Source of the DNA: Streptomyces sp. NBC_01353
GTDB taxonomy: Bacteria > Actinomycetota > Actinomycetes > Streptomycetales > Streptomycetaceae
Reading direction: 5' to 3'
NCBI RefSeq assembly: GCF_036237275.1
Contig: NZ_CP108352.1
Coordinates: forward strand, 372,001 to 436,000
DNA: 64,000 nucleotides
In this document: piece by piece, positions 1 through 64,000 of the stretch
How the letters are laid out: the number at the start of each line of letters is the position of its first letter
Numbering within the stretch: position 1 is the first letter of the stretch
Made by a program: the position numbers and the translations under genes
Notes under the pieces: model-generated
The model's input: the letters and a program-made list of their open reading frames with translations, nothing else
Database searches by the model: none
What the model was told of the DNA's origin: nothing

Positions 1-1395
1 AGGAGCAGCTCGTCCCCGGCGGCGAGTAGCGTCTCGGGGCCTGGCACCAGGGTGATGCCGTCTCGGACGAGGAGGGTGATCACGGCCGGTGGAGGCAGAC
101 GCAGTTCGAAGACGGCGACTCCGTGGAGCCGTGAGCCGGGCGGGATCGTGACCGTCAACAGGTCGGCGTCCAGAACGTCCAAGGGGGCGCTCTCGACCTG
201 GATCTCTCTCAGAACACCCGTCTTGACCACGTGGAGGAGGCGGGCGGCGGCGGGGAGGGTGGGGCCCTGGACGAGGGTGAAGACGACGACGAGTACGAAG
301 ACGATGTTGAGCAGGTGCCGGGCGCCGTCGACGGCCGCGACGATGGGGAAGGTGGCGAGAACGATGGGCACGGCGCCGCGCAGGCCGGCCCAGGAGATGA
401 ACGCCTGTTCCTTCCATGGGGTGCGGAAGGGCAGCAGACAGGCGGCGACGGACACCGGGCGGGCGATCAGCAACAGGACGAGTCCGATGGCGAGGGCCGG
501 CAAGACCGCGGTAGGCAGTTCGCTGGGGTCGACGAGCAGGCCGAGCATGACGAACAGGCCGATCTGGGCGAGCCAGCCCGTGCCTTCAGCGAACGACCGG
601 GTCGCCGCGCGGTGGGGTAGGCGCGAGTTACCCAGGACCAGTCCGGCCAGGTAGGCGGCGATGATGCCGCTCGCGTTGAGCGCGCCCGCGGCGGCGAAGG
701 CGATGATGCCGAACCCGACGGTGGCCAGCGGGGAGAGAGCAGTGGCCGGGAGGGCGATGTGGCGGAGTGCGGCCACCCCGATCCGACCGACGGCCAGGCC
801 CAGGATTCCTCCGACGACAAGCTGGTAGAGGACGTTGCCGAGAATGGCGGCGGGGCCGGGTAGATCGGCCGCCGCGGTGGAGAAGACGAGAACCAGGATG
901 ATGGTCGGGGGCATCGTTGAACCCGGACTCGGCCTCCAGCAGTCCCGTGGTCTTCCTCGGCAGCGGCAGAAGACGCAGGACCGCGAAGACGGCGGCGGCG
1001 TCAGTGGAAGAGACGATCGCGCCCAGCAGCAGCGCCAGGTGCCAGTCCATGCCGAGGAGGAAATGGGCCCCGGCGCCGGTGACCCCGACAGACACGGCGA
1101 CGCCGACGGTGGCCAGCACACCGGCAGGCGCCAGCACCCGCCTGAAGTCCGGCCAGTGGGTAGTCAGGCCACCTTCGACGAGGATGATCGCGAGGCCTGC
1201 GGTGCCCAGGGACTGCGCGAGCTGCGCGTCGTCGAAGTCGATGCCGACCACGTCTTCGCCTGCGATCACGCCGACGGCGAGGAAGAACAGCAGGCTCGGG
1301 AGGCCGATGCGGTGCGCGGCGCGGACTGCGGCAATGCTGGCCATGAGCACGGTGCCGCCCACCAACAGAACCAGGTACACCTGCTGCAACGTCAC
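1..1395 (-). pseudogene. CPA1-type Na+(K+)/H+ antiporter, frameshifted and cut by window edge
   Basis: A cation/proton antiporter of the inner membrane, NhaP-like. The first frame runs from the ATG at 1395 through hydrophobic helices to the conserved ESGFND motif (about residue 155), then leaves frame. One base earlier the protein continues perfectly: APTIILVLVF, more membrane helices, the AGLRGAVPIVLA segment, and a C-terminal TrkA-C/RCK_C-like regulatory domain that runs off the window. The break lies in a run of five G at 907-911; one G fewer restores the gene. It is third in a minus-strand operon after the permease and DUF3040 genes (10 bp downstream of the latter). Either a pseudogene or a homopolymer error. 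Identity of the family is firm; the exact ion is not known. Confidence 0.82.
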
Positions 1396-1404
1396 GGCGG
1401 GTCC

Positions 1405-1682
1405 CTAGTGCCTGCGTCCGTGGAAGCGGCGCCGTCGGGTGTCGAAGAGGTTCACGGCAACCGCGGCCATGACCAGGCCGGACGCCAAGAGCAGTCCGTG
1501 TGGCACAAGCGCTCCGGCGACAATGGCGGCCAGCGCGAGGGCCATGGCCAGCCAAGCTCGGCTGCGGCGGTCTCGCGGGGCCGCCGGGGCCGGCCCTTGC
1601 CCAAGCCACGGGCGAAACGGGGATCGTCATGCCACAGCCGGGCTTCGAGGTCGGCGATCCTTTCGTCGTCGGGTTCGCCCAT
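1405..1682 (-). pseudogene. DUF3040-family small membrane protein, frameshifted
   Basis: The N-terminus (MGEPDDERIADLEARLWHDD, then PRFARG) is the typical acidic start of DUF3040 proteins, which are small actinobacterial proteins with two membrane helices and no known function. After about 35 residues the frame is lost at a short G/C run (1577-1580). The other frame then encodes the expected hydrophobic hairpin (WLAMALALAAIVAGAL, later LLLASGLVMAAVAVNLF) and a basic tail ending at a stop at 1405. Length about 91 residues if repaired. It sits between the permease and the antiporter, 22 bp after the repaired end of the former, so it is probably co-transcribed. Confidence 0.7.
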
Positions 1683-1704
1683 TGCTCTCAGCTCCCTTCA
1701 GTGG

Positions 1705-3000
1705 TCAGGCGAGCGCGAAGTAGCGCAGCCACACGTACAGACCCGCGATGGTGACCGTGACAGCGGTGACGACCAGGCCGTAGCGGCTGAACTGCCAGAA
1801 GGAGATGTGGTGTCAGCTGCGGTCGGCGATTCCCACGACGACGACGTTGGCAGAGGACGCGATGATCGTCGCGTTGCCGCCGAGGCCCGCCCCCAGGGCG
1901 AACGACCACCAGAGCACGCTCGCCTCCTCCGTTCCGCCGGAGGAGGCGACGATCTCGGAGACGATCGGGCTGACCGAGGCGACGAACGGGATGTTGTCCA
2001 TGACGGCGGAGGGGATGACGGATCCGAACAGCAGGGCCATCGACGCGCCGAACAGCTGGCCCTCGGTGGCCCGGGCGGTGGCCTCGCCGATGTCGGTGAT
2101 GATCCCGGTCTGCACCATCGCACCGACCATGACGAACAGGCCGGTGAAGAACGCCAGCGTCTCCCACTCGACGTCGGCCACGACCTCCCGAGTGTTCAAC
2201 CGGGAGACGGCAACGAGTACCAGGCCTCCGGAGATCGCCACGACCGACGGCTCCAGGTGCAGGGCGGTGTGCAGGACGAAGCCGGCCATCACGATCGCGA
2301 CCACGACACCACTGACGACCAGTAGCCGGCCGTCAGAGATGGCGTCCCGCTCGCGCATCGCCATGATCGTGGCCGCACGCTTGGGGTCGTAGGAGAAGGC
2401 GGAGCGGAACATCCACCGGCACAAGACGACAAGCACAGCGATCAGCAGCACGGAGATGGGAGCCATATGGAGCAGGAAGTCGTTGAACGACAGACCTGCC
2501 CGGGAACCGATCATGATGTTCGGCGGATCACCAATCAGGGTGGCCGCGCCGCCGATGTTGCAGGCCATCACCTCGGCAATCAGATACGGCACTACCGGCA
2601 ATCCCAGGTCGCGGCATACCGCGGTGACCGGAGCGATCAGCAGCACGGTCGTGACGTTGTCGAACCAGGCGGAGAGGAAAGCCGTGGCGAGGATCAGCAG
2701 CACCATCAGGCGGTAGGGACGGCCTCGCGCCCGCTTGGCTGCCCAGATCGCTACGAACTCGAACAGCTCTGTCCGCTTGAGGACGGAGACGATCAGCGTC
2801 ATCCCCAGCAGCAGGAAAATGACATTCCAGTCGATGCCGGTCACGTCGGAGAAGAAGGCGTGCTCGGGGCTTGTCGTTCCGAGCATCAGCATCACCACCG
2901 CGCCCCCGAGCGCGGCGGTGACCCGATGCACTCGCTCGGTCGCGATCAGGACATAGACGGTGGCGAACACCGCCACCGTCAGCCACAAGGTGACGCTCAC
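1705..3000 (-). pseudogene. SLC13/ArsB-type permease with premature TGA
   Basis: An ion-transporter-superfamily permease (ArsB/NhaD/SLC13 type). About ten hydrophobic segments are visible, with the repeated signature motifs SAWFDNVTTV (about residues 110-119) and SAVMDNIPFV in the second half, and GAATLIGDPPNIMIGS at 151-166. Translation stops at TGA 1813-1815 after residue 395. The same frame continues for about 35 sensible residues ([18 protein letters not shown] and a last membrane helix) to a second stop at 1705. A single substitution (probably GGA to TGA) therefore removes the last helix. First gene of the operon; the substrate cannot be told from sequence (arsenite, Na+/H+ or dicarboxylate relatives). 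Confidence 0.8.
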
Positions 3001-3497
3001 GGAGGAAGCACCCCGCTCGGCTCATCCGGCAGCGAGACGTTAAGGGAATGCGTCGCAAATGAGCTGGTGGGGTAGTCATCGGCGCGGACTCCGTTCGTGC
3101 CGTGGCCATGAACACAAAGCACCAGCCCGACGCGACACTCCTCATGCCAGCAGCCGGATGGAGCTGTAGAGGCGTTCCTTGACCCCACCATCACCCGCAA
3201 CACCAGTCACCGGCTATCAGGTCTGACACCCATTTTTCGCATTGAGGCGCACGCCATCAGTGCCGTTCGCGCGTCGGCGAAATTCTTCTACCTGCGGCTT
3301 ATGGCTTCTGAAGCGCAGCTATCTGTGGGCAGCCAGGAATGCGCGAAAGGCTCCCGTGTCAGCAGTTTCTGTAGCGTTCAGCAATAGATGGCACGGCAGC
3401 GAGTGTGGACTTCGCGCGCTTGCTATCGGCTTTCGGGCAGACGTCCCGTAACCGGGCTGCGGATGGACCGTGTCACTCCGCTAAGTTCAGAGAAGCG
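3001..3497. other. Intergenic stretch without a convincing gene
   Basis: Nothing coding could be supported here. It lies between the permease start and the Tn3 transposase tail and presumably holds the promoter of the minus-strand transporter operon at its left side and the junction of the transposon remnant at its right. Confidence 0.4.
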
Positions 3498-3746
3498 GTG
3501 ATCTTCCATAACGCCCTGGACATCGCGGAGATCGTGCGGCAGTTGCTGGAGGAGGGATGGGAGATCGATCCGGAGGACCTGGCGCACATCTCGCCGTACC
3601 TGACGGAGCACATCAACCGGTTCGGCGAGTACAGCACGCACGAGCTCGGCATCCAGCCCGAGGCGTACGACCCGAAGCTGGACGTCGACTTCACCCAGCT
3701 CCGCGAGCAGGACCTGACCGCCGCTGGCCTCGGCCAAGCCGCCTGA
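3498..3746 (+). pseudogene. C-terminal remnant of a Tn3-family transposase
   Basis: The last about 80 residues (VIFHNALDIAEIVRQLLEEG, then ISPYLTEHINRFGEYSTHEL) match the C-terminal end of Tn3-family DDE transposases, where this block follows the catalytic core. Everything upstream, including the DDE residues, is missing; the open frame extends 93 bases further upstream into unrelated sequence, so the junction is near 3495. A non-functional scrap showing that a Tn3-type transposon once sat here. The recombinase remnant at 6490-7005 could come from the same kind of element. Confidence 0.75.
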
Positions 3747-3779
3747 GCCGGCCTCGGGCGGGTCGGCATCATGAGGGGC

Positions 3780-3989
3780 ATGGACGAGACGCGCGAGCTC
3801 ACCGAGGACGAGGTGATCGACCTGCTCGACGGCGACGACCCTTCCCTGGCGACATCACCGCGGCCGCGGCGCCGGCCGCCACCGCGCCGCGCCGGACGCG
3901 AGCGCGTGTCACTGCGAAGAAGGGTTCCTGATGGCCAGCTTGGACCCACCGGCTACCGGCCCGTGCGCGTGCGCGACCCCTTGTTCTGA
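3780..3989 (+). CDS. Short hypothetical protein after the Tn3 remnant
   Basis: A 69-residue frame starting MDETRELTEDEVIDLLDGDD. The acidic N-terminal half looks protein-like; the second half is arginine- and proline-rich and may be out of frame, since the next frame ends plausibly with RRTRARVTAKKGS at 3931. It may be a frameshifted short gene or the tail of the Tn3 element. I do not recognise it. Confidence 0.25.
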   Translation: MDETRELTEDEVIDLLDGDDPSLATSPRPRRRPPPRRAGRERVSLRRRVPDGQLGPTGYRPVRVRDPLF

Positions 3990-4017
3990 GTGCAGGGCAT
4001 GGGCGTCGCGCGGCTCG

Positions 4018-5256
4018 TCAGTGACGTAGCCGGGCGGCTGCGGCCAGAATCGGGGTGCTCACGACGGTGGCTGCGGCGCCGAGTGTGGTGTCGGTGGCCA
4101 GGATCCACCGGACGGTCTTCATGGCCAGGGTGAGGACTTCGCTGCCGCGCTGGCGCATGCCGGCCTCGAAATGGTCCACGGCGTCGGTGAGGGTGGCGGT
4201 GCCGTCGGCGGCGGCGCTGACGTGCGTGAGCAGGCTGGCGGCGTCGCGGATGGCCGCGCCCGCTCCCATTCCGGCGGTGGGCGGTGTGGCGTGGACAGCG
4301 TCGCCCAGCGCGGTGATACGACCCGCAGGCCAGGGCGCGAGATCCTCCGCGCGGGTGGAAGCGGCGTTGAAGCGGAATCCGGCCACGCTGTGCGGGTCGG
4401 CTTGGGCGATGACCTCGAGTGTGTGCTCGGCCCAGCCCCGCTCGCGGAATCGGCCGAGCAGCGCGGCCTGCAGTTCGCCGCCACGCAGGTCGCGCAGGGA
4501 ATCGGTGCTGGTGGATTCGGGGAACATGGCGCCCCAGATGTAGGTGGGTCCGGTGGTGACCGACATCCGCAACTCGGGAGCGTCGAGCGCGGTGTTGCCG
4601 ACCGGGTCAAGGAAGCCGACGTAGAGCGCTCCTCCGCGCGGGCCGATCGCCAGCCCCGATCGTGGCCCAAGTCGCTGATGCTCGCCGGGGCTGAGGTCTT
4701 GCCGGAGGGTGCGGCCGGAGAACCCGATGATGCCCGCCGGGCTGTTGGTCGGGCCTCCCGCCAGGTGGCGGGCGACTACCGAGTGGGTGCCGTCCGCGCC
4801 CACCACCAGATCCCCTGAGACCGGCGCCCCGTCGGTGAACAGCACTCGGGGCGCGCCGTGGTCATCGTGGCCGACGCCGGACACGTTGCATCCCAAGTGC
4901 AGGCCATCTCCGACGGCTTCGGCCAGCAGCATCCGCAGGGTGATCCGATCGACGTCGATACTTGCACTGTCGCTGAGGTCCGGCCCGTGGCCCAGCAGCC
5001 GGCCGCGGCGATCCCAGAACGCGTCGCGCTCGCGCAGTCGCAGCGCCGACCCCGATGCCAGCAGCCGCTGCATGATCTTCGGTTCCACCAGATCTTTTAG
5101 CGCCGACTGCGCCCGCTCATCCAGGGTGATGTGGTAGCCGCCCGTCGCCGCCACATCGGTGTCTCGGTCGAATACCGCCACCTCAAACCCCCGGCGACGC
5201 AGCCCCGCCCCCAATGCAAGCCCGCCGATCCCGCCACCAACCACGACTACCCGCAT
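4018..5256 (-). CDS. FAD-dependent monooxygenase (PHBH/UbiH fold)
   Basis: A flavoprotein hydroxylase of about 412 residues. The N-terminus MRVVVVGGGIGGLALGAGLR is the dinucleotide-binding GxGxxG of group A flavin monooxygenases; GDLVVGADGTHSVV carries the DG motif, and GRITALGDAVHATPP is the C-terminal GD motif that binds the FAD ribityl chain. I chose the ATG at 5256 because it directly precedes the Rossmann strand; an upstream ATG at 5286 would add ten unlikely residues. Substrate unknown, probably an aromatic or polyketide-like compound. It is transcribed away from the WYL regulator at 5354, and the inverted repeat between them suggests that regulator controls it. Confidence 0.88.
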   Translation of the reverse strand: MRVVVVGGGIGGLALGAGLRRRGFEVAVFDRDTDVAATGGYHITLDERAQSALKDLVEPKIMQRLLASGSALRLRERDAFWDRRGRLLGHGPDLSDSASIDVDRITLRMLLAEAVGDGLHLGCNVSGVGHDDHGAPRVLFTDGAPVSGDLVVGADGTHSVVARHLAGGPTNSPAGIIGFSGRTLRQDLSPGEHQRLGPRSGLAIGPRGGALYVGFLDPVGNTALDAPELRMSVTTGPTYIWGAMFPESTSTDSLRDLRGGELQAALLGRFRERGWAEHTLEVIAQADPHSVAGFRFNAASTRAEDLAPWPAGRITALGDAVHATPPTAGMGAGAAIRDAASLLTHVSAAADGTATLTDAVDHFEAGMRQRGSEVLTLAMKTVRWILATDTTLGAAATVVSTPILAAAARLRH

Positions 5257-5295
5257 ACCCGACACCGTCCTTCCGCCGCTGTTCACTGAACAGAA

Positions 5296-5350
5296 CCCAC
5301 CCTGACACCGGTAGTGGACACCGAATGGCCACTATCGGTGTCAGGGTGGG
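5296..5350. promoter_or_regulatory. Large inverted repeat between FAD monooxygenase and WYL regulator
   Basis: Two 22-bp arms (5296-5317 and 5329-5350) are inverted copies of each other with one mismatch, separated by 11 bp. The arms begin CCCACCCTGACACCG. The repeat fills the 97-bp gap between two divergent starts and ends 3 bp before the regulator's ATG, so it is the obvious operator for the WYL protein and probably controls both genes. Confidence 0.75.
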
Positions 5351-5353
5351 ACG

Positions 5354-6370
5354 ATGGCGAACACCTCACACCGGGCGTTGCGGCTGTTGTCTCTGCTCGG
5401 ATCAGGACGGCAGTGGTCGCTGCGCGAGCTCGCCACCCGGCTCGGGACCAGCGAACGCACTGTCCGCCGCGACATCGAAACTTTGCGCGCGCTCGACTAC
5501 CCGATCGCTACCATCCACGGCCCCGATGGCGGCTACCGGCTCGGAGCCGGGCGAACCCTGCCGCCGTTGCTGTTCGACCACGACCAGGCCCTCGCGGTCG
5601 CGGTGGCCCTGCAGACCGCGCCAAGCACGATGTTCGGCCTAAGGGACGACGCGGCGCGGGCACTGGCGGCTCTGCACCAGGTCATGCCCCCTGCGCTACG
5701 GGCATCCATGGAATCCCTGCGGCTGACTCGGCTGCAGAACTATTGGGAGTTCCCCGGGCCCCCCATCGACCCGGCCGCCCTCACCGCCGTCGGAACCGCG
5801 GTACGCCACCGCCACCTACTCGTCACCGAGACACTGCGTCCCGACGGCACACGCCCCGTACCCAGTGACCCCGACTACCTGCCCGCCCACCGCATTGAGC
5901 CACACCACCTGGTCTTCTGGGCCGCCCGGTGGTATCTGGTCGCCTACGACCTCACCGACAATGAATGGCGAGTGCGCCGCGTCGATCGACTGCACCCCCG
6001 CCCCACCACACAGTGCTTCGCCGCCCGCGCGCTTCCCCACCCCGACCTCGCCCACTTCGTGATGAGCACCCACGACCGCGGCGACACCCCCGCCGTCTGG
6101 CAATGCACCGGCACCGCCCGGCTCAACCTGCCCGCTCACATCGTGGCCCGCTGGGCACCAGGCGGCTCCGTCGTGGAACACCTCGACTCCGAGTACTGCC
6201 GGCTCACTCTCGGCGCCTGGTCCTGGGCCGGCATCGCCGGCATCCTCGCCACCTTCGACACCGAACTCACCGACCTCCACCCACCCGAACTCGTCCATGC
6301 ATGCCGCCGTCTCACACGCCGATGGGCCACTATCGCCGACACCGAGAACCTCGGTCCTTCTCATGAATGA
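5354..6370 (+). CDS. WYL-domain transcriptional regulator (HTH_11-WYL)
   Basis: A 338-residue YafY-like regulator. Residues 1-60 form a winged helix-turn-helix (LLSLLGSGRQWSLRELATRL, then GTSERTVRRDIETLRAL). The middle and C-terminal parts hold the WYL sensor domain, including PHHLVFWAARWYLVAYDLT and a WCX-like tail. WYL proteins bind small ligands or nucleic acids and regulate neighbours. The ATG lies immediately after the inverted repeat with no room for a ribosome binding site, so the message may be leaderless, or a later start may be used. Divergent from the FAD monooxygenase, its probable target. Confidence 0.88.
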   Translation: MANTSHRALRLLSLLGSGRQWSLRELATRLGTSERTVRRDIETLRALDYPIATIHGPDGGYRLGAGRTLPPLLFDHDQALAVAVALQTAPSTMFGLRDDAARALAALHQVMPPALRASMESLRLTRLQNYWEFPGPPIDPAALTAVGTAVRHRHLLVTETLRPDGTRPVPSDPDYLPAHRIEPHHLVFWAARWYLVAYDLTDNEWRVRRVDRLHPRPTTQCFAARALPHPDLAHFVMSTHDRGDTPAVWQCTGTARLNLPAHIVARWAPGGSVVEHLDSEYCRLTLGAWSWAGIAGILATFDTELTDLHPPELVHACRRLTRRWATIADTENLGPSHE

Positions 6371-6489
6371 GTAGGTCTGAGAGATCACGACCCGCGGCGA
6401 ACCGCGTCCGGTTTGCCCCCGATCTTCGTTCTCATAACCTCCCGCAAAAAAGCGGTTCGCAAAAAGCCCCTCACGACAGGTTCTGCGAC

Positions 6490-7005
6490 ATGCCAGAGCC
6501 CGCCGAACCGGCCGCCATCATCGAACAGTTCGACTGCCCCACCTGTGAAGTGCCCGCCGGAAGCACCTGCTGCACCCGCGGCGGCAAGGTCGCCCCGAAG
6601 TGCCACACCCGCGCTTCATGCTCGTCCCCCAGCTCCGCGCCGAGCTGGAGGTGAAGACCCCCGCCGACCGCGGCCCCGGCCGCGCGTGGGAGAGGGGCCC
6701 GGCCATCGACGCCACCGTGCCGCAGGCCACCACGAAGCCCACCAGAGTGGGTTACGCGAGGTGCAGCACCGCCCAGCAAGAGCTCCAGAGCCAGCTCGAC
6801 GCCCTCGCCGAGGCCGGGTGCGACCCGGTCTTCGCGGAAAAGATCAGACCTGCGCCACCACGACATCGAGGTCGAACTCCTCACCGGCCCCCTCCAAGGG
6901 GGCTATGACCCGTCCGGTCACGGCGCCGTCCTCTTCGCGTTCTTCGCCGGCATGGCCGAGTCCGAACGCGAGTACATCCGGGAGAAGTCCCTGGATAGTC
7001 GCTGA
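6490..7005 (+). pseudogene. Decayed serine recombinase (resolvase) with N-terminal zinc-ribbon-like segment
   Basis: The start MPEPAEPAAIIEQFDCPTCE contains a CPTC...CC cysteine cluster found at the front of some actinomycete resolvases. The frame is lost at about 6602 (one C short), then continues as HPRFMLVPQLRAELE, TRVGYARCSTAQQELQSQL (the catalytic-serine block YARCST) and CDPVFAEKI. Next a block of the catalytic domain is deleted; the third frame resumes with DLRHHDIEVELLTGPLQG and GMAESEREYIREKSL and stops at 7005, before the DNA-binding domain. At least three lesions, so not functional. Confidence 0.8.
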
Positions 7006-7032
7006 CCCGATGGCCTGACACAACTGCCCATC

Positions 7033-7248
7033 GTGCGAGCGTCAGCGACCGGCGGACTCGATCTCGAGTGCGAGGAGGCGCTGATAATCGTCTGGAACGC
7101 ACACATCATGGCGACCGGCAAACAACTCCCTGACGATGCGTTCACCATCCGATACCCGGAGCTGGACCCCGCCTGGAACGTCGATTTCCACGACCACAGC
7201 GAAATGACTCGCCGACTGCCCCGCTTGGCAGCTCTCTATCTGGAGTAG
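7033..7248 (+). CDS. Short unrecognised protein or gene tail
   Basis: A 71-residue frame from a GTG. Its second half (VWNAHIMATGKQLPDDAFTI, then YPELDPAWNVDFHDHSEMTR) reads like real protein, but the N-terminus looks arbitrary. It follows the broken recombinase and may be the end of a larger lost gene. No family recognised. Confidence 0.3.
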   Translation: MRASATGGLDLECEEALIIVWNAHIMATGKQLPDDAFTIRYPELDPAWNVDFHDHSEMTRRLPRLAALYLE

Positions 7249-7310
7249 GCGGAAGCTTGCAGTTACGAGGCATGCGAGTTCCAGCTGGGGTCAGCCGGGA
7301 CGGGCTGTGC

Positions 7311-8111
7311 TCAGCCGCCCGAACCACCGAGGAGAACCGGGCGTTCCGATCGGAGCCAGGATTGCTCGGCCACCATCTCGGCCACGTCGCCGCGGGCAAG
7401 AAACGTTGCCCAGGGCTCGTGGCCTCGCCGGCCGAGCCGTTCGATGCGCTCAGCCTCGTGGGACTGGACGGCATCCAGTGCATCGAGAACTGCTGCCGGC
7501 CGTGCCCCGTAGGCGGCGCAAAGGGCGTCGAGGCGGCTCCGCAGGGTGTACTCACCGGCGATCGATGCTCTTCGCTGCTGCTCGGCGGGACGCAGCGGCA
7601 CGGCGTACCAGGCCAGCTGTGCGAGGTCGTCGAGGGCATGGCCGGGCGCTGCGAAGTCCCAGTCGATGAAGCCGGCCAGTCGGTCGCCGTTCCAAACGGA
7701 GTTCCACGGGCCGAGATCGCCGTGCCGAATGACCATGCCGGGCCTCCACTCGGCCTCCTGGCCCTGCCATCGCGCGTCGGCCGGCGGCTGGAAGTCCCGG
7801 ACAGCGTCGTGGTAGTCGCGCAGCCAACGCCCCAGTTCACTGATTCCGACGGTCGACCGAAGAGCCGACGGCCAGGGCGTGAACGCGGGTTCGCCGTGCA
7901 GCAGCGACAGGACCTCATCTGTGCCGTCGGTGCCAAGGACTCGGGGTGCCTGAGTGACTCCCACCGTTTCCAGGTGGGTCAGCAAGGCGTGCACCGCAGG
8001 CGTCCACTCGCCGACTGGCCGGCGGATCGTCTCGCCGATCCACCGCACCGTGGTCACGCTCCCCCTGTCAGTGGCGCCGTCCTCGATCATTGGGTCACCG
8101 TAGCCCGCCAC
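7311..8111 (-). CDS. APH-family phosphotransferase
   Basis: An aminoglycoside-phosphotransferase-like small-molecule kinase of 259-266 residues. The catalytic loop HGDLGPWNSVW (H130, D132, N137) and the metal-binding FIDWDFAAPG (D150, D152) are intact, as is the downstream DLAQLAWYAVPL helix that typically follows. The N-terminal ATP-binding lobe is short. A start at the second methionine (8090) is equally possible. Such Streptomyces proteins usually have no proven antibiotic substrate, so resistance should not be assumed. It stands alone, with the IS630 element 80 bp upstream of its start. Confidence 0.85.
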   Translation of the reverse strand: MAGYGDPMIEDGATDRGSVTTVRWIGETIRRPVGEWTPAVHALLTHLETVGVTQAPRVLGTDGTDEVLSLLHGEPAFTPWPSALRSTVGISELGRWLRDYHDAVRDFQPPADARWQGQEAEWRPGMVIRHGDLGPWNSVWNGDRLAGFIDWDFAAPGHALDDLAQLAWYAVPLRPAEQQRRASIAGEYTLRSRLDALCAAYGARPAAVLDALDAVQSHEAERIERLGRRGHEPWATFLARGDVAEMVAEQSWLRSERPVLLGGSGG

Positions 8112-8193
8112 CCACGCCAGTGTCCTGACGCGCCCATCACAAGCACCATCCAGACCCTCTGAGCTGTGATCTCACCATGGATGCTGCCAGTTA

Positions 8194-9362
8194 TGGGACA
8201 GCCCTTACTGATCTTTTCGTTAGTTCAGTGGGGTTGGTGTATGGAGGGTGAGGCCGGTGTGGGCGAGGAAGGACCAGGGCAGTTGGGGGTTGTCGTTGAT
8301 GCGGTGGATGCCTTGTTCGGTGGCGTCGGCGACATCGGCGAGGTGGTCGCCGGCGAGGTTGGCGAGCTCGCGTTTCTTGAGCGAGGACCACAGCAGTTCC
8401 ACCGGGTTGAGCTCAGGAGCGTAAGCCGGTAATCGCTCCAGGGTGAGCCAGTCCTGCTCGGCGACCCAGGCCCGCATCGCCCAGCTCCAGTGAGCCGACA
8501 GCCCGTCCCAGACCAGGACCACCCGCTCGCCGCGGTAGAACGTCTTCATCTGCTCCAAGACCTCGATGAGTCCGGCGGTGTCGTAGCTGCCGGGCTTGAG
8601 GTGGAAGCACAGGCGAGGCCCGCGATCGGGGTCGGCGGCGTGGAATCCCAGGGCCCCGGCCATCGACGCGCGCTTCCAGTTCAGCCGGTGCCGCAGAAGC
8701 GGGGTGCGGCCGCGGGGTGCGTAAGTGCGGCGGACCTGCGGCAGCAGCGAGACTCCCGATTCGTCGAGGAAGACGATCCAGGCACGTGTGTTCACCGCCC
8801 CTTTTGATCCGCGGCCACTCGTGCGCGACCCAACGGGCGATCTCGGACTCGTCGCGCTCGACCGCCCGACGTTCGGGCCGCTGCAGACTCCATCCGAGCC
8901 GGCCGGTCAGCAGCCGCCACACCGAGGCCTTCGACAGCGTTACCCCTGTCACCCGGTCGACCACCAGGCCGACTCGTTCCAGAGTCCACAGGTCGGCCTC
9001 GAAGCCATGGGCCTGGGCTCCTTGCTCCAGCGCAGCCCGCACCTGCTCAACCTGGGCATCGTCCAGTTTGGGCGGGCGACCGGTGGCCGGGCGCCGGCGC
9101 AGAGCATCGGCGCCGGCCTTCTCCCAGACCCGCTTCCACCGCCGCACACTCTCGTCACTGACCCCCAGCATCCGTGCGATCTCAGCACCCGAGCATCCCT
9201 GATCGAACAACTCGGCCGCCCGCACACGCCGGGCCTCGGACAACTGCGGCCGCGTCAAAGGAGGAACAACAGACGAAGGCTTGAAAGACACCGCACCAGG
9301 ATCCCACCAACAACTCCGCCACACCCACCGAACAAACGAAAAGATCAATAAGGGCTGTCCCA
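8194..9362 (-). mobile_element. Complete IS630-family insertion sequence
   Basis: The element is bounded by terminal inverted repeats of about 28 bp with one mismatch (left from TGGGACAGCCCTTACTGATC, right the inverse with AATAAGGG). TA lies directly outside both ends (8192-8193 and 9363-9364), the target duplication expected for IS630/Tc1-mariner elements. It is 1169 bp long with a transposase in two overlapping frames on the minus strand. Both ends and all catalytic residues are present, so it may be active or recently inserted. Confidence 0.9.
8220..9294 (-). CDS. IS630 transposase in two frames (possible -1 frameshift)
   Basis: The first frame (to 8413 if read on) holds the N-terminal helix-turn-helix (LFDQGCSGAEIARMLGVSDE, later RRWKRVWEKAG) and a linker domain ending HEWPRIKRG. 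The second frame, open from 8795 to 8220, has the DDE catalytic core: VFLDESG (first Asp), LVWDGLSAHWS (second Asp) and LNPVELLWSSLK (Glu). The frames join at an AAAAGGGG run near 8807, where a shift of -1 fuses RIKRG to the second frame. The initiator is uncertain; a GTG or ATG near 9290 fits better than the frame's first ATG, which lies in the terminal repeat. Confidence 0.85.
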
Positions 9363-9610
9363 TAAATGATCTCAGAGCCGGTGTGCACGTGGCTGTTCGC
9401 TGTGCGGCCCGCCCGCCTATCTGGCGGGGGTCAGGTTGTGCAGGCGCGCGATGCCATGCATCGCGTGGTGCATGCCGTCGCCTTTGAGGCGGCAGTCGCG
9501 GAGACCTGCTTGTGGGAGTTGTTGGTCGTTACGGCTGCCGGGCAGGTGAACGCCTCCTCGCCGCGCAAGAGCAGATGGCGCACATCCGTGATGTGGGACG
9601 GCCCTTGGGC

Positions 9611-10915
9611 TCAGGACGATGGCCCACCCGATCCCGCGCCCCTCTGGTAGATGTCCGGAATGCCGTCCGCATCGTCGTCCCGGTCCTCCTCATCCCACAG
9701 TCGCTGGTACACGCGGTTGCGCCGGCGCAGCAGCGCCGCGGCAAGGACCGCGGCAGCAAGGGAGCCGATGAGGACCGCGGCCTTGATGTGCTCGGCCTCG
9801 GTCGCGTTCGGGAAGGCCAGCTCGCCGATCAGGAGCGCGACCGTGAAGCCGATCCCCGCCAGGGCGGCCAGCCCGAGGACGTCGGCCCAGGCCAGGTCGG
9901 GGTTGAGCACCGCCCTGGTGAAGCGGGCGGCCAGGTAGGTGCCGAGGAAGATGCCGAGAATCTTGCCTGCGACAAGGCCGATGACGACACCCAGGGGTTC
10001 GGGGTCGGTGAATACGTGACCGAGGGCGCTGCCGGAGATGCTGACGCCGGCGGCGAACAGCGCGAACAGGGGGACCGCGACACCGGCGGAGAAGGGGTGC
10101 ACCAGGTGCGAGACCCGGACGCCCGGGGGTGCTTTCTCCCCTTCGTCGCGCGTCGTGCGCAGGATCAGACCCATCGCGACACCGGCGACGGTTGCATGGA
10201 CCCCGGAGTTGTACATCAGCGCCCAGGTCGTGATGCCCAGCGGCACGTACCACCACCAGCCGCGCACCCGGAAGCGCTGGAGGGCGTAGAAGAGGACGAG
10301 CCCGGCGATCGCGCCACCCAGCGCCCAGAAGTTGAGGTCGGAGGTGAAGAAGATCGCGATGATCAGGATGGCGCCGAGATCGTCGACGACGGCCAGCGTG
10401 AGCAGGAACGCCCGCAGCGCGGCAGGCAGATGGGTGCTGATGACGGCGAGGACCGCGAGAGCGAAGGCGATGTCCGTGGCCATCGGGACGGCCCAGCCGT
10501 CAAGACTTCCCCCTCCGGCCGTTGCGGTGGTCGCGTAGAGGGCGGCCGGTACCGCCATGCCGCAGACGGCGGCGATGACCGGCAGCGCGGCGGCGGCCGG
10601 TGTGCGCAGCTCGCCGACCACGAGCTCGCGCTTCAGCTCGATGCCGGCGATCAGGAAGAAGACCGCGAGCAGGCCGTCGGCGGTCCAGTGGCCGACCGAT
10701 AGATCCAGGCCGAGGGCGGGTAGCCCGAAGTGGAAGTCGCGGATATCCGCATACGACTCGCTCCACGGGCTGTTGGCCCAGACGAGCGCGACAACGGCGG
10801 CCACGAGGAGGACCAGGCCGCCGACCGTCTCCGTGCGCAGGGCCTCGGTGACGGCCTGCCGCTCGGGCCAGGGCAGTAGACCGAAGATCACCTTGCGGGG
10901 GTGTGGCTGCGTCAT
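9611..10915 (-). CDS. nhaA: Na+/H+ antiporter NhaA
   Basis: An NhaA-type electrogenic sodium/proton antiporter of 434 residues. Eleven or twelve membrane segments are visible. The active-site region is intact: MATDIAFALAVLAV (about 146-159) and LLTLAVVDDLGAILI with the paired aspartates at 178-179, plus GIELKRELVVGELR near 91-103. The start MTQPHPRK at 10915 is preferred to an upstream ATG at 10987 that would add 24 proline- and arginine-rich residues. The charged C-terminal tail (WDEEDRDDDADGIPD) is outside the usual core. Single gene; it exports Na+ in exchange for protons. Confidence 0.93.
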   Translation of the reverse strand: MTQPHPRKVIFGLLPWPERQAVTEALRTETVGGLVLLVAAVVALVWANSPWSESYADIRDFHFGLPALGLDLSVGHWTADGLLAVFFLIAGIELKRELVVGELRTPAAAALPVIAAVCGMAVPAALYATTATAGGGSLDGWAVPMATDIAFALAVLAVISTHLPAALRAFLLTLAVVDDLGAILIIAIFFTSDLNFWALGGAIAGLVLFYALQRFRVRGWWWYVPLGITTWALMYNSGVHATVAGVAMGLILRTTRDEGEKAPPGVRVSHLVHPFSAGVAVPLFALFAAGVSISGSALGHVFTDPEPLGVVIGLVAGKILGIFLGTYLAARFTRAVLNPDLAWADVLGLAALAGIGFTVALLIGELAFPNATEAEHIKAAVLIGSLAAAVLAAALLRRRNRVYQRLWDEEDRDDDADGIPDIYQRGAGSGGPSS

Positions 10916-11251
10916 GGGGGCGGGCCTCCGGGGCATGTCGGCAGATGGGCGCACAGGCCCTCGGACGCCGATCAGACTTCCCGGCACACCAGCGTCGTAC
11001 CTTGACGCGTTCTTTACACCCTAGTGGTCTGCCGGTGGTCTCACCAAGGGGCTTCTCACCTGCCGAAATGCGGTGGGAAGGTTCGCACTGGTCAAGGCAC
11101 CGTCAAGGCGCGAGGCAGGGTTGTCGGACGGTGGTCCTCACCCGTTCCTGGTCTTCGTCCTCCTTGGTGTGCGGGCCTGCTTCGCGGTTCCGTACGGAGG
11201 CGATGAAAGACCCTTCGCCCGCTCCTTGTTCTCTCCCCCTCCGTCAGTGCG

Positions 11252-14112
11252 TCAGTGCCCCGGCTCATGTCCGTGAGCAGGCTGCGACACGTGCCGGCCG
11301 GCGGGGCGGGCGAGCAGGTGGCGTGGGTCCGTCGCGCGCGTGATCGCCGTCTCGACGGCTGTGATGCGGTCGGCGAGCAGGCCGAGGGCGGCGACCGCAC
11401 GGGTCAGCGGGTCGTCTCCGGAGCCACCGAGTGCCCGGGTGCGCGTGTACGCGGCGCCAACGGCGGCCCAGCGGGCGGCCTGCACCGCCGTGAGGGTGCC
11501 CCGGAGTGTCGCGAGCTTGAGGAGGTTCGCCTCGGCTTCGGTGATGAGCGTGTGGGCCTCGGCCGTGTAGTGGTCGTCGATGACGGCGGCGAGCTCGGTG
11601 TCGTTCATGGCGGGCGAGATGCGGGCCGCGATCCGGTTCATGTTGCGGTAGGAGCCCTGGAGCCGGAAGGGCGGTTCGGTTCGTGCGTCGTCGGACTGCG
11701 AGGCGGAGGCGATATAGGCAGCGTTGACCGCGAGGACGGTTGCGCGGGCGGTCAGCAGATGGCGCAGGACGGCGAGGACGCTGTCCAGTTCGGCAGGGGC
11801 GTAGGGGTGGGTGAGCCGCTCGCGGCGCGCGGTCGGGTCGTCGCCCGCCAGCCGGATCAGGATCTCCAGGTCGGCCCGGTCGCGGCCGCCGAGCGGGGCG
11901 AGGACCGGGTGGGAGGTGAGGGCGTTCTCGATGAAGCTCAGCGCGAAGGCGTCGTCCTTGCCGGTCAGTACATCGCCGAGGTTCCACACGTCGGCCCGGT
12001 TGGCGAGCATGTCCGGGACGCGGAAGAGCTGTCCTGACTCGGTGTAGGGGTTGCCGGCCATGCAGACGGCGAAGCGTTTGCCTCGCAGTTCGTGGCCGTT
12101 CAGGGTCCGGGTGGCGTCGCACAGGGGGATGAACTTCTGCAGGAACTCCGGCGACGTGTGCTGGATGTCGTCGACGTACAGCAGGACGTTGTTGCCCGCC
12201 GACAGGGCGAAGGCGATCTTCTCCAGTTCCCGGCGGGCGGCGGCATTGGGTGCTTCAAAGCGGGGTCGAGGGAGGTCGTGTTCTGGCCGAGGGCAGGGCC
12301 GTCGACCTTGACGAGGAGCAGGCCGAGGCGGTCGGCGACGTACTCGATCAGCGTGGTCTTGCCGTAGCCGGGCGGGGAGAGGAGCAGCAGCAGGCTGTGG
12401 GAGTCGGTCCGCTTGGCGTCTCCTTGCGCGCCGATCTGCTTGGCGAGGTTGTCGCCGATCAGGGGCAGGTAGACGTCGTCGACGAGGCGGTTGCGGACGA
12501 AGGACGACATGACCCGGGGCCGGTACTCGGCCACCCGCAGCCGTGTGCGCTCGGCCGTGACGAGTTCCGCGCGGTGCTGCTGGTAGGCGCGGAAGGCGGG
12601 TACGTCGTGGTCGGCGAAGGCTCGTGTCCTGGAGAGGAACTCGTCCAGTTGCAGTCTCAGCGCGCGTCCCTCGACGCGGCGGTGTGTGCCGAGGAGTCCG
12701 GTGACCGTGGCGGTGGTCGGGGCGCCCAATTCGTAGCGTTCGAGTTCCGGGCTGAGTTCGACGGCGACGGCCTCGGCGAGTACGCCGTCGTCGGGCTGCT
12801 CCCCGGACGCCGACGCGTAGGCGGTGAGCCATGCTTCGACGAGTTGTCGCCGTGCGTCCGGCTTGGTGAGAGCGGCGAGGGCGTCGTCGTACGCGGCGGT
12901 GCCTATGGTGCGGCGGAACTTGTCCAGGAGCGTGCGAGCCGCGTCGGAGACGGCGAAGCCCGGCGGACCGGACGCCAGCTCGTCGACGAGGTAGGCGGCG
13001 GCGGTGGCGTCGCCGATCTCCTCGGCCAGCTCCCGCCGGAGTCCGTCGACGGCTGACGCGGTGCCGAAGAGGTCACGGGCCTGGGTCAGGGAGATCGCGC
13101 GGTGGGTCCACTGGTCGCGGGCGTCGGCGGTGGTGGAGTGGGCCCAGAAGGCCTGGGCGGCCGCGCGCGCCGCGGCTGGGTACCGTAGCAGTCCGGCGCT
13201 CTCGTGCAGCCCGAGCACCGTTTCCAGGATGGCCGCCGCGTCGTGGTCGTGGACGCCGCGCTCGTAGCCCTCGTCGTAGGCGGCCTCGGCCGCCCGGCGC
13301 GCAAGTGCGCCGAGGTCCGCGCCGGCCAGGCTGTCGGCGCCGTGCTCGGCCAGCAGGCGTGCCGCCAGGTGCTCGGAGCGGTAGACCTCCGGTGACGGAG
13401 CGGTAGACCTCCGGTGGCCGAACTCGCCCTGCTCGGCCAGGCCGTCACCGGTGCACTGGCCCCCGCCGGCCGTAGAGACGAAGATGCGGTCGTCGAGCGA
13501 GATGTGAGGGTGCCTGCCCAGCACGTGGTTGTCTCGGGTCGTCTCCACCCAGTCGACGTCGTGCGAGGGAGGGAAGACGTGGTCGCGCTCGCCCTGGGCA
13601 TCGAGGAACATCGTCTCGCCGGATGGTCCGATCGACCAGCGCAGGACGCGGAGGTCGTCGGCCTGCTCCCCCGTTTGGAATACCGCGAGCAGTCGGTCCT
13701 CCACACGGCGCAGCCGTAGCAGATGGGCGCCCCGGAAGTAGCGGTGCAGCGCGGTGAATTCCCGTATGAAGTCGGGGTTGTCCAGCAGTCCGGGCACGGC
13801 GCTCTCGGGCAGCGCATTCAGGTCGCTGTCGTACAGCGCGAAGACATCGAGGACCGAGGTCTCAGCCCGCCCCACGGACGATGTGTGGCGGCCGAAGAGC
13901 AGGACGTCGTCAGCGACGGCAACGATGTCCCGGGGCAGGCAGTTGTGGTCGGTGCGGATGCGGTGGGTGCCGGTGAGGGCGAGCTCTCCGGAGCCGAACT
14001 CGGCGGTGCGGGCCTTGTTGAGGGCCGCGGCGCGCCGGGTCAACTCGGTCGCCTGCGCGGTGAGTCGGTCGCGCAGCACGGCGTACGTGTCCTGGTCGAT
14101 CCGGGTGCTCAT
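11252..14112 (-). pseudogene. DUF3686-type 'DNA repair ATPase' with large internal deletion and frameshift
   Basis: The N-terminus (RAAALNKARTAEFGSGELAL through HISLDDRIFVSTAGG) and the C-terminal AAA+ module (LLSPPGYGKTTLIEY Walker A; NVLLYVDDIQH Walker B; RFAVCMAGNPYTESGQLF) match the big DUF3686 ATPases that accompany flotillins. From memory those are about 1,600 residues; here only about 950 remain. The middle is missing: the text jumps from STAGG at about 13,470 to PSPEVYRSEHLAARLL at about 13,390. The junction contains a 22-bp tandem duplication and a short inverted piece. A further frameshift lies at 12256-12260 between SLDPA and FEAPNAAARRELEKI. Not expected to function. Last gene of the flotillin operon. 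Confidence 0.78.
13375..13416. repeat. 22-bp tandem duplication at the ATPase deletion junction
   Basis: GGAGCGGTAGACCTCCGGTG occurs at 13375-13394 and again at 13397-13416, a direct repeat with a 22-bp period. It encodes the EVYRSE segment twice in different frames. It marks the right-hand breakpoint of the deletion inside the ATPase gene and looks like a replication-slippage or end-joining scar. Confidence 0.85.
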
Positions 14113-14207
14113 GCCGTTCCACTCCCTAGTACCGTTTCAACTGAGGTCCGGTGCCGGCATTCCCCCGTACCCGGCACCGGACCTCTCCGACCGCTCCCCC
14201 GGGACGG

Positions 14208-16229
14208 TCAGCTCTTGGACGCGCCGTTCAGCGCGCTGGGCCCGGTCGGAACCAGGTCCTCGCCCTGTGCTCCCGCGTCGAGCACGCCGGACTTCATAAC
14301 CTTCGCAAGAAGCGCGGACACGCTGAGGTTCTGCACGTCGGCACTGGACAGGGAGCCGAGCACCTTGGTCAGGTCCTCCGTGAAGGAGGCCTCGCCGTTC
14401 AACCAGGGGCCGGCGAGCGTCTGCGCGGTCTGCGAGTGCTCCATGAAGCCATCCACGGACTTGCCGAGCGCAATCGACTGGACCAGTCGGTCGAGGAACA
14501 CCGACTCGCCGCCGACAATGTTGATGTCGGCGTGCTCCAGGCCGGTGGCGAGGACCGTGGCCTGCGCCTCTGCGACCTGGCGCTGCACTTCGAGCCCGGC
14601 GAGCCGAATGTCCTTCTCGGCCTCCAGGCGCAGCCGGTACTCCTCGTGGGTACGGGACGCCTCGTCAAGCGCGGCCATCGCGGCTGCCTTCTCGGTCAGA
14701 CCGGCCGCTTCGGCCTTGAGCTTCTCGCCGATCGCAGTCGCCTCTGCCAGCGCCTTCTCACGGGTACCGATCGCCTCGGCGCGCAGCCGTGCCTCGGTGG
14801 CCTCGGCCTCGGCGCGGCCGGCCTTCTCGATCGCGTCCGCTTCCTTCTCCCGTACCTGCACCGCCGCGAGGCCTTCGGCCGCGGCCTCGGCCTGGACACC
14901 CTCAGCGAGGCGGATCTTGGCGCGGGCGTCCATGTCGGCGGCCTTGTTGCGGGCCTCTGCAAGGGTGAGTTCCTCGGCTGCACGGTGGACCGCGGCCTGC
15001 TCAGCGGCCTCGGCGGCCTTGATGTCCTTGACCAGCTTCTCCTGCGCCTGCGCTTCCGCGGCAATGATGATCGCCTCGCGCTCGCGCTCGGCCTCCTCGA
15101 CCGCGCGCAGCCGCTTGATGGACTCCTCCTGCTCGGCGACCGTGCGGTCCACCGCGACCCGCTCACGGATCACCTCGGCGATGTCGCGGCGCTCGGCCTC
15201 GACCTCCTTTTCGGCGGAGATGCGGGTGAGTTCGGTCTCCCGGTCGCGGGCGATGACCTCGAGCATCCGCTCCTTCTCGATCCGCTCGTTCTCGACGGCG
15301 ATGACCCGCTCGCGGTTCTTCTGTGCGACGGCGACCTCGCGGGCCTGGTTCTCGCGCTGAATGCCGAGCTGCTCCTCGGTCTTGAGGAAGGCGCTCTGCG
15401 CCCGCAGCCGCTCCTCCTCGACGACCCGGGCGGTCTCGGCCTCTTCCCGGGCCCGTACGGTGTCGATCTCCCGCTGCTGCTTGATCTCGGCATCCGCCTG
15501 GCGGCGTTCCAGCTCCAGGATGGCCTCGCGAGCGTCGACGTTCTGTCGGGTGATCTCCTTCTGCTCGTGCTGGCGGAACTCGTTGGTACGGACGTTCTCG
15601 ACAGCTGTCAGTTCGGTGATCTTCCGGATGCCCTGGGCGTCCAGGATGTTGCCGGGGTCGAGATGGGAGAGCGGAGTCTGCTCCAGGTAGTCGATGGCGG
15701 CATCCTCCAGGCTGTAGCCGTTGAGGTCGATGCCGATGATCTCGATGATCCGGAACCGCAGCTCCTCGCGCTTGGTGTACAGATCGGTGAAGTCGAGCTG
15801 CTTGCCGACGGTCTTGAGCGCCTCGGAGAACTTGGCGTTGAACAGCTCCTGCAGAGTTTCCTTGTCGCTGGCCCGTGCGGTGCCGATCGCCTGGGCGACC
15901 TTGATGACGTCCTCGACGGTCTTGTTGACCCGCACGAAGAACGAGATCCGGATGTCGGCTCGGATGTTGTCCCGGCAGATCAGCCCGTCTCGGCCGGTCC
16001 GGGAGATCTCGATCGTCTTCACCGAGATGTCCATGACCTCGGCCTTGTGGAGCACGGGCAGGACGACCTGCCCGGTGAAGGTGACGTCGACCTTGCGCAT
16101 CTTGGAGACGATGAGCGCCTTGCCCTGCTCCACCTTGCGGAACAGCCGGCTGAGCACGAAGAGGAGAGCGAGGGCGGCGAGCAGGGCAACGGCGACGAGC
16201 ACGCCGATGCCCACGGTGATGGCATCCAT
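14208..16229 (-). CDS. Flotillin/SPFH (band 7) membrane protein
   Basis: A 673-residue flotillin of the YqiK/FloT type. Residues 7-30 form one membrane anchor; 32-220 form the SPFH/band-7 domain (VEQGKALIVSKMRKVDVTF, DNIRADIRISFFVRVN); about 220-520 is a long, heptad-rich, Glu/Ala/Arg coiled coil; the C-terminus has the flotillin assembly region (GLEHADINIVGGESVFLDRL). Flotillins oligomerise into membrane microdomains. The gene is intact and lies between a broken membrane/OB-fold partner upstream and the broken DUF3686 ATPase 95 bp downstream, the usual gene order of this system. It is now probably an orphan. Confidence 0.92.
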   Translation of the reverse strand: MDAITVGIGVLVAVALLAALALLFVLSRLFRKVEQGKALIVSKMRKVDVTFTGQVVLPVLHKAEVMDISVKTIEISRTGRDGLICRDNIRADIRISFFVRVNKTVEDVIKVAQAIGTARASDKETLQELFNAKFSEALKTVGKQLDFTDLYTKREELRFRIIEIIGIDLNGYSLEDAAIDYLEQTPLSHLDPGNILDAQGIRKITELTAVENVRTNEFRQHEQKEITRQNVDAREAILELERRQADAEIKQQREIDTVRAREEAETARVVEEERLRAQSAFLKTEEQLGIQRENQAREVAVAQKNRERVIAVENERIEKERMLEVIARDRETELTRISAEKEVEAERRDIAEVIRERVAVDRTVAEQEESIKRLRAVEEAEREREAIIIAAEAQAQEKLVKDIKAAEAAEQAAVHRAAEELTLAEARNKAADMDARAKIRLAEGVQAEAAAEGLAAVQVREKEADAIEKAGRAEAEATEARLRAEAIGTREKALAEATAIGEKLKAEAAGLTEKAAAMAALDEASRTHEEYRLRLEAEKDIRLAGLEVQRQVAEAQATVLATGLEHADINIVGGESVFLDRLVQSIALGKSVDGFMEHSQTAQTLAGPWLNGEASFTEDLTKVLGSLSSADVQNLSVSALLAKVMKSGVLDAGAQGEDLVPTGPSALNGASKS

Positions 16230-16335
16230 GAGAATCCCCGAGTCGGTCGAAGAATGAAGGCACGCAGAATCAGGTGGCGATGCGGGGGGGGAGCGCGGTG
16301 TCGTGGGGCGCGCCCCGGAAACGCGCCGGTGTCAT

Positions 16336-16854
16336 CTACGAGTGGTGCAGTGCGGTGCTGCCGAGCGCCCGAAGGGCCATTGCCGTGCGGCGGGCCTGGA
16401 CGACGGCGGTGGAGCCGTCCCCTGCGGCGATCTACGCCTGGCCGAGGTCCGTGTCCATCCGCTTGCCGCGGAAGGTGATTGTCTGGCCGACGAAGTCCTG
16501 TCGGGACGGCCCGGGTTCGTCGGGGAAGAGCTTCGGCCGCGGCCTCGTTGCAAGGCGTCGGATCACCCGCCGGGAGACGACGGGGGCAACGCGCAGCGTG
16601 CCGGTCGGGAGCAGCGATGACCCGGTGGCGGACCGGCCGGCCCGGTCCACGAGTACGGGGCTGGTGAGACTCAGGAACCAGCTGGCCGCAACGGACACCG
16701 AGGCCGTCACTGAAACAGGCCTCGAGCCCAGGTGCAGGGCAAGGGGATCCCCCGCGGCAGTCAGGTCACCCATCGTGCTCCCCCCTCGGCGCTCACGGCA
16801 CGCTGCTTCCCGCCTCCGGCATCCCACCGGTGACGTGCCCCCTGGCAGCCCCAT
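16336..16854 (-). pseudogene. YqiJ-like membrane/OB-fold partner of flotillin, degraded
   Basis: Directly upstream of the flotillin, a minus-strand frame contains TASVSVAASWFLSLTSPVLV (possible rest of a membrane helix), then the OB-fold-like DFVGQTITFRGKRMDTDLGQ. A TAG at 16432-16434 interrupts it; the same frame continues IAAGDGSTAVVQARRTAMAL and stops at 16336. The DxGQAE-(I/V)AA-DGSTAVVQ pattern matches, from memory, the C-terminal OB domain of YqiJ-type flotillin partners, with GAG changed to TAG. The membrane part is mostly gone. Family call is moderate; the break is seen directly. Confidence 0.55.
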
Positions 16855-16960
16855 GGTGACAGGACGTCTTGGTTGCTCGCATTGCCGTAACCCGGCAGTC
16901 TTTACGCGTTCTTAATGCCGATCGCCACCCCTGGGTGGTGGCGCGCCGACGCCGGCCCTG

Positions 16961-16980
16961 GCCTCCCCCGTCGGGGAGGC
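16961..16980. promoter_or_regulatory. Perfect 8-bp hairpin upstream of the PucR regulator
   Basis: GCCTCCCC (16961-16968) and GGGGAGGC (16973-16980) pair with a 4-base loop, 31 bp before the start codon at 17012. It could be a leader hairpin or operator in the divergent region between the flotillin locus and the regulator. Confidence 0.4.
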
Positions 16981-17011
16981 CTCGGCCTACATTTCAGGAG
17001 CGGGGAGAGGG

Positions 17012-18073
17012 ATGACGGAGCGGGACATACCCGAGGAGCATCTGGACGGATACGCCCGGATACTGACGGATGCCTGCGCGACCGGCCGGAGGCTGACACG
17101 CGACGAACTGGACGCGCTGCGTCTGCGGGGTGAGCGGGCCGCCGAAGCCGGGCTCGGCATGCGTGCGTTGGTCAGGGCTCACCTCTCCGCCGCCCAGGAT
17201 GTGTGGGAGGGGCTGCCGCCGGCCGCCGCCGGCCACCTCCTCTCGGTCGTTGAATGGGCCGTGGACGCGTTCGCCGAGGGGCACGAGCGGGCACAGCGAC
17301 TGGCGATACGTCAGGAAGAGGCGTTCAGGCGGGAGTTCATCGACGACCTGCTCCACGGACGGAGCGACCTTGGGCGCCTTGCCGAGCGCGCCGAGCGCTT
17401 CGGCCTGCTGCTCGCCCGCGCCCACGCCGTGGCAGTGGCGCAGGGCAGGGAGCCGTACGACGACGGTTACCCCGTCACGCGACATGTCGAGTCGTCCCTC
17501 GTGGCCCGGTTCGGACACCGCCGTATCCTGCTCACCACGAAGGACGGACGGCTGATCTGCATCGCACCGGCCGACGAGCCCGATGTGCTGGCCTTCTTCG
17601 CGAAGCAGGCGTATGCGGCGACCGACGGCGGCCAAGTGGCCATCGGCCGCCCCCACTCCGGCCCCGGCGGCGTCGTCCACTCCTACGAGGAGGCCCTCAA
17701 CGCCCTCGACCTGGCCGCCCGAATGGACCTCAACGAGCCGGTCCTGCACGCCGCCGACCTCCTCGTCTACCCGGTCCTCACACGCGACCGGCAGGCCATG
17801 GCCGACCTGGTCGTCAGCGTCCTCGGCCCGCTCCAAGAGGCGCGCGGTGGCACCAAGCCGCTCATCGACACCCTCGCCGCGTACTTCGACACCGGCTGCG
17901 TAGCCGCCCAGGCGGCGAGGCGGCTGAGTTTGAGTGTCCGGGCGGTCACCTACCGGCTCGAGCGTATCCACCGTCTGACCGGCTCCGACCCCGGCGACCC
18001 CGTCCACCGCTACACCCTCCAGACGGCGGTGATCGGTGCCCGCCTGCTGGGCTGGCCCGACCAGGAACTCTGA
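17012..18073 (+). CDS. PucR-type helix-turn-helix regulator
   Basis: A 353-residue regulator. The central part resembles the GGDEF-like region of CdaR/PucR proteins and the C-terminus (AYFDTGCVAAQAARRLSLSV, then RAVTYRLERIHRLTG) is the PucR helix-turn-helix. The N-terminal third is helical and probably senses a signal. The ATG is preceded by GGGGAGAGGG at good spacing. It is transcribed away from the broken flotillin operon, so it may once have regulated that locus; this is inference. Confidence 0.85.
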   Translation: MTERDIPEEHLDGYARILTDACATGRRLTRDELDALRLRGERAAEAGLGMRALVRAHLSAAQDVWEGLPPAAAGHLLSVVEWAVDAFAEGHERAQRLAIRQEEAFRREFIDDLLHGRSDLGRLAERAERFGLLLARAHAVAVAQGREPYDDGYPVTRHVESSLVARFGHRRILLTTKDGRLICIAPADEPDVLAFFAKQAYAATDGGQVAIGRPHSGPGGVVHSYEEALNALDLAARMDLNEPVLHAADLLVYPVLTRDRQAMADLVVSVLGPLQEARGGTKPLIDTLAAYFDTGCVAAQAARRLSLSVRAVTYRLERIHRLTGSDPGDPVHRYTLQTAVIGARLLGWPDQEL

Positions 18074-18139
18074 AGATGAGCGGCCCGTCGACGGGGGCGT
18101 ATCACATCGAGATCACGACGTCTGGCTCAGAGCGGTTCT

Positions 18140-18430
18140 CTGGTCGAGCAGTTCCGCCAGGCCGCCGCGAGTTGCTGCCACGACCACGCGGTCCTCGGCA
18201 TGTAGCTGGGCTTCGTGGTCCCGGCCCGCAACAGCTACCACCCGATCATCGCGTACATCGGTGTCCTGCCCGCACACCGCGGCAACGGCTACATCGACGA
18301 GATCCTCGCCGAGGGCACCCGCATCCTGGCCGCCGAGGGCGTCGACCGGATCAGGGCATCGACGGACCTCGGCAACGTCCCCATGGCGAAGTCCTTCGCC
18401 CGCGCCGGATACATCAACGAGGAATGTTGG
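18140..18430 (+). pseudogene. GNAT acetyltransferase remnant with in-frame TAG
   Basis: After a TAG at 18203-18205 the frame reads LGFVVPARNSYHPIIAYIGV, then LPAHRGNGYIDEILAEGTRI: strand 4 and the acetyl-CoA-binding R/Q-x-x-G-x-G/A loop of a GNAT, followed by the C-terminal helix and GYINEE. Upstream of the stop the same frame (LVEQFRQAAASCCHDHAVLG) is compatible with an earlier part. The N-terminal half is missing. Not functional. Confidence 0.55.
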
Positions 18431-18562
18431 TCAGAACCAGCAGCAGTTGTGCCGCGCCAGGACGGTGACATCGCCTGCTCTTCTTTCCCGCGAGGGCGGG
18501 ATCTTCGGGTCTCGCACGGCGACGGTCTCTGGTGGTGCACGCCATCGACAGAGTAGAGTGCG

Positions 18563-18577
18563 GCTTCATTATGAAGC
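18563..18577. promoter_or_regulatory. Palindrome overlapping the MarR start codon
   Basis: GCTTCATTATGAAGC is a perfect palindrome with 7-bp arms around one central T, and the ATG of the MarR gene lies inside its right arm. ATTATG...CATAAT nearby adds a second, looser symmetry. Its place and AT-rich core suggest an autoregulatory MarR operator that would also block translation start. Confidence 0.5.
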
Positions 18578-19140
18578 ACGTACATAATTCTGGTCTGGCC
18601 CGTGACCCTGATGGCTTCCTCTACGACCTTGGTGTTCGGGACTCCATGCAGGCGTTCGCGGCAGGCGGCGACACCCGCGCGCTGGAGACGGCCGCGGCTG
18701 TCCGGTCGGCCTCGCAGGCGGTCGACCGACTGCGTTCGCACGGTGCGGGGGGACGTGGGCTCAGCGCGGGAGCGCTCGATGTCCTCGCACGGCTGAGCAC
18801 CACGGGCGAGGGGCTGAGCATCGGCGAACTGGCCCGCGCGGCGGGGGTGAGTTCCCGCAATGTCACCGGCCTGGTCGACACGCTGGAACGTGACGGGCTG
18901 GTGCAGCGGGTCCAGGACCAGCGCGACCGCCGGTCGGTACGGGCCGAGATCACACCGGCAGGCCTCGAGTGGCTGGATGCGTTCAGGCAGCCGACACAAC
19001 GCGCCATGTCCGCCGTCTTCCAGGGCTTCACCGAAGACGAACTCGCCCGGTTCCGTGACCTGTGCCTGCGCGTGGTCGACAACCAGCAGCGCATCGAGCA
19101 GTACTTGAACGCGGCCCGGCCCGACCAGCCGGCTTCCTGA
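18571..19140 (+). CDS. MarR-family transcriptional regulator
   Basis: A 189-residue MarR protein. The winged helix-turn-helix spans about 70-140: LSIGELARAAGVSSRNVTGL, then VDTLERDGLVQRVQDQRDRR with the DxRxxR wing. Flanking helices (N-terminal VRSASQAVDRLR; C-terminal TEDELARFRDLCLRVV) form the dimer interface. The start at 18571 is inside a palindrome. The next gene (19163) encodes a SnoaL-like protein 22 bp downstream and is probably co-transcribed and possibly a target. Confidence 0.88.
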   Translation: MKHVHNSGLARDPDGFLYDLGVRDSMQAFAAGGDTRALETAAAVRSASQAVDRLRSHGAGGRGLSAGALDVLARLSTTGEGLSIGELARAAGVSSRNVTGLVDTLERDGLVQRVQDQRDRRSVRAEITPAGLEWLDAFRQPTQRAMSAVFQGFTEDELARFRDLCLRVVDNQQRIEQYLNAARPDQPAS

Positions 19141-19162
19141 ACCGACAACGACGGAGCACCGC

Positions 19163-19576
19163 ATGATTACCGACTCAGCCGACGCTGCCACCCGACGTGC
19201 CGTCAGGACCTACCACGAGGCCCGGTTCCGGGGAGACGTCACCGCAGCCGCCGCCCAGATCGGCGAAAGCTTCAGCTTCCGCAGCCCGTTCATCACCTCC
19301 GACAGCCCGACCGGTCACCTCGACGGCCTGGACGGGCTCCTGGGCATCGTCACCGGCGTGGAGTTGATCAGCGAGCTGTACGGCGAGACCGAGGCCACCC
19401 TGGTCTATAACGTCCACACCGCCCCGGCCGTCGGCATCACCCAGCACACGGCCGAGCACTTCCGCCTCCACAACGGCCGGATCACCGCAATCAGCCTCGT
19501 CTTCGACTCCGCCCCCTGGCAGGCCATCATGTCCGCGGCCGGCCCGAACCACGACGAGGCCGCCCCCATGCCGTGA
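19163..19576 (+). CDS. SnoaL-like (NTF2-fold) protein
   Basis: A 137-residue NTF2-like protein. The start (AVRTYHEARFRGDVTAAAAQ) is the long helix of the cone-shaped fold, followed by IGESFSFRSPFI and strands ending in HFRLHNGRITAISLVFDSAP. Such proteins are small isomerases, hydrolases or ligand carriers; catalytic residues cannot be assigned here. It has its own GGAG site and follows the MarR gene closely. Confidence 0.75.
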   Translation: MITDSADAATRRAVRTYHEARFRGDVTAAAAQIGESFSFRSPFITSDSPTGHLDGLDGLLGIVTGVELISELYGETEATLVYNVHTAPAVGITQHTAEHFRLHNGRITAISLVFDSAPWQAIMSAAGPNHDEAAPMP

Positions 19577-20467
19577 CCGGCCACGTGCCAGCACGACGCA
19601 AGCATCGGCTCGCTACGGAAGCAAGTACCCAAGTGCTCTCGAAACTGGGCGACATCGTCTCTCATCGGGACAGGGCGCTCTCGGCCCTGAGCGACAACGC
19701 TCTCGCATCTCATCAAACAAGGCCACGTGGCTGCGTAGGTTTCAGCGAGAGCACTTGTTGGTGGGTTTCGGCATCAGGCGTTGCCCGATGAGCACTTGAA
19801 TGTTGGTGAGAAGTAAGAGCGCCCCCGGGCGGCGGGGCGCTCGATCGTGCGTGCGAAGCCGGCTCCGTTCGTGGCAGGATGACGGCCTGTTGATCAGAAA
19901 GGGCGATGCCGCGTAGGCGACCGAAGGCCGTCCGTGCTGAGCGGTGGCGGCCTCGCAGACACGTAGTAGTTGCGCGGATCCGAGGCGTTTCCGCGAGGAC
20001 TCGTGCAGCTGTCCGCCGCGTCGAAGATGAGCGGATGTGGGCCCTGACGCGGTTGCCGACGCGCTCGCCCGTTTCGAGTGGGCGTTCAGGCAACCCGGCC
20101 GTTATGTGCACACATCCCAGGTCTGGCGGCCCGGACTGGAGGTGGAGTATGCCCGCGATGATCTGGAAGAGTGGCCGCCCGGCCTCTCTCCCAGTGGCCG
20201 GATCGCGCTAGCAGGTCCCGGCGTTCCGCAGCCGTGGGGTTCCGGTTGAGGATGCCGTTGATCACCCTGCGGAGACTGGCCAAAGCCCGTCTTGCTGACC
20301 GGCCTTGGTCGCGTGCGACCTCAGCCGGGCCCACTCGCTGTTCGTCACACCTCCTCGACCGATGCTCGTGCCGACGCCCCGGACCCGTGCGGGTCACATG
20401 ACCCGCCGGACAGGCAATATCTCCTCACCGCTGCCCCTCCAACCGCTCACCCGATCGAAGGAACGAC
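19577..20467. other. 890-bp stretch with decayed sequence
   Basis: No intact gene. Around 19756 and 19793 GAGCACTTG followed shortly by TTGGTG occurs twice, like the end of a lost mobile element. A plus-strand frame at 20037-20249 contains coding-like text (DALARFEWAFRQPGRYVHTS, then QVWRPGLEVEYARDDLEEWP) without a credible start; it may be a gene scrap. The right end should hold the promoter of the SDR gene. Confidence 0.35.
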
Positions 20468-21235
20468 ATGAACCTCACCGACCGCCGCGTGGTCATCACC
20501 GGTGCGGGCCGCGACTTCGGCCGCGCGCTCGCCCACCACTTCGCCGGCCTCGGCGCCGAACTCTTCCTCGCCGCACGCAGCCTGGAAGCGGCCGAACGCA
20601 CCCGCGGCGAGATTCTCGAGCGTGGCCACGACCAGGTGCATGCTTTCGCCTGTGACCTCGCCGACCCCGCCTCAATCCGTGAGTTCACCTCGGCGGTCGG
20701 CCGCCGCACCGATCGTGTCGACGTCCTCGTGAACAACGGCGCCCGCTGGCTGGAAGGCACCGACCTCCTCTCGGCCTCCGACGAGGACGTGGCCGACACG
20801 CTCGCCTCGGGCAGCACCGGCACCATCCTGGTGACCAAGAACCTCCTGCCGCTGCTTCTCGCCTCCGACCACCCTGACGTGGTCACGATGGTCTCCGTCT
20901 GCGGTGTTCCCGGGGCCCAGCACCCCGTGGCACACGAGGCCTACTATGCGGCCAAGCACGGCCAGAGGGGCTTCACCGAAGCCCTCTCGCGACGTCTGCG
21001 CCCCCAGGGCGTCCGGGTGATCTCCCTGTTCCCGCCGGATTTCGACAGCGGCCGTGACCCGCTGTCCCCTGAGTGGGACGCCACTCCGCGCGGCGCCCAG
21101 GACCCGCTCGCGGCACAGTCGGTGATCGACTGCATCACCTTCGCGATCCAGCAGCCGCGCGACTGCTACATCAGCGCCTTCCACTTCGAGTCCCTGCACC
21201 CCTCCACCACGGCCGGCGGCACGTCGCTGATCTGA
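20468..21235 (+). CDS. Short-chain dehydrogenase/reductase
   Basis: A classical SDR of 255 residues. Cofactor motif TGAGRDFG at 11-18, NNGA (variant of NNAG) at 89-92, and active-site Y159-x-x-x-K163 in AYYAAKHGQRGF, with a serine near 143 (MVSVCG). The unusual AGRDFG lacks the common I/L before the last glycine. Preceded by GAAGGAACGAC. Substrate unknown; alone in its transcription unit. Confidence 0.9.
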   Translation: MNLTDRRVVITGAGRDFGRALAHHFAGLGAELFLAARSLEAAERTRGEILERGHDQVHAFACDLADPASIREFTSAVGRRTDRVDVLVNNGARWLEGTDLLSASDEDVADTLASGSTGTILVTKNLLPLLLASDHPDVVTMVSVCGVPGAQHPVAHEAYYAAKHGQRGFTEALSRRLRPQGVRVISLFPPDFDSGRDPLSPEWDATPRGAQDPLAAQSVIDCITFAIQQPRDCYISAFHFESLHPSTTAGGTSLI

Positions 21236-21558
21236 GCGGCCCTGGCCTCTCCACAGTGCCGTGCCGACGGGCGAGAGCGCCGAGGCAGCGGGCTCCGCGC
21301 GTCGGCGCCTCGGCGGACACCGGGGGCGCGGGCGGAGGACAGACACCGCAGGGCTGGAATCCTGCTCCAGCAGGTCCGGGCGAATGGACGGGCTTCCCCT
21401 GAGACACGGCCCGTTCGGTCTGCGTACCCGGGGCCCTCACCCCGGTCCACGGCGAACCGGCACAGGGCTACGCGGTCGACGTCGAGCCCCACGTCTGGGT
21501 CCGCCACCGGCTGGGATATCTTGAACGCGTTCAAGGTGTCGGATTCAGGGGGTCGGCC
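21236..21558. other. Intergenic stretch, nothing found
   Basis: No gene or clear signal seen between the SDR and the small membrane protein. Confidence 0.4.
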
Positions 21559-21966
21559 ATGTGGGCCGTGCGGGTCACCACGCGCGAGAATGTTCATCCT
21601 TGGCAGTTCGGTTTGGCCCTGTGCGCCGTGGTCACCCCGCTGCCGCCGATCGTTGCTTCCGGGGACGGCTTCTTCGCGCTCCCTCTCGTGGTCGCGACCA
21701 CCGCGGTGCTCGCCATACCGCTGTTCCTCCACGCCAGGCCCTCCGCCTTCGCGTGGGCCACCGGGACCATCTCGGCGGCGCTGTTGCCGTGGTCGCTGAT
21801 CGGCGCCTGGTTCGGGATGTTCGTCTTCTTCCCGTCGATCCCCCTCCTGCTCCTCGCGGCCTTCGCAAACCCGCGTCGGCGCCCGACTGCCGCCAGGGTC
21901 CTGGCAGGGGCCGGTCTCCTGCTGGCTGCCGCGGTGACGCTGCTCTGGTGGGGCCGCGGGTACTAG
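21559..21966 (+). CDS. Small hypothetical membrane protein
   Basis: A 135-residue protein with about four hydrophobic segments: FGLALCAVVTPLPPIVASG, FALPLVVATTAVLAIPLFL, ATGTISAALLPWSLIGAW and a C-terminal AGAGLLLAAAVTLLWW. Short basic loops (NPRRRPTAARV) suggest their cytoplasmic side. No family recognised. The base usage is typical of a real Streptomyces gene. Confidence 0.6.
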   Translation: MWAVRVTTRENVHPWQFGLALCAVVTPLPPIVASGDGFFALPLVVATTAVLAIPLFLHARPSAFAWATGTISAALLPWSLIGAWFGMFVFFPSIPLLLLAAFANPRRRPTAARVLAGAGLLLAAAVTLLWWGRGY

Positions 21967-22098
21967 GCCCGGGCGATCACGTCGTCGGCGAAAACGATTC
22001 CGAGTTGATCACGTTCGGTGTGGCGGTGATCGGCCCACTGCCGACCGCGGACCGCATCGGCCGACAAAGGGCTCGATCCGGCCCCCCATCGCATCAGT

Positions 22099-22992
22099 TC
22101 ACGTCTCCGCCGTGGACACGGGGTGGGGCTGAGGGACGACGGCGACCGGACACGCGGCGTGGTGCAGGGTGCGATGGGCGACCCTGCCGAGCTCCATGCC
22201 GAGCAAGCCGCCACGCCGTCGCGCCCCGACGACCAGCAGGTCGGCGGTGGCCGAACGGTCGACGAGCACCTTGCGTGCCTGGCCTTCTACGGTGGCCCGC
22301 CGCAGCAGCACCTGGGGATGTTCGCGGACCGCTGCTTCCAGGGCCTTGTCGAGCAGTTCGGACGTTCGTTCCTCGAAGTATTGGGCCTCGTCACCCGGGA
22401 GCGGGTAGTCGACCTCTTCGTGAACCGGGCGACGCCAGATGCGGACGATGTCGAGTTCGCAGTTCCGCGCGGCCGCCTCACGAAAGGCGAAGCGCACGGC
22501 CGGCGAGTCGATGTCGTGGTCGCCGATGCCCAGCAGGACGCGCTCATGGCGCGCTTCCAGGGCTTGCCGGTCGCCGCGGACGACCATGACCGGGCAGTGG
22601 GACCGGGCCGCGACGGTGAGGCTGACGGATCCCAGCAGGAGGTCGGCGAGTTCCCCTCGGCCTCGGGATCCGACGATGACGGCAACAGCCGCGCGCCCCT
22701 CCTCAAGCAGCGCGCTCGACGCGTCCATGGCGATGATGTCGGTGGCGACCGTGAGGCTGGGGCAACGACTCTGGGCCCGTTCGGCCGCTGCTCCGACGAT
22801 GTTCTCGGCGAGGATCTGGCCCGAGGGTCGGTCCACCGTCGACGCCGGCGCGGTTCCCTCGTACCGTTCCCACAGCGAGGCGTGCACGATACGCAGCGGC
22901 ACTCCGTGCCGCACCGCCTCGTCGGCGGCCCAGTCCATGGCCGCGAGACTGCTGTCGGACCCGTCGACTCCTACCACCAGGGGCGAGTCCAT
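22099..22992 (-). CDS. Tandem universal stress protein
   Basis: Two UspA domains in 297 residues. Domain 1 starts PLVVGVDGSDSSLAAMDWA and ends with the ATP-loop-like VGSRGRGELADLLLGSVS. Domain 2 runs from ERVLLGIGDHDIDSPAVRFA to VGARRRGGLLGMELGRVA and PVAVVP. The G-2x-G-9x-G(S/T) pattern is good in domain 1 and weaker in domain 2 (GRVAH). The start MDSPLVVG at 22992 is chosen over one at 23034. Universal stress proteins respond to starvation or low oxygen; no regulatory site was visible. Confidence 0.88.
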   Translation of the reverse strand: MDSPLVVGVDGSDSSLAAMDWAADEAVRHGVPLRIVHASLWERYEGTAPASTVDRPSGQILAENIVGAAAERAQSRCPSLTVATDIIAMDASSALLEEGRAAVAVIVGSRGRGELADLLLGSVSLTVAARSHCPVMVVRGDRQALEARHERVLLGIGDHDIDSPAVRFAFREAAARNCELDIVRIWRRPVHEEVDYPLPGDEAQYFEERTSELLDKALEAAVREHPQVLLRRATVEGQARKVLVDRSATADLLVVGARRRGGLLGMELGRVAHRTLHHAACPVAVVPQPHPVSTAET

Positions 22993-23034
22993 GGTCCCCA
23001 CCACCTTCCGGGGGCGCGAGTGATCTGTTGCCAC

Positions 23035-23543
23035 CCTCGCACCGGGCAGAGGCTTACGGATAGGGCCGGTCGGTCCCCCGTGCGCGTCTTACCCGGCCGG
23101 GCCGGGCACGAAGAAGAAGGGCCATCCGCTTCTCGCGGATCGGATTGCGCGGTGCGCGCCGTGACGCCGCTACCCCGCGTCCTCGTGCAAGTCCTTCCTC
23201 ACCTTCAGGGAAGCACGCTTCGCCCGCGGCTGCCTGGGGGCTGCTCGATACCCACCGGAGGTGTGTGCTTTGAGCATCCGACGCCGATCTCGAGGTTCCC
23301 AGCGTCAGGGCGGCAGAGGAGTCGCCGCGGGCCGGGGGCCATCACGATCGACACCAGCGGCCCCCTGGAAGCCGCTGTCTTTCAGGCGCTGCCAGAGCCG
23401 TACGCCCGAACGGCACCGGGCGCCGCCGACGTGGGTTGCCCGCGTACGCGCTGTGGCTGACAGTGCAACGGGAAGCGGCGCGGCCCTTTGCAATACCGAA
23501 GGACTCGGTCTACGTCTTAGCGGCGCCCCCTGAAGGAGCCTCC
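23035..23543. other. 500-bp stretch between UspA and the NADP reductase
   Basis: No gene could be supported. A short run of divergent promoters is expected (minus for the stress protein, plus for the reductase), but I cannot point to boxes. Confidence 0.35.
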
Positions 23544-24239
23544 ATGCGATACGCAGTCCTCGGCACCGGCATCGCCGGCCGAACCATCGCCGCCAAGCTC
23601 TCCGCCCTCGGTCACGAGGTCGTCGTCGGCACCCGTGATCCCGAGTCCACCCTGGCCCGCAGCACACCCGACGCGATGGGCAACCCGCCCTTCGCCACCT
23701 GGCACGAGACCCACCCGATCCGGCTCGCCTCCTTCTCCGAGGCGACCGCGCAGGCCGACACCGTCGTCAACGCCACCGCGGGGGCCGGAAGCATCCAGGC
23801 CCTCACTGCTGCAGGCGCCGAGAACCTCGACGGCAAGGTGCTCATCGACGTCGCCAACGCACTGGACTTCTCCGCCGGGATGCCGCCTACGCTCAGCCCC
23901 GTCAACACCGACAGCCTCGGCGAGCAGATCCAGCGCACCTTCCCAGGCGCCAAGGTGGTCAAGACGCTCAACACGATGAACAGCCAGATCATGGTCGCCC
24001 CAGATCGGATCGCCGGTCCCCACACCGTCTTCGTCTGCGGCAACGACACTGGAGCGAAGAAGGCCGTCACCGAGCTGCTCGTCTCCATCGGCTGGCCCGA
24101 AAGCGCCGTGATCGACCTCGGCGACATCACCGCCGCCCGCGGCACCGAGATGGTCCTCCCGGTCTGGCTGCGGCTGTACGGCGCGCTCGGGCACACCGAC
24201 TTCAACTTCCACATCCAGGGCGCGCGGGCGGCCGGTTAG
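23544..24239 (+). CDS. F420-dependent NADP reductase-like protein
   Basis: A 231-residue Rossmann protein of the NADPH:F420 reductase/NADP-oxidoreductase family. MRYAVLGTGIAGRTIAAKL holds the GxGxxG site and VVVGTRDPES the NADP-selective Arg after strand 2. Later blocks include VNATAGAGSIQAL, KVLIDVANALDFS and AKVVKTLNTMNSQIMV. The start is fixed by the GGAGCCTCC site just upstream of 23544, although the frame is open further back. Role: hydride transfer between NADPH and F420 or a related substrate. Confidence 0.85.
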   Translation: MRYAVLGTGIAGRTIAAKLSALGHEVVVGTRDPESTLARSTPDAMGNPPFATWHETHPIRLASFSEATAQADTVVNATAGAGSIQALTAAGAENLDGKVLIDVANALDFSAGMPPTLSPVNTDSLGEQIQRTFPGAKVVKTLNTMNSQIMVAPDRIAGPHTVFVCGNDTGAKKAVTELLVSIGWPESAVIDLGDITAARGTEMVLPVWLRLYGALGHTDFNFHIQGARAAG

Positions 24240-24415
24240 TTCGAGTCACCGAACCGAACGGAGTGGTACTTACAGACGCCTTTCCAATGGTGTCTCGCAC
24301 GAACCGGCCAAGGAAGCTGGGTGGGCCGCTCCGCCGAGTTGACGGCAGTCATCCTCACGCAGCACCTCGGTGGCTTTCATGAGTTGCGACAGCGATCCTG
24401 CCTTTCTCGCGCCGT

Positions 24416-24580
24416 TCAGCGTGGCAGGCCAACCGCGCGGGAGATGACGGTGTCGAAGGCGCGGTCGGGCAGGATGCGGCGCAGGACGGTGAGGGGGCGG
24501 GAGCCGAAGCCGGCGGCGTAGCGGGTCTTGGGGCAGCGGGCGGTGACGGCCTTGCCGATGGCATCGGCGATGACGGTGGG
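24416..24580 (-). pseudogene. C-terminal scrap of an SDR oxidoreductase
   Basis: On the minus strand ADAIGKAVTARCPKTRYAAG followed by FGSRPLTVLRRILPDRAFDT ends at a stop at 24416. This block is typical for the last helices of SDR family oxidoreductases. The catalytic part is absent; upstream lies the hairpin at 24582-24613. Confidence 0.55.
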
Positions 24581-24581
24581 T

Positions 24582-24613
24582 GGAAGGGGCCGGCTCTGTG
24601 GCCGGCCCCTTCC
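24582..24613. terminator. Terminator-like hairpin
   Basis: GGAAGGGGCCGGC (24582-24594) and its exact complement GCCGGCCCCTTCC (24601-24613) form a 13-bp stem with a 6-base loop. There is no T-run, as is common in Streptomyces. It sits just past the end of the minus-strand Rossmann fragment and could terminate it. Confidence 0.6.
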
Positions 24614-24630
24614 ACTGAGTGGTCAGCCGG

Positions 24631-24859
24631 TCAGAGATTGCCAACCGGCTTCCTGAGCAGGATCGATCCTGCTCCCCACACCAGCGCCCCGCCGACCAGG
24701 CCGGGCTTGTCCCGCGTGGCCAGGGCCGGAGCTTCAAGCATGTCGGCGACGTCCTCCAGAAAGGTGACCAGCGTGACGGTCGTGTGCCCCCGCCGTCCTC
24801 GCCTGCCGCACCGCCTCTGCCCCCAGAAGGCCGCTGCCGCCGACGATCAGAACTGTCAT
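24631..24859 (-). pseudogene. Degraded NAD(P)-binding protein fragment
   Basis: The ATG at 24859 opens MTVLIVGGSGLLGAEAVRQA, the GxxGxxG start of an NmrA/epimerase-like Rossmann protein, but it reaches a stop after about 40 residues. Another frame continues TVTLVTFLEDVADMLEAPAL and ends LVWGAGSILLRKPVGNL at 24631. A frameshift plus loss of the middle explains this best. Confidence 0.4.
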
Positions 24860-25004
24860 GGGCGACACCGTAGACCGGCCTCACCGCGCAGGCGGTCACC
24901 CCCAAAGTTCGGGTAACCGCCTGCGTCGTCAGCGAACGCCGGCCCGTGACACGCATCGGGTTGTCCTGTTGACGTGTTCCCGCTGCATGCCTTCACCAAG
25001 ACCG

Positions 25005-25997
25005 TCAGTGTGGCTCCACCCAGCCATGTCGGACGGCGTAACCGCCGAGCTGCATCCGGGTCCGGACTCCGGCCATGTCCATGAGGCTGCGCAGGCGTCG
25101 GTGCAGAGTGCGTGGCGACAGACCGAGCTGTGTCGCGGCCGTCTGGTCGGTGAGACCGGCCAGGAGGAGCGCGAGGATCCTTCGGTCGAGGTCGGTCGGG
25201 CCTTTCGCACCGACTTCGACGGTAGGTTCAGCTGCGCCGCCGGGACCCGACAACTCGAGCGGGTGGGCGGTACGCCATACCGTCTCGAAAAGGGCATCCA
25301 ACGCGTCCAACAGGCCGCTGCGGTGCAGCAGAACGGCGCCGGGCTCACCGTCGGGTGTGACCGCCAGTGGGACAAGGCCGAGGTCGGCATCGGCCAACAC
25401 GAGTTTCATCGGCACCTGGTCGGCGACACGCAGTTCCACGCCGTTGCGCATTGAATCGATCGCATCGTCGATGATGCCCGGCTCTGCCAGCACGGTCCGG
25501 TCCAGTACCGCCCGGAAGTGCACGCCGCGGCCGATGGCCACGGGTTCGGCCGTGTTCTCGTCGGGCGGCAGGGCGACGAACGGTGCGGTGATGAAGCTGC
25601 GGACCTGCGTGCGGGCTGCCTGCTGCACCTGGAGGAAGCGGTGGCGGATGGCGTCGACGCCCGTGACCACCTCGATCAGATCGCTGATGCTGCTCCCGGT
25701 CGTCGCCGCCCGGTGTTCCTCGGCGTAGGTCACCAGTGCCTGCTCGGCCATGCGCAGCCCGTCTCGGCGCTGGCTGATGAGAGCGCCGAGCGCCATCGCC
25801 GGTGGCGCGGCGGTGAACTGCTCATCCGCCGACCTGACCACCAGTCCCCACCCGACGAGGCGCGCCAAGGCCCTGTCGACGTCGGCCTGCGATACGACGA
25901 GCAGGTCCGACAGCAGCCCGGCGGTGGAGTTCGGCCGTCCGAGCAGCACCCGGTAGACGCGCTCGTCATCGGGGTCGAGGCCCAGACCACCCAGCAT
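25005..25997 (-). CDS. LuxR-type regulator with TrmB-like N-terminus
   Basis: A 330-residue regulator. Residues 1-60 form a TrmB-like winged helix (DDERVYRVLLGRPNSTAGLL, then SQADVDRALARLVGWGLVVR). The middle resembles a sensor region that includes HFRAVLDRTVL and MRNGVELRVADQVPM. The C-terminus (ILALLLAGLTDQTAATQLGL, then SPRTLHRRLRSLMDMAGVRT) is a LuxR/GerE helix-turn-helix. Start chosen at 25997, which has GGAAGGGAGG upstream. It lies 97 bp beyond the S8 peptidase stop on the same strand with a terminator between, so it has its own promoter. Confidence 0.85.
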   Translation of the reverse strand: MLGGLGLDPDDERVYRVLLGRPNSTAGLLSDLLVVSQADVDRALARLVGWGLVVRSADEQFTAAPPAMALGALISQRRDGLRMAEQALVTYAEEHRAATTGSSISDLIEVVTGVDAIRHRFLQVQQAARTQVRSFITAPFVALPPDENTAEPVAIGRGVHFRAVLDRTVLAEPGIIDDAIDSMRNGVELRVADQVPMKLVLADADLGLVPLAVTPDGEPGAVLLHRSGLLDALDALFETVWRTAHPLELSGPGGAAEPTVEVGAKGPTDLDRRILALLLAGLTDQTAATQLGLSPRTLHRRLRSLMDMAGVRTRMQLGGYAVRHGWVEPH

Positions 25998-26094
25998 CGG
26001 CGATCGCCTCCCTTCCGCTCGCTGCAGCGGGGAGAGTATGCGCCATGGCGGCAGAGCGTGAAAAGTCCCTGCTGGGAGCAGGTGGGACGGGGAG

Positions 26095-26122
26095 GGCCCC
26101 GGGGAGTCGTCTCCCCGGGGCC
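26095..26122. terminator. Terminator hairpin after the S8 peptidase
   Basis: GGCCCCGGGGA (26095-26105) pairs exactly with TCCCCGGGGCC (26112-26122) across a 6-base loop. It begins 13 bp past the stop of the minus-strand S8 peptidase gene and is a strong intrinsic-terminator candidate without a T-run. Confidence 0.75.
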
Positions 26123-26134
26123 GGATCGTGAGGC

Positions 26135-29100
26135 TCACCGCAGGCCGTACGCCCGGATGATCTCGTTCTTGACGCTGAAGCCGCTGTCCGTCTCGGCGCT
26201 CGCGCGGACCGAGATGAAGCCGCCGGGCTTCTTCGCCGTCTTGAACGACCCCGTCCAGGAGCCACCGGCGCCCTTGGTCAGAGTCACCTTCTGCCAGGTG
26301 GCGCCGTCGTCGTACGAGACGTCCAGCGTCACCTTGGTGACACTGCCCGGCACGGTGCCGCCGTCCATCGACACCGGCTTGAGCGCGATCCGCTGGGTCT
26401 CGTGGGCCTTCACGTCGCCGTGCAGGTCCGTCTCCAGCTTGTAGTCCAGGTTCAGCACCGAGAACCGCTCGAAGAAGTCCGAGTCGACGGTGTCGGACAT
26501 GAAGGTCCACTCGGTGTGGGTGCGAGTCGACAGCCGGAAGACGTCACCGGGCCGCTCCACGTCGAGGACCGTGCGGTAGGGCAGGTTGCCCGCCGGCACC
26601 TCCACCCACTGCATGTCTCCGCTGACCGGGTTGTCGTGGATCAGCGTGTCGCCCTGGAAGACCTGCAGGTGGGACGGCGTCTCACCCCACGGCAGATAGC
26701 CGCCGAGCCGCATGGTGTCGCTGGCGGAGGCCCATGCCTGCACGTTCCAGGTCATGTAGTTCTGCCAACGGGAGTTGTACACGCCGAAGGACTCGCTCTG
26801 GCCGGGCCGGGTCGCAGGAGCGAACCAGTCCAGTCGGGTGGTGCTGCCCTTGGCGTACGTGTTGTCTCCCGAGACCATCGACCACGGCAGGGCTCCGTCG
26901 ACGCCCTGCGTGTGGAATTCCCTCCAGACCTGGCCCGGAGTCACCCACTCGGTGCGGGTGCCCGGGTGCCACTCGAGCTCGGGGAGGTTGAGCGACGGGC
27001 TGAGGGTGAAGTCGGACCGGTAGCCCTCCGCCAGCCGGCCGCCCGCGGCCGCGTGGTAGCGGGCGTCGATCCGGGCGAGGTCAGCCTTGCTCGGCTTGTA
27101 GACCAGGGCCCGGTCCGGCACCTGGCCGGGGTAGTCCCGGGTCAGGTCGTAGACGAACGGCGTGTGCTCGGTCTGCTTCACGGTCAGCTTGAAGATGTCG
27201 GCCTTGGCCATCGAGACGAGGCCCTTGCCCGCGTCGCGGTGCACGGTGGCGACCGGGATGGCCGACTCGCCGACGTACTCCATCAGGGCGCCGACACCGT
27301 CGTTGACCACGATCAGGGCCTTCGCACCGGCCGCGACCGCGGCCTCGGTGCGCTCCTGCGGCGAGACCTCGTCGCTGCGCTCGACGACGACGACCTTGCC
27401 CTTGGCCGTGATCTTCGCGTACGCGGCCGCCGCGCCGTTGCCCGCGTAGACGGCGTGGAGCGTGTCGGTGGCGGTGCCCAGTGCGCTGCCCGGCTGCACC
27501 CGCGCCTCGAACTGGAGGCGGCCGGCCAACGCGCTCAGGCCGAGCTGCGGCTCGCCCTTGCGCCAGCGGGTGATCAGCATGAACTCGCCCTGCTTCATCG
27601 GCTCCGTCGGCGCGACGTAGACGTCGTCGTACGTCGGCGGCAGCACGTACGCGCTGCGGTAGTCCATGTACGGGTCGAGGCCCTTGTAGTGGACGTTGAA
27701 GTCGACCTTGCGCTGGCGGTCCTCGGTGCGCTGGGGCGCCTCGGTCTGCAGCAGGCGTGCCTTGCTCGCGTCCAGCACGACGTCCGCGGAGCCGTCCTTG
27801 AGCACGGTCTCCGGGTCGACCAGCACGGCCATGCCCGAGCGGTCCGCCTTCTCGCCGGCCACGTCGAGGTACCCCGCGACGGTGTACGTGCCGGGCGCCA
27901 TGCGCATGGTGGTCGAGCCGTTGACGTAGACGTTCCACGGCCAGAAGTCGCCGGCCAGGTTGATGCCGACCCAGCCGGCGGCGGGCTTGCCGTCGCGCCC
28001 GACCAGCTTGATGTTCAGGTCGTAGCGCTCCTCCTCCTCGAGCAGCGCCAGGGACGTGCGGGTCACCGGCTGCCCGGTGGCCGCGTCGGTGGCTATCACG
28101 TAGCCGACGTGCCGTCCGGCCGAGGCGGCTTGCGGGTCACCGGTCACCGGGACCGCGGCGGCACCGCCCGCCGGAACGGTCACCGTGGTGGCTCCCAGCG
28201 TGAACGGGCCGCCGGCGTTGGTGAGCGCCAGGTTCAGCGTGACCTCGGCGGAACCGGTGTTGGTGAAGGTCAGGTCCTTCGTGACGGCGACATCGCTCGG
28301 CTCGTGCGGCCACGTGTAGTTGCCGAAGAAGAGCGACCCGGTGCCGCGGACCGTGGCGCGCACGGCGGCGGCCACGTCGAGACGGCCGGTGCCGACCTCG
28401 TACGGCGAGTACCCGTCGGCCAGGCCCTTCGCGGTGCTCATCAGATGTTCCTTGAGCTGCGCGCCGGTCCAGTCCGGGTGCTGCTGGGCCAGGAGCGCTG
28501 CCGCGCCGACCACATGTGGGGTGGCCATCGAGGTGCCGCTGATGGTGCGGTAGAGGCCCTCACCGCCGTCGGTCATCTCCTGCGAGCGGGCCGCGGTGAT
28601 GTCCACGCCCGGTGCCGCGATGTCCGGCTTCATGCCGCCGGAGTACGCCAGCGGGCCGGTGCTGGAGAAGTTCGCGAGCTGGTCCTGCTTGTCGGTTGCG
28701 GCCACGGTCAGCGCCGAGGCGGCGGCGCCCGGGGCGGAGATGCTCTCCGGGCCCGCGTTGCCGGCGGCAATGACGAACAGCGTGCCGTACTGCGCGGACA
28801 GCGCGTCGACCGTCTGCGACATCGGGTCGCTGCCGTCTGTCGGGTAGGAGTCGCCAAGGCTCATGTTGACGACGTCCGCACCGGACTCTGCGGCCCACTG
28901 CATGCCGGCCATGACCCAGGAGTCCTGGCCGGAACCCTCCGCGCCGCCGAGCACCTTGCCGACGAACAGGTCGGCGTCGGGGGCGACGCCCTTGTTGTCG
29001 CCCCCGGAGGCGGCGCCCGAACCGACGATCGTGCCGGCCACATGCGTGCCATGCCCGTTGACGTCGGTGACGGCCTCGCCCGGCACGAAGCTGGCGGTGC

Positions 29101-29869
29101 CGTCGATCAGGCCGGCGAAGTCGGGGTGGTTGACGTCGATGCCGGTGTCGAGCACCGCGACCTTGACGCCCTTGCCGGTGTGGCCGGCCGCCCATGCCTC
29201 GGGCGCGCCGATCAGCGGCACGCTCTCCTTCAGGCTGGCCTTCACGCGACCGTCGAGCCACAGCTTCGCCACGCCCGCGCCCAGCTTCGCATCGCCCTGC
29301 GGCGCGACGGTGGTCCAGAAGGTGCGGGCCTGCCGCTTGTCGGTGCTGAGCGCGGCACCGTGGATGCCCTTGAGTTTGCGGGTCAGCTTGCTGCCCCGGG
29401 GGGCCGTCGGCTCGACGGCCGCGCGGGTCTTCGGCTGGGTGTACGTCGCGATCAGCGGTACCGCGGCCGACTTCGTGTCGTCGTAGCCCATCTCGATCAG
29501 GTCGGTGACGTTGAACAGCCGCCGGTCCAGCTTGTCCGTGCCCAGAAGCGGCACGGCCTCGTCCGGGATGACGAACAGGTCACCCTTGATCTCCTGGAGT
29601 TTCACGCCGCCGACGGCGCTGTCCGGCCGGTCGACGTCGGCGATCTGCTTGCCGTCGGCCATCGTGGTGACCGTGACGACGTCGCCGGTGACCAGAGTGA
29701 CCTTGTGGGTGGCCGAGGGCTTGGCGGGAACGGTTGGCTTGCTCGGAGCGGCTTGTGCGGGCGCTTGCAGAACTGCGAGCCCCGACGCCAGCAGCGGCGC
29801 CGCGGTGGCGGCCGAGATCAGCTGCCAGCGCCTACGGCGGAAGGCGGATGCCTGAGGGAGGGAGAACAT
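26135..29869 (-). CDS. Large secreted S8 (subtilisin-like) peptidase
   Basis: A 1244-residue exported serine peptidase. Signal peptide: RRRRWQLISAATAAPLLASG to about AQA at 38-40. A propeptide (VTLVTGDVVTVTTMADGKQI) precedes the catalytic domain with D241 (VAVLDTGID), H276 (NGHGTHVAGT), oxyanion N371 (AAGNAGP) and S447 (SGTSMATPHV). Beyond 500 there are beta-rich modules and a PA-like insert (KGKVVVVERSDEVSPQERTE, then GAKALIVVNDGVGAL) followed by a long C-terminal region of adhesion/Ig-like strands. All catalytic residues are present. It probably acts outside the cell on proteins; the regulator gene at 25005 follows it. Confidence 0.93.
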   Translation of the reverse strand: MFSLPQASAFRRRRWQLISAATAAPLLASGLAVLQAPAQAAPSKPTVPAKPSATHKVTLVTGDVVTVTTMADGKQIADVDRPDSAVGGVKLQEIKGDLFVIPDEAVPLLGTDKLDRRLFNVTDLIEMGYDDTKSAAVPLIATYTQPKTRAAVEPTAPRGSKLTRKLKGIHGAALSTDKRQARTFWTTVAPQGDAKLGAGVAKLWLDGRVKASLKESVPLIGAPEAWAAGHTGKGVKVAVLDTGIDVNHPDFAGLIDGTASFVPGEAVTDVNGHGTHVAGTIVGSGAASGGDNKGVAPDADLFVGKVLGGAEGSGQDSWVMAGMQWAAESGADVVNMSLGDSYPTDGSDPMSQTVDALSAQYGTLFVIAAGNAGPESISAPGAAASALTVAATDKQDQLANFSSTGPLAYSGGMKPDIAAPGVDITAARSQEMTDGGEGLYRTISGTSMATPHVVGAAALLAQQHPDWTGAQLKEHLMSTAKGLADGYSPYEVGTGRLDVAAAVRATVRGTGSLFFGNYTWPHEPSDVAVTKDLTFTNTGSAEVTLNLALTNAGGPFTLGATTVTVPAGGAAAVPVTGDPQAASAGRHVGYVIATDAATGQPVTRTSLALLEEEERYDLNIKLVGRDGKPAAGWVGINLAGDFWPWNVYVNGSTTMRMAPGTYTVAGYLDVAGEKADRSGMAVLVDPETVLKDGSADVVLDASKARLLQTEAPQRTEDRQRKVDFNVHYKGLDPYMDYRSAYVLPPTYDDVYVAPTEPMKQGEFMLITRWRKGEPQLGLSALAGRLQFEARVQPGSALGTATDTLHAVYAGNGAAAAYAKITAKGKVVVVERSDEVSPQERTEAAVAAGAKALIVVNDGVGALMEYVGESAIPVATVHRDAGKGLVSMAKADIFKLTVKQTEHTPFVYDLTRDYPGQVPDRALVYKPSKADLARIDARYHAAAGGRLAEGYRSDFTLSPSLNLPELEWHPGTRTEWVTPGQVWREFHTQGVDGALPWSMVSGDNTYAKGSTTRLDWFAPATRPGQSESFGVYNSRWQNYMTWNVQAWASASDTMRLGGYLPWGETPSHLQVFQGDTLIHDNPVSGDMQWVEVPAGNLPYRTVLDVERPGDVFRLSTRTHTEWTFMSDTVDSDFFERFSVLNLDYKLETDLHGDVKAHETQRIALKPVSMDGGTVPGSVTKVTLDVSYDDGATWQKVTLTKGAGGSWTGSFKTAKKPGGFISVRASAETDSGFSVKNEIIRAYGLR

Positions 29870-30104
29870 GCCCTGGGTCTATCGACCCGACCACGGCGGC
29901 GTGAAGGCCTGGTGACGTCAAGTCCTTGCCATGGCAGGGACTTGCCAGCCGCAAGCCGCGCGAACCCGGGCACGATCGCACTTTTCGCAGTGCTGTCTCA
30001 GCCGCGTCCGCGGATCACCTGGTCGTACACCCTGGACAAGGAGGCGTACCGTGCCGACGAACCCGACAAGCGGTGCTCGTTCCGCTTCTCTTGCTCGCAG
30101 GCCT

Positions 30105-30509
30105 TCACCGGACTCGACGGCTGCCCCCGCTGCGGACCGGCCGCCGGCAAACGTCGTCGTGTCGGCCCCGCTCGCCTACCGCATCACCCGCGACACCGTT
30201 CGTCTGCGGCTGCGTCATCAATGTCGCGGTAGAAGTCCGCTGCGGCGGGTCTGCCCGGTGGCCATGCCGTGCCGGCCCTCCGGGTGCAGTCGAGGAGACC
30301 TGCTCTGCCCGCTCCGAGCAGTCGTCCTCGGGCGGGGCGTTCCTCCGCCCGTCTGCGCCGTTGTCGGTCTGGTCGGACTTGCTGCCGCTCTTCTCGTCGA
30401 TGAAGTTGCCGGCATTGTCGATCGCTCCTTCGATCCTTGCGGTGTTCTCGGCCGCGGTATCGCGGCCCTTGCCCACCAGCCCCTTGAGAGAGTGCTTCAG
30501 ATCGCCCAT
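30105..30509 (-). CDS. Antitoxin-like (Rv0909-type) small protein with odd tail
   Basis: The first about 45 residues (MGDLKHSLKGLVGKGRDTAA, then IEGAIDNAGNFIDEKSGSKS) match the short actinobacterial 'antitoxin' family typified by Rv0909, amphipathic proteins of about 60-70 residues. Here the frame runs on for 134 residues with an arginine-rich, low-complexity tail (from DGRRNAPPEDDC), so a frameshift or lost stop near residue 55 is likely. No toxin gene is adjacent. GGAG precedes the ATG. Function unproven. Confidence 0.5.
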   Translation of the reverse strand: MGDLKHSLKGLVGKGRDTAAENTARIEGAIDNAGNFIDEKSGSKSDQTDNGADGRRNAPPEDDCSERAEQVSSTAPGGPARHGHRADPPQRTSTATLMTQPQTNGVAGDAVGERGRHDDVCRRPVRSGGSRRVR

Positions 30510-30612
30510 TGAGGTCTCCTTCCAGCGATTCGCGAGAGCTCTGCCACTCCCCCAGGAAAGCTGTCCGACATGCAAGCGTTCCTCCCCAGATGCCCCAACG
30601 GGCGGCGTGCCG

Positions 30613-31470
30613 ATGTCTGAGCGGATGATTGACACAGACGGCGTCGAGCTGTGCACCGAGCCCTTTGGCGATCCGTCGAACCCACCGGTCCTGCTCATCA
30701 TGGGCACTGGCGCTTCGATGCTCTGGTGGGAGGAGGGCTTCTGCCGGATACTCGCCGAGGGCGGACGGTTCGTGATCCGTTACGACCATCGCGACACCGG
30801 CCGATCGGTCACCTACGAACTGGGCCGACCCGGATACACGGGCGTGGATCTGGTCGGCGACGCCGTCGGTGTACTCGATGCTTATGAGATCCCGGCCGCG
30901 CACGTAGTGGGTGTCTCGGCCGGAGGAGCGATCGCGCAGTTGCTCGCGCTCGATCATGCAGATCGAGTTCTCTCACTCGTCCTGATCAGCACGTCCCGTG
31001 CAGTGGCTGGTGGCCGTGAGCTGCCACCGCCGACCGAGGAATTCGTACGGTACGTATCGACCGCACAGGTCGATTGGTCGCAGGCCGCTTCGGTGATCGA
31101 GTACCTCGTCGAGTATTCGCGTGTGCTCGCAGGCGGCCGGCGCCTGTTCGATGAGACCGCCGCACGTGACCTTGTTCGTCGAGACGTCGAGCGTGCACAC
31201 GACTTTGCGGCCGTGCGGAACCACGACTCACTTCAAGACGGTGAGCAAACGCGAGAGCCCCTGTCGTCGATCGCCGTGCCCACGCTGGTGATCCACGGGA
31301 CTGCGGATCCGATGTTCCCGTTCGGGCACGGCGAGGCACTTGCAGAAGAGATCCCTGCCGCGAGGCTGTTGGCCTTGGAAGGTGCAGGCCATGGGGTCGA
31401 CCAAGTCGATTGGGAGACGATCGTCCGTGCGATCCTGAAGCACACTGCTGCCGATGAACAGGGCCGCTGA
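30613..31470 (+). CDS. Alpha/beta-fold hydrolase
   Basis: A 285-residue hydrolase. Core features: PPVLLIMGTGASMLWW (HG-like oxyanion region as MGTGAS), RYDHRDTGRS, nucleophile elbow GVSAGGAIAQ with S102, acid in VIHGTADPMFPFG, and the histidine in LEGAGHGVDQ near 260. The closest relatives I recall are epoxide hydrolase or aclacinomycin methylesterase-like proteins. The ATG at 30613 gives the usual MSERMIDTDGVEL start. Divergent from the antitoxin-like gene. Substrate unknown. Confidence 0.88.
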   Translation: MSERMIDTDGVELCTEPFGDPSNPPVLLIMGTGASMLWWEEGFCRILAEGGRFVIRYDHRDTGRSVTYELGRPGYTGVDLVGDAVGVLDAYEIPAAHVVGVSAGGAIAQLLALDHADRVLSLVLISTSRAVAGGRELPPPTEEFVRYVSTAQVDWSQAASVIEYLVEYSRVLAGGRRLFDETAARDLVRRDVERAHDFAAVRNHDSLQDGEQTREPLSSIAVPTLVIHGTADPMFPFGHGEALAEEIPAARLLALEGAGHGVDQVDWETIVRAILKHTAADEQGR

Positions 31471-31925
31471 ACTTGAACGGGTGTCGGGACAGAGGGGCGC
31501 ACGGGCGAGCGTTGCGGCACCGGTGTGGATGCTGGTGCAGCTCGCACGCCGAAAAGTACGAGCGCAGAACGCGAAGCAGACCTGCCGGCTTTGCGACGCA
31601 AGCTGGATGATCCGGAGTGGCTGCAGCCACGAGCACGATCCCCTACCTCATCGCCCCCACGCCCCCCTTCCGGCCCGCCGCCTCCTCCCTTGCCAGGCCT
31701 CGCCCACACCAGAGCCTCCGGCAAGAAGTCCGCCAGGGTTCGCTGGGCGGCGGCATGCCAGTCTCCGACTGCCACGGACCATCGAAACCAAGTCCGAGGC
31801 CGGGATTGACGCGTGCGAGGATGTGGGCGTGGCCTGCTTGACCGGCCAGGTCGCCGCCTGCACAGTCGGGATGCGGCACCGCAGCAGCGCCGCCTGACTC
31901 TGCCGACCGGTCCGCCCGTCCTCAG
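31471..31925. other. Intergenic stretch, no gene supported
   Basis: No convincing frame. A short coding-like run (STSAEREADLPALRRKLDD) occurs near 31540-31610 but lacks start and continuity. Confidence 0.35.
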
Positions 31926-32609
31926 GTGGCGGACGGCCCTGACACCCAGGAGCGGCTGATCCCTGTGGTCCTCGACCTGGTTGTGATCGGTACGGCCATC
32001 ACCCTGGGGCCTTTGCACAACAGCGCCTTCATCCTGCTGCTCTCCTCGCGGCGCGGCGTTCGTAAGGGCTTGGCGTTCCTGTTGTCGTGGCTGGCCAACC
32101 TGATTGCGGTGATCGCCTGTGTGGTGCTGCTGACCGGCGGTCAGCCCCCGGCCCGTCACAGCGCGCCCTCGACTGCCGCGATCGCTGCGAAACTCGCCAT
32201 CGGCCTGGCACTGGTGCTGTACGGCGCACACCGGCGCCGCCGACCACCCCGCCCGCACGGCCCGCCACGCTGGACCGCCCGGATCGATAGTGCCTCTCCG
32301 GCCACGGCAGCCGGCCTGGCATGGGTGCTGCAGCCCTGGGCACTGGTCAGCGCTGGCGCCGCGACCGCCTTCGGCGCGAACCTCTCCACCCTCGCCGACT
32401 GGCTCGCCCTGACCGGCTACTGTCTGCTGGCCACACTCAGCCTCATCGTCATGGAGATGTACGCGGTCCGGGCGCCCGAGGTCGCCAACGCCCGGTTGAA
32501 CGCACTTCGGAGCTGGCTGGAGCAGCACCAGGAGCGGCTGATCGTCACGCTCTCCCTGCTCGTCGGCCTGTGGCTGACGGCACGGAGCATCGCCGAACTG
32601 GTCTCCTGA
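31926..32609 (+). CDS. GAP-family (Sap-like) membrane protein
   Basis: A 227-residue membrane protein with about six hydrophobic segments. It starts LDLVVIGTAITLGPLHNSAF and has basic loops (LLLSSRRGVRKGLAFLLSWL), a pattern of the GAP/Sap family linked in mycobacteria to transport of glycopeptidolipid or sulfolipid. The C-terminal part ends VTLSLLVGLWLTARSIAELV. The initiator is probably the GTG at 31926. Role here unknown, likely envelope export. Confidence 0.7.
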   Translation: MADGPDTQERLIPVVLDLVVIGTAITLGPLHNSAFILLLSSRRGVRKGLAFLLSWLANLIAVIACVVLLTGGQPPARHSAPSTAAIAAKLAIGLALVLYGAHRRRRPPRPHGPPRWTARIDSASPATAAGLAWVLQPWALVSAGAATAFGANLSTLADWLALTGYCLLATLSLIVMEMYAVRAPEVANARLNALRSWLEQHQERLIVTLSLLVGLWLTARSIAELVS

Positions 32610-32908
32610 CACGGACGTCCCCTGCTGCGGCCCCCACCCCGGACTCGTCACGAACAGCGGACCGATCTTCCTGCCTGGTCCACGACTGCCTCGATGAGGT
32701 TCTCCAGGTGGACAGGCGTGCTGCTCCACGTCGGCGGCGTCCGACCCGGGAAAGCTGCTGAGGAGCCGTCATGAGCCCCGGCATTCGCACAATGCAGGTC
32801 TTGGAACGGGGTCCGACCCGCTTCTGAGTGAGAACGAAAAGATCAACCGGCGTTCGGGCGGCCTGCTTTCGATCTTGCTCGGGCAGGGGCCGTTCGTGAG
32901 AACCGGGG

Positions 32909-33487
32909 TCAGCGCGTACGTACGCCGTCGATGGCGATCGCCAGCAGGAGGTCTGCCTCGGCCGGGCCGTCGACCTCCCGCTCGGTGGCCAGCGCGATCG
33001 CGCCCACGAGCTTCAGCAGCTGGGCGATGGTGATCTCGGCACGCACGGCGTCTGCCGCTTGGGCACGCGCGAGGAGGGCGTCTCCGGCGGTGGTGATCAT
33101 GTCGTGGCAGGTTTCGCCCAGCGCCGGGTCTCCGTCCTGCATCAGCGAAGCCCCCAGGCCCCGGTTGGCCACGGCGTGCGCGCCGACGGCGTGAAGCCAG
33201 GTGGACAGCGCCTGGCCCGGGTCGGGTTCGGCGAGGAGGTCGTCCGCCTTCGCGCAGAGCGCCTCGACCCGGTCCTTGAAGACCGCCTCCAGGATCGCCT
33301 GCCGGGAGGGGAAGTGGCGGTGCAGGGTGGCCGAGCCGACTCCGGCACGGCGGGCGACCTCTTCCAGTGAGGCGTCGGCGCCATGCTCGGCGATCAGGGC
33401 CCCGGCTGCGGCCACGATCTTCTCGGCGTTGCGGCGGGCGTCGGCACGCATCGGCCGGCGGGGCGGGGTGGCGGCGTCCTTGGGCAC
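32909..33487 (-). CDS. TetR-family repressor, divergent from NmrA-like gene
   Basis: A 192-residue TetR regulator. HTH at 17-63: RRNAEKIVAAAGALIAEHGA, then SLEEVARRAGVGSATLHRHF. The remainder is the all-helical ligand domain. I take the GTG at 33487 (VPKDAATPPRRPMRADARRN) as start; the ATG coding MRADARR is an alternative. It faces the NmrA-like oxidoreductase across about 115 bp carrying a 14-bp inverted repeat, the standard layout for a TetR that represses its neighbour. Confidence 0.88.
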   Translation of the reverse strand: MPKDAATPPRRPMRADARRNAEKIVAAAGALIAEHGADASLEEVARRAGVGSATLHRHFPSRQAILEAVFKDRVEALCAKADDLLAEPDPGQALSTWLHAVGAHAVANRGLGASLMQDGDPALGETCHDMITTAGDALLARAQAADAVRAEITIAQLLKLVGAIALATEREVDGPAEADLLLAIAIDGVRTR

Positions 33488-33511
33488 GGGCGCTCCTGAC
33501 GGCTTGATAAC

Positions 33512-33560
33512 TGGGGTGGTCCTCCATATTGTAGCCAACGTTAAGCGGAGGGCCACCCCA
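33512..33560. promoter_or_regulatory. Inverted repeat in the TetR/NmrA divergent promoter region
   Basis: TGGGGTGGTCCTCC (33512-33525) and GGAGGGCCACCCCA (33547-33560) are inverted 14-bp arms with one mismatch and a 21-bp spacer that holds an AT-richer block (ATATTGTAGCCAACGTTAAG). It is a good candidate operator for the TetR protein. Confidence 0.6.
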
Positions 33561-33605
33561 CTTAAGGGATGGCTCCCCTTCCGCACGGACGCCATGGAGA
33601 AGAAC

Positions 33606-34532
33606 ATGAAGCTGACGCAGAACACCGTCGTGGTTGCGGGCGCGACCGGCCTGCAGGGCAGGGCCGTGACCCGCCACCTGCTCCGCGACGGCTGGCAAGT
33701 GCGCGCACTGACGCGCGACCCGGACGGGCCGCAGGCCACGGCGCTGGCGCAGGCCGGCGCACAGGTGGTCCGGGCGCACATGGAGGACGTCGACTCCCTG
33801 ACCGCCGCGGCCGAGGGCGCCTGGGGCTTGTTCAGCGTCCAGCCCACCGTCGGATCGCCCGGCACCGCACCGGACTTCACCGCCGACGACGAGGTGCGCT
33901 GGGGGGTGAACGTCGCCGAGGCAGCGCACGCCGCAGGTATCGGGCACTTCGTCTTCACCTCGGTCGCCGAAGCGGACCGGCACATTGAGGAGAGGCTGCC
34001 GGTGAACCTGGTCAGCAAGTGGCAGATCGAGCAGCACATCGCCGCGCTCGGCCTGCCCGCGACGATCCTGAGGCCGGTGTCCTTCATGGAGAACTTCACC
34101 GGCGGATATGCGCTGCGGAACGGGAACCTGTCCACGGGGCTCGCCCCGGAGGTTCCCCAGCAGATCATGGCCGTCGACGATGTCGGCGCCGTCACCGCGC
34201 TGGCGTTCTCCCGGCCGAAGGAGTGGATCGGCCGGGCCGTCTCCCTGGCCGGAGACGAACTCACACCGGTTCGGATCGCCGCTGCCATCGGGCAGGCACT
34301 CGGCATACCGCTGCCCTACGTTCAGATCCCGATCGACTCGATCCGGGCCTTGAGTGAAGACTTCGCCTACGCCAACGAGTGGCTCAACGAACACGGCTAC
34401 CGCGCGGACATCCCCGCCACCCGTGAGATCCACCCCGGCACGATGGACTTCCCTACCTGGCTGGAGCGCACCGGCGCCTCCCAGATCGCCGCATACCTCG
34501 ACTCCGCGCGCGCTGCCGGGCAGGACGCATGA
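33606..34532 (+). CDS. NmrA-family NAD(P)-binding protein
   Basis: A 308-residue atypical SDR of the NmrA type. NTVVVAGATGLQGRAVTRHL has the GxxGxxG site and VRALTRDPDG the NADP-sensing Arg. FVFTSVAEADRHIEERLPVN, later SKWQIEQHIAALGLPATILR, matches the family's active-site region, where the YxxxK tyrosine is replaced. Such proteins act as redox sensors or reductases. The ATG at 33606 is preferred, with 33594 possible. Divergent from and probably repressed by the TetR protein. Confidence 0.88.
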   Translation: MKLTQNTVVVAGATGLQGRAVTRHLLRDGWQVRALTRDPDGPQATALAQAGAQVVRAHMEDVDSLTAAAEGAWGLFSVQPTVGSPGTAPDFTADDEVRWGVNVAEAAHAAGIGHFVFTSVAEADRHIEERLPVNLVSKWQIEQHIAALGLPATILRPVSFMENFTGGYALRNGNLSTGLAPEVPQQIMAVDDVGAVTALAFSRPKEWIGRAVSLAGDELTPVRIAAAIGQALGIPLPYVQIPIDSIRALSEDFAYANEWLNEHGYRADIPATREIHPGTMDFPTWLERTGASQIAAYLDSARAAGQDA

Positions 34533-34589
34533 ACGCCCGCACTCACGGCCTCGGGCGCGTCGGGATCTGGGCGGCGAAGTTCTGCGTGC

Positions 34590-34903
34590 TCAGCTCACGA
34601 CCACGCGGACACCGCCGAACCGGCCCGCACGGGCGGCCAGCAGGCCGACGCCTTCGCGGACCCACCAACCCCACGGTGGTGCGGTGCATCCGGTTGCCGC
34701 CGGCCCGGTCACCCGGCCACTGGTCCCACAGCGCAGCACCGCCAGCACGATGGCGGCGATCTTCCCGGCGGGCAGGGACCGCCGCCGTGAGCCGATCTTC
34801 TTCAGGTGGCCGCGTATCAGGTCGGCGAGCCAGGTCAGGGTGGCATTCGACAGCGGCAGGCGGGCGGTGTAGACAAGGCCGTCAGGGCCCTCGACGGTGT
34901 CGT
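34590..34903 (-). pseudogene. N-terminal transposase fragment (IS5-like, HTH region)
   Basis: The minus strand encodes GLVYTARLPLSNATLTWLAD, LIRGHLKKIGSRRRSLPAGK and IAAIVLAVLR, then, after a frame slip, DQ...AGGN...TTV and WVREGVGLLAARAGR before a stop at 34590. This is the helix-turn-helix front end of a common Streptomyces DDE transposase whose C-terminus reads ...TTLLRGLLVLTNLEV. The catalytic domain is missing. Confidence 0.65.
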
Positions 34904-34966
34904 TCTTACTTCACACCAAACTCAACTGCCGCCGGGGGCACGCCAGTTATGCCCCGCTGGCTCCCG

Positions 34967-35402
34967 CTACCGGCGCGCGGTAAACCTCCCGTCGGGCCGC
35001 TTGTGCACCCAGCCGCGGTGGGCGAGCTTGGTCATCTTCGCGCGCAGCGGCTCCACCCTGCCGCGCGCTGTCACGTCCAAGCCCAGCTCCTCGCCGACAC
35101 CCCTGACCTGCACCGGGCCGTCAGCGACCCGCACGATCGCCAGGCTCTTGCGGTAGTCACCGGGCAGGGCGGCCTCATCGGGATTCTCGCCGCGGTGTGG
35201 GATCAGCAGCACCGCCCGCCCCGCCACCCGGGCGGACGCCGGAACGGCGGGCCGCGGCGGCCTCCGCAGCGGCTCGGTCCTGTGCGACCAGCCGGTTCAG
35301 GACCCGCTCGGCGATCACCAGCTCCTCCCGCTCATCACGGACTTCCTGAAGCTGCTTGGCCAACTCCTCGGCTGGTGCGCCCAGTTCACCCCGGCGAGCC
35401 AT
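34967..35402 (-). pseudogene. IS passenger gene, frameshifted hypothetical
   Basis: MARRGELGAPAEELAKQLQE, then VRDEREELVIAERVLNRLVA begins the first frame; after about residue 58 the frame changes and continues VAGRAVLLIPHRGENPDEAA, later LRAKMTKLAHRGWVHKRPDG, ending FTARR at 34967. From memory, both halves belong to one Streptomyces protein of about 140 residues that occurs next to transposases: a coiled-coil front and a winged-helix-like back. The break lies near 35230. Confidence 0.6.
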
Positions 35403-35587
35403 GATCCGCTCCAGCTCCTGTATCCCCGCATCCTCCCCGCGCTCTCCCGGCGTACCGGCCCGGACACGGATCGCAGGAGCCGCATGACCACGAACGCAGC
35501 CGAACCCGAGAACGGATCCGGCAGACAGGGCGGACGATCTTCACCGTGGACACCCGCCGGCCACCAGCACCCCGATCGCTCTCCACG

Positions 35588-35618
35588 CCAGCCCCTGTGA
35601 CCTGCGAACTTCAGCTTG
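35588..35618 (-). repeat. 31-bp IS terminal repeat, copy 1
   Basis: CCAGCCCCTGTGACCTGCGA followed by ACTTCAGCTTG. An identical sequence lies at 38155-38185. This copy forms the outer end of the truncated element to its left and interrupts the ATP-grasp fragment to its right. Confidence 0.8.
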
Positions 35619-35866
35619 CACACGGCTCGATGAACCCACCATCGCCCGTCGGGGCGAGGGCGAAGTCGAATGCCCCGAAGGCGAGCCCGTACGCGTCGAG
35701 GTACTCGCGGACCGCGGACCGAATGAAGGCTGGCGCGGCCGATAGTGCCGGCCGCAGGGCCGCGGCGAGAGGGACGGCTCGCGAGCGCGGTCGTCGCCCC
35801 GGAGATCAAGGTGGCGCGGACTGCGAAGAGCGCTGCGAGATTGGCCTCAACCAGCTCTTGAACCAC
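35619..35866 (-). pseudogene. C-terminal fragment of an ATP-grasp enzyme
   Basis: In one minus-strand frame SAAPAFIRSAVREYLDAYGL followed by AFGAFDFALAP, then one base on, DGRWWV. The pattern YxxxxxLxYGAFDFxxxxDGRWWFLE is the metal-binding end of ATP-grasp peptide maturases (MvdD/TgmB type). The remaining C-terminus has been replaced by the insertion sequence whose end lies at 35618. The upstream part is also frame-damaged. A remnant only. Confidence 0.45.
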
Positions 35867-35957
35867 GGGGATTCCCTCACATGCACTTCACTGGCCCTCC
35901 TCATCGACGTGCTTCACTCTCGGATCAAGATCAACATCCCGACCGGATAGGCCGACT

Positions 35958-37064
35958 GTGAACATACGCACGACCGGACGAGCAACTGCAGCTGCCCTGC
36001 TGTCCATAGCGCTCCTCCCCGCCACCCTCGCCACCGCCAACGTCGCGCAGGCTGAGGCGCCGTCCAAGCCGAAGCTGACCATCGGCAAGCAGACCACCGA
36101 CCCGCAGAAGGTGCGGGACTTCTGGACTGCCGAGCGCGTCAGCCGTGCCCTCGCCAACGAGGAGAAGGACCAGGCCGCCTTCAACAAGAAGGCCGCGGCC
36201 GCGACCAAGCCCGGCGACCGGAAACCCATCGAGCAGACCCTGCCGGCGCAGTCCAGGACCGCGGTTTCCAACAAGACGCTCGCGCCTCTCGCCACCGCCA
36301 CGGATGTGCCGGAGATGCCGTACGCTCAGCCGGTCCCGTTCCCGCAGTCCCAGCCCGCTGTCCTGGTCGGGAAGATCCTTTTCACTGCCAAGGACGGCAG
36401 CACGCACGGCTGCAGTGGATCGTCCATCGTCACCGCCAACAAGAACACCGTGTGGACTGCCGGCCACTGCATCCACCCTGGTGACGGAACCGGCGCGGAA
36501 GGCTTCTTCCAGAACGTCCTCTTCATCCCCGGCTACAAGAAGAACGCCCAGGCCCCCAAGGGCTATGACGCTCCGTGGGGCGAGTGGGCCGCCAATGCGA
36601 AGGTCGCACCCACTGCGTGGACTGCGGACGGGGACATGTTCTGGGGCGACATGGCAGCCTTCACGGTCATTCCCCCGACCGGATACACGAACCTGACCGA
36701 CTCTGTCGGCGCCTTCGGATACAACTTCGGCTCGGGCCCCGACTGGTCGGACATCATCGACTCCGGCTTCCCCGGTGACGGCTACCAGCGCACCGACATG
36801 GACGGTTACACGCAGTTCTACTGCACGGGCAACGCGGAGGACGCTACCCCGTTCTTCCCCGTGGATGAACGGCTGCAGTTCGACTGCGACATGGGCCACG
36901 GCGCCTCGGGCGGCCCGATGTCCACCCCGCAGGGTCAGATCGTCGGTGCCAACTCGCACGGCGAAGACGACGGAGCAGGCAACCTCACCGCACCGATCCT
37001 GTACAGCTCGGCACACGCTGACAACGCGATCGACGTCATCAACAGGATCGGCACGCTCAACTAG
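35958..37064 (+). CDS. Secreted trypsin-like (S1/V8-type) serine peptidase
   Basis: A 368-residue exported peptidase. Signal peptide: MNIRTTGRATAAALLSIALL to about AQA at 30-32. A charged propeptide (KVRDFWTAERVSRALANEEK) follows. Catalytic triad: H170 in VWTAGHC, D231 in GDMAAFTV, S317 in GASGGPM. Cysteine pairs C152/C171 and C289/C310 fit disulfides. It resembles the V8-like/Glu-endopeptidase branch. The start at 35958 is a GTG. Both sides are mobile-element debris, so it is an isolated survivor. Confidence 0.9.
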   Translation: MNIRTTGRATAAALLSIALLPATLATANVAQAEAPSKPKLTIGKQTTDPQKVRDFWTAERVSRALANEEKDQAAFNKKAAAATKPGDRKPIEQTLPAQSRTAVSNKTLAPLATATDVPEMPYAQPVPFPQSQPAVLVGKILFTAKDGSTHGCSGSSIVTANKNTVWTAGHCIHPGDGTGAEGFFQNVLFIPGYKKNAQAPKGYDAPWGEWAANAKVAPTAWTADGDMFWGDMAAFTVIPPTGYTNLTDSVGAFGYNFGSGPDWSDIIDSGFPGDGYQRTDMDGYTQFYCTGNAEDATPFFPVDERLQFDCDMGHGASGGPMSTPQGQIVGANSHGEDDGAGNLTAPILYSSAHADNAIDVINRIGTLN

Positions 37065-37370
37065 GGCCTGTCTCCGTGACTTCACGTTGATCGGGCCACG
37101 TACGAGGGTGGTGGCCATGCCGCACTTTGGTCGCCACCTCCGGTCCTGCAGATTCGCGTTCGGGCTGCGGGATGACGGCCCGGATGCCTCGGCGGCGAAG
37201 ATGCCGGCGGATTGCTCGTGATGAGTAGGCCCGGTCCGCAGGGACGACGTCGGGTCGCGTTCGTGGCCTGCCCAGGCCGGTGCGTCCGCCTGGGCGAGCA
37301 CGGCAGCGAACATCCGTTGCCAGGTGCCGTCGGCGGCCCACCTGATCAGCCCATCAAGGAGACACGCTCC
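37057..37370 (-). pseudogene. IS5-family transposase remnants
   Basis: Two blocks on the minus strand: IRWAADGTWQRMFAAVLAQA in one frame (N-terminal domain that normally precedes DWLVSVDST) and VPADRAYSSRAIRRHLRRRG, then IRAVIPQP in another (near the third catalytic region of IS5/IS427 elements). The region with the first catalytic Asp is deleted. The end at about 37070 touches the S1 peptidase stop codon. Confidence 0.65.
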
Positions 37371-37431
37371 AGCAGCACGACACAAGGAAGCGGACACCAG
37401 CCGAACATGGCTGGTGCCCGCTTCCTTGGCG

Positions 37432-37758
37432 TCAGTTGTCTGGGCCCTTGAAACCAGGGTCGTGCGCCGGGCCCGTCGGCGGCGGACCTGCGTTGGCCAG
37501 TTCCTGGCTCACGTACTCAGTCCGAATCTGGTTCGTCGACATCTTCTCCCAACCCTCGGGAAGCTTCAGGCCGGCATCAGCAAGCGACCTCTCCCACTGC
37601 GCGACCAAAGCCTGCCGTGTGCGAGGGATCTCATCCGCCGGCGGCCTGCGGCTGACCGTCACTCCCGACGATGGTTCGACCAGCTCGAACACCGTCACCG
37701 CGGTCCCCACACCTAGCAAGAAGGCTGCTGCTATGGACAACCACGTCTTACGCCCCAT
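37432..37758 (-). CDS. Small membrane-anchored or secreted hypothetical protein
   Basis: A 108-residue protein: MGRKTWLSIAAAFLLGVGTA is an uncleaved anchor or signal peptide, followed by SRRPPADEIPRTRQALVAQW and WERSLADAGLKLPEGWEKMS and a proline/glycine-rich end. The start at 37758 has GGAGGGAAGTG upstream. No family recognised. Confidence 0.6.
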   Translation of the reverse strand: MGRKTWLSIAAAFLLGVGTAVTVFELVEPSSGVTVSRRPPADEIPRTRQALVAQWERSLADAGLKLPEGWEKMSTNQIRTEYVSQELANAGPPPTGPAHDPGFKGPDN

Positions 37759-38000
37759 CCCACTTCCCTCCTCCGTACCAATCTGGCTGTGCCGAAGGAG
37801 CGTACCGGCATCGGTCAGCCGGCTTCCGAGCACGTCAGCGTCGCGAGGAAGTCGGCGACCGACCCCGCGCACCCGTGCCGGTGTGCCACGCCGGACGGTC
37901 GTGTGATGAGCCGCACCCCTTCGCCGCGGCCCGGCATGGGAGGTCGTCGCCCTGGTGGTCGCCGCTATCGGCCTCCTAGCCGTCCTGGTCGTGGCGGCCC

Positions 38001-38185
38001 GTTGAAGGCTCACCTTCGCCTCGACGTCCGTCACGCCACCACGCTGTTGCGCGGCCTGCTCGTCCTGACGAACCTCGAAGTCACCCGCTGACAGACGAGC
38101 TTGAGCTCGGACAACTGCCCACGACCAGCACGAGGACACCATCACCGACCCACACCAGCCCCTGTGACCTGCGAACTTCAGCTTG
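38001..38185 (+). mobile_element. 3' end of the same insertion-sequence type (transposase tail plus terminal repeat)
   Basis: The plus strand encodes HATTLLRGLLVLTNLEVTR and stops at 38091; this is the last stretch of the IS5-like transposase whose front is found at 34590-34903. Ninety-four bases on lies the 31-bp terminal repeat (38155-38185). The rest of the copy is gone. Immediately right of the repeat a minus-strand fragment MRAKGICYDTGFLRNGG (start at about 38239) is cut off by it. Confidence 0.6.
38155..38185 (+). repeat. 31-bp IS terminal repeat, copy 2
   Basis: Identical to 35588-35618 and in the same orientation. Here it follows a transposase 3' end, whereas copy 1 precedes the passenger gene, so the two represent opposite ends of the element type. 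Confidence 0.8.
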
Positions 38186-38281
38186 ACGCCGCCGTTGCGG
38201 AGGAAGCCGGTGTCGTAACAGATGCCTTTGGCTCGCATGCGTCTGACCCTTCTGTCGGGGGGCTTGAGGCTAGAAGCAAAT

Positions 38282-38316
38282 CTTGCGTGCACGCAAGTTT
38301 TCGTCCACGCAAGTTT
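38282..38316. promoter_or_regulatory. Palindrome and repeats upstream of TetR gene
   Basis: CTTGCGTGCACGCAAG (38282-38297) is a perfect 16-bp palindrome. CACGCAAGTTT from its right half recurs at 38306-38316, and GCGCGCACGCAC follows. The cluster ends about 35 bp before the TetR start at 38350 and is a likely autoregulatory operator with two binding sites. Confidence 0.65.
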
Positions 38317-38349
38317 GCGCGCACGCACCTAGACCCGGATACTGCCAGG

Positions 38350-39030
38350 GTGACGACAAGGCGGAGCGGGTTGCGCGAGCAGAAGAAGCAGGCCACCCGA
38401 GTGGCATTGCGTGAGGCGGCCCTGCAACTGGCTCTCAAGCGTGGCCCTGACAACGTCCGCGTCGACGACATCGCAGAGGCGGCCGGGGTCTCCCCGAGGA
38501 CCTACAACAACTACTTCTCCAGTCGTGAGCAGGCGATCGTCGCCGCCGTTACCGCCGAACAGGAATCGCGGGTCGTCGCGGCAGTGGCAGCCAGGCCCAC
38601 CCACGTCCGCCTCGCCGACGCCTTGGCCGACGCCGTCCTGGAGCAGTACACCGAACCGCGTGACCACGACGAGCTGCTGCTGATCACCACCAGTCCCGCG
38701 CTGCGTGACACGTTCCTCGAAAGCACCGCAGCGATTGAGCACCCCCTCGCCGCCGCGATCGACCAGCGCCTCGGCGACACCGGCACCACCGCCCGCGTGC
38801 TCGCGGCGAGCGTGGCCGCCGCGATTCGGGTCGCACTCCAACATTGGCTCCAGCCTCCGACTGCACCCCTCACGGCCGGTGGGCTTGTCGTGCCCTCCGG
38901 CTCGCTACCCGACCTGCTCCGCTCCGCGCTCGCCGCACTCGCACCCGCACTTGACGCCGCCGAAGAACAGGCACAACAGAGCTCGCATCAGTCAATCGGT
39001 TCCACAGACGCAGCTCCGACGCCGCAGTAG
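38350..39030 (+). CDS. TetR-family regulator (FadR-like)
   Basis: A 226-residue TetR protein. The HTH is at about 8-54: LREQKKQATRVALREAALQL, then NVRVDDIAEAAGVSPRTYNN and YF. The ligand domain ends AALAPALDAAEEQAQQSSHQ. The start is a GTG at 38350 (VTTRRSGLREQKKQ), just after the palindromic operator. The downstream gene on the same strand is gone, so its target is unknown. Confidence 0.87.
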   Translation: MTTRRSGLREQKKQATRVALREAALQLALKRGPDNVRVDDIAEAAGVSPRTYNNYFSSREQAIVAAVTAEQESRVVAAVAARPTHVRLADALADAVLEQYTEPRDHDELLLITTSPALRDTFLESTAAIEHPLAAAIDQRLGDTGTTARVLAASVAAAIRVALQHWLQPPTAPLTAGGLVVPSGSLPDLLRSALAALAPALDAAEEQAQQSSHQSIGSTDAAPTPQ

Positions 39031-39080
39031 GTCCTGCATGAGTCACGCCGCCCGCCACCGTCATGCGAATGCTGGAGATG

Positions 39081-39224
39081 TCAGCGAATGGCCGGCCCCG
39101 GGAAGTCCATGCCGGGAAGGCGGCGGGCGATGCCGAGCACGTCCGTCACCATCGGGTCCGCTGCCAGGGCGTGGACCACGCTCGTACCCGCATTGCCGGC
39201 AGCGCCGGTCACCACGACCCTCAT
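39081..39224 (-). pseudogene. N-terminal stub of an NAD-dependent epimerase
   Basis: MRVVVTGAAGNAGTSVVHAL, then VTDVLGIARRLPG: the Rossmann opening of an SDR epimerase, stopping after 47 residues at 39081. A full gene would need about 300 residues. It starts in an ATGA overlap with the stop of the preceding gene, so it was the second gene of an operon before truncation. Confidence 0.65.
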
Positions 39225-39838
39225 GACGCCCCTCCCGTCCTGGGGAACGAGTGGTGCAGCCAGCCGCGCCGCGTGGCCGGCTCGTGCAGGGCCGCACGGG
39301 AGCCCGGTGCGAAAGTCCGGTCCACAGCAGCCAGACGCATGCCTTCCAACAGGCCGATCTGCCGTTCGACCCGGGCCACCAACCGCTCGACGGCAGCGGA
39401 ATCGATCCGGTCGTCGCTACGGGCGAGATTCGTCAGGGTGTGCCAGAGGGCGAGCTTGCCCTGCACCCCCAGGCGGAGCGCCTCCAGCTCCAGCACCTCG
39501 CTCAGTGGCGAACGGGAGACCACCCGGCCGTTGGGCTTGAGCCGGCCCACCTTCTCGGCGAACCGGACCACCACGTTCCGCGCCCGCTTCACAGGCACGT
39601 CAAGGGCGGTCATGATCTCCACCAGGCTCTCTTGGTCCTCTGCTATCTCCTCCGCCAGTTCCTCCAGACGCGGCCCCGCCGGTCCACTGCGCGGGACCCG
39701 GGCCATACGACGGACCAGGGCGATCCCGCCCGCGGAGCCCGCGTAGTGATCGTTGAGGTAAATGCCGAGCAGGCGTTCCGGTCCGGGGGAAAGGGACCGG
39801 GAACGGCGGGGTTCGGAAGGCATGTCACCAGCTCCCAT
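39221..39838 (-). CDS. Conserved hypothetical helical protein
   Basis: About 205 residues. SPGPERLLGIYLNDHYAGSA and the following helices (LEELAEEIAEDQESLVEIMT, VPVKRARNVVVRFAEKVGRL, LVARVERQIGLLEGMRLAAV) resemble a widespread Streptomyces protein of unknown function, possibly a four-helix ferritin-like fold. Start at 39838 or 39823. Its stop overlaps the epimerase stub start by 4 bp. Confidence 0.65.
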   Translation of the reverse strand: MGAGDMPSEPRRSRSLSPGPERLLGIYLNDHYAGSAGGIALVRRMARVPRSGPAGPRLEELAEEIAEDQESLVEIMTALDVPVKRARNVVVRFAEKVGRLKPNGRVVSRSPLSEVLELEALRLGVQGKLALWHTLTNLARSDDRIDSAAVERLVARVERQIGLLEGMRLAAVDRTFAPGSRAALHEPATRRGWLHHSFPRTGGAS

Positions 39839-40302
39839 CAAGAGCGCCGTGTGCGGGTTGGGGCGGGCCACCGTCGCCCGAACTCGTGCCACAACCGGGA
39901 CGTAGGACGGCTCGGGGGCCGGCGTCACCCGAGGTGATCGGCCTGTCCTGCTGCACCTTCCCCTGACCGGCGGCGAGGAAACGGGAAGGGAACGAGTGCG
40001 CACGCAAGGACGGCGCACGCACAGGGCGGGACGTTCCGAGGCGTCGTCATCCGAGATCTTCTCTCCTGGGCATCGGCGACCGGCCGGGGTTTCGTCCCGG
40101 GGTGAGGCCGGCGGTCAGGCTGAGATCGGCGCCGCTCGTGCATTCCCCAGGCCGCGGAGACTGTGCCTCAGTGAGGGGGTCTCCAGGGGGTACGGGGGCC
40201 GCACGAGGTGCGCCGAGGAGCGGGGAACGACCCTCGGGGCGTGCGATCACGGCGGGGCCTGCATAGCCTGAGGTCAGACCCAAGGGGCTCCTGGAGGACG
40301 CG
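39839..40302. other. Intergenic stretch, nothing found
   Basis: No gene or clear repeat recognised. It must contain the promoter of the minus-strand hypothetical gene on its left and of the Ku stub/DUF2188 pair on its right. Confidence 0.35.
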
Positions 40303-40464
40303 ATGGCGGCTCGAAGTCTCTGGTCCGGGGCGATTTCGTTCGGGCTCGTGGCGGTGCCCTGCCACCTCGAACAAGCGACGGAGAGCCACAGCGTCGCGTT
40401 CCGGCAGATCCACCTGGCGTCCGGCGCCGGAAGTCCGCCTGAACGGCGAGGAGAAGAATCATGA
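40303..40464 (+). pseudogene. N-terminal stub of a Ku DNA-end-binding protein
   Basis: MAARSLWSGAISFGLVAVPC, then HLEQATESHSVAFRQIHL is the unmistakable start of bacterial Ku (usually RSIWxGAISFGLVxIPVKL...). It ends after 53 residues; the true protein has about 280-350. The stop codon overlaps the next start (ATGA at 40461). Only the promoter-proximal part of ku is left. Confidence 0.75.
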
Positions 40465-40757
40465 CAGCGAAGCGGACCGTCTACCACGTCACACCATCCG
40501 GCGAGCGGGCGGCGGCCGCGGGCGTGAAGTGGCAGGTCGAGGGCAGGGAAGGCCGTCGGATGCTGCACGAGCCGCACCGTACGCAGAAGCGCGCAATCGA
40601 CTCCGCACGCCACCGGGCGCAGGAGCACACGCCCGCCCAGGTCGTCGTCCACGCCCGCGACGGACACATCCGCACCGCGTACGCATACGGCGACACCCCT
40701 GCGACGCACCCCGATGAGCGTGGACGCAGGGCAGGGAAACGCGGGGGCGTCTTCTAG
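40461..40757 (+). CDS. DUF2188-domain protein
   Basis: A 98-residue small protein: TVYHVTPSGERAAAAGVKWQ, HRTQKRAIDSARHRAQEHTP, then AQVVVHARDGHIRTAYAYGD is the DUF2188 pattern (beta hairpin, helix, and strand with VVHxxDGxIxxExTYGxDP). Function unknown. Its start overlaps the end of the Ku stub, so it now depends on ku's promoter. Confidence 0.85.
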   Translation: MTAKRTVYHVTPSGERAAAAGVKWQVEGREGRRMLHEPHRTQKRAIDSARHRAQEHTPAQVVVHARDGHIRTAYAYGDTPATHPDERGRRAGKRGGVF

Positions 40758-41319
40758 GGCGTGTCCGGTGGGGCCCTGCTCCCACCAGTGTCGGGTCCCG
40801 GACCAGCACGCCGCAAAAGGGGCCTGACGCTCTACGCCGTGGCGGTCGACCTCACGGTCCGGGATTCAAGCGCATCCCAGGCCGCCGCGAGGGAGTGCTC
40901 CTCGGCGCGTCTCCAAGCCTCGACGACAGCGGCAGGGACGAGGTAGGGAGGTCGCCGGCCGTGGGGGCGAAAGGGGCCACACGCAGCCATCGCCGTACCG
41001 CAGCGATCTGCCCGAGGCATGGAACGTCGATCCCGTTGCGGGACGGCTGCGGGGCGGCGATTAGGCGCCGTTCGCCGGCGTGATGTGTTTCGCCGGAGGC
41101 GCGATCCGCGGCGATGTGATTCGCCCACTGCCGGAGGGCCGCGGCACCGTCACGGAGACGATGCCGCGGCCGTCCTGGCCCGCCACTGGACGACGGAAGG
41201 CCTCGAGCGCTTTCGTGGCTCGGTTCCGGGCGACTCGATCGACGACTTCCGCTGACCACGTCTCAGACTCCTGCCGACGGCGCCGCCCGGCACGGCCCGG
41301 GCGGCGACTGCGGCTCGGA
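40758..41319. other. 560-bp stretch with possible gene ends
   Basis: No complete gene. Two coding-like tails were seen: minus strand FRPHGRRPPYLVPAAVVEAW, then RRAEEHSLAAAWDALESRTV (about 40835-40965), and plus strand DDAAAVLARHWTTEGLERFR to SIDDFR, stop at 41255. Neither has a proper start. Confidence 0.35.
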
Positions 41320-42297
41320 TCAAATCAGCGCGTTCTTGTAGAAGATGCTGGAGCGCCGGTCTCCCTCCACGCCGGTGGCGAAGCCGATGAAGAGTCGGGC
41401 CTCGCCGGCGTCGGTGCGGTAGATGGCCAGGCCCTCGGGCTCGCGGTGGTGGAGGGTGGACCCGGCCTTGGTAAGGACGGGGCCCTGCTTCACGGTTCCC
41501 GTGTTGATGTCGATGCTGGTGACGTAGGAGTTGCCGTCGCCGGTGGGGGTGCCGTCGCCCGGGTACGCGTCACCCGTCAGGAAGTACATGTACGAGCCGT
41601 AGAGGGTGTAGCCCTGCGGCGTGCCGGAGATCGTCGGCTGCTTGAAGTCGACCAGCGGCGAGCCGAAGCTGCGCGTCTCGAAGGCGGAGAGGGGGTACAC
41701 GGCGATGCGCTTGCCGGCGCTGGTGTGGTAGCGCACGATCATGCGCTTGTAGACCGGATCGACGGAGCAGGTGTACTCGGTGGCCCCTGAGATCGGCTGG
41801 TAAGCGGCCGAGGCAGCCGGCGAGCCCAGGGTGGTGTTGGCGGTGTACCGGATGGGGGCGAGCGCGGTGCCGTACCCGTTGGTGTTCGCGGCGCACTCGA
41901 TCCACAGCTCGGTGTCGGAACCGCTCGGCAGCGCGGCGAAGGCGACGCCGTGGCCGAAGCCATTCAGGTGCATGTACGAGATGTAGTTCCCGTCAAAGTC
42001 CATCTTGTTGATACACAGGTCGCCCGCGGACTCGGGGCTTCCGTCCCGCTTGGTCGCGATGAAAAGGTACTTGTTCACCCAGTCGAAGGCGAAGCTCTGC
42101 TGGACCCGTGGACCGTGCGTGTTCGCGGAACGGAACAGGTCGTACGACGGCTGCGTGAGATCGAATCGCTTGGTCGCGGCCACATCGGCCGAGGCGGTCT
42201 GCGCGCCGACACCGAGCCCGAGCGCGGCGAGTGAGGCGCCGGCACCGGTGCGTATGAGGCTGCGGCGGGAGAGGGGGGAACCCGGGGTGCGGTTCAA
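41320..42297 (-). CDS. Tat-exported TagC/P68-RBP-like beta-propeller protein
   Basis: A 325-residue exported protein. Tat signal SRRSLIRTGAGASLAALGLG at 10-29 has the twin arginine followed by a hydrophobic stretch. The mature part (FDLTQPSYDLFRSANTHGPR, LCINKMDFDGNYISYMHLNG, HREPEGLAIYRTDAG) is the propeller found in phage P68-like receptor-binding proteins and 'teichoic acid biosynthesis protein C'. Possibly binds or processes cell-wall glycopolymers. Stands alone; no obvious partner genes. Confidence 0.8.
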   Translation of the reverse strand: MNRTPGSPLSRRSLIRTGAGASLAALGLGVGAQTASADVAATKRFDLTQPSYDLFRSANTHGPRVQQSFAFDWVNKYLFIATKRDGSPESAGDLCINKMDFDGNYISYMHLNGFGHGVAFAALPSGSDTELWIECAANTNGYGTALAPIRYTANTTLGSPAASAAYQPISGATEYTCSVDPVYKRMIVRYHTSAGKRIAVYPLSAFETRSFGSPLVDFKQPTISGTPQGYTLYGSYMYFLTGDAYPGDGTPTGDGNSYVTSIDINTGTVKQGPVLTKAGSTLHHREPEGLAIYRTDAGEARLFIGFATGVEGDRRSSIFYKNALI

Positions 42298-42733
42298 CGT
42301 GGGACCTCCGAAGGCATGAGTGGGCAGCAGGGAGAGGTGATCCTATCGGGCCGCAGAGTGGGGCGGGCCCATGGTCCACGCCGTGCGGCCCGCAAGAACC
42401 AAGGCGAGACCGCCAGTTTCGCGCTGCCCAACTGGCGCGGCAGGTAGCTGATCCTGCCCTTGAGCGACGTAGGCGGCCCGTCGTCCTCCCAGCTCAGACA
42501 GCAAGCTTGCAGGTACCTCGAGCTGACAGGGAAGTGGCACGACCCTGCTGACGATTCAATGGCGCGTCACACGGCAGACTGGACGAAGGCGGCCACCGCG
42601 TATCGGCAGGTGCGTGCCCGGTATTGACACCGATTTAGCAGTTGCGAAGGTTGTCACGATGCTGGCGCTCGCCCCCTTGATGTGGCGGGCCTGCGTTCAG
42701 GCCCGCTGTTCCGTCCGTGATCTTGCGTGGGTA
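42298..42733. other. Intergenic stretch, nothing supported
   Basis: No convincing gene between the Tat propeller and the IS200/IS605 element. It should hold the propeller promoter. Confidence 0.35.
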
Positions 42734-42817
42734 TCCCCGGCTTCAGCCGGGGAGGGAATCGCATCCTTGGAGTGCAGGCGTGGAGTGCCGGAGTTCTCTT
42801 CGTCTTGGGGGTGACGG

Positions 42818-43224
42818 TCAGACAGGGCGCTTGTGGCTCTCGATGTACTGCCGTATCGCGGTCGGCGGTGCCCCGCTGCACGAGCCCGTGAAGTAGGAGC
42901 GTGACCAGAAGACCGACCCCATGCCGATGCGGTTGATCCGGCCGGTGTACTCGGCGCGCAGGTACCTGGAGCTGACCCCCTTGAGCGAGTTGATCAGCTT
43001 CGACAGCGCCACCTTCGGCGGGTAGTGCACCAGGAGGTGGACGTGATCGGTCTCGCCGTTGAACTCCCGCAGCTCTCGCGCATGATCTCCTCGCACCGCT
43101 TGAGCACAGCATCGTCGAAGCGGTCTCGGCGGTACTTGGTGAAGAACACCAGGTGAGCATGAAGGTTGTAGGCGAGGTGACGCCCGGTGCGGAGTTCGGG
43201 GTGTGGTTCCCAGCGAGGTGACAT
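42818..43224 (-). pseudogene. tnpA: TnpA (Y1 HUH transposase) with small internal deletion
   Basis: The N-terminus (HLAYNLHAHLVFFTKYRRDR, then FDDAVLKRCEEIMRE) and, in another frame, ELREFNGETDHVHLLVHYPP, KVALSKLINSLKGVSSRYLR and RQYIESHKRPV are all classical IS200 TnpA, including the HUH motif and the tyrosine helix. Between MRE and ELREF about seven residues are missing and the frame changes at about 43075-43080, so the protein cannot be made in one piece. Confidence 0.8.
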
Positions 43225-43274
43225 ACGCCGACGCTAGTGTGATCCGGGGCACTTGATCGAAGGGGGTGGGCTGG

Positions 43275-44495
43275 ATGATTCGTGCGTACAAGTTCCTCAT
43301 GCGGCCCACCGTGGGCCAGACGATCGCGCTCGGCGAGATGCTGCGGGATCACTGCTCTCTCTATAACGGCGCGTTGCAGGAACGGCGGGAGGCCTACCGG
43401 CACGCCTCGAAGACCAGCATCAAGTACGGGACGCAGTCGGCGCAGCTCAAGGAGATCCGGGCCTTCGACACGGAACGTCAGGGCCGTTGGTCGTTCTCCA
43501 GTCAGCAGGCCACTTTGCGCCGTCTGGACAAGGCGTTCACGGCGTTCTTCCGCCGCGCCAAGTCCGGTGACACGCCTGGCTACCCGCGGTTTCGCGGGGC
43601 GAACTGGTTCGACACGGTCGACTTCCCCAAGGACGGCGACGGCTGCCGCTGGGACTCCGCCCCCCCGCGATCCGGCCACCCGCGTCCGCTTCCAGGGCGT
43701 CGGGCACGTCAAGGTCAACCAGCACCGGCCAGTGGCCGGCAAGGTCAAGACTGTCTCGGTCAGCGCGAGGGCCGCAAGTGGTTCGTCGTACTGACCACCG
43801 AGCAGTCCCAGCCCGAGCCGCTGGACGCGACCGGCGGCGTGGTCGGCATCGACATGGGCATAGCAAACTTCCTTGCCGACTCCGACGGCAGGTTCGTCTC
43901 CAACCCGCGCCACGGCCGCACCGCTGCCGCAAGGCTCGAAGCCGCACAGCAGGCGCTCAGCCGATGCAAGCGCGGGTCGAAGCGCCGCCGCAAGGCCGTG
44001 CACAAGGTCGCCGCCTTGCATCGCAAGGTCCGCCGCCAGCGCCTGGACCACGCACACAAGACCGCCCTTGACCTCGTACGCGAGCACGACTTCATCGCCC
44101 ATGAAGACCTCAAGATCCGCAACATGAGAGCCACTCCCGCGCCGAAACCCGACCCTGACAAGCAGGGCGCGTTCCTGCCCAACGGGGCCGCAGTCAAGGC
44201 CGGGCTGAACCGTTCGATCTCGGATGCCGGATGGGGGGTGTTCCTGACGATCCTGCGCGCCAAGGCTGAAAGCGCCGGACGGGAGGTGATCGCCGTGGAC
44301 CCCCGCAACACCTCCCGGACCTGCCCCGAATGCGGGCACGTCGCCAAGGAGAACCGGCCCGCCCAGGAGATGTTCCACTGCGTCTCGTGCGCCCACACCG
44401 CGCACGCGGACACGGTGGGCGCCCTGAACGTTCTACGGGCCGGGCTGGTCCGTCGCGACGCCAACCAGGCAAAGCGAGAAGCCCCTCGTTCATGA
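43275..44495 (+). CDS. tnpB: TnpB, RNA-guided nuclease-like protein, with a locally shifted segment
   Basis: About 406 residues. RuvC-like residues are present: VVGIDMGIANFLADSDG, FIAHEDLKIRNM and HTAHADTVGALNVL, with a zinc ribbon CPECG...FHCVSC. Between residues about 130 and 163 the protein is out of frame: a 7-C run (43660-43666) adds a base and near 43762 one base is lost, restoring the frame. The other frame there encodes the expected DPATRVRFQGVGHVKVNQHR segment. The catalytic core is thus intact but about 34 residues of the N-terminal domain are altered. Confidence 0.85.
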   Translation: MIRAYKFLMRPTVGQTIALGEMLRDHCSLYNGALQERREAYRHASKTSIKYGTQSAQLKEIRAFDTERQGRWSFSSQQATLRRLDKAFTAFFRRAKSGDTPGYPRFRGANWFDTVDFPKDGDGCRWDSAPPRSGHPRPLPGRRARQGQPAPASGRQGQDCLGQREGRKWFVVLTTEQSQPEPLDATGGVVGIDMGIANFLADSDGRFVSNPRHGRTAAARLEAAQQALSRCKRGSKRRRKAVHKVAALHRKVRRQRLDHAHKTALDLVREHDFIAHEDLKIRNMRATPAPKPDPDKQGAFLPNGAAVKAGLNRSISDAGWGVFLTILRAKAESAGREVIAVDPRNTSRTCPECGHVAKENRPAQEMFHCVSCAHTAHADTVGALNVLRAGLVRRDANQAKREAPRS

Positions 44496-44659
44496 AGGGG
44501 AGGAGTCACCAAGTCGGGTTCGTGAAGTAGAAACCCGGCGCATGGGGCCAGGTAGCCGGGCGTCACAGGATGCTCAGCCCAGAGTGCTGCTCTGCGAACA
44601 GTCCGATCAGAGGCAGGTGCACTGGCTGTGGCGCTGGCGCGACCGGTACGTCGTGGTAC

Positions 44660-44785
44660 TCAGAAAGGCGGCGCGGGGGAAACGGGGTAGTACTGGTGGT
44701 CATCCCAGGAAGGCTCTGCCCAGCGGGCGGGTTCGGGGAGCCCCATCAGCCGTATCCGCTGAAGCAGGATGGCCGGGTTCGTCAT
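44660..44785 (-). CDS. Very short unassigned peptide or gene scrap
   Basis: A 41-codon frame (MTNPAILLQRIRLMGLPEPA, then RWAEPSWDDHQYYPV) lies 42 bp after the DUF4097 fragment on the same strand and has GGAGCAG before the start. It may be the start of a lost gene cut by the IS200/IS605 insertion. Weak. Confidence 0.2.
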   Translation of the reverse strand: MTNPAILLQRIRLMGLPEPARWAEPSWDDHQYYPVSPAPPF

Positions 44786-44826
44786 GGTGCTGCTCCTTGT
44801 CGTTGTTGCGGGGTCGGGGCTGCGGG

Positions 44827-45162
44827 TCACAGGCTGCGGGCGGCGATGTCGCACTGGGTGGTGGTCGCGTGGATGGCGAGTTCGGTGGTGCCGTCGTTCT
44901 TGAGGTTGTTGCTGATGCGGCCGTAGGAGGTGCCGGCGTCCAGGGAGGCGGAGACTCCGGCGGCGGCGCCGACCGAGATGTCGCCCTGCTGGGTGGTCAG
45001 GACGACCTTGCCGCGGATGGCCTCGGCGATCCGGATGTCGCCCCTCATGGCCGTGATCTCCGCAGGTCCGCCGAGGCGGCCGACCTCGACGTCGCCGTCG
45101 GTCGCGGTGAGGCGGACGCTCGCGGCCTCGTCGATCTTGATGTGGCAACGCACTTGGCGCAC
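44827..45162 (-). pseudogene. C-terminal half of a DUF4097 beta-strand-repeat protein
   Basis: IKIDEAASVRLTATDGDVEV, later RGKVVLTTQQGDISVGAAAG and SYGRISNNLKNDGTTELAIH, ending DIAARSL, is the C-terminal part of a DUF4097 (adhesin-like) protein. The N-terminal half, including its usual VEVRPADASK-type repeats, is missing. The frame begins exactly where the upstream membrane-protein gene loses homology, so a deletion fused the two genes out of frame. Confidence 0.75.
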
Positions 45163-46667
45163 AGGTACGGACGCGCGAGCAGCAGGCCTGTGCCTGTCAT
45201 GGCGATGCCGAAGTAGACCGGCGCGAGGTGGATGAAGTCCGTGTAATGGATCGCGCCGTGCACCACCACAGCAGGCAGGAAGCCGGCCGCCGCCGCTACG
45301 GCGAGGGTCCAGAACACCCAGGCCTCACCCCGCCGCCAGCCCCACGCACTCAGCAGAAGGATCGCCACCGCGGCGGACATCAGGGCGCCTCCGAACCCCG
45401 CACGGTCGTGAGCCACGAACGGCACGAGCCGGGGATTGACGGCTTCCAGCATCTCCGTGCTGGTGCCCAGGAAGGTCAGATCCGTCGGCACGAAAACACC
45501 GGTCAGACCAACCAGCGAAATCACCGCCCCGCCGGCGAACAGCCCCGCTCCCGTGACGATCAGTAGCAGCTGGCCCGCCAGCGCACGTCGGCGCTCACGC
45601 TCCGGGCCCTCGGGTGCCAGGCGCCACCGCGGTACGTGTCCGGTCCGACGGACCGCGGCCAGGAACATCGGGAACAGCACGACGACAGTGGCTGTGTGCA
45701 GGGGTTCCACAAAGCCGGTGGCCAGGAAGTAGAACAGGGTGGGAAAGCCGATCGCCCCCGACAGCAGGTACACCTCGCGAGCCCAGGGCCAGCCACGTCT
45801 GATCCCGCCCACGGCAAGACCGGTGTAGAGGGCGCCGATCGCCACCATCGTGCCGGCCATGGTGCTCCGGTCGTGCTGGAGGAAATGCACCAGGTGGTGG
45901 TTGGCGGCATGCAGTTCATGCAGCGTCATACCGAGATAGTCACGGTCGTACCAGAGCAGTACCGGCCCCAGCGTGATCGCCGCGGCGCCGAGTCCGGCGC
46001 CCGTCATACCGAGCCCGACGAGCAGCGCCCACCACCAGGGCGGCCAGCGGCGGGGATCGCGGCCGACATCCCGTATCCCCGGAGCGGGCCCGGTGGGCGT
46101 GGCCGCCTCGGTGACCCGTGCGAACCAGCCGGGTCCGGCCTCGACGAGCACCCCGGGCCGGGCGAGCACGACAGCGCCCGCCTCCACGACCGCGGCGGCC
46201 GCGGCGGCGACCGACGGGTCGGACACATGGACCACATCTGGGTCGTCGCCATTGGTGAACCCGTCGACATGAGGCTTGAGGGCTGCCTCGACCTGCGGAT
46301 CGCAAGCGCGGACGACCAGCGGGATCGAGCGGCCGGCAGCGGCCTCGCGTACGGTCTCCGCGTCGGCCGCCGAGACGGGCGACACCTCCACGACACCGGC
46401 ACCGAGCGGGGGCATGGCTCGTACCGCCTCACGGGCGAGCGAGGGCGGGACGGATATACCGAGGCGGACTGTCACCGGGACGCCCGCGATCTCACCGGCA
46501 AGGCTCTTGGGTGGATGGTGATGACCGAATCCCCGGGCGATCAGCCGCGCGCCGGCGGGACGCGAGCCGATCCAGGCAAGCAGACGCAGTGCCGATCGCT
46601 GCGAACGACGCCGCCCAAGGACGGCAGCGGCCGCGCCGCGCAGCGGGTGATACGTCCAGTCCGGCAT
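45045..46667 (-). CDS. Multi-domain membrane protein, C-terminus fused to foreign sequence
   Basis: A 540-residue frame. Residues 1-200 look like a soluble, TIM-barrel-like (dihydroorotate dehydrogenase-related) domain (VTVRLGISVPPSLAREAVRA, VHVSDPSVAAAAAAVV). From 215 to 500 there are about eight membrane helices (WWWALLVGLGMTGAGLGAAA ... DFIHLAPVYFGIAMTGTGLL). After ARPYL at residue 502 (45162) the sequence is the out-of-frame DUF4097 gene, so the true end is lost or the protein has a 38-residue arginine/serine-rich tail. Start overlaps the upstream stop as TGATG, so it is coupled to the FAD monooxygenase. Confidence 0.65.
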   Translation of the reverse strand: MPDWTYHPLRGAAAAVLGRRRSQRSALRLLAWIGSRPAGARLIARGFGHHHPPKSLAGEIAGVPVTVRLGISVPPSLAREAVRAMPPLGAGVVEVSPVSAADAETVREAAAGRSIPLVVRACDPQVEAALKPHVDGFTNGDDPDVVHVSDPSVAAAAAAVVEAGAVVLARPGVLVEAGPGWFARVTEAATPTGPAPGIRDVGRDPRRWPPWWWALLVGLGMTGAGLGAAAITLGPVLLWYDRDYLGMTLHELHAANHHLVHFLQHDRSTMAGTMVAIGALYTGLAVGGIRRGWPWAREVYLLSGAIGFPTLFYFLATGFVEPLHTATVVVLFPMFLAAVRRTGHVPRWRLAPEGPERERRRALAGQLLLIVTGAGLFAGGAVISLVGLTGVFVPTDLTFLGTSTEMLEAVNPRLVPFVAHDRAGFGGALMSAAVAILLLSAWGWRRGEAWVFWTLAVAAAAGFLPAVVVHGAIHYTDFIHLAPVYFGIAMTGTGLLLARPYLCAKCVATSRSTRPRASASPRPTATSRSAASADLRRSRP

Positions 46668-47854
46668 CAGTGCCTCTCACTCCTCGTCGCGGCCGGCGGG
46701 GCACCGGGTGACGTCCAGCCGAGCACCGGGGTCATGGAACGCAGCGTCGCCCGCGTCGGCATCAACCGGGCGGCCGTGTCCCGCAGCAGCACCGCCGGCG
46801 GCCACGACAGCTGACCGACAACGCCGAGCCGGGCGGAGCGGCGCGCGATGGCCTGGGTCCTCGGGCGGCGCAGCTGGTCGTACGAACGGAGCGCGGCCGC
46901 CGCGTCCGGCGTGCTGTGAAGGCAGTGGGCGAGGGTGACCGCGTCCTCCAACGCCTGGCACGCGCCCTGGCCCAGATTGGGGGTCATGGCATGGGCGGCA
47001 TCCCCCAACAGCGCGACCCGGCCACGGGCGAAGGAGGACAGCGGCGGCAGGTCGTACAGGTCGTGCCGCAGCACCGCGTCCACGGGGACGGCATCCAGCA
47101 GAGCGGGAACGGGATCCGGCCAGGACCCGAACCGGCGCACCAGCTCGGCATACTCGGACTCGGACGAGCCGAAGGCCCTTCCCTCCGGCAGCGACGCGGT
47201 CGCGAAGCAGTACATCCGCCCGCCCGGCAGCGCCGTGTAGCCGAACCGCTCCCCGCGGCCCCAGGTCGCCGCGCCCTCCAAAGGCGGCTCGGTGAGGGGT
47301 TCGGTGACCATGCGCCAGGCGGTGTAACCGGCATACCGGGGACCCGCCGCCTCCGGCCACAAGGCACGGCGAACCACGCTGCGCAGCCCGTCCGCGCCAA
47401 CGACGACATCCGGCCGCGACTCACCCCCACGGTGATCCACGACCAGGCTCTGTCCCTCGTCGCGGACCGCGGACACCTCGCTACCCGGGCGCAGGCTGTC
47501 AGCGGGCAGCGCCTCGGCAAGCACCCGCAACAGATCCGCGCGCTGCAGGACCACCAGGGGATGGCCGAATCGGCGCGTCAGCTCCGCATTGTCCGTACGC
47601 GACAGCCAGCGGCCCCGACGGTCCCGTACGCCCCCGCCGGCCTCGATCGCGCCCAGTGCCCGGACGGCGCCGGCCAGGCCGAGCGCCTCGAGCGCATGCA
47701 GCGCATTCGGCCACAGGGAGATGCCGGCGCCGATCTCCGTGAACTCCGGGGCCCGTTCCAGCACCTCGACGCGCCAGCCATGGCGGTGCAGGGCGACGGC
47801 CGCCGCGAGGCCGCCGATCCCGCCGCCGACGATGGTCGCGGCGCGCTGCGGCAT
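46667..47854 (-). CDS. FAD-dependent monooxygenase
   Basis: A 395-residue group A flavin hydroxylase. MPQRAATIVGGGIGGLAAAV has the GxGxxG, VVVGADGLRSVVRRAL the DG motif and GRVALLGDAAHAMTPNLGQG the GD motif. FTEIGAGISLWPNALHAL is typical of salicylate/6-hydroxynicotinate-type members. Start at 47854. It overlaps the membrane-protein gene by one base (TGATG), so the two are probably co-expressed. Substrate unknown. Confidence 0.9.
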   Translation of the reverse strand: MPQRAATIVGGGIGGLAAAVALHRHGWRVEVLERAPEFTEIGAGISLWPNALHALEALGLAGAVRALGAIEAGGGVRDRRGRWLSRTDNAELTRRFGHPLVVLQRADLLRVLAEALPADSLRPGSEVSAVRDEGQSLVVDHRGGESRPDVVVGADGLRSVVRRALWPEAAGPRYAGYTAWRMVTEPLTEPPLEGAATWGRGERFGYTALPGGRMYCFATASLPEGRAFGSSESEYAELVRRFGSWPDPVPALLDAVPVDAVLRHDLYDLPPLSSFARGRVALLGDAAHAMTPNLGQGACQALEDAVTLAHCLHSTPDAAAALRSYDQLRRPRTQAIARRSARLGVVGQLSWPPAVLLRDTAARLMPTRATLRSMTPVLGWTSPGAPPAATRSERH

Positions 47855-47872
47855 GAGTCCTCGCTTGGGGTT

Positions 47873-47889
47873 CGGGGGCGCCGCCCCCG
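47873..47889. promoter_or_regulatory. GC-rich hairpin before the FAD monooxygenase
   Basis: CGGGGGCG (47873-47880) and CGCCCCCG (47882-47889) form a perfect stem with almost no loop, 19 bp upstream of the start. It could be a leader structure or operator. Confidence 0.3.
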
Positions 47890-48134
47890 GTCGGGCGACC
47901 ATCGATCCGGTGCCCGTGCGGCACACCAAAGGCGCAGGTCCGGCTGAGCAGCGCCTCATAGCAACATGCCGACAGAGACCTGTCAACGCGCCCGGTGTCG
48001 AGTACGAACGTCTGCGGGCGGAGATCCTCTCGCAGGCACGAGCGCGCGTGGTGTTACTCGCTGCTGGCTGATCCGGCATTCGAAGATCGTGATTCTCTCG
48101 GCGCGCCTCCGGGCCGGGAACTACTGTCGCGAGC

Positions 48135-48794
48135 ATGGTCGAACACGATGCCTTGAGTTCCACCCGCCAGGCCTACGACGCAGCTGCCGCCTTGTATGCA
48201 CAGCTGTTCCGCGACGAGCTCCGTGGCATGCCTTTGGACCGTGCGATCTTGAGTGCCTTTGCCGAGGTCGTGAGTGCGAGCGGGGAGGGTCAGGTCGCGG
48301 ACCTTGGTTGTGGACCGGGCCATATCACGGCACATCTGGACAAGCTGGGGCTGGCTGCGTTTGGCGTTGATACCTCCTCCGCGATGATCGAGTTGGCACG
48401 ACAGGCTTATCCAGCCCTGCGGTTCGACGTGGGCTCAATGGCCGAGCTGAACATCGCTGACGGCGTGCTGGGCGGCGTACTCTCACGTTGGTCCATCATC
48501 CACACTCCGCCGGAAGAACTTCCCGACATCTTGGCGGAGTTCCACCGCGTGCTGGCACCTGGCGGCCACCTTCTGGTCGGCTTCTGGGCCAGCGATGATC
48601 CGTCTCACCCGACGCAGATCTTCGATCACACAGTCGCGCCGGCCTATCGGTGGTCGCCTGATCACCTCGCCACGATGCTGCGCGAGTCCGGGTTGGCCGA
48701 GGTGGCCCGGATGGTTCGCCAGCCCCAGCCCACCGAACGGCGCCAGTTCCAGGCGGTTCACCTGCTCGCCTGTAAGGCCGAGGCGGCTGTCTGA
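48135..48794 (+). CDS. Class I SAM-dependent methyltransferase
   Basis: A 219-residue methyltransferase. Motif I VADLGCGPG at 54-62, acidic loop GVDTSSAMIELAR (post I/II), and LSRWSIIHTPPEELPDILAE to HRVLAPGGHLLVGFW (motifs IV-VI). Typical of small-molecule O- or N-methyltransferases (Methyltransf_11/25). It is alone on the plus strand and divergent from the FAD monooxygenase operon. Its codon use is slightly less GC-biased than average. Confidence 0.88.
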   Translation: MVEHDALSSTRQAYDAAAALYAQLFRDELRGMPLDRAILSAFAEVVSASGEGQVADLGCGPGHITAHLDKLGLAAFGVDTSSAMIELARQAYPALRFDVGSMAELNIADGVLGGVLSRWSIIHTPPEELPDILAEFHRVLAPGGHLLVGFWASDDPSHPTQIFDHTVAPAYRWSPDHLATMLRESGLAEVARMVRQPQPTERRQFQAVHLLACKAEAAV

Positions 48795-48991
48795 CCGACT
48801 GGCCTCTGGGCCCGACGTTCCAACACATCGAGCACGGCCTAGCCAACACCGTAGGCAAGCTGGAACGGCAACCGGAGACGGTGGCTCGGGCCTCTGACGT
48901 GGCTCGTTGAAGTTGGCTCTGACCGGAGTTCGTGAAGGGCCAGGTCGTCGGAGTGGAGGTAGTTGGATCCAGCGGCCCACTTCGTAGGTCG

Positions 48992-49276
48992 CTACCCAGC
49001 AGCCACAACCGTGCCGGCCGTGACCTGAGGAGGGTTGGGAAGCAGCGACGCGAGGTTGTCCCTTACGAAGTCCGCCGCCCGCTCGATCGACTCTTCGGCC
49101 CCGGACTGGTCTTCAAAGACGCTGGTAGAGACCATCACTCCGTCCCCGGCGTCCACCCAGTAGTAAGCCACGAAGCCGGGGACTCGGCGGAGGAGAGGCA
49201 CGAATCCCTCGTCCACTCGGCGTCCTGCCTCGGCAGAGTCAGTCACTCCTTCGTAACGCCGGATTACTGCGTACAT
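48992..49276 (-). CDS. Antibiotic-biosynthesis-monooxygenase-like (dimeric alpha/beta barrel) protein
   Basis: A 94-residue protein: MYAVIRRYEGVTDSAEAGRR, then VDEGFVPLLRRVPGFVAYYW, followed by MVSTSVFEDQSGAEESIERA and ADFVRDNLASLL. This is the ferredoxin-like half-barrel of the ABM/EthD superfamily. AGGAGATCAGCT before the ATG supports the start at 49276. Could bind haem or act as a monooxygenase; the family is often called by fold only. Confidence 0.75.
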   Translation of the reverse strand: MYAVIRRYEGVTDSAEAGRRVDEGFVPLLRRVPGFVAYYWVDAGDGVMVSTSVFEDQSGAEESIERAADFVRDNLASLLPNPPQVTAGTVVAAG

Positions 49277-49785
49277 AGCTGATCTCCTCATGGATCCCAA
49301 GGTCACCTTGCGCGAAGCGACCTACCCGCACCGAGCGTCTCTCGCTCGGGGAACACCCGGAAGTGACCCGGATAGGCGCACCGGTGATCCAAACCGGGGA
49401 TCTGCTGTGGCCCTGACTGGCCGAACCGGGACTTCACGGAAGTCCGGTCAGAGCCTTGAAGTTCCCCACCTCCTGCTCAGGAACGGGACATACCTGCTCA
49501 CCGTGGTTCCCCACCTGCGGCCGTGCGGCCTGCCGCAGCGCAGGGGCCGCCCGATAGTCAGTCAGGTCCGGCGGGCGGGGCGAGTTGTCCAGCGTGGGCG
49601 AGGCTCAGATCAACCAGGCTCGACCAGGCCGCCCCGGGGGCGGTCGACTCATGTGCGTCAGCGGGACGACGACGAGCGCGGCACCGATCACAACTCCCGG
49701 ACCGGCTCGGGAACCGTTCCCCCGGGTCCTGCGTGACCTCTTGATGTGTTGTCGGCTGGTGGTGAGGCGACCGGAAGGGACCCGG
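49277..49785. other. 500-bp stretch, no gene supported
   Basis: No convincing gene. A plus-strand frame with SGQSLEVPHLLLRNGTYLLT near 49450 looks like mobile-element edge sequence, but I could not assign it. Confidence 0.3.
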
Positions 49786-50346
49786 ATGAGAGCGCGGACG
49801 ATGGTGAGCGTGGCGGTATCGGCCTGTGTGGCGCTGGTGGCATGCGCGTGCGGTCCGGAGAAAGCGAAGGAGGACACGGACGCGAGGCCTTCGCAGCCGT
49901 CCGCGTCCACGCGGGCGAAGGAGCCGTCGGCCACGCCGTCCGCGTCCGCCCGGACCGAGAAGCCGTCGGCAACTCCGGGCAGCGACCAGCACATGCCCAG
50001 GACCAAGGAGGGCGCGATCCAGCGGTACGAGCAGTACCTCCACGCCCTGGGCCGTGAGGACATCGACACGGTCTGCGAAGTGGCCGGGCCCGCCGCGAAG
50101 AAGGCACAGGACCAGGGATTCGGCCCGTGCACGTCGACGTACGCCGCCGTGTTCCAGATGATCTCGCCCGCGCAGAAGAAGGCCCTGCAAACCGCGACGG
50201 TCGACCCGCAGCGCATCGCCGTGCGCACGCCCGACAAGATCGAGATGCCGGTCGAAGCCGTCAGGGCCTCCGCGACCTTCTCCGAGAGCGACCTCGGCAG
50301 CTACACCTTGGAGTACCTCAAGAACGATTGGTACATCACCGACTGA
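49786..50346 (+). CDS. Putative lipoprotein with low-complexity linker
   Basis: A 186-residue exported protein. MRARTMVSVAVSACVALVAC is a signal peptide with lipobox LVAC (C20). Residues 25-75 are a Ser/Thr/Pro/Lys-rich linker with repeated KxPSATPSASA-like units. The C-terminal domain (EGAIQRYEQYLHALGREDID to SYTLEYLKNDWYITD) resembles NTF2-like/DUF4878 lipoprotein domains. GGAAGGGA precedes the start at good spacing. Role unknown. Confidence 0.75.
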   Translation: MRARTMVSVAVSACVALVACACGPEKAKEDTDARPSQPSASTRAKEPSATPSASARTEKPSATPGSDQHMPRTKEGAIQRYEQYLHALGREDIDTVCEVAGPAAKKAQDQGFGPCTSTYAAVFQMISPAQKKALQTATVDPQRIAVRTPDKIEMPVEAVRASATFSESDLGSYTLEYLKNDWYITD

Positions 50347-50547
50347 ATCCGACGCGACGTCCGCGGTGCCGCCCGACGGCTGTAGCGGAGTTATTGCCAC
50401 GGCCTTCGTGCTGATCAGATGCGCCTGATTCGATACGGCACGCGATCACGCGAAGGCGGCCCCCAGGATCGGGACGACGCAGGCCACCGATGCGTGCGGT
50501 TCCTCGGACCACCTGTCTGGTCGGCTCCGTGATGTCGCGAAGGTCGG

Positions 50548-50994
50548 ATGCCGCGTAAGTCCCCGCGCCTGGTGCGCGCCAGCCTCCCTGATCGCCAGGG
50601 GCACGACTCAGTCAGCACGCTGCTGATCACTGCCTGCCCTGGGCCACCGATTTGCAGCGCCGTACACACATACCTCTATGTCGATGGTCTCGACTTGATC
50701 GCACGCAGTTTCAACGGCGCAACCGGCGATCATCCGCATCAGCTGCTCAGGCCTGGAGGCCCCCTCTATCCGACTGATCAAGCCCGGAGTGTGGATGTTG
50801 CGACCCAAGGGCAGGGCACCAACGCCGCCTCGGCGGTCTGTATCCGTATCCGGCTCCGGGGTCAGACCGTGATCTGGGGCGATCTGATGTACCCAGATGC
50901 TGACGACCGTGTCATCGAGGAAGTTCGCTTTGACCTGACCCAGTACCTGGCTGAGATCGAGCGAGGCTACTCGCGATGGGGCTGCGGGGCGTAA
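50548..50994 (+). CDS. Hypothetical protein
   Basis: A 148-residue frame from an ATG. Residues 40-148 (YLYVDGLDLIARSFNGATGD, RIRLRGQTVIWGDLMYPDAD, VEEVRFDLTQYLAEIERGYS-like end) read as a real beta-rich protein with normal amino-acid balance. The first 35 residues look doubtful, so an internal start is possible. No family recognised. It precedes the SUKH-like gene by about 110 bp on the same strand and might belong with it. Confidence 0.45.
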   Translation: MPRKSPRLVRASLPDRQGHDSVSTLLITACPGPPICSAVHTYLYVDGLDLIARSFNGATGDHPHQLLRPGGPLYPTDQARSVDVATQGQGTNAASAVCIRIRLRGQTVIWGDLMYPDADDRVIEEVRFDLTQYLAEIERGYSRWGCGA

Positions 50995-51101
50995 GGCGTA
51001 CAGGCGGAAGCGCCAGCGGCTTTCACTGATCTGCGTGGACGCTCCTGTATGGTCTTGCGGATCGCGGAGAGCGAGTCCTTCAGGCACTGAAGAGGTCGAT
51101 C

Positions 51102-51599
51102 GTGGCTGATGAACGGCTTGAAGCCGAGTGGGTCCGCGGCTGGTGCGAGCATGCGGACGCGGCACTCACGGAGCTGGTGCAGTCGTTCCAGGCCTGGCAC
51201 GGCTTCCCTCCCGGCAGGAACGCGGTCGCGCGCGCGACGGACGAGAGCCACAAGGCGACGGACGCGCTCGTGGAGCTGACGCCGATACCTTCGGACCTGA
51301 CCACGATGTACTGGGTGGTCGGCGAGGTCTCCCTCCCCGACGTGGACAGCGGCTACTTCGTTCACCCGGCCTCAACGGTCGCACACCACTTCCGCGAGTA
51401 CGGGGCCATCCGAATCGACGGGGAAGAGCCTGCTCTGGTATTCGCCAGCGACGGCGGCGGCCACCTCTTCGCGCTTTCGGGATCAGGCCGAGTCTGGAGG
51501 TCCACCACGGCGTCGTGGTTCGACCAGTTCGACCTTGCCGCTTCCAGCCTCCAAGAGTTCTTCGAAGAGCTGATTCGACGGATCAGCCGTCAGCTCTGA
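51102..51599 (+). CDS. SMI1/KNR4 (SUKH)-like protein
   Basis: A 165-residue protein. YGAIRIDGEEPALVFASDGG, then GHLFALSGSGRVWRSTTASW and FDQFDLAASSLQEFFEELIR match the second half of SUKH-fold proteins (conserved G, D/E and W around the central strands). SUKH proteins are common immunity proteins against polymorphic toxins, but no toxin gene is visible here. The initiating codon is a GTG. Function is inferred from fold only. Confidence 0.55.
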   Translation: MADERLEAEWVRGWCEHADAALTELVQSFQAWHGFPPGRNAVARATDESHKATDALVELTPIPSDLTTMYWVVGEVSLPDVDSGYFVHPASTVAHHFREYGAIRIDGEEPALVFASDGGGHLFALSGSGRVWRSTTASWFDQFDLAASSLQEFFEELIRRISRQL

Positions 51600-51694
51600 C
51601 CGGCAGCGGCGGAGAGGGCGGGATCACGACCGGGTGAGGCGGATGTCCGGCGGCGTCAGCCGATGGCCGACAGAGGTTGCCACACCTGCGTTCG

Positions 51695-53215
51695 CTACGT
51701 GGGCGTCGTTTCTGGGCGTACGCCCGCCGTCGGTGGGGGGGCGGCGCCGTTCAGGCAGCGGTCGAGGAGTGCGTGCATGCGGGGTACGGGGAGGGACGGG
51801 TTGGCGGCAGCGCCCTCTGCGGTGCGGGGGTCGGCGAGCAGGACCTCCAAGACCCCCGGTGTCAGGCTCGGGTTGGCGGCAGCTGCCCGGCACACCGACT
51901 CGTCGGGGTCGTCCACCGGGGGTTCGGCAAGGGTGGGATCGGCTGCGGCCAGGGCGCGTATCTCGGGGTCCGGGTGGCCGATGAGGTGGGTCAGCCCGGT
52001 GCGGGGGAACGCGCGCAGGGTCAGCAGGTGCGGACGGTGTGCCGGGCGAGTGACGAAGACGTCCAGGAGGAGGTGTGGCGGAGCCAGGGGGTGGTGGCAG
52101 GCCAGCCGGATCCGTACCTCCTCGTCGTCGTCCTGCGCGAGTGTCTCGACGAGTTCTGCGGGCAGGCCGGGCCAGCTCGCCGCAACCCGGCGGAGCACCG
52201 GTTCCTCGGACGCGGCGCAGGCGGCGAACCAGTCGGGGAACGGCTCGGGGGCCGACTCAGTGATCGGGCAGGTGCAGTCCGGACCGTGCCCAATGACCCT
52301 GTCCATCGCCCAGTACTCGGCCCAGGTGCGGGGGAAGGGGTGGAGGCGGGCGCGCATCCGCACGCCCTCGTCCGGATCCTCCCTCAGCTCGGTGATCAGG
52401 TCCGGTCCCAGGTCCGGCCGGCGGGCGACCCTCTCGCGAACCTTTGCCTTGGGGTGGCGGGCGAGCCGGGCGACGGCATCGGCCGGGGTGTGGCGGTTCC
52501 AGGTCAAGGCGTGCACCGTGTCGTCTGCGAAGCACTGCTCGACGAGCGCGGGGGACAGGGCGCAAGTGCCGAGCACCGACCACTTGCTGTGCGAACCGAT
52601 GGACGGCAGCTTGGCCTCCACCGCTTCCGGGTCCAGCTCCCAGCTGCTCTCCTGCGCCGCTTCCCGTACGGCGGGGTCGGGGTCGTCGAGCAGGGCCACC
52701 CTCTGCGCAGCAGTGAGCGACTGCCACCCCCGGGCGGCGCGTACGCGGAGCCCGGGGTGCACGTGCCCGGCCATGGAGCGGTCGAAGGACAGAGGGGTCT
52801 GCCGAGAGAAGCTGAGCTCCTGGACGATCTCGTGTTCGGTGAGCATGCCGTCCTCGCCGCCGTCCTGGGCGGTAAGGATGGTGACGAGGATGTCGTCCGG
52901 CAACGGTCTGACCCATCGGGGGCGGGGGTGAGGGCCGCCGGCGAGCCGCCCACGGACGACCCCCGACGGGTCCGTTGCCAAGAGGGCGAGTCGTGAGGGG
53001 TCGACGTACTGGTTGCGGGCGAGCGCGCGGCGAATTCCCGTGGCCGGGTGGCGGAGGGCTGCGTCGATGACGGCGTCGGGCAGGTCGCGGCCCTCGCACA
53101 TCAGCTGGCCGGCCTCACCGGCCGCGCGATCCACCAGGCGTATCAGTACGTCGGAGGGCGCCGCCGGATTGAAGGCGATGCCGCGCAGCCACAGTTCATA
53201 CAGAGAGTCGGACAC
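51695..53215 (-). CDS. Leucine-rich-repeat-variant/HEAT-like repeat protein
   Basis: A 506-residue repeat protein. Degenerate 24-residue helical units recur: HPATGIRRALARNQYVDPSR, ARHPKAKVRERVARRPDLGP, GHPDPEIRALAAADPTLAEP, AANPSLTPGVLEVLL. Such LRV/HEAT arrays bind proteins. A possible metal site is GHGPDCTCP at about 300. The start is a GTG at 53215. No partner can be named; the neighbouring genes are unrelated. Confidence 0.7.
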   Translation of the reverse strand: MSDSLYELWLRGIAFNPAAPSDVLIRLVDRAAGEAGQLMCEGRDLPDAVIDAALRHPATGIRRALARNQYVDPSRLALLATDPSGVVRGRLAGGPHPRPRWVRPLPDDILVTILTAQDGGEDGMLTEHEIVQELSFSRQTPLSFDRSMAGHVHPGLRVRAARGWQSLTAAQRVALLDDPDPAVREAAQESSWELDPEAVEAKLPSIGSHSKWSVLGTCALSPALVEQCFADDTVHALTWNRHTPADAVARLARHPKAKVRERVARRPDLGPDLITELREDPDEGVRMRARLHPFPRTWAEYWAMDRVIGHGPDCTCPITESAPEPFPDWFAACAASEEPVLRRVAASWPGLPAELVETLAQDDDEEVRIRLACHHPLAPPHLLLDVFVTRPAHRPHLLTLRAFPRTGLTHLIGHPDPEIRALAAADPTLAEPPVDDPDESVCRAAAANPSLTPGVLEVLLADPRTAEGAAANPSLPVPRMHALLDRCLNGAAPPPTAGVRPETTPT

Positions 53216-53810
53216 CGCGTCATCTTGCCACCTCGTTCCGCCCGGATCGGGCCGTGTGGCGACCTCGTCGTCGGCGCGCACCGGCGGCTCTGTCCGCAGG
53301 CTTCGGTCCAGGCGGCCGTGCCCTTGCTCATCGTGCAGCTTCCTTAACCTTTGGACTTTGAAACAAACACCGGTCAGCCTGTCCAGGCAGAGGCTGTCCG
53401 CATCCAGAGCCTGTACGGCGCCGGTAGTCAGTGCCGCGACGCGGACCACCGGGGCGGCGGCAATAGCACGAAGGTGCAGTTCTGGCGGTGCCGGTCCGCC
53501 CAGCAGAGCTGCTTCCATGCCGCCGCAGAAGGTTGGTGGTCCTGAGACATCGGTGAGCCGGCGTCGGCCGTCGCAGTGGCCGCACAGTGGCCGCAGCCCT
53601 CCCCTCCCCCGAGCGAGGAGCAGTCGTCGCATGATCGGCCCGACAGGACCGCGCAGCGCCCCGGTGTCCGGGTGCTGCCGGGGTGATGTGGCCGCATCTG
53701 CCGGCGTTCTGGGTACGGCAGCCGCGCGAAGTTGAGTACGAGCGCTCAATCCGGCGGTCCCCCACGACATCGAGGATGGGAAACATCGTCCAACACGAAG
53801 GAGGCGCCAG
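53216..53810. other. 595-bp stretch without a supported gene
   Basis: The minus-strand frame upstream of the repeat protein stays open with protein-like text (LTTGAVQALDADSLCLDRLT) around 53360-53440, but no family is recognisable and the start is unclear. The right end carries the promoter of the acyltransferase gene (GAAGGAGGCG before its start). Confidence 0.35.
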
Positions 53811-54452
53811 ATGCTCAGCCGCATCGCCGACATCCTGGTACCCGCGGTGGGCCGCCTCGCCGTGACCGTGAACGCCCGAGCCGAACTGGCGCCGGGCAGC
53901 ATCATCGCCGCGAACCACACCTCGCTCGCCGACCCCGCCATCGTGCTCGCCGCACTCCGCCGACTCGGCGTCTCGCCCGTCGTCCTGGCCGCCGCGGGTC
54001 TGTGGCGCATCCCCTTGCTCGGCCGGGCGCTGGCCAACGAAGGCCACATCCCCGTGATCCGCAACGATCGCCGTGCCTCGGACGCTCTCGACCTCGCCGC
54101 GAAGGCGCTTGAACAGGGACGCCTCGTCCTCATCTACGCCGAGGGCGGCCTCCCCCACCGCGCCGACGCCGCCGAAGCACCTCCCGGCGCCTTCCGCACC
54201 GGCCTCTCGCGCCTCGCTCACCGCACCGGCGCTCCAGTCGTTCCGGTGGGCCAGGCCGGTGCCCGCCGTGTCACCTCGGGCAGCACGGCGAAACAGCTCG
54301 CCGGAGTGGCCACCGCACCGCTGCGCCGGCCGGGACTGCACGTTCACGTGGGCGCACCGCTCACGTTGACCGGGGACAGCGCGGCGCGCACGGCCCAAGC
54401 CCAGATGGCCGTGACCGCGGCGTGGAGGACCGCGGCCGAACGCCTCGGATGA
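53811..54452 (+). CDS. 1-acyl-sn-glycerol-3-phosphate acyltransferase-like protein
   Basis: A 213-residue PlsC-family acyltransferase. Motif I NHTSLADP has the catalytic H36 and D41 (HX4D); motif II-like GHIPVIRNDRRASDAL; motif III-like LVLIYAEGGLPHR, where the usual PEG is AEGG. It lacks the long membrane anchors of PlsC and may acylate lyso-phospholipids or other alcohols. GGAGG is correctly spaced. Stands alone. Confidence 0.85.
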   Translation: MLSRIADILVPAVGRLAVTVNARAELAPGSIIAANHTSLADPAIVLAALRRLGVSPVVLAAAGLWRIPLLGRALANEGHIPVIRNDRRASDALDLAAKALEQGRLVLIYAEGGLPHRADAAEAPPGAFRTGLSRLAHRTGAPVVPVGQAGARRVTSGSTAKQLAGVATAPLRRPGLHVHVGAPLTLTGDSAARTAQAQMAVTAAWRTAAERLG

Positions 54453-54587
54453 TCTCTCCCTCCGGCAGGGGGCACCGAGAGGGTCGGCCCCTTCCCCCTA
54501 GTGCCGTGACCTCAAAGGTCCGCCGGGTTGATGGTCGAGGCACCGGTTGACGGGGTTCGTGGCTGAAGGCTGTGGCAAGATTCCGCG

Positions 54588-55175
54588 ATGATCTCTAGCT
54601 CACGCGTACCAGCAGTCGTTCCCGCAGGCCAGATGGCCAAGATGGAGCAGCCGGTATTCGGTCTTCCGAGCGGCCTGGAGCTGCGTCCCTGGTGTCTCTC
54701 CGATGCCGACGTCTTGGTAGCCGCCAGCCAGGATCCCGCAATTCGCCAATGGAACCGGCTGCTGGTGGAGACACCCGAAGACGCGCGCCAGAGGATTGAA
54801 CGCATACACGAGCGTTGGCGGACCGAGATGAGCGCGATCTGGGCCATCGCGCGACCGGGTGACGAGGCGGTGGGACTGATCGGATGGGGCGACATCGACC
54901 TCATCGGCGGCAGTGCCGAAATCGTCTACTGGATCCTCCCTGCGGCGCGCGGTGGTGGTGTGGTGGTCGAGGCCACGAAGCGCCTCAGCGAGTGGGCCCT
55001 GAATGACCTCGGCCTGCATCGCCTGCGTCTGTGCCACTCGGTGGCCAACCCGGCATCCTGCCGTGTGGCCGACAAGGCCGGATACTCCCTCGAAGGCACC
55101 ATGCGCAGCGCGCTGCTGCACGCGGACGGATGGCACGACGAGCACCTGCACGCTCTCGTCCAAGGCGACATCTGA
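54588..55175 (+). CDS. GNAT-family N-acetyltransferase (RimJ/RimL type)
   Basis: A 180-195-residue acetyltransferase. LRPWCLSDADVLVAASQDPA is the N-terminal strand and helix, VGLIGWGDIDLIGGSAEIVY the central strands, ILPAARGGGVVVEATKRLSE the acetyl-CoA-binding loop, and LHRLRLCHSVANPASCRVAD to AGYSLEGTMRSALL the C-terminal RimL-type block. A later start at 54633 (MAKMEQPVFG) is possible. Target unknown. Confidence 0.85.
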   Translation: MISSSRVPAVVPAGQMAKMEQPVFGLPSGLELRPWCLSDADVLVAASQDPAIRQWNRLLVETPEDARQRIERIHERWRTEMSAIWAIARPGDEAVGLIGWGDIDLIGGSAEIVYWILPAARGGGVVVEATKRLSEWALNDLGLHRLRLCHSVANPASCRVADKAGYSLEGTMRSALLHADGWHDEHLHALVQGDI

Positions 55176-55191
55176 TCCTGCGGCCAGGCGA

Positions 55192-55795
55192 TCAGGGCGC
55201 TGCCGGGAGCTGGTGACCGCCCCAGCGGACGTCTTTCTCGCTGCGGATGCGGGTGCCATCGCATCGTTGGGCGGCCAGGAGGTCGAGGTGGCCGGCGTTC
55301 GCGTTGCGCCGGCGGAGGTAGGCGTGCAGGGCACGGGTCTGGACCGTGTGGTTGGGGTGGTGGGAGTTGGCAAGGGTGAACTGCCGCAGTGGTCCGAAGT
55401 GGGCTTCGATGGGGTTGGTCCAGGACGCGTAGGTCGGGTGAAGCACAGCTCGATCTTGTTCTTCACCGCCCACCGTTTCATCCGGCGGTCGGGCTGTTCG
55501 TGGAGTGCGTACTCGATCCGCTCCCACTTGGTGTCGAAGTCCGCGTCCGGGGACTCCTTCCAGGTTTCGTGCGCTGGAAGGTGATCATTCGGCCGGTCAG
55601 TATGCGCCGCAGGGCCTCGCGGCCTATCCGGATCGGGCGGGCGATGTTGCGGTGAACGTGATCGGTGATCTTACGGATCGAATAGCGGGTGAAAGGCTTG
55701 CCGAGCCGAGCGGGGCGGGTAGTGGCCGTCGCGGCGACGAAGTCCTCGTCGTCAGGACTGAGCAGGCGGGGACGGTCTCCTCGCACAACGAGCAA
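55192..55795 (-). pseudogene. Decayed IS630-family transposase
   Basis: On the minus strand, RPRLLSPDDEDFVAATATTR, then LGKPFTRYSIRKITDHV is the N-terminal region; after frame slips come WAVKNKIELCF and PTYASWTNPIEAHFGPLRQF (with the catalytic Glu), then LHAYLRRRNANAGHLDLLAA. The two Asp-bearing segments between are deleted. It belongs to a different IS630 subgroup from the intact element at 8194 and lies directly beside the IS701-derived element. Confidence 0.75.
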
Positions 55796-55825
55796 CCCGG
55801 CGAACCTTCACGGTCACAGCACTAG

Positions 55826-56327
55826 TAGTGCTTGGTCATGTGCGGTCTGTGATGGCGGTCTTCTTGATCGGTCGTGTCGTTGACCGGGGTGTGCTGAGTG
55901 GGGAGTCGGCTGCGGTCTGGTGTGATCTGGAAGACTTCGCGGCGGAGATGTTCGAGCCGTTCGCGCGGGCGGATCAGCGACGGTGGGGCGGGGTCTATCT
56001 GCGGGGCCTGCTGCTGGACGGCGGGCGCAGCGCACCGCGAAGCTCCGCTGGCGCATCGACAACGACTACCGCGAGATGAAACAGGCCCTGGGCCTGGCCC
56101 ACTTCGAAGGCCGGACCTGGCCAGGCTGGCACCACCACGTCACCCTCGTCTCGGTCGCCCACGCCTTCTGCACCCTGCAGCGACTGAGCCGATCCCCAAA
56201 AGAGACGGCGCCGGCCTGAGCCTCTACCGAGTCGTCCGCGAGCTGCAGCTACTCCTCGTGATCTGGACCGGCGCCTGCCCCACCTGTCAGCGACATGCCA
56301 GACCCCTCACCACATGACCAAGCACTA
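55826..56327 (+). mobile_element. 502-bp IS701-derived miniature element, copy A
   Basis: Ends are inverted repeats (TAGTGCTTGGTCATGTG inward on both sides). CTAG lies immediately outside both ends (55822-55825 and 56328-56331), the 4-bp target duplication known for IS701-type elements. Inside are the first about 58 residues of an IS701 transposase (MAVFLIGRVVDRGVLSGESA) and the last about 64 (RWRIDNDYREMKQALGLAHF to PKETAPA, stop 56219); the catalytic centre is deleted. It is non-autonomous and matches copy B. Confidence 0.9.
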
Positions 56328-56396
56328 CTAGTACATACGAGGTTTTACGCTCGCCGCACGTTGGAAGCATCGCCAGACAGAGAGACGGGGGGCACC

Positions 56397-57095
56397 ATGG
56401 ACACGATCACGCTGGCGGAGTTGATCGAACAAGCGGTTGCGGATCCTAGTCAGTCCAACCTGACGGGCAATCTTGAAGACTTCATGCGTCTTCTCAGTGA
56501 AGAGAACCTTTCTCGCTTGGAAGAAGAACACCAGGGAGCTTTCGCCTTTCTGGCCTTTCATCCGTCTGCCGACATACATGTGGCGGATTATGTGCGGAGT
56601 GGGACTCTGGCTTCGGACACCGGCCCTGGGGTCCTCGCCTTTTTCACTCTAGACGAAGGGGCCACTTCCTCACCCCCCTCCCCTTTGTCAGATGGGATCA
56701 CCGTGGAGGGCGATGTCCACATTGCCTATGAGGTGACGAGGCTACTCTTCTCCCCGCAAGTGGCGCCCCCACTCCCCGGGGTCCTCTTCACGGGACGCGT
56801 GTCTGGTGTAGGCGATGCGGTCTACGTGCCTCTCGGAGACCTCGCTGACACGGAGCAGGTGCGGTCGCGACTAAGGCTCGCCTTCTCGCTGGCGAACCAA
56901 ACGATGTCAACTGACGGCGGCCGCTCTGATTTTTCCGACAGATTCGCCAAGGCGTTGCTGTCCGAGAGAATTGAGTATCAGCGCACTGGTCGGCGCTCCA
57001 TGGGCGAGTGGATGAGGAAAAGCTACCGCCGCATCGTCGACAACGGGTTTGAACTCGCGGCCGTGCTCGGCGGCGTACTAGGGGGGCAGCTTTGA
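56397..57095 (+). CDS. Unrecognised protein A of the cassette
   Basis: A 232-residue protein I cannot assign. The N-terminus is helical (MDTITLAELIEQAVADPSQS, NLEDFMRLLSEENLSRLEEE). A beta-rich part follows (AFAFLAFHPSADIHVADYVR, DTGPGVLAFFTLDEGATS, LPGVLFTGRVSGVGDAVYVP), then two helices (VRSRLRLAFSLANQTM; SDRFAKALLSERIEYQR) and a glycine-rich hydrophobic end (LAAVLGGVLGGQL). The ATG has GGGGGG upstream; the open frame extends back into the mobile element. Its stop is one base from the next start, so A and B are translationally coupled. Confidence 0.7.
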   Translation: MDTITLAELIEQAVADPSQSNLTGNLEDFMRLLSEENLSRLEEEHQGAFAFLAFHPSADIHVADYVRSGTLASDTGPGVLAFFTLDEGATSSPPSPLSDGITVEGDVHIAYEVTRLLFSPQVAPPLPGVLFTGRVSGVGDAVYVPLGDLADTEQVRSRLRLAFSLANQTMSTDGGRSDFSDRFAKALLSERIEYQRTGRRSMGEWMRKSYRRIVDNGFELAAVLGGVLGGQL

Positions 57096-57096
57096 C

Positions 57097-58842
57097 ATGA
57101 TTCTGGCTAACCTGCCACAGCCATCACGAGCTCTGGCTCGAATAGCGGACCTGTACCTGTATGACCTCCAGACCTTCGGTCGTCTGACATCGGTTACGCA
57201 TATGCTCGACCGGCAAACGTACGGGCGGTACGAAGCCCTAAGGGGCCAGCCTATTCAGCGATTCTATGGGATGCTCGAATCCGCGGCTGGCTTGCGGTTC
57301 TCACCGGAAGAGCGGTTTCCATTCTTTTACCACCTCGACGAGACGCCGCCCGGTGCCCCACGCATGGCACCTTGGCCGAGGAGTGAACCACCTGCGGGAT
57401 ACACAGGGGACTCACACGGGATTCGGCCCAGCACGCTGGCCACCGCCCTGATCAGGGGCTGGGGGCTCCGAATGCTGGGTACCTCCAAGGGGCGGCTGTT
57501 CAAAGCGGCTCTCTGGCAAGTGAAGGTCGCCGGGTTGGAGAGCGCGCTCACGCTGCTGTTCGACCTGCTCCAGGCAGGTTTCACGGCCACCGACGACGTG
57601 CGCTGGGCTTGTCGCCTGCTACTGCACGGCCGGTGCCGGGCCGGCTCCGACGAAGCGATGGTGACCGCCTTCCTCGACGGCACCGACGCTGAGGCATCTT
57701 CATGGCGCTCCCTGGCGCCTGACGCCGCCTGGCTCGACACGGATGCCGGTGAGGTCCGAGCGGAGGGGCACATCATCAGCGCACTCCTGGCGCGTGGGGC
57801 CCAGGAGATCGACCGTGTCCGAAGCTCTGGCGACTACGATGCGTGGCACGTCGGACAGATACAGCTGTGCAAGCTGTTGCCCACCATCCACTCCCTGGTT
57901 GACGAATTTTTGGGAGTGAGCCGCCTGCCGCTGAGCTGGCGAGCGAAGCTTTCCCAGTGGGAGGAGATTTCCTCCGACGGAGTAGGGGTGTTTGGGCTCG
58001 CCAATTTTCCTGATGCGCCCCTGCCCTCATGGAACGGCACAGAGGCGAAGTACGCTGCTCAACTCATGGAGCGCTACAGGGCACGTGGTGGTGGAAATTG
58101 GCGGAGTCGATTCTTCCGAGAAAGGCTTCTGGTTCCCGATGGGCTGCGCGAGAGAATCCTCGACGACGCAACGCTAGTAGACGCCCCGGAGGAATGGAGT
58201 GGGCTTAGTCGAAGGGTTATTCGGCCGTGGATGGCCGCCAACCGGTCGTTCGCGACGCCGGACCGTTCGCGTTCAGCACCGATTCCAGCCGAAGACCTCG
58301 TGAACCATCCAGCTGTAAAGTCGGCATTCCGAACGCTTGGTGTGGCAGATCAAGCGGAGCAAGTTCGCATGACTCGTGCCTACATCGAGGGTGATTCCTT
58401 TAAGAGGCCAACTGCGTCGCCGTTCATGCGAAGGCTTGACAGTGGCGACGAGAGCGAAGAACAAGTGCCGGTTTTCTACATCAACCTGGGCCTCCAAAAG
58501 CCCTCCTCCGAAGAGCAGCGGGTCTTCGACGCCCTCAACGAAGTGCTGCCAAGTGCCCAGGCAGAGTACATAGAGAACGAGCAGACTCAGGAGATTGAGG
58601 CTGAGCTGCGGATCAGGACTTATCCGTACTCAATGCGAGCTTTGATAGACGCGGTCGTACAGCGCGTAGCCGTCGGGGATACTGAGCAGGCGATAGAAGG
58701 GCTTATCGACCTTGTCGTCTTGGAGCCAACCGCAGGCCCCGCATGGCGGTCGCTGGCGGGTCTCTTGGCTGACTCAGGTCACGAGCGCGAGGCTTCGCTT
58801 GCCGAGCTCTGGGCGACTGCGATGCAGTTGCCACATGAATGA
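57097..58842 (+). CDS. Unrecognised protein B of the cassette, TPR-like C-terminus
   Basis: A 581-residue soluble protein I cannot assign. It is mostly helical: SRALARIADLYLYDLQTFGR at the start, VAGLESALTLLFDLLQAGFT near 150, and VGQIQLCKLLPTIHSLVDEF near 255. The middle is tryptophan- and arginine-rich (WSGLSRRVIRPWMAANRSFA). Residues about 440-575 are different: VFYINLGLQKPSSEEQRVFD, then a TPR-like helical pair (DTEQAIEGLIDLVVLEPTAG, WRSLAGLLADSGHEREASLA). No membrane helix, signal peptide or known catalytic motif seen. Follows protein A by 1 bp. Confidence 0.75.
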   Translation: MILANLPQPSRALARIADLYLYDLQTFGRLTSVTHMLDRQTYGRYEALRGQPIQRFYGMLESAAGLRFSPEERFPFFYHLDETPPGAPRMAPWPRSEPPAGYTGDSHGIRPSTLATALIRGWGLRMLGTSKGRLFKAALWQVKVAGLESALTLLFDLLQAGFTATDDVRWACRLLLHGRCRAGSDEAMVTAFLDGTDAEASSWRSLAPDAAWLDTDAGEVRAEGHIISALLARGAQEIDRVRSSGDYDAWHVGQIQLCKLLPTIHSLVDEFLGVSRLPLSWRAKLSQWEEISSDGVGVFGLANFPDAPLPSWNGTEAKYAAQLMERYRARGGGNWRSRFFRERLLVPDGLRERILDDATLVDAPEEWSGLSRRVIRPWMAANRSFATPDRSRSAPIPAEDLVNHPAVKSAFRTLGVADQAEQVRMTRAYIEGDSFKRPTASPFMRRLDSGDESEEQVPVFYINLGLQKPSSEEQRVFDALNEVLPSAQAEYIENEQTQEIEAELRIRTYPYSMRALIDAVVQRVAVGDTEQAIEGLIDLVVLEPTAGPAWRSLAGLLADSGHEREASLAELWATAMQLPHE

Positions 58843-58866
58843 GGCAAAGCTCCATTCGCCACCTAG

Positions 58867-59368
58867 TAGTGCTTGGTCATGTGGTGAGGGGTCTGGCATG
58901 TCGCTGACAGGTGGGGCAGGCGCCGGTCCAGATCACGAGGAGTAGCTGCAGCTCGCGGACGACTCGGTAGAGGCTCAGGCCGGCGCCGTCTCTTTTGGGG
59001 ATCGGCTCAGTCGCTGCAGGGTGCAGAAGGCGTGGGCGACCGAGACGAGGGTGACGTGGTGGTGCCAGCCTGGCCAGGTCCGGCCTTCGAAGTGGGCCAG
59101 GCCCAGGGCCTGTTTCATCTCGCGGTAGTCGTTGTCGATGCGCCAGCGGAGCTTCGCGGTGCGCTGCGCCCGCCGTCCAGCAGCAGGCCCCGCAGATAGA
59201 CCCCGCCCCACCGTCGCTGATCCGCCCGCGCGAACGGCTCGAACATCTCCGCCGCGAAGTCTTCCAGATCACACCAGACCGCAGCCGACTCCCCACTCAG
59301 CACACCCCGGTCAACGACACGACCGATCAAGAAGACCGCCATCACAGACCGCACATGACCAAGCACTA
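58867..59368 (-). mobile_element. 502-bp IS701-derived miniature element, copy B (inverted)
   Basis: Same length and coding remnants as copy A but on the opposite strand, with CTAG at 58863-58866 and 59369-59372. The minus strand encodes MAVFLIGRVVDRGVLSGESA and, after the internal deletion, LRWRIDNDYREMKQALGLAH to its end at 58975. The outer CTAG supplies the TAG stop codon of the symporter gene. Confidence 0.9.
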
Positions 59369-61012
59369 CTAGAACGCCTCCGCCTGCGTACGTTCACCAG
59401 CGCCAGGACCCTGCCCCGGGCGCCGACTTGGAGGGGTGGCGCGTCGCCATGCGCCGGAACTGCCCAGCCGGCCCATGAGGAAGGCGACGGGTATCGACAC
59501 GAGGACGACCGTCTGGAGCGGGAACCAGTCGACGTGCCAGTCGGGGAAGAGCGCCAAGGGGTTGCCGGAGAAGACCGGGCCGGACAGCTGCAGCCCGACG
59601 GCGCAGCCCAGACCTCCGTACAACGTCCAGAGCAGGCCGGTCCGGGTGTACCCCTTCCAGAAGAGGGAGTACACCAGTGCCGGAAGCAGCGAGGAGGCGG
59701 CCACCGCCAGGGAGAGAGCCGTCAGGAACTGGACGTTCCACCCCTGGACCCAGACCGCCAGGGCGATGCTCAGTACGCCGACACCGGCGGACGCCAGGCG
59801 TGCGGCGGCCACTTCCCGGCCCTCGGTGGTGCGTCCACGGCGCAGGACGTGGGTGTAGAGGTCGTGGGCGATCGTCCCCGCTGCCGCCAGGGTGACACTC
59901 GCGACGACGGCGAGTGTCGTGAGAAAGACGCCGGAAGCGACAAGGACGACGAGCAGCGCCCCGCCGGCATCGGCGTTGGAACCCCCCGCCAGTTCGCCGG
60001 CGAGCATCACCAGCGCACTGCTTCCGCCCGGATCGGCGGCCAGGATCGCCGGTGCGCCGATCAACGCCGAGGCCGCGAAGCCCATGAGAGCCGTGGTGAA
60101 GCAGAACGCGCCGACGATCGTGAGGGTGTGGCGCACCGTACGGCGGGCGATGGCGGCGTCGGGAGCCGTGCCTGGTTGCAGAGCGACGTGAGGCAGACAG
60201 GCCACACCCAGGACGATGGTGATCATGAGACCGATGAAGTCCAGGGTGGCCGCGGGCTCGGCGCTGCCGCCGAAGCGGAGGCCAGGGCGCAGGTAGTCGG
60301 CGGGACGACCGCTTCCTTGTCCGGCCGCGGCGATCAGAGAGTCGGCGCTCCAGTGGAAGCGGTGCAGCAGTACGGCGGACACTCCCAGCGCCACGCAGAG
60401 CAGCACCACCGTCTTGATCACCTGGATCACAACCGTTCCGCGCATGCCGCCGAACGCCGTGGTGCAGACGACGAGAGCACCGATCATGACGACCGCCGTC
60501 TTCTCGATGCCTGGACCGGAGAGCCCCAGCAGCGCCGCGGTGGTCACTCCCGCACCGGAGAGCTGCACGACCAGATAGGGAACGCAGATGCAGAGGGTGA
60601 CGACGGCGACCGCGATCCTCACCGCGCGCCCCGGGGCACGCAGACCGAACGTGTCGCCCAGCGTGTAGCCGGCGCGCTCGCGCAGGGGCCCGGCGAGCAG
60701 AAGCAGTACACCGAGGGAGAGGACGGTGCAGAGTGCGATGAACAGGCCGTCGTACCCGAAGACGGCGACGCTTCCCGTGGTGCCGAGCACCGTGGCCGAG
60801 GAGAGGTAGACGCCGGAGAGGACGAGGGCCCCTCGCAGGGGCCGCAGTGTGCGGCCTGCCGTGTAGAAGTCGTTGACGCGGTCCCTCGGTGCCCCGCTGA
60901 GGACGCACAGGAACAGGATGGGGACGATGAACGCCACGAAGCAGCCGAGAATCAGTGCCTGGGTCTCCGTGTCGAGGGTGCCGGTCGCGGCGAGCGAGAT
61001 CTCGGGTCTCAT
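59369..61012 (-). CDS. Sodium:solute symporter (SSS family, ActP-like)
   Basis: A 547-residue permease with about 13 membrane helices. SGAPRDRVNDFYTAGRTLRP, LVLSGVYLSSATVLGTTGSV, YTLGDTFGLRAPGRAVRIAV and ACLPHVALQPGTAPDAAIAR are typical of SSS transporters of the acetate/monocarboxylate group, as is pairing with a DUF485 protein. It overlaps that gene by ATGA at 61012. The C-terminal tail (RRPGQGPGAGERTQAEAF) ends on the TAG inside the CTAG target site of the miniature element, so the original C-terminus may have been trimmed. Substrate probably a small carboxylate. Confidence 0.88.
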   Translation of the reverse strand: MRPEISLAATGTLDTETQALILGCFVAFIVPILFLCVLSGAPRDRVNDFYTAGRTLRPLRGALVLSGVYLSSATVLGTTGSVAVFGYDGLFIALCTVLSLGVLLLLAGPLRERAGYTLGDTFGLRAPGRAVRIAVAVVTLCICVPYLVVQLSGAGVTTAALLGLSGPGIEKTAVVMIGALVVCTTAFGGMRGTVVIQVIKTVVLLCVALGVSAVLLHRFHWSADSLIAAAGQGSGRPADYLRPGLRFGGSAEPAATLDFIGLMITIVLGVACLPHVALQPGTAPDAAIARRTVRHTLTIVGAFCFTTALMGFAASALIGAPAILAADPGGSSALVMLAGELAGGSNADAGGALLVVLVASGVFLTTLAVVASVTLAAAGTIAHDLYTHVLRRGRTTEGREVAAARLASAGVGVLSIALAVWVQGWNVQFLTALSLAVAASSLLPALVYSLFWKGYTRTGLLWTLYGGLGCAVGLQLSGPVFSGNPLALFPDWHVDWFPLQTVVLVSIPVAFLMGRLGSSGAWRRATPPSRRPGQGPGAGERTQAEAF

Positions 61013-61296
61013 CAGAACTCCCCGTGCTCGTGCGCGGTGTAGCGGCGGCCCGTCCGGGAGTCGTCCGCGCGGCGGTCGTAGCGCGCCGCCGTCCACACCA
61101 GCAGCACGACCTGGAGGAGGAGTGCGGGCACGCCGATGCCGGTTTCGCCCAGGACGGGGGCGGCCATGAAGTCGGCGGCGGAGCAGACGAGCAGCAGATG
61201 CACGGCGAAGGCCGTTGCGTTGACCACGGCGAAGGACAGGCCTGGACGGCCAGGCCGGGAGCGATGGGGGGAACGAGGGACGTGCGGGTGGGTCAT
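61012..61296 (-). CDS. DUF485-like small membrane protein
   Basis: A 94-residue protein with two hydrophobic segments (LSFAVVNATAFAVHLLLVCS and GVPALLLQVVLLVWTAARYD). DUF485 proteins such as YjcH are encoded directly before ActP-type symporters, as here, with overlapping stop/start (ATGA). Probably a partner subunit or assembly factor. Confidence 0.75.
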   Translation of the reverse strand: MTHPHVPRSPHRSRPGRPGLSFAVVNATAFAVHLLLVCSAADFMAAPVLGETGIGVPALLLQVVLLVWTAARYDRRADDSRTGRRYTAHEHGEF

Positions 61297-61479
61297 AGCG
61301 GTCTCTCCTGGCGGCCTGGGTGCGGGTGGATCGCCTCTGAACGAGGCTCACCAGAGCACCGGCCCCCTCGGCCCGTCCATGCGCTTCGCCCGCACCGGTG
61401 TCCGTTCCCAACGCCCGACAGGTGTGACTGTGCCGAGGCCCAGGGAGAGGAAGGCAAGGGAGAGGAGGGCAAGCGAGGG

Positions 61480-62736
61480 TCAGGCTGATGGGCGACGCCG
61501 CTGTTCGTCGTCGGCAGAGCGAGCAGGGGCCACGGCCGGCCCCAGCAGGAGGTGGGCGTCGAGCGCGAGGGTGAGTTGCACCAGGTCGCGTGGGCGGGAC
61601 AGCGCGAGGCCGGTGATCTGCTCGACACGGCGCAGACGGTTCAGCACGGTGTTGCGATGGCAGAACATGTGCCGCGCCGCCTGGCCGGTGGAGCCACCGC
61701 ATTCGATCCAGACGCCGATGGTGTCGAACAGCAGGTCGCGGTCGGCGGGGTCCAGGTCGTACAGGGGACGCAGCACCTGGCGGACGAGTTCGTTGGACAG
61801 GTCGGGCCGCGAGACCAGGAGTCCGTCGGGCAGGCGGGTGTCGAGCCGGGCGACCTCCCCGTCGCCCCGGCAGGTACGAAGAGCGAGCCCGGCCATGTCG
61901 CGTGCGCGGGCCAGACTCTCCAGGCCGGGGACCACCAAGCTGATGCCGATACGGAGCCCCGGGCCGGCGACGAGGCCGGAGGCGAACGCTTCCAGTGGGC
62001 GGTCGCCCAAGTGGGCGACGAAAACGGCCCGTTGACCCCATGCATACCGCAGGACCGGTATGCCCCTGAGCTCTGGAGCAGCCCGGGGAACGCGGCCGTA
62101 CGGCGGTGTCGCCTCCGCGACCGCCACCGCGTACCGGCCACCGAGCGGCAGATCGAGGATGTCGGCCGCGCTCCGGGTGAACTCGGGTTCGGGGCGCTTC
62201 TCCAGCAGGGCGGCGAGGATCAGGCGGATGCGTTCGGCGTGTCGGCCGGCCACCCCCTCGATGACCTGCCGATACGCGTCGGCGACCAGGACGGCGTCGC
62301 GGTCGTTGCTCTTCCACACCAGTTCGGCAACGTGTACGAGCCGGCGCATGTCGCCCAGGCCTTCCCGTTCCACCACGCCGATCATCCCGCTCCAGACTTC
62401 GGATCCGGCGACACGGAAGGCGTGCAGGACTTCGTCGAGGGGACGGCCTTGTTCCGCGCGCCGCATGCCCAGCTCTCTGGTGAACCGCTCGACGTCCACG
62501 ATCCTGCTCGGATCCACCCCGGTCTCCAACCCGTGGCGGATGCCGGTTCCGACGGTCTCGCGCACGTCGGGCGGTGCGAGCACCGGGTCGGCGTAATACG
62601 GCACCTCGGCGCGGATCGTCTCCAGGACAGCGTCCGTGAAATCCGTGCCGTACCCGAGAAGCCGCCGGCATGCGCGGTCGAAGAGCTCGACGGAAGACGG
62701 GTCCGTGGCACTGCCGGGGGCGGAACTACGGTACAT
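61480..62736 (-). CDS. PucR/CdaR-type transcriptional regulator
   Basis: A 418-residue regulator. The N-terminal half is helical (RIVDVERFTRELGMRRAEQG, RPLDEVLHAFRVAGSEVWSG), the middle is a GGDEF-like CdaR region (VPELRGIPVLRYAW-type strand, RIGISLVVPGLESLARARDM), and the C-terminus FDTIGVWIECGGSTGQAARH to MFCHRNTVLNRLRRVEQITG is the PucR helix-turn-helix. It lies upstream of the symporter pair on the same strand and probably controls it in response to the substrate. Confidence 0.88.
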   Translation of the reverse strand: MYRSSAPGSATDPSSVELFDRACRRLLGYGTDFTDAVLETIRAEVPYYADPVLAPPDVRETVGTGIRHGLETGVDPSRIVDVERFTRELGMRRAEQGRPLDEVLHAFRVAGSEVWSGMIGVVEREGLGDMRRLVHVAELVWKSNDRDAVLVADAYRQVIEGVAGRHAERIRLILAALLEKRPEPEFTRSAADILDLPLGGRYAVAVAEATPPYGRVPRAAPELRGIPVLRYAWGQRAVFVAHLGDRPLEAFASGLVAGPGLRIGISLVVPGLESLARARDMAGLALRTCRGDGEVARLDTRLPDGLLVSRPDLSNELVRQVLRPLYDLDPADRDLLFDTIGVWIECGGSTGQAARHMFCHRNTVLNRLRRVEQITGLALSRPRDLVQLTLALDAHLLLGPAVAPARSADDEQRRRPSA

Positions 62737-63261
62737 GGACGCTCCTGGTGGACGGGGTGCGAGAGCACCACGCGAGGTGCCGACATGCGGCGGCTACGTG
62801 AGCTGTCGACGTGCGGCGGCGTGAGCCGCCGACGTGCGCTGCGCGGAGCGCGGGGAGTCCTCCGCCGGGCCGGTCGCCGTGGCGAAAGTCGGCAGCGTCC
62901 TTCCCGGCGAGCATCATGCTAAGCGGTCGGTCAGGGAGTGGTGGGGTCTCCGACGGATCGTGATGTTTCCGCATCCGAATCGGTGATCGCCTTGGAGCGC
63001 CGTTGGGTCGGCTCGTCACTTTCCTCGACGGTTGGGGCCGCCGATCCTTGCGTTACGGCAGTACAGAGGCGCTCCTGGCGGCGCCGGATCCGTATCGGGC
63101 GCGGGAGCGATCGAGGGCGGGCGCGATCGAGGGCGGCTTCGACGCCGCGGGCCTTGCCATGGCTACGCAGCGGCGCCCTGGAAGCGGCCTGTGCAAGGTC
63201 CCACCCGGCTGGCAGACACGCGCCTGGACTGAGGACCCATCCTGGAAAGTATGATCAAGCG
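62737..63261. other. Upstream region of the PucR regulator
   Basis: No gene. Contains the CGACRTGCG repeat cluster close to the regulator start, and further right sequence without recognisable signals. Confidence 0.4.
62781..62838. promoter_or_regulatory. CGACRTGCG triple repeat before the PucR gene
   Basis: CGACATGCG (62781-62789), CGACGTGCG (62807-62815) and CGACGTGCG (62830-62838) repeat at 26- and 23-bp spacing, and CGGCGGC/GCCGCCG (62814-62820/62825-62831) forms a hairpin between the last two. The cluster starts 45 bp upstream of the regulator start codon and may be its own binding array. Confidence 0.45.
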
Positions 63262-63798
63262 ATGTCTGACATGACCGAGACCACGCCCGGCTGGCTGACC
63301 ACGGACGAGCTGGACAGCGCCAGGGCCCGGATGCCCATCCTGTACGTCGAGGCCGTGCCCGTGCGCGTGGACGACAGCGGCGAAGTCACCAGCATCGGAG
63401 TGCTTCTGCGGATCCGCGAGGACGGGACGATCAACCGCGCCCTGGTATCCGGCCGTGTCATGCACCACGAGCGGGTCCGTGACGCGCTGCTGCGCCATCT
63501 GGAGAAGGATCTCGGCCCGGTTGCGCTGCCTCATGTCCCTGCTTCCTTGCAGCCCTTCACGGTCGCCGAGTACTTCCCCACGGCGGGCATCACCGCCTAC
63601 CACGACCCACGCCAGCACGCTGTTTCTCTCGCGTACATCGTGCCGGTGACCGGCGACTGCCGCCCCCGGCAGGACGCACTGGATCTGGTGTGGTTCAGCC
63701 CGCAAGAAGCTGCCTCCCCCGCCGTGCAGGGCGAGATGACAGGCGGCCACGGGGTGCTGCTGAAGCAGGCCCTTGCCCATGTGGGGCACGCATACTGA
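63262..63798 (+). CDS. Nudix-superfamily (DUF4916) protein
   Basis: A 178-residue protein: PGWLTTDELDSARARMPILY, VEAVPVRVDDSGEVTSIGVL, ALVSGRVMHHERVRDALLRH, LEKDLGPVALPHV and TVAEYFPTAGITAYHDPRQH. This is the actinobacterial DUF4916 branch of the Nudix fold; the usual GX5EX7REUXEEXGU box is replaced by GRVMHHERVRDALLRHLEKD, so hydrolase activity is doubtful. Start at 63262. Single gene. Confidence 0.85.
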   Translation: MSDMTETTPGWLTTDELDSARARMPILYVEAVPVRVDDSGEVTSIGVLLRIREDGTINRALVSGRVMHHERVRDALLRHLEKDLGPVALPHVPASLQPFTVAEYFPTAGITAYHDPRQHAVSLAYIVPVTGDCRPRQDALDLVWFSPQEAASPAVQGEMTGGHGVLLKQALAHVGHAY

Positions 63799-64000
63799 GC
63801 CTCCGCGCATGACCGCCGGGCGATGAGCAATCGTCCACCCAGTCAGCGCTGGCACGGCGTCGAGGACAGACCGCCTCCGCGCCAGGGCGCTGTCAGCCGT
63901 ACCGCGGGTCGCGGATACGGACCGCACAGCACGGAATTGGAGGGTCCAGGCCGCGCGAGGATCGTGTGCGGCAACTGTGGGACTGCCCCGGCTGACCACG

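Follow-up and report, generated by a model that had tools for sequence, protein, structure and literature searches.

Does the gene pair carried between two inverted miniature elements travel as a unit, and what might its two proteins do? The locus lies in a 64,000-nucleotide window (the whole stretch of DNA that was analyzed, 372001-436000 of one contig of a two-contig 8.57-Mb Streptomyces genome). Patchy, coupled, horizontally moved gene pairs are a frequent source of new bacterial immune and competition modules. The two genes, designated A and B, constitute a rare, horizontally transferred two-protein unit that was previously unlabelled.

The gene pair and its bracketing elements

The two genes of 232 and 581 codons, reported one base apart by the first-pass annotation, were recovered as open reading frames (Table 1). 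The junction consists of the TGA stop codon of A, one base and the ATG of B, and the purine-rich AGGGGGG lies 10 nt ahead of the B start. The longest ATG-initiated frame of A begins at 56295; alignment with the relatives supports a start at 56397. No other convincing gene was found between the inverted elements, in agreement with the description of the pair as their sole cargo. The less GC-biased codon choice that had been ascribed to the pair is also evident: GC3 is 0.674 for A and 0.684 for B, compared with a mean of 0.858 and a minimum of 0.819 for 12 neighbouring gene calls, a contrast that is somewhat inflated because the rough gene finder favours high-GC3 frames. The surroundings look ordinary, with a GNAT acetyltransferase, an acyltransferase, an LRV/HEAT protein, a sodium:solute symporter with a DUF485-like gene, and a PucR-type regulator. 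The LRV/HEAT-repeat protein (window 51695-53215) comprises 506 aa and matches LRV at E 2.9e-9.

Table 1 Features of the cassette and coordinates of the related gene pairs (window positions unless a locus is named).
Feature	Position	Strand	Description
Left IS-derived miniature element	55822..56331	+	Terminal inverted repeats of 21-22 bp; internally deleted
DDE transposase N-terminal piece	55828..56037	+	Pfam DDE_5, E 1.8e-4, 21.6 bits, below the curated cut-off of 27
Transposase C-terminal piece	56040..56219	+	Resembles the open-frame end of the full-length relative
Likely ribosome-binding site of A	56387..56392	+	GGGGGG
Gene A	56397..57095	+	232-aa alpha/beta protein (predicted), undescribed family
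Likely ribosome-binding site of B	57080..57086	+	AGGGGGG inside the end of A; probable coupling
Gene B	57097..58842	+	581-aa helical protein (predicted), TPR-like C-terminus (about residues 492-581)
Right miniature element	58863..59372	-	Inverted copy, identical to the left one
S. glomeratus pair	L018 A 9977-10666, B 10663-12171		
G867 pair	L022 A 8295-8993, B 8996-10564		
S. lavendulae CCM 3239 pair	L026 A 1753-2442, B 2439-3827		
Labedaea rhizosphaerae DSM 45361 pair	L031 A 3012-3701, B 3698-5299		
G1100 pair	L046 A 9459-10136, B 7873-9462	-	Genome of Labedaea's family

The flanking elements are 510 nt each and 100% complementary, and each carries the terminal inverted repeats. These repeats, together with the DDE_5 remnant that scores below its cut-off, place them among derivatives of DDE_5-type insertion sequences, presumably of the kind labelled IS701-like. 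A full-length relative in another genome (G024, L049 1501-2953) measures 1453 bp and contains a 423-codon open segment, the end of which resembles the transposase end of the miniature elements; the corresponding C-terminal piece in the window has no Pfam match of its own. The miniature elements lack 943 bp between the two parts that match this relative. The flanking elements derive from a ~1.45-kb DDE-transposase insertion sequence by internal deletion.

That these elements moved the pair to its present site is plausible but unproven. The cassette of elements and pair spans 3.55 kb, and CTAG adjoins all four element ends, an arrangement that is compatible with a composite transposon and equally with two independent insertions. 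It is quite possible that two separate insertions bracketed the pair by chance and never moved it, an alternative that concerns the route of the pair and not its identity: CTAG at each end is also expected from independent insertions into a CTAG target, a single cassette copy was detected in the genome, and none of the five other A+B loci contains the exact repeat core. Chance bracketing accounts less readily for the foreign composition of the enclosed genes and for the identity of the elements over 510 bp, no further full-length match having turned up in the genome (15 of the 104 first-look candidates were scored; a third match spans 32 bp). In six loci from five relatives, the alignment of the symporter on the right-hand side reaches window position 59460, but the genes on the left-hand side of the cassette are not next to the symporter there; synteny breaks at the cassette or close to it. 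Because the left flank is displaced in this way, an empty site is not readable in the six loci.

Relatives of the pair at unrelated loci

Five further A+B pairs were found, in Streptomyces glomeratus, S. lavendulae, Labedaea rhizosphaerae and the actinomycetes G867 and G1100. The first-pass annotation had named homologues that are never adjacent as evidence against a unit; instead, A is followed directly by B in all six distinct pairs, at different loci. In four of the six the two reading frames share 4 nt, and they are separated by one base in the window and by two in L022. This recurrence side by side at unrelated places marks the pair as a real travelling two-protein unit.

The S. glomeratus protein was retrieved with window A as the query (E 6.9e-36), G867 by a two-row A profile (E 3.6e-63) and G1100 by a five-row A profile (E 4.7e-73). 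A motif scan of genome contigs, a set of 84,980 species by its description, yielded 12 stretches, of which eight had no A-profile match at E 1 and four, from three genomes, were real (S. lavendulae CCM 3239, L. rhizosphaerae DSM 45361 and S. glomeratus). Since the scan requires one motif, which G1100 does not fit, it undercounts the relatives. The S. lavendulae pair occurs twice, mirrored, about 113.3 kb from each end of the 8.69-Mb chromosome, as would be expected of long terminal inverted repeats; the two A copies lie at 113276-113959 and 8577753-8578436 (L026, L033). The G867 pair is situated mid-contig (4.47 of 8.19 Mb).

Single-sequence searches with B gave no accepted relative outside its own genome; at 23-25% identity such searches are too insensitive to show lone B genes. 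No relatives were found in IMG/VR (A alignments and motif), among plasmids (window A, two other A proteins and window B) or among phages (B and Labedaea A), and literature searches returned no title about the pair. Several candidates were rejected. As B relatives, G071/L002 (E 7.6e-4, in a frame that overlaps another long ORF) and L005 (E 0.009) were set aside by score, and L003 and L004 (E 0.005 and 0.007) aligned over the TPR part 501-574 only; the ORFs of the latter two match a three-row B profile at E 4.6e-7 and 4e-9, respectively, which was read as common TPR, and L004 appears by eye to be a long TPR-like protein. As A relatives, ten genus rows (E 0.002-0.008) and G964/L024 (E 1.1e-3, no obvious ORF) were set aside by score. 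The viral motif match L025 lacks a listed ORF in the matching frame and did not match the profile at E 1.

Window A shares 33-44% identity with A of the five other genomes, a B homologue following each time. Across the six members, identities are 33-54% for A and 23-42% for B. Leave-one-out profiles recognized 6/6 A proteins (E 3.6e-60 or better) and 6/6 B proteins (E 3.2e-36 or better), with no match of the reversed-sequence controls at E 1, and pairwise BLASTP at E 1e-3 connected 15/15 A pairs and 14/15 B pairs. The 85 neighbouring gene calls of the six loci gave three inter-locus BLASTP pairs (L018 with L022 twice, L022 with L044 once), which we take to be an oxidoreductase, a sigma factor and an ABC transporter; no gene of the surroundings is shared by three of the six loci. 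The tree, which is unrooted and comprises six taxa, conflicts with taxonomy in that S. glomeratus groups with Labedaea and G1100 and not with the two other Streptomyces. GC3 of A and B falls below the neighbour mean in the window strain, Labedaea and S. lavendulae (mainly B) and is close to the mean in the other three. The unrelated neighbourhoods, the tree conflict and the GC3 differences together identify the pair as a horizontally moving unit.

Family scans and predicted folds

The statement that A and B of the window match no known family holds for Pfam, NCBIfam, PADLOC and PHROGs, apart from weak TPR matches in B; the PHROGs scan covered A and B of the window and of Labedaea. Likewise, model scans recognized no nuclease, NTPase or toxin motif in A or B, as had been noted by eye, and none of the A or B proteins carries an enzyme signature above cut-off in these four libraries.

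An AlphaFold2 model of A, calculated from 5 sequences (pLDDT 78.3, pTM 0.81), has a predicted core order of strand, two short helices, strand, helix, strand, strand and helix. Residues invariant in all six members include E11, G24, F51-L52-A53-F54, D59, A63-D64-Y65-V66, L71, D74, G76-P77, H108, R115, P124, L126-P127-G128, Y143, R160, T197, E204-W205 and G225; H55 is D in one member. Fold searches with A gave no confident match in the PDB or in the viral library. By reading of titles, 27 of the 47 Foldseek rows are thioredoxin folds, all at E 0.29 or worse, and a second structure search list (VIA) likewise holds many thioredoxin-fold titles at no convincing score. A thioredoxin relationship received no support by profile, where the reversed alignment scored equally poorly. 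The window copy has no cysteine and the other five have 0-2, with no conserved column; the redox CXXC motif of the thioredoxin family is absent, and shared disulfide chemistry is therefore unlikely. A can be described as a conserved alpha/beta protein that is weakly thioredoxin-like in predicted shape. The glycine-rich hydrophobic C-terminal segment noted previously is present in the window copy but is not conserved, other members ending in sequences such as GDIVSVVGLAL and GDVVSVIGLLK. The best 19-residue hydropathy means of the six A proteins, 1.01-1.58, are low for a membrane helix. In G1100, the A protein (L046:9462-10136) has a weak PADLOC match to CARF7 (E 0.0027, residues 137-208), with no such match in the other five A proteins at E 1.

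The B model (pLDDT 64.7, pTM 0.63) is helical with a TPR-like C-terminus, in line with the first-pass description. Profile comparison with the PDB gave TPR chains at E values down to 2.3e-22, and in the four best structure matches the last 90 residues superpose on TPR proteins at 1.5-2.2 A. The TPR helix pair is recognizable in B, with single-sequence Pfam scores below the curated cut-offs. Structure matches mainly cover residues 223-581; residues 1-222 are barely covered and have no recognized relative. Conserved residues of B are R338, F339, E342, R343, L345 and P347. The NCBIfam matches given by the B relatives (C39_PA2778_fam with a best E of 1.1e-4, MamA at E 0.0011, GapS6b at E 0.039 and others) all fall below cut-offs and in the C-terminal part; they were read as TPR. 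The S. lavendulae B protein (L026:2439-3824) is shorter, at 462 aa, and has one strongly hydrophobic stretch with a 19-residue mean of 2.33 at residue 169; the mean is at most 1.75 in the other five B proteins.

Possible role and comparison with known systems

We tentatively propose that A and B form one complex in which B is the scaffold and A the working part, and that the pair is kept as a conflict or stress module. The pairing, gene order, coupling geometry, unrelated loci, conflict of the tree and TPR end of B are observations, and the complex, the assignment of A as its working part and the role are inferences. It would act as an obligate, horizontally transferred two-protein unit. Coupled translation would yield A and B together, most likely as one complex, and the tight coupling kept in six loci suggests that both products are needed together. 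B may be a helical scaffold that holds a client or partner through its C-terminal TPR, TPRs being established protein-binding modules. A would be a small alpha/beta working part, perhaps of thioredoxin-like shape without the redox cysteines, in which the invariant polar residues (D59, D64-Y65, D74, H108 and R115) and the LPG loop could form a binding or catalytic site. The higher conservation of A than of B fits a working part on a varying recognition scaffold. Its retention would rest on an occasional benefit, most likely during conflict (with a phage, competitor or mobile element) or under stress; this would account for how rare, scattered and divergent the unit is, and rarity and scatter are compatible with an occasionally selected unit. 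Such a pattern commonly arises from conflict with phages or competitors, but a part in stress or quality control would produce it as well.

The defence or toxin role suggested by the first-pass annotation is possible but so far unsupported. Anti-phage defence proper, with A or B as the sensor of infection and the pair arresting growth or blocking the phage, seems rather unlikely. A small coupled pair that is patchy, horizontally moved and diverging would suit it, as would the GapS6b matches in two of five B relatives (E 0.039 and 0.18, in the TPR region) and the CARF7 match in one of six A proteins; however, these matches lie far below any cut-off or on a common repeat, the CARF7 match is the only one in a PADLOC scan of the 12 A and B proteins of the six loci, the nine window proteins around the cassette gave no PADLOC match at E 1e-3, and no nuclease, NTPase or membrane part was recognized in the pair. 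Quite unlikely, too, is an undescribed mobile immune or conflict module with a cysteine-free thioredoxin-like sensor or effector on a helical TPR scaffold. No evidence of a toxin role was found. A mobile unit of two coupled genes, one of them small, recalls a toxin-antitoxin pair, yet B is scaffold-like, no toxin family was matched, and A and B are both large compared with the common types, which makes this reading most improbable.

A chaperone or adaptor pair for protein quality control, secretion or modification, with A binding peptides and B providing the TPR, transferred without serving in conflict, is doubtful. The protein-binding TPRs favour it, and thioredoxin-like domains such as PDI b', which bind peptides, are among the structure matches of A; no client gene travels with the pair in the six loci, and no chaperone family was matched in Pfam. 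As outlined in one account, the predicted peptide-binding chaperones SseB and TY-Chap occur in prokaryotic conflict gene neighbourhoods (PMC9503650). In the part of that account concerned with TY-Chap2, it is described as a five-stranded meander, which the predicted strand order of A is not (PMC9503650). The six A proteins gave no Pfam match to such a family at E 1.

With six members and invariant residues, knock-in and point-mutant tests are feasible now. Because the pair matches no model of the defence library used and has no defence gene among the nine neighbours scanned, co-localization surveys could miss it.

Among known proteins, the likeness to TPR scaffolds such as MamA and designed TPR proteins is limited to about the last 90 residues of B. 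With redox-less thioredoxin-fold proteins, A shares the weak Foldseek matches, and its LPG loop would lie about where thioredoxin has its cis-proline; A differs in its lack of a conserved cysteine and of profile similarity, in the weak scores and in its extra helices. A similar layout is that of EACC1, summarized by Kaur et al. (2020, PMC7159879) as an actinobacterial two-gene system. In that summary, the 5' protein has a single conserved membrane helix with a glycine patch, which is not seen in A given the hydropathy of its six members, and the 3' protein frequently contains a caspase-type peptidase and less often a cyclase domain, neither of which is among the Pfam matches of the six B proteins (weak TPR and unrelated matches only). 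The two systems are alike in being actinobacterial and in the order of a small gene followed by a larger one, and EACC1, as described there, sometimes has superstructure-forming repeats (PMC7159879).
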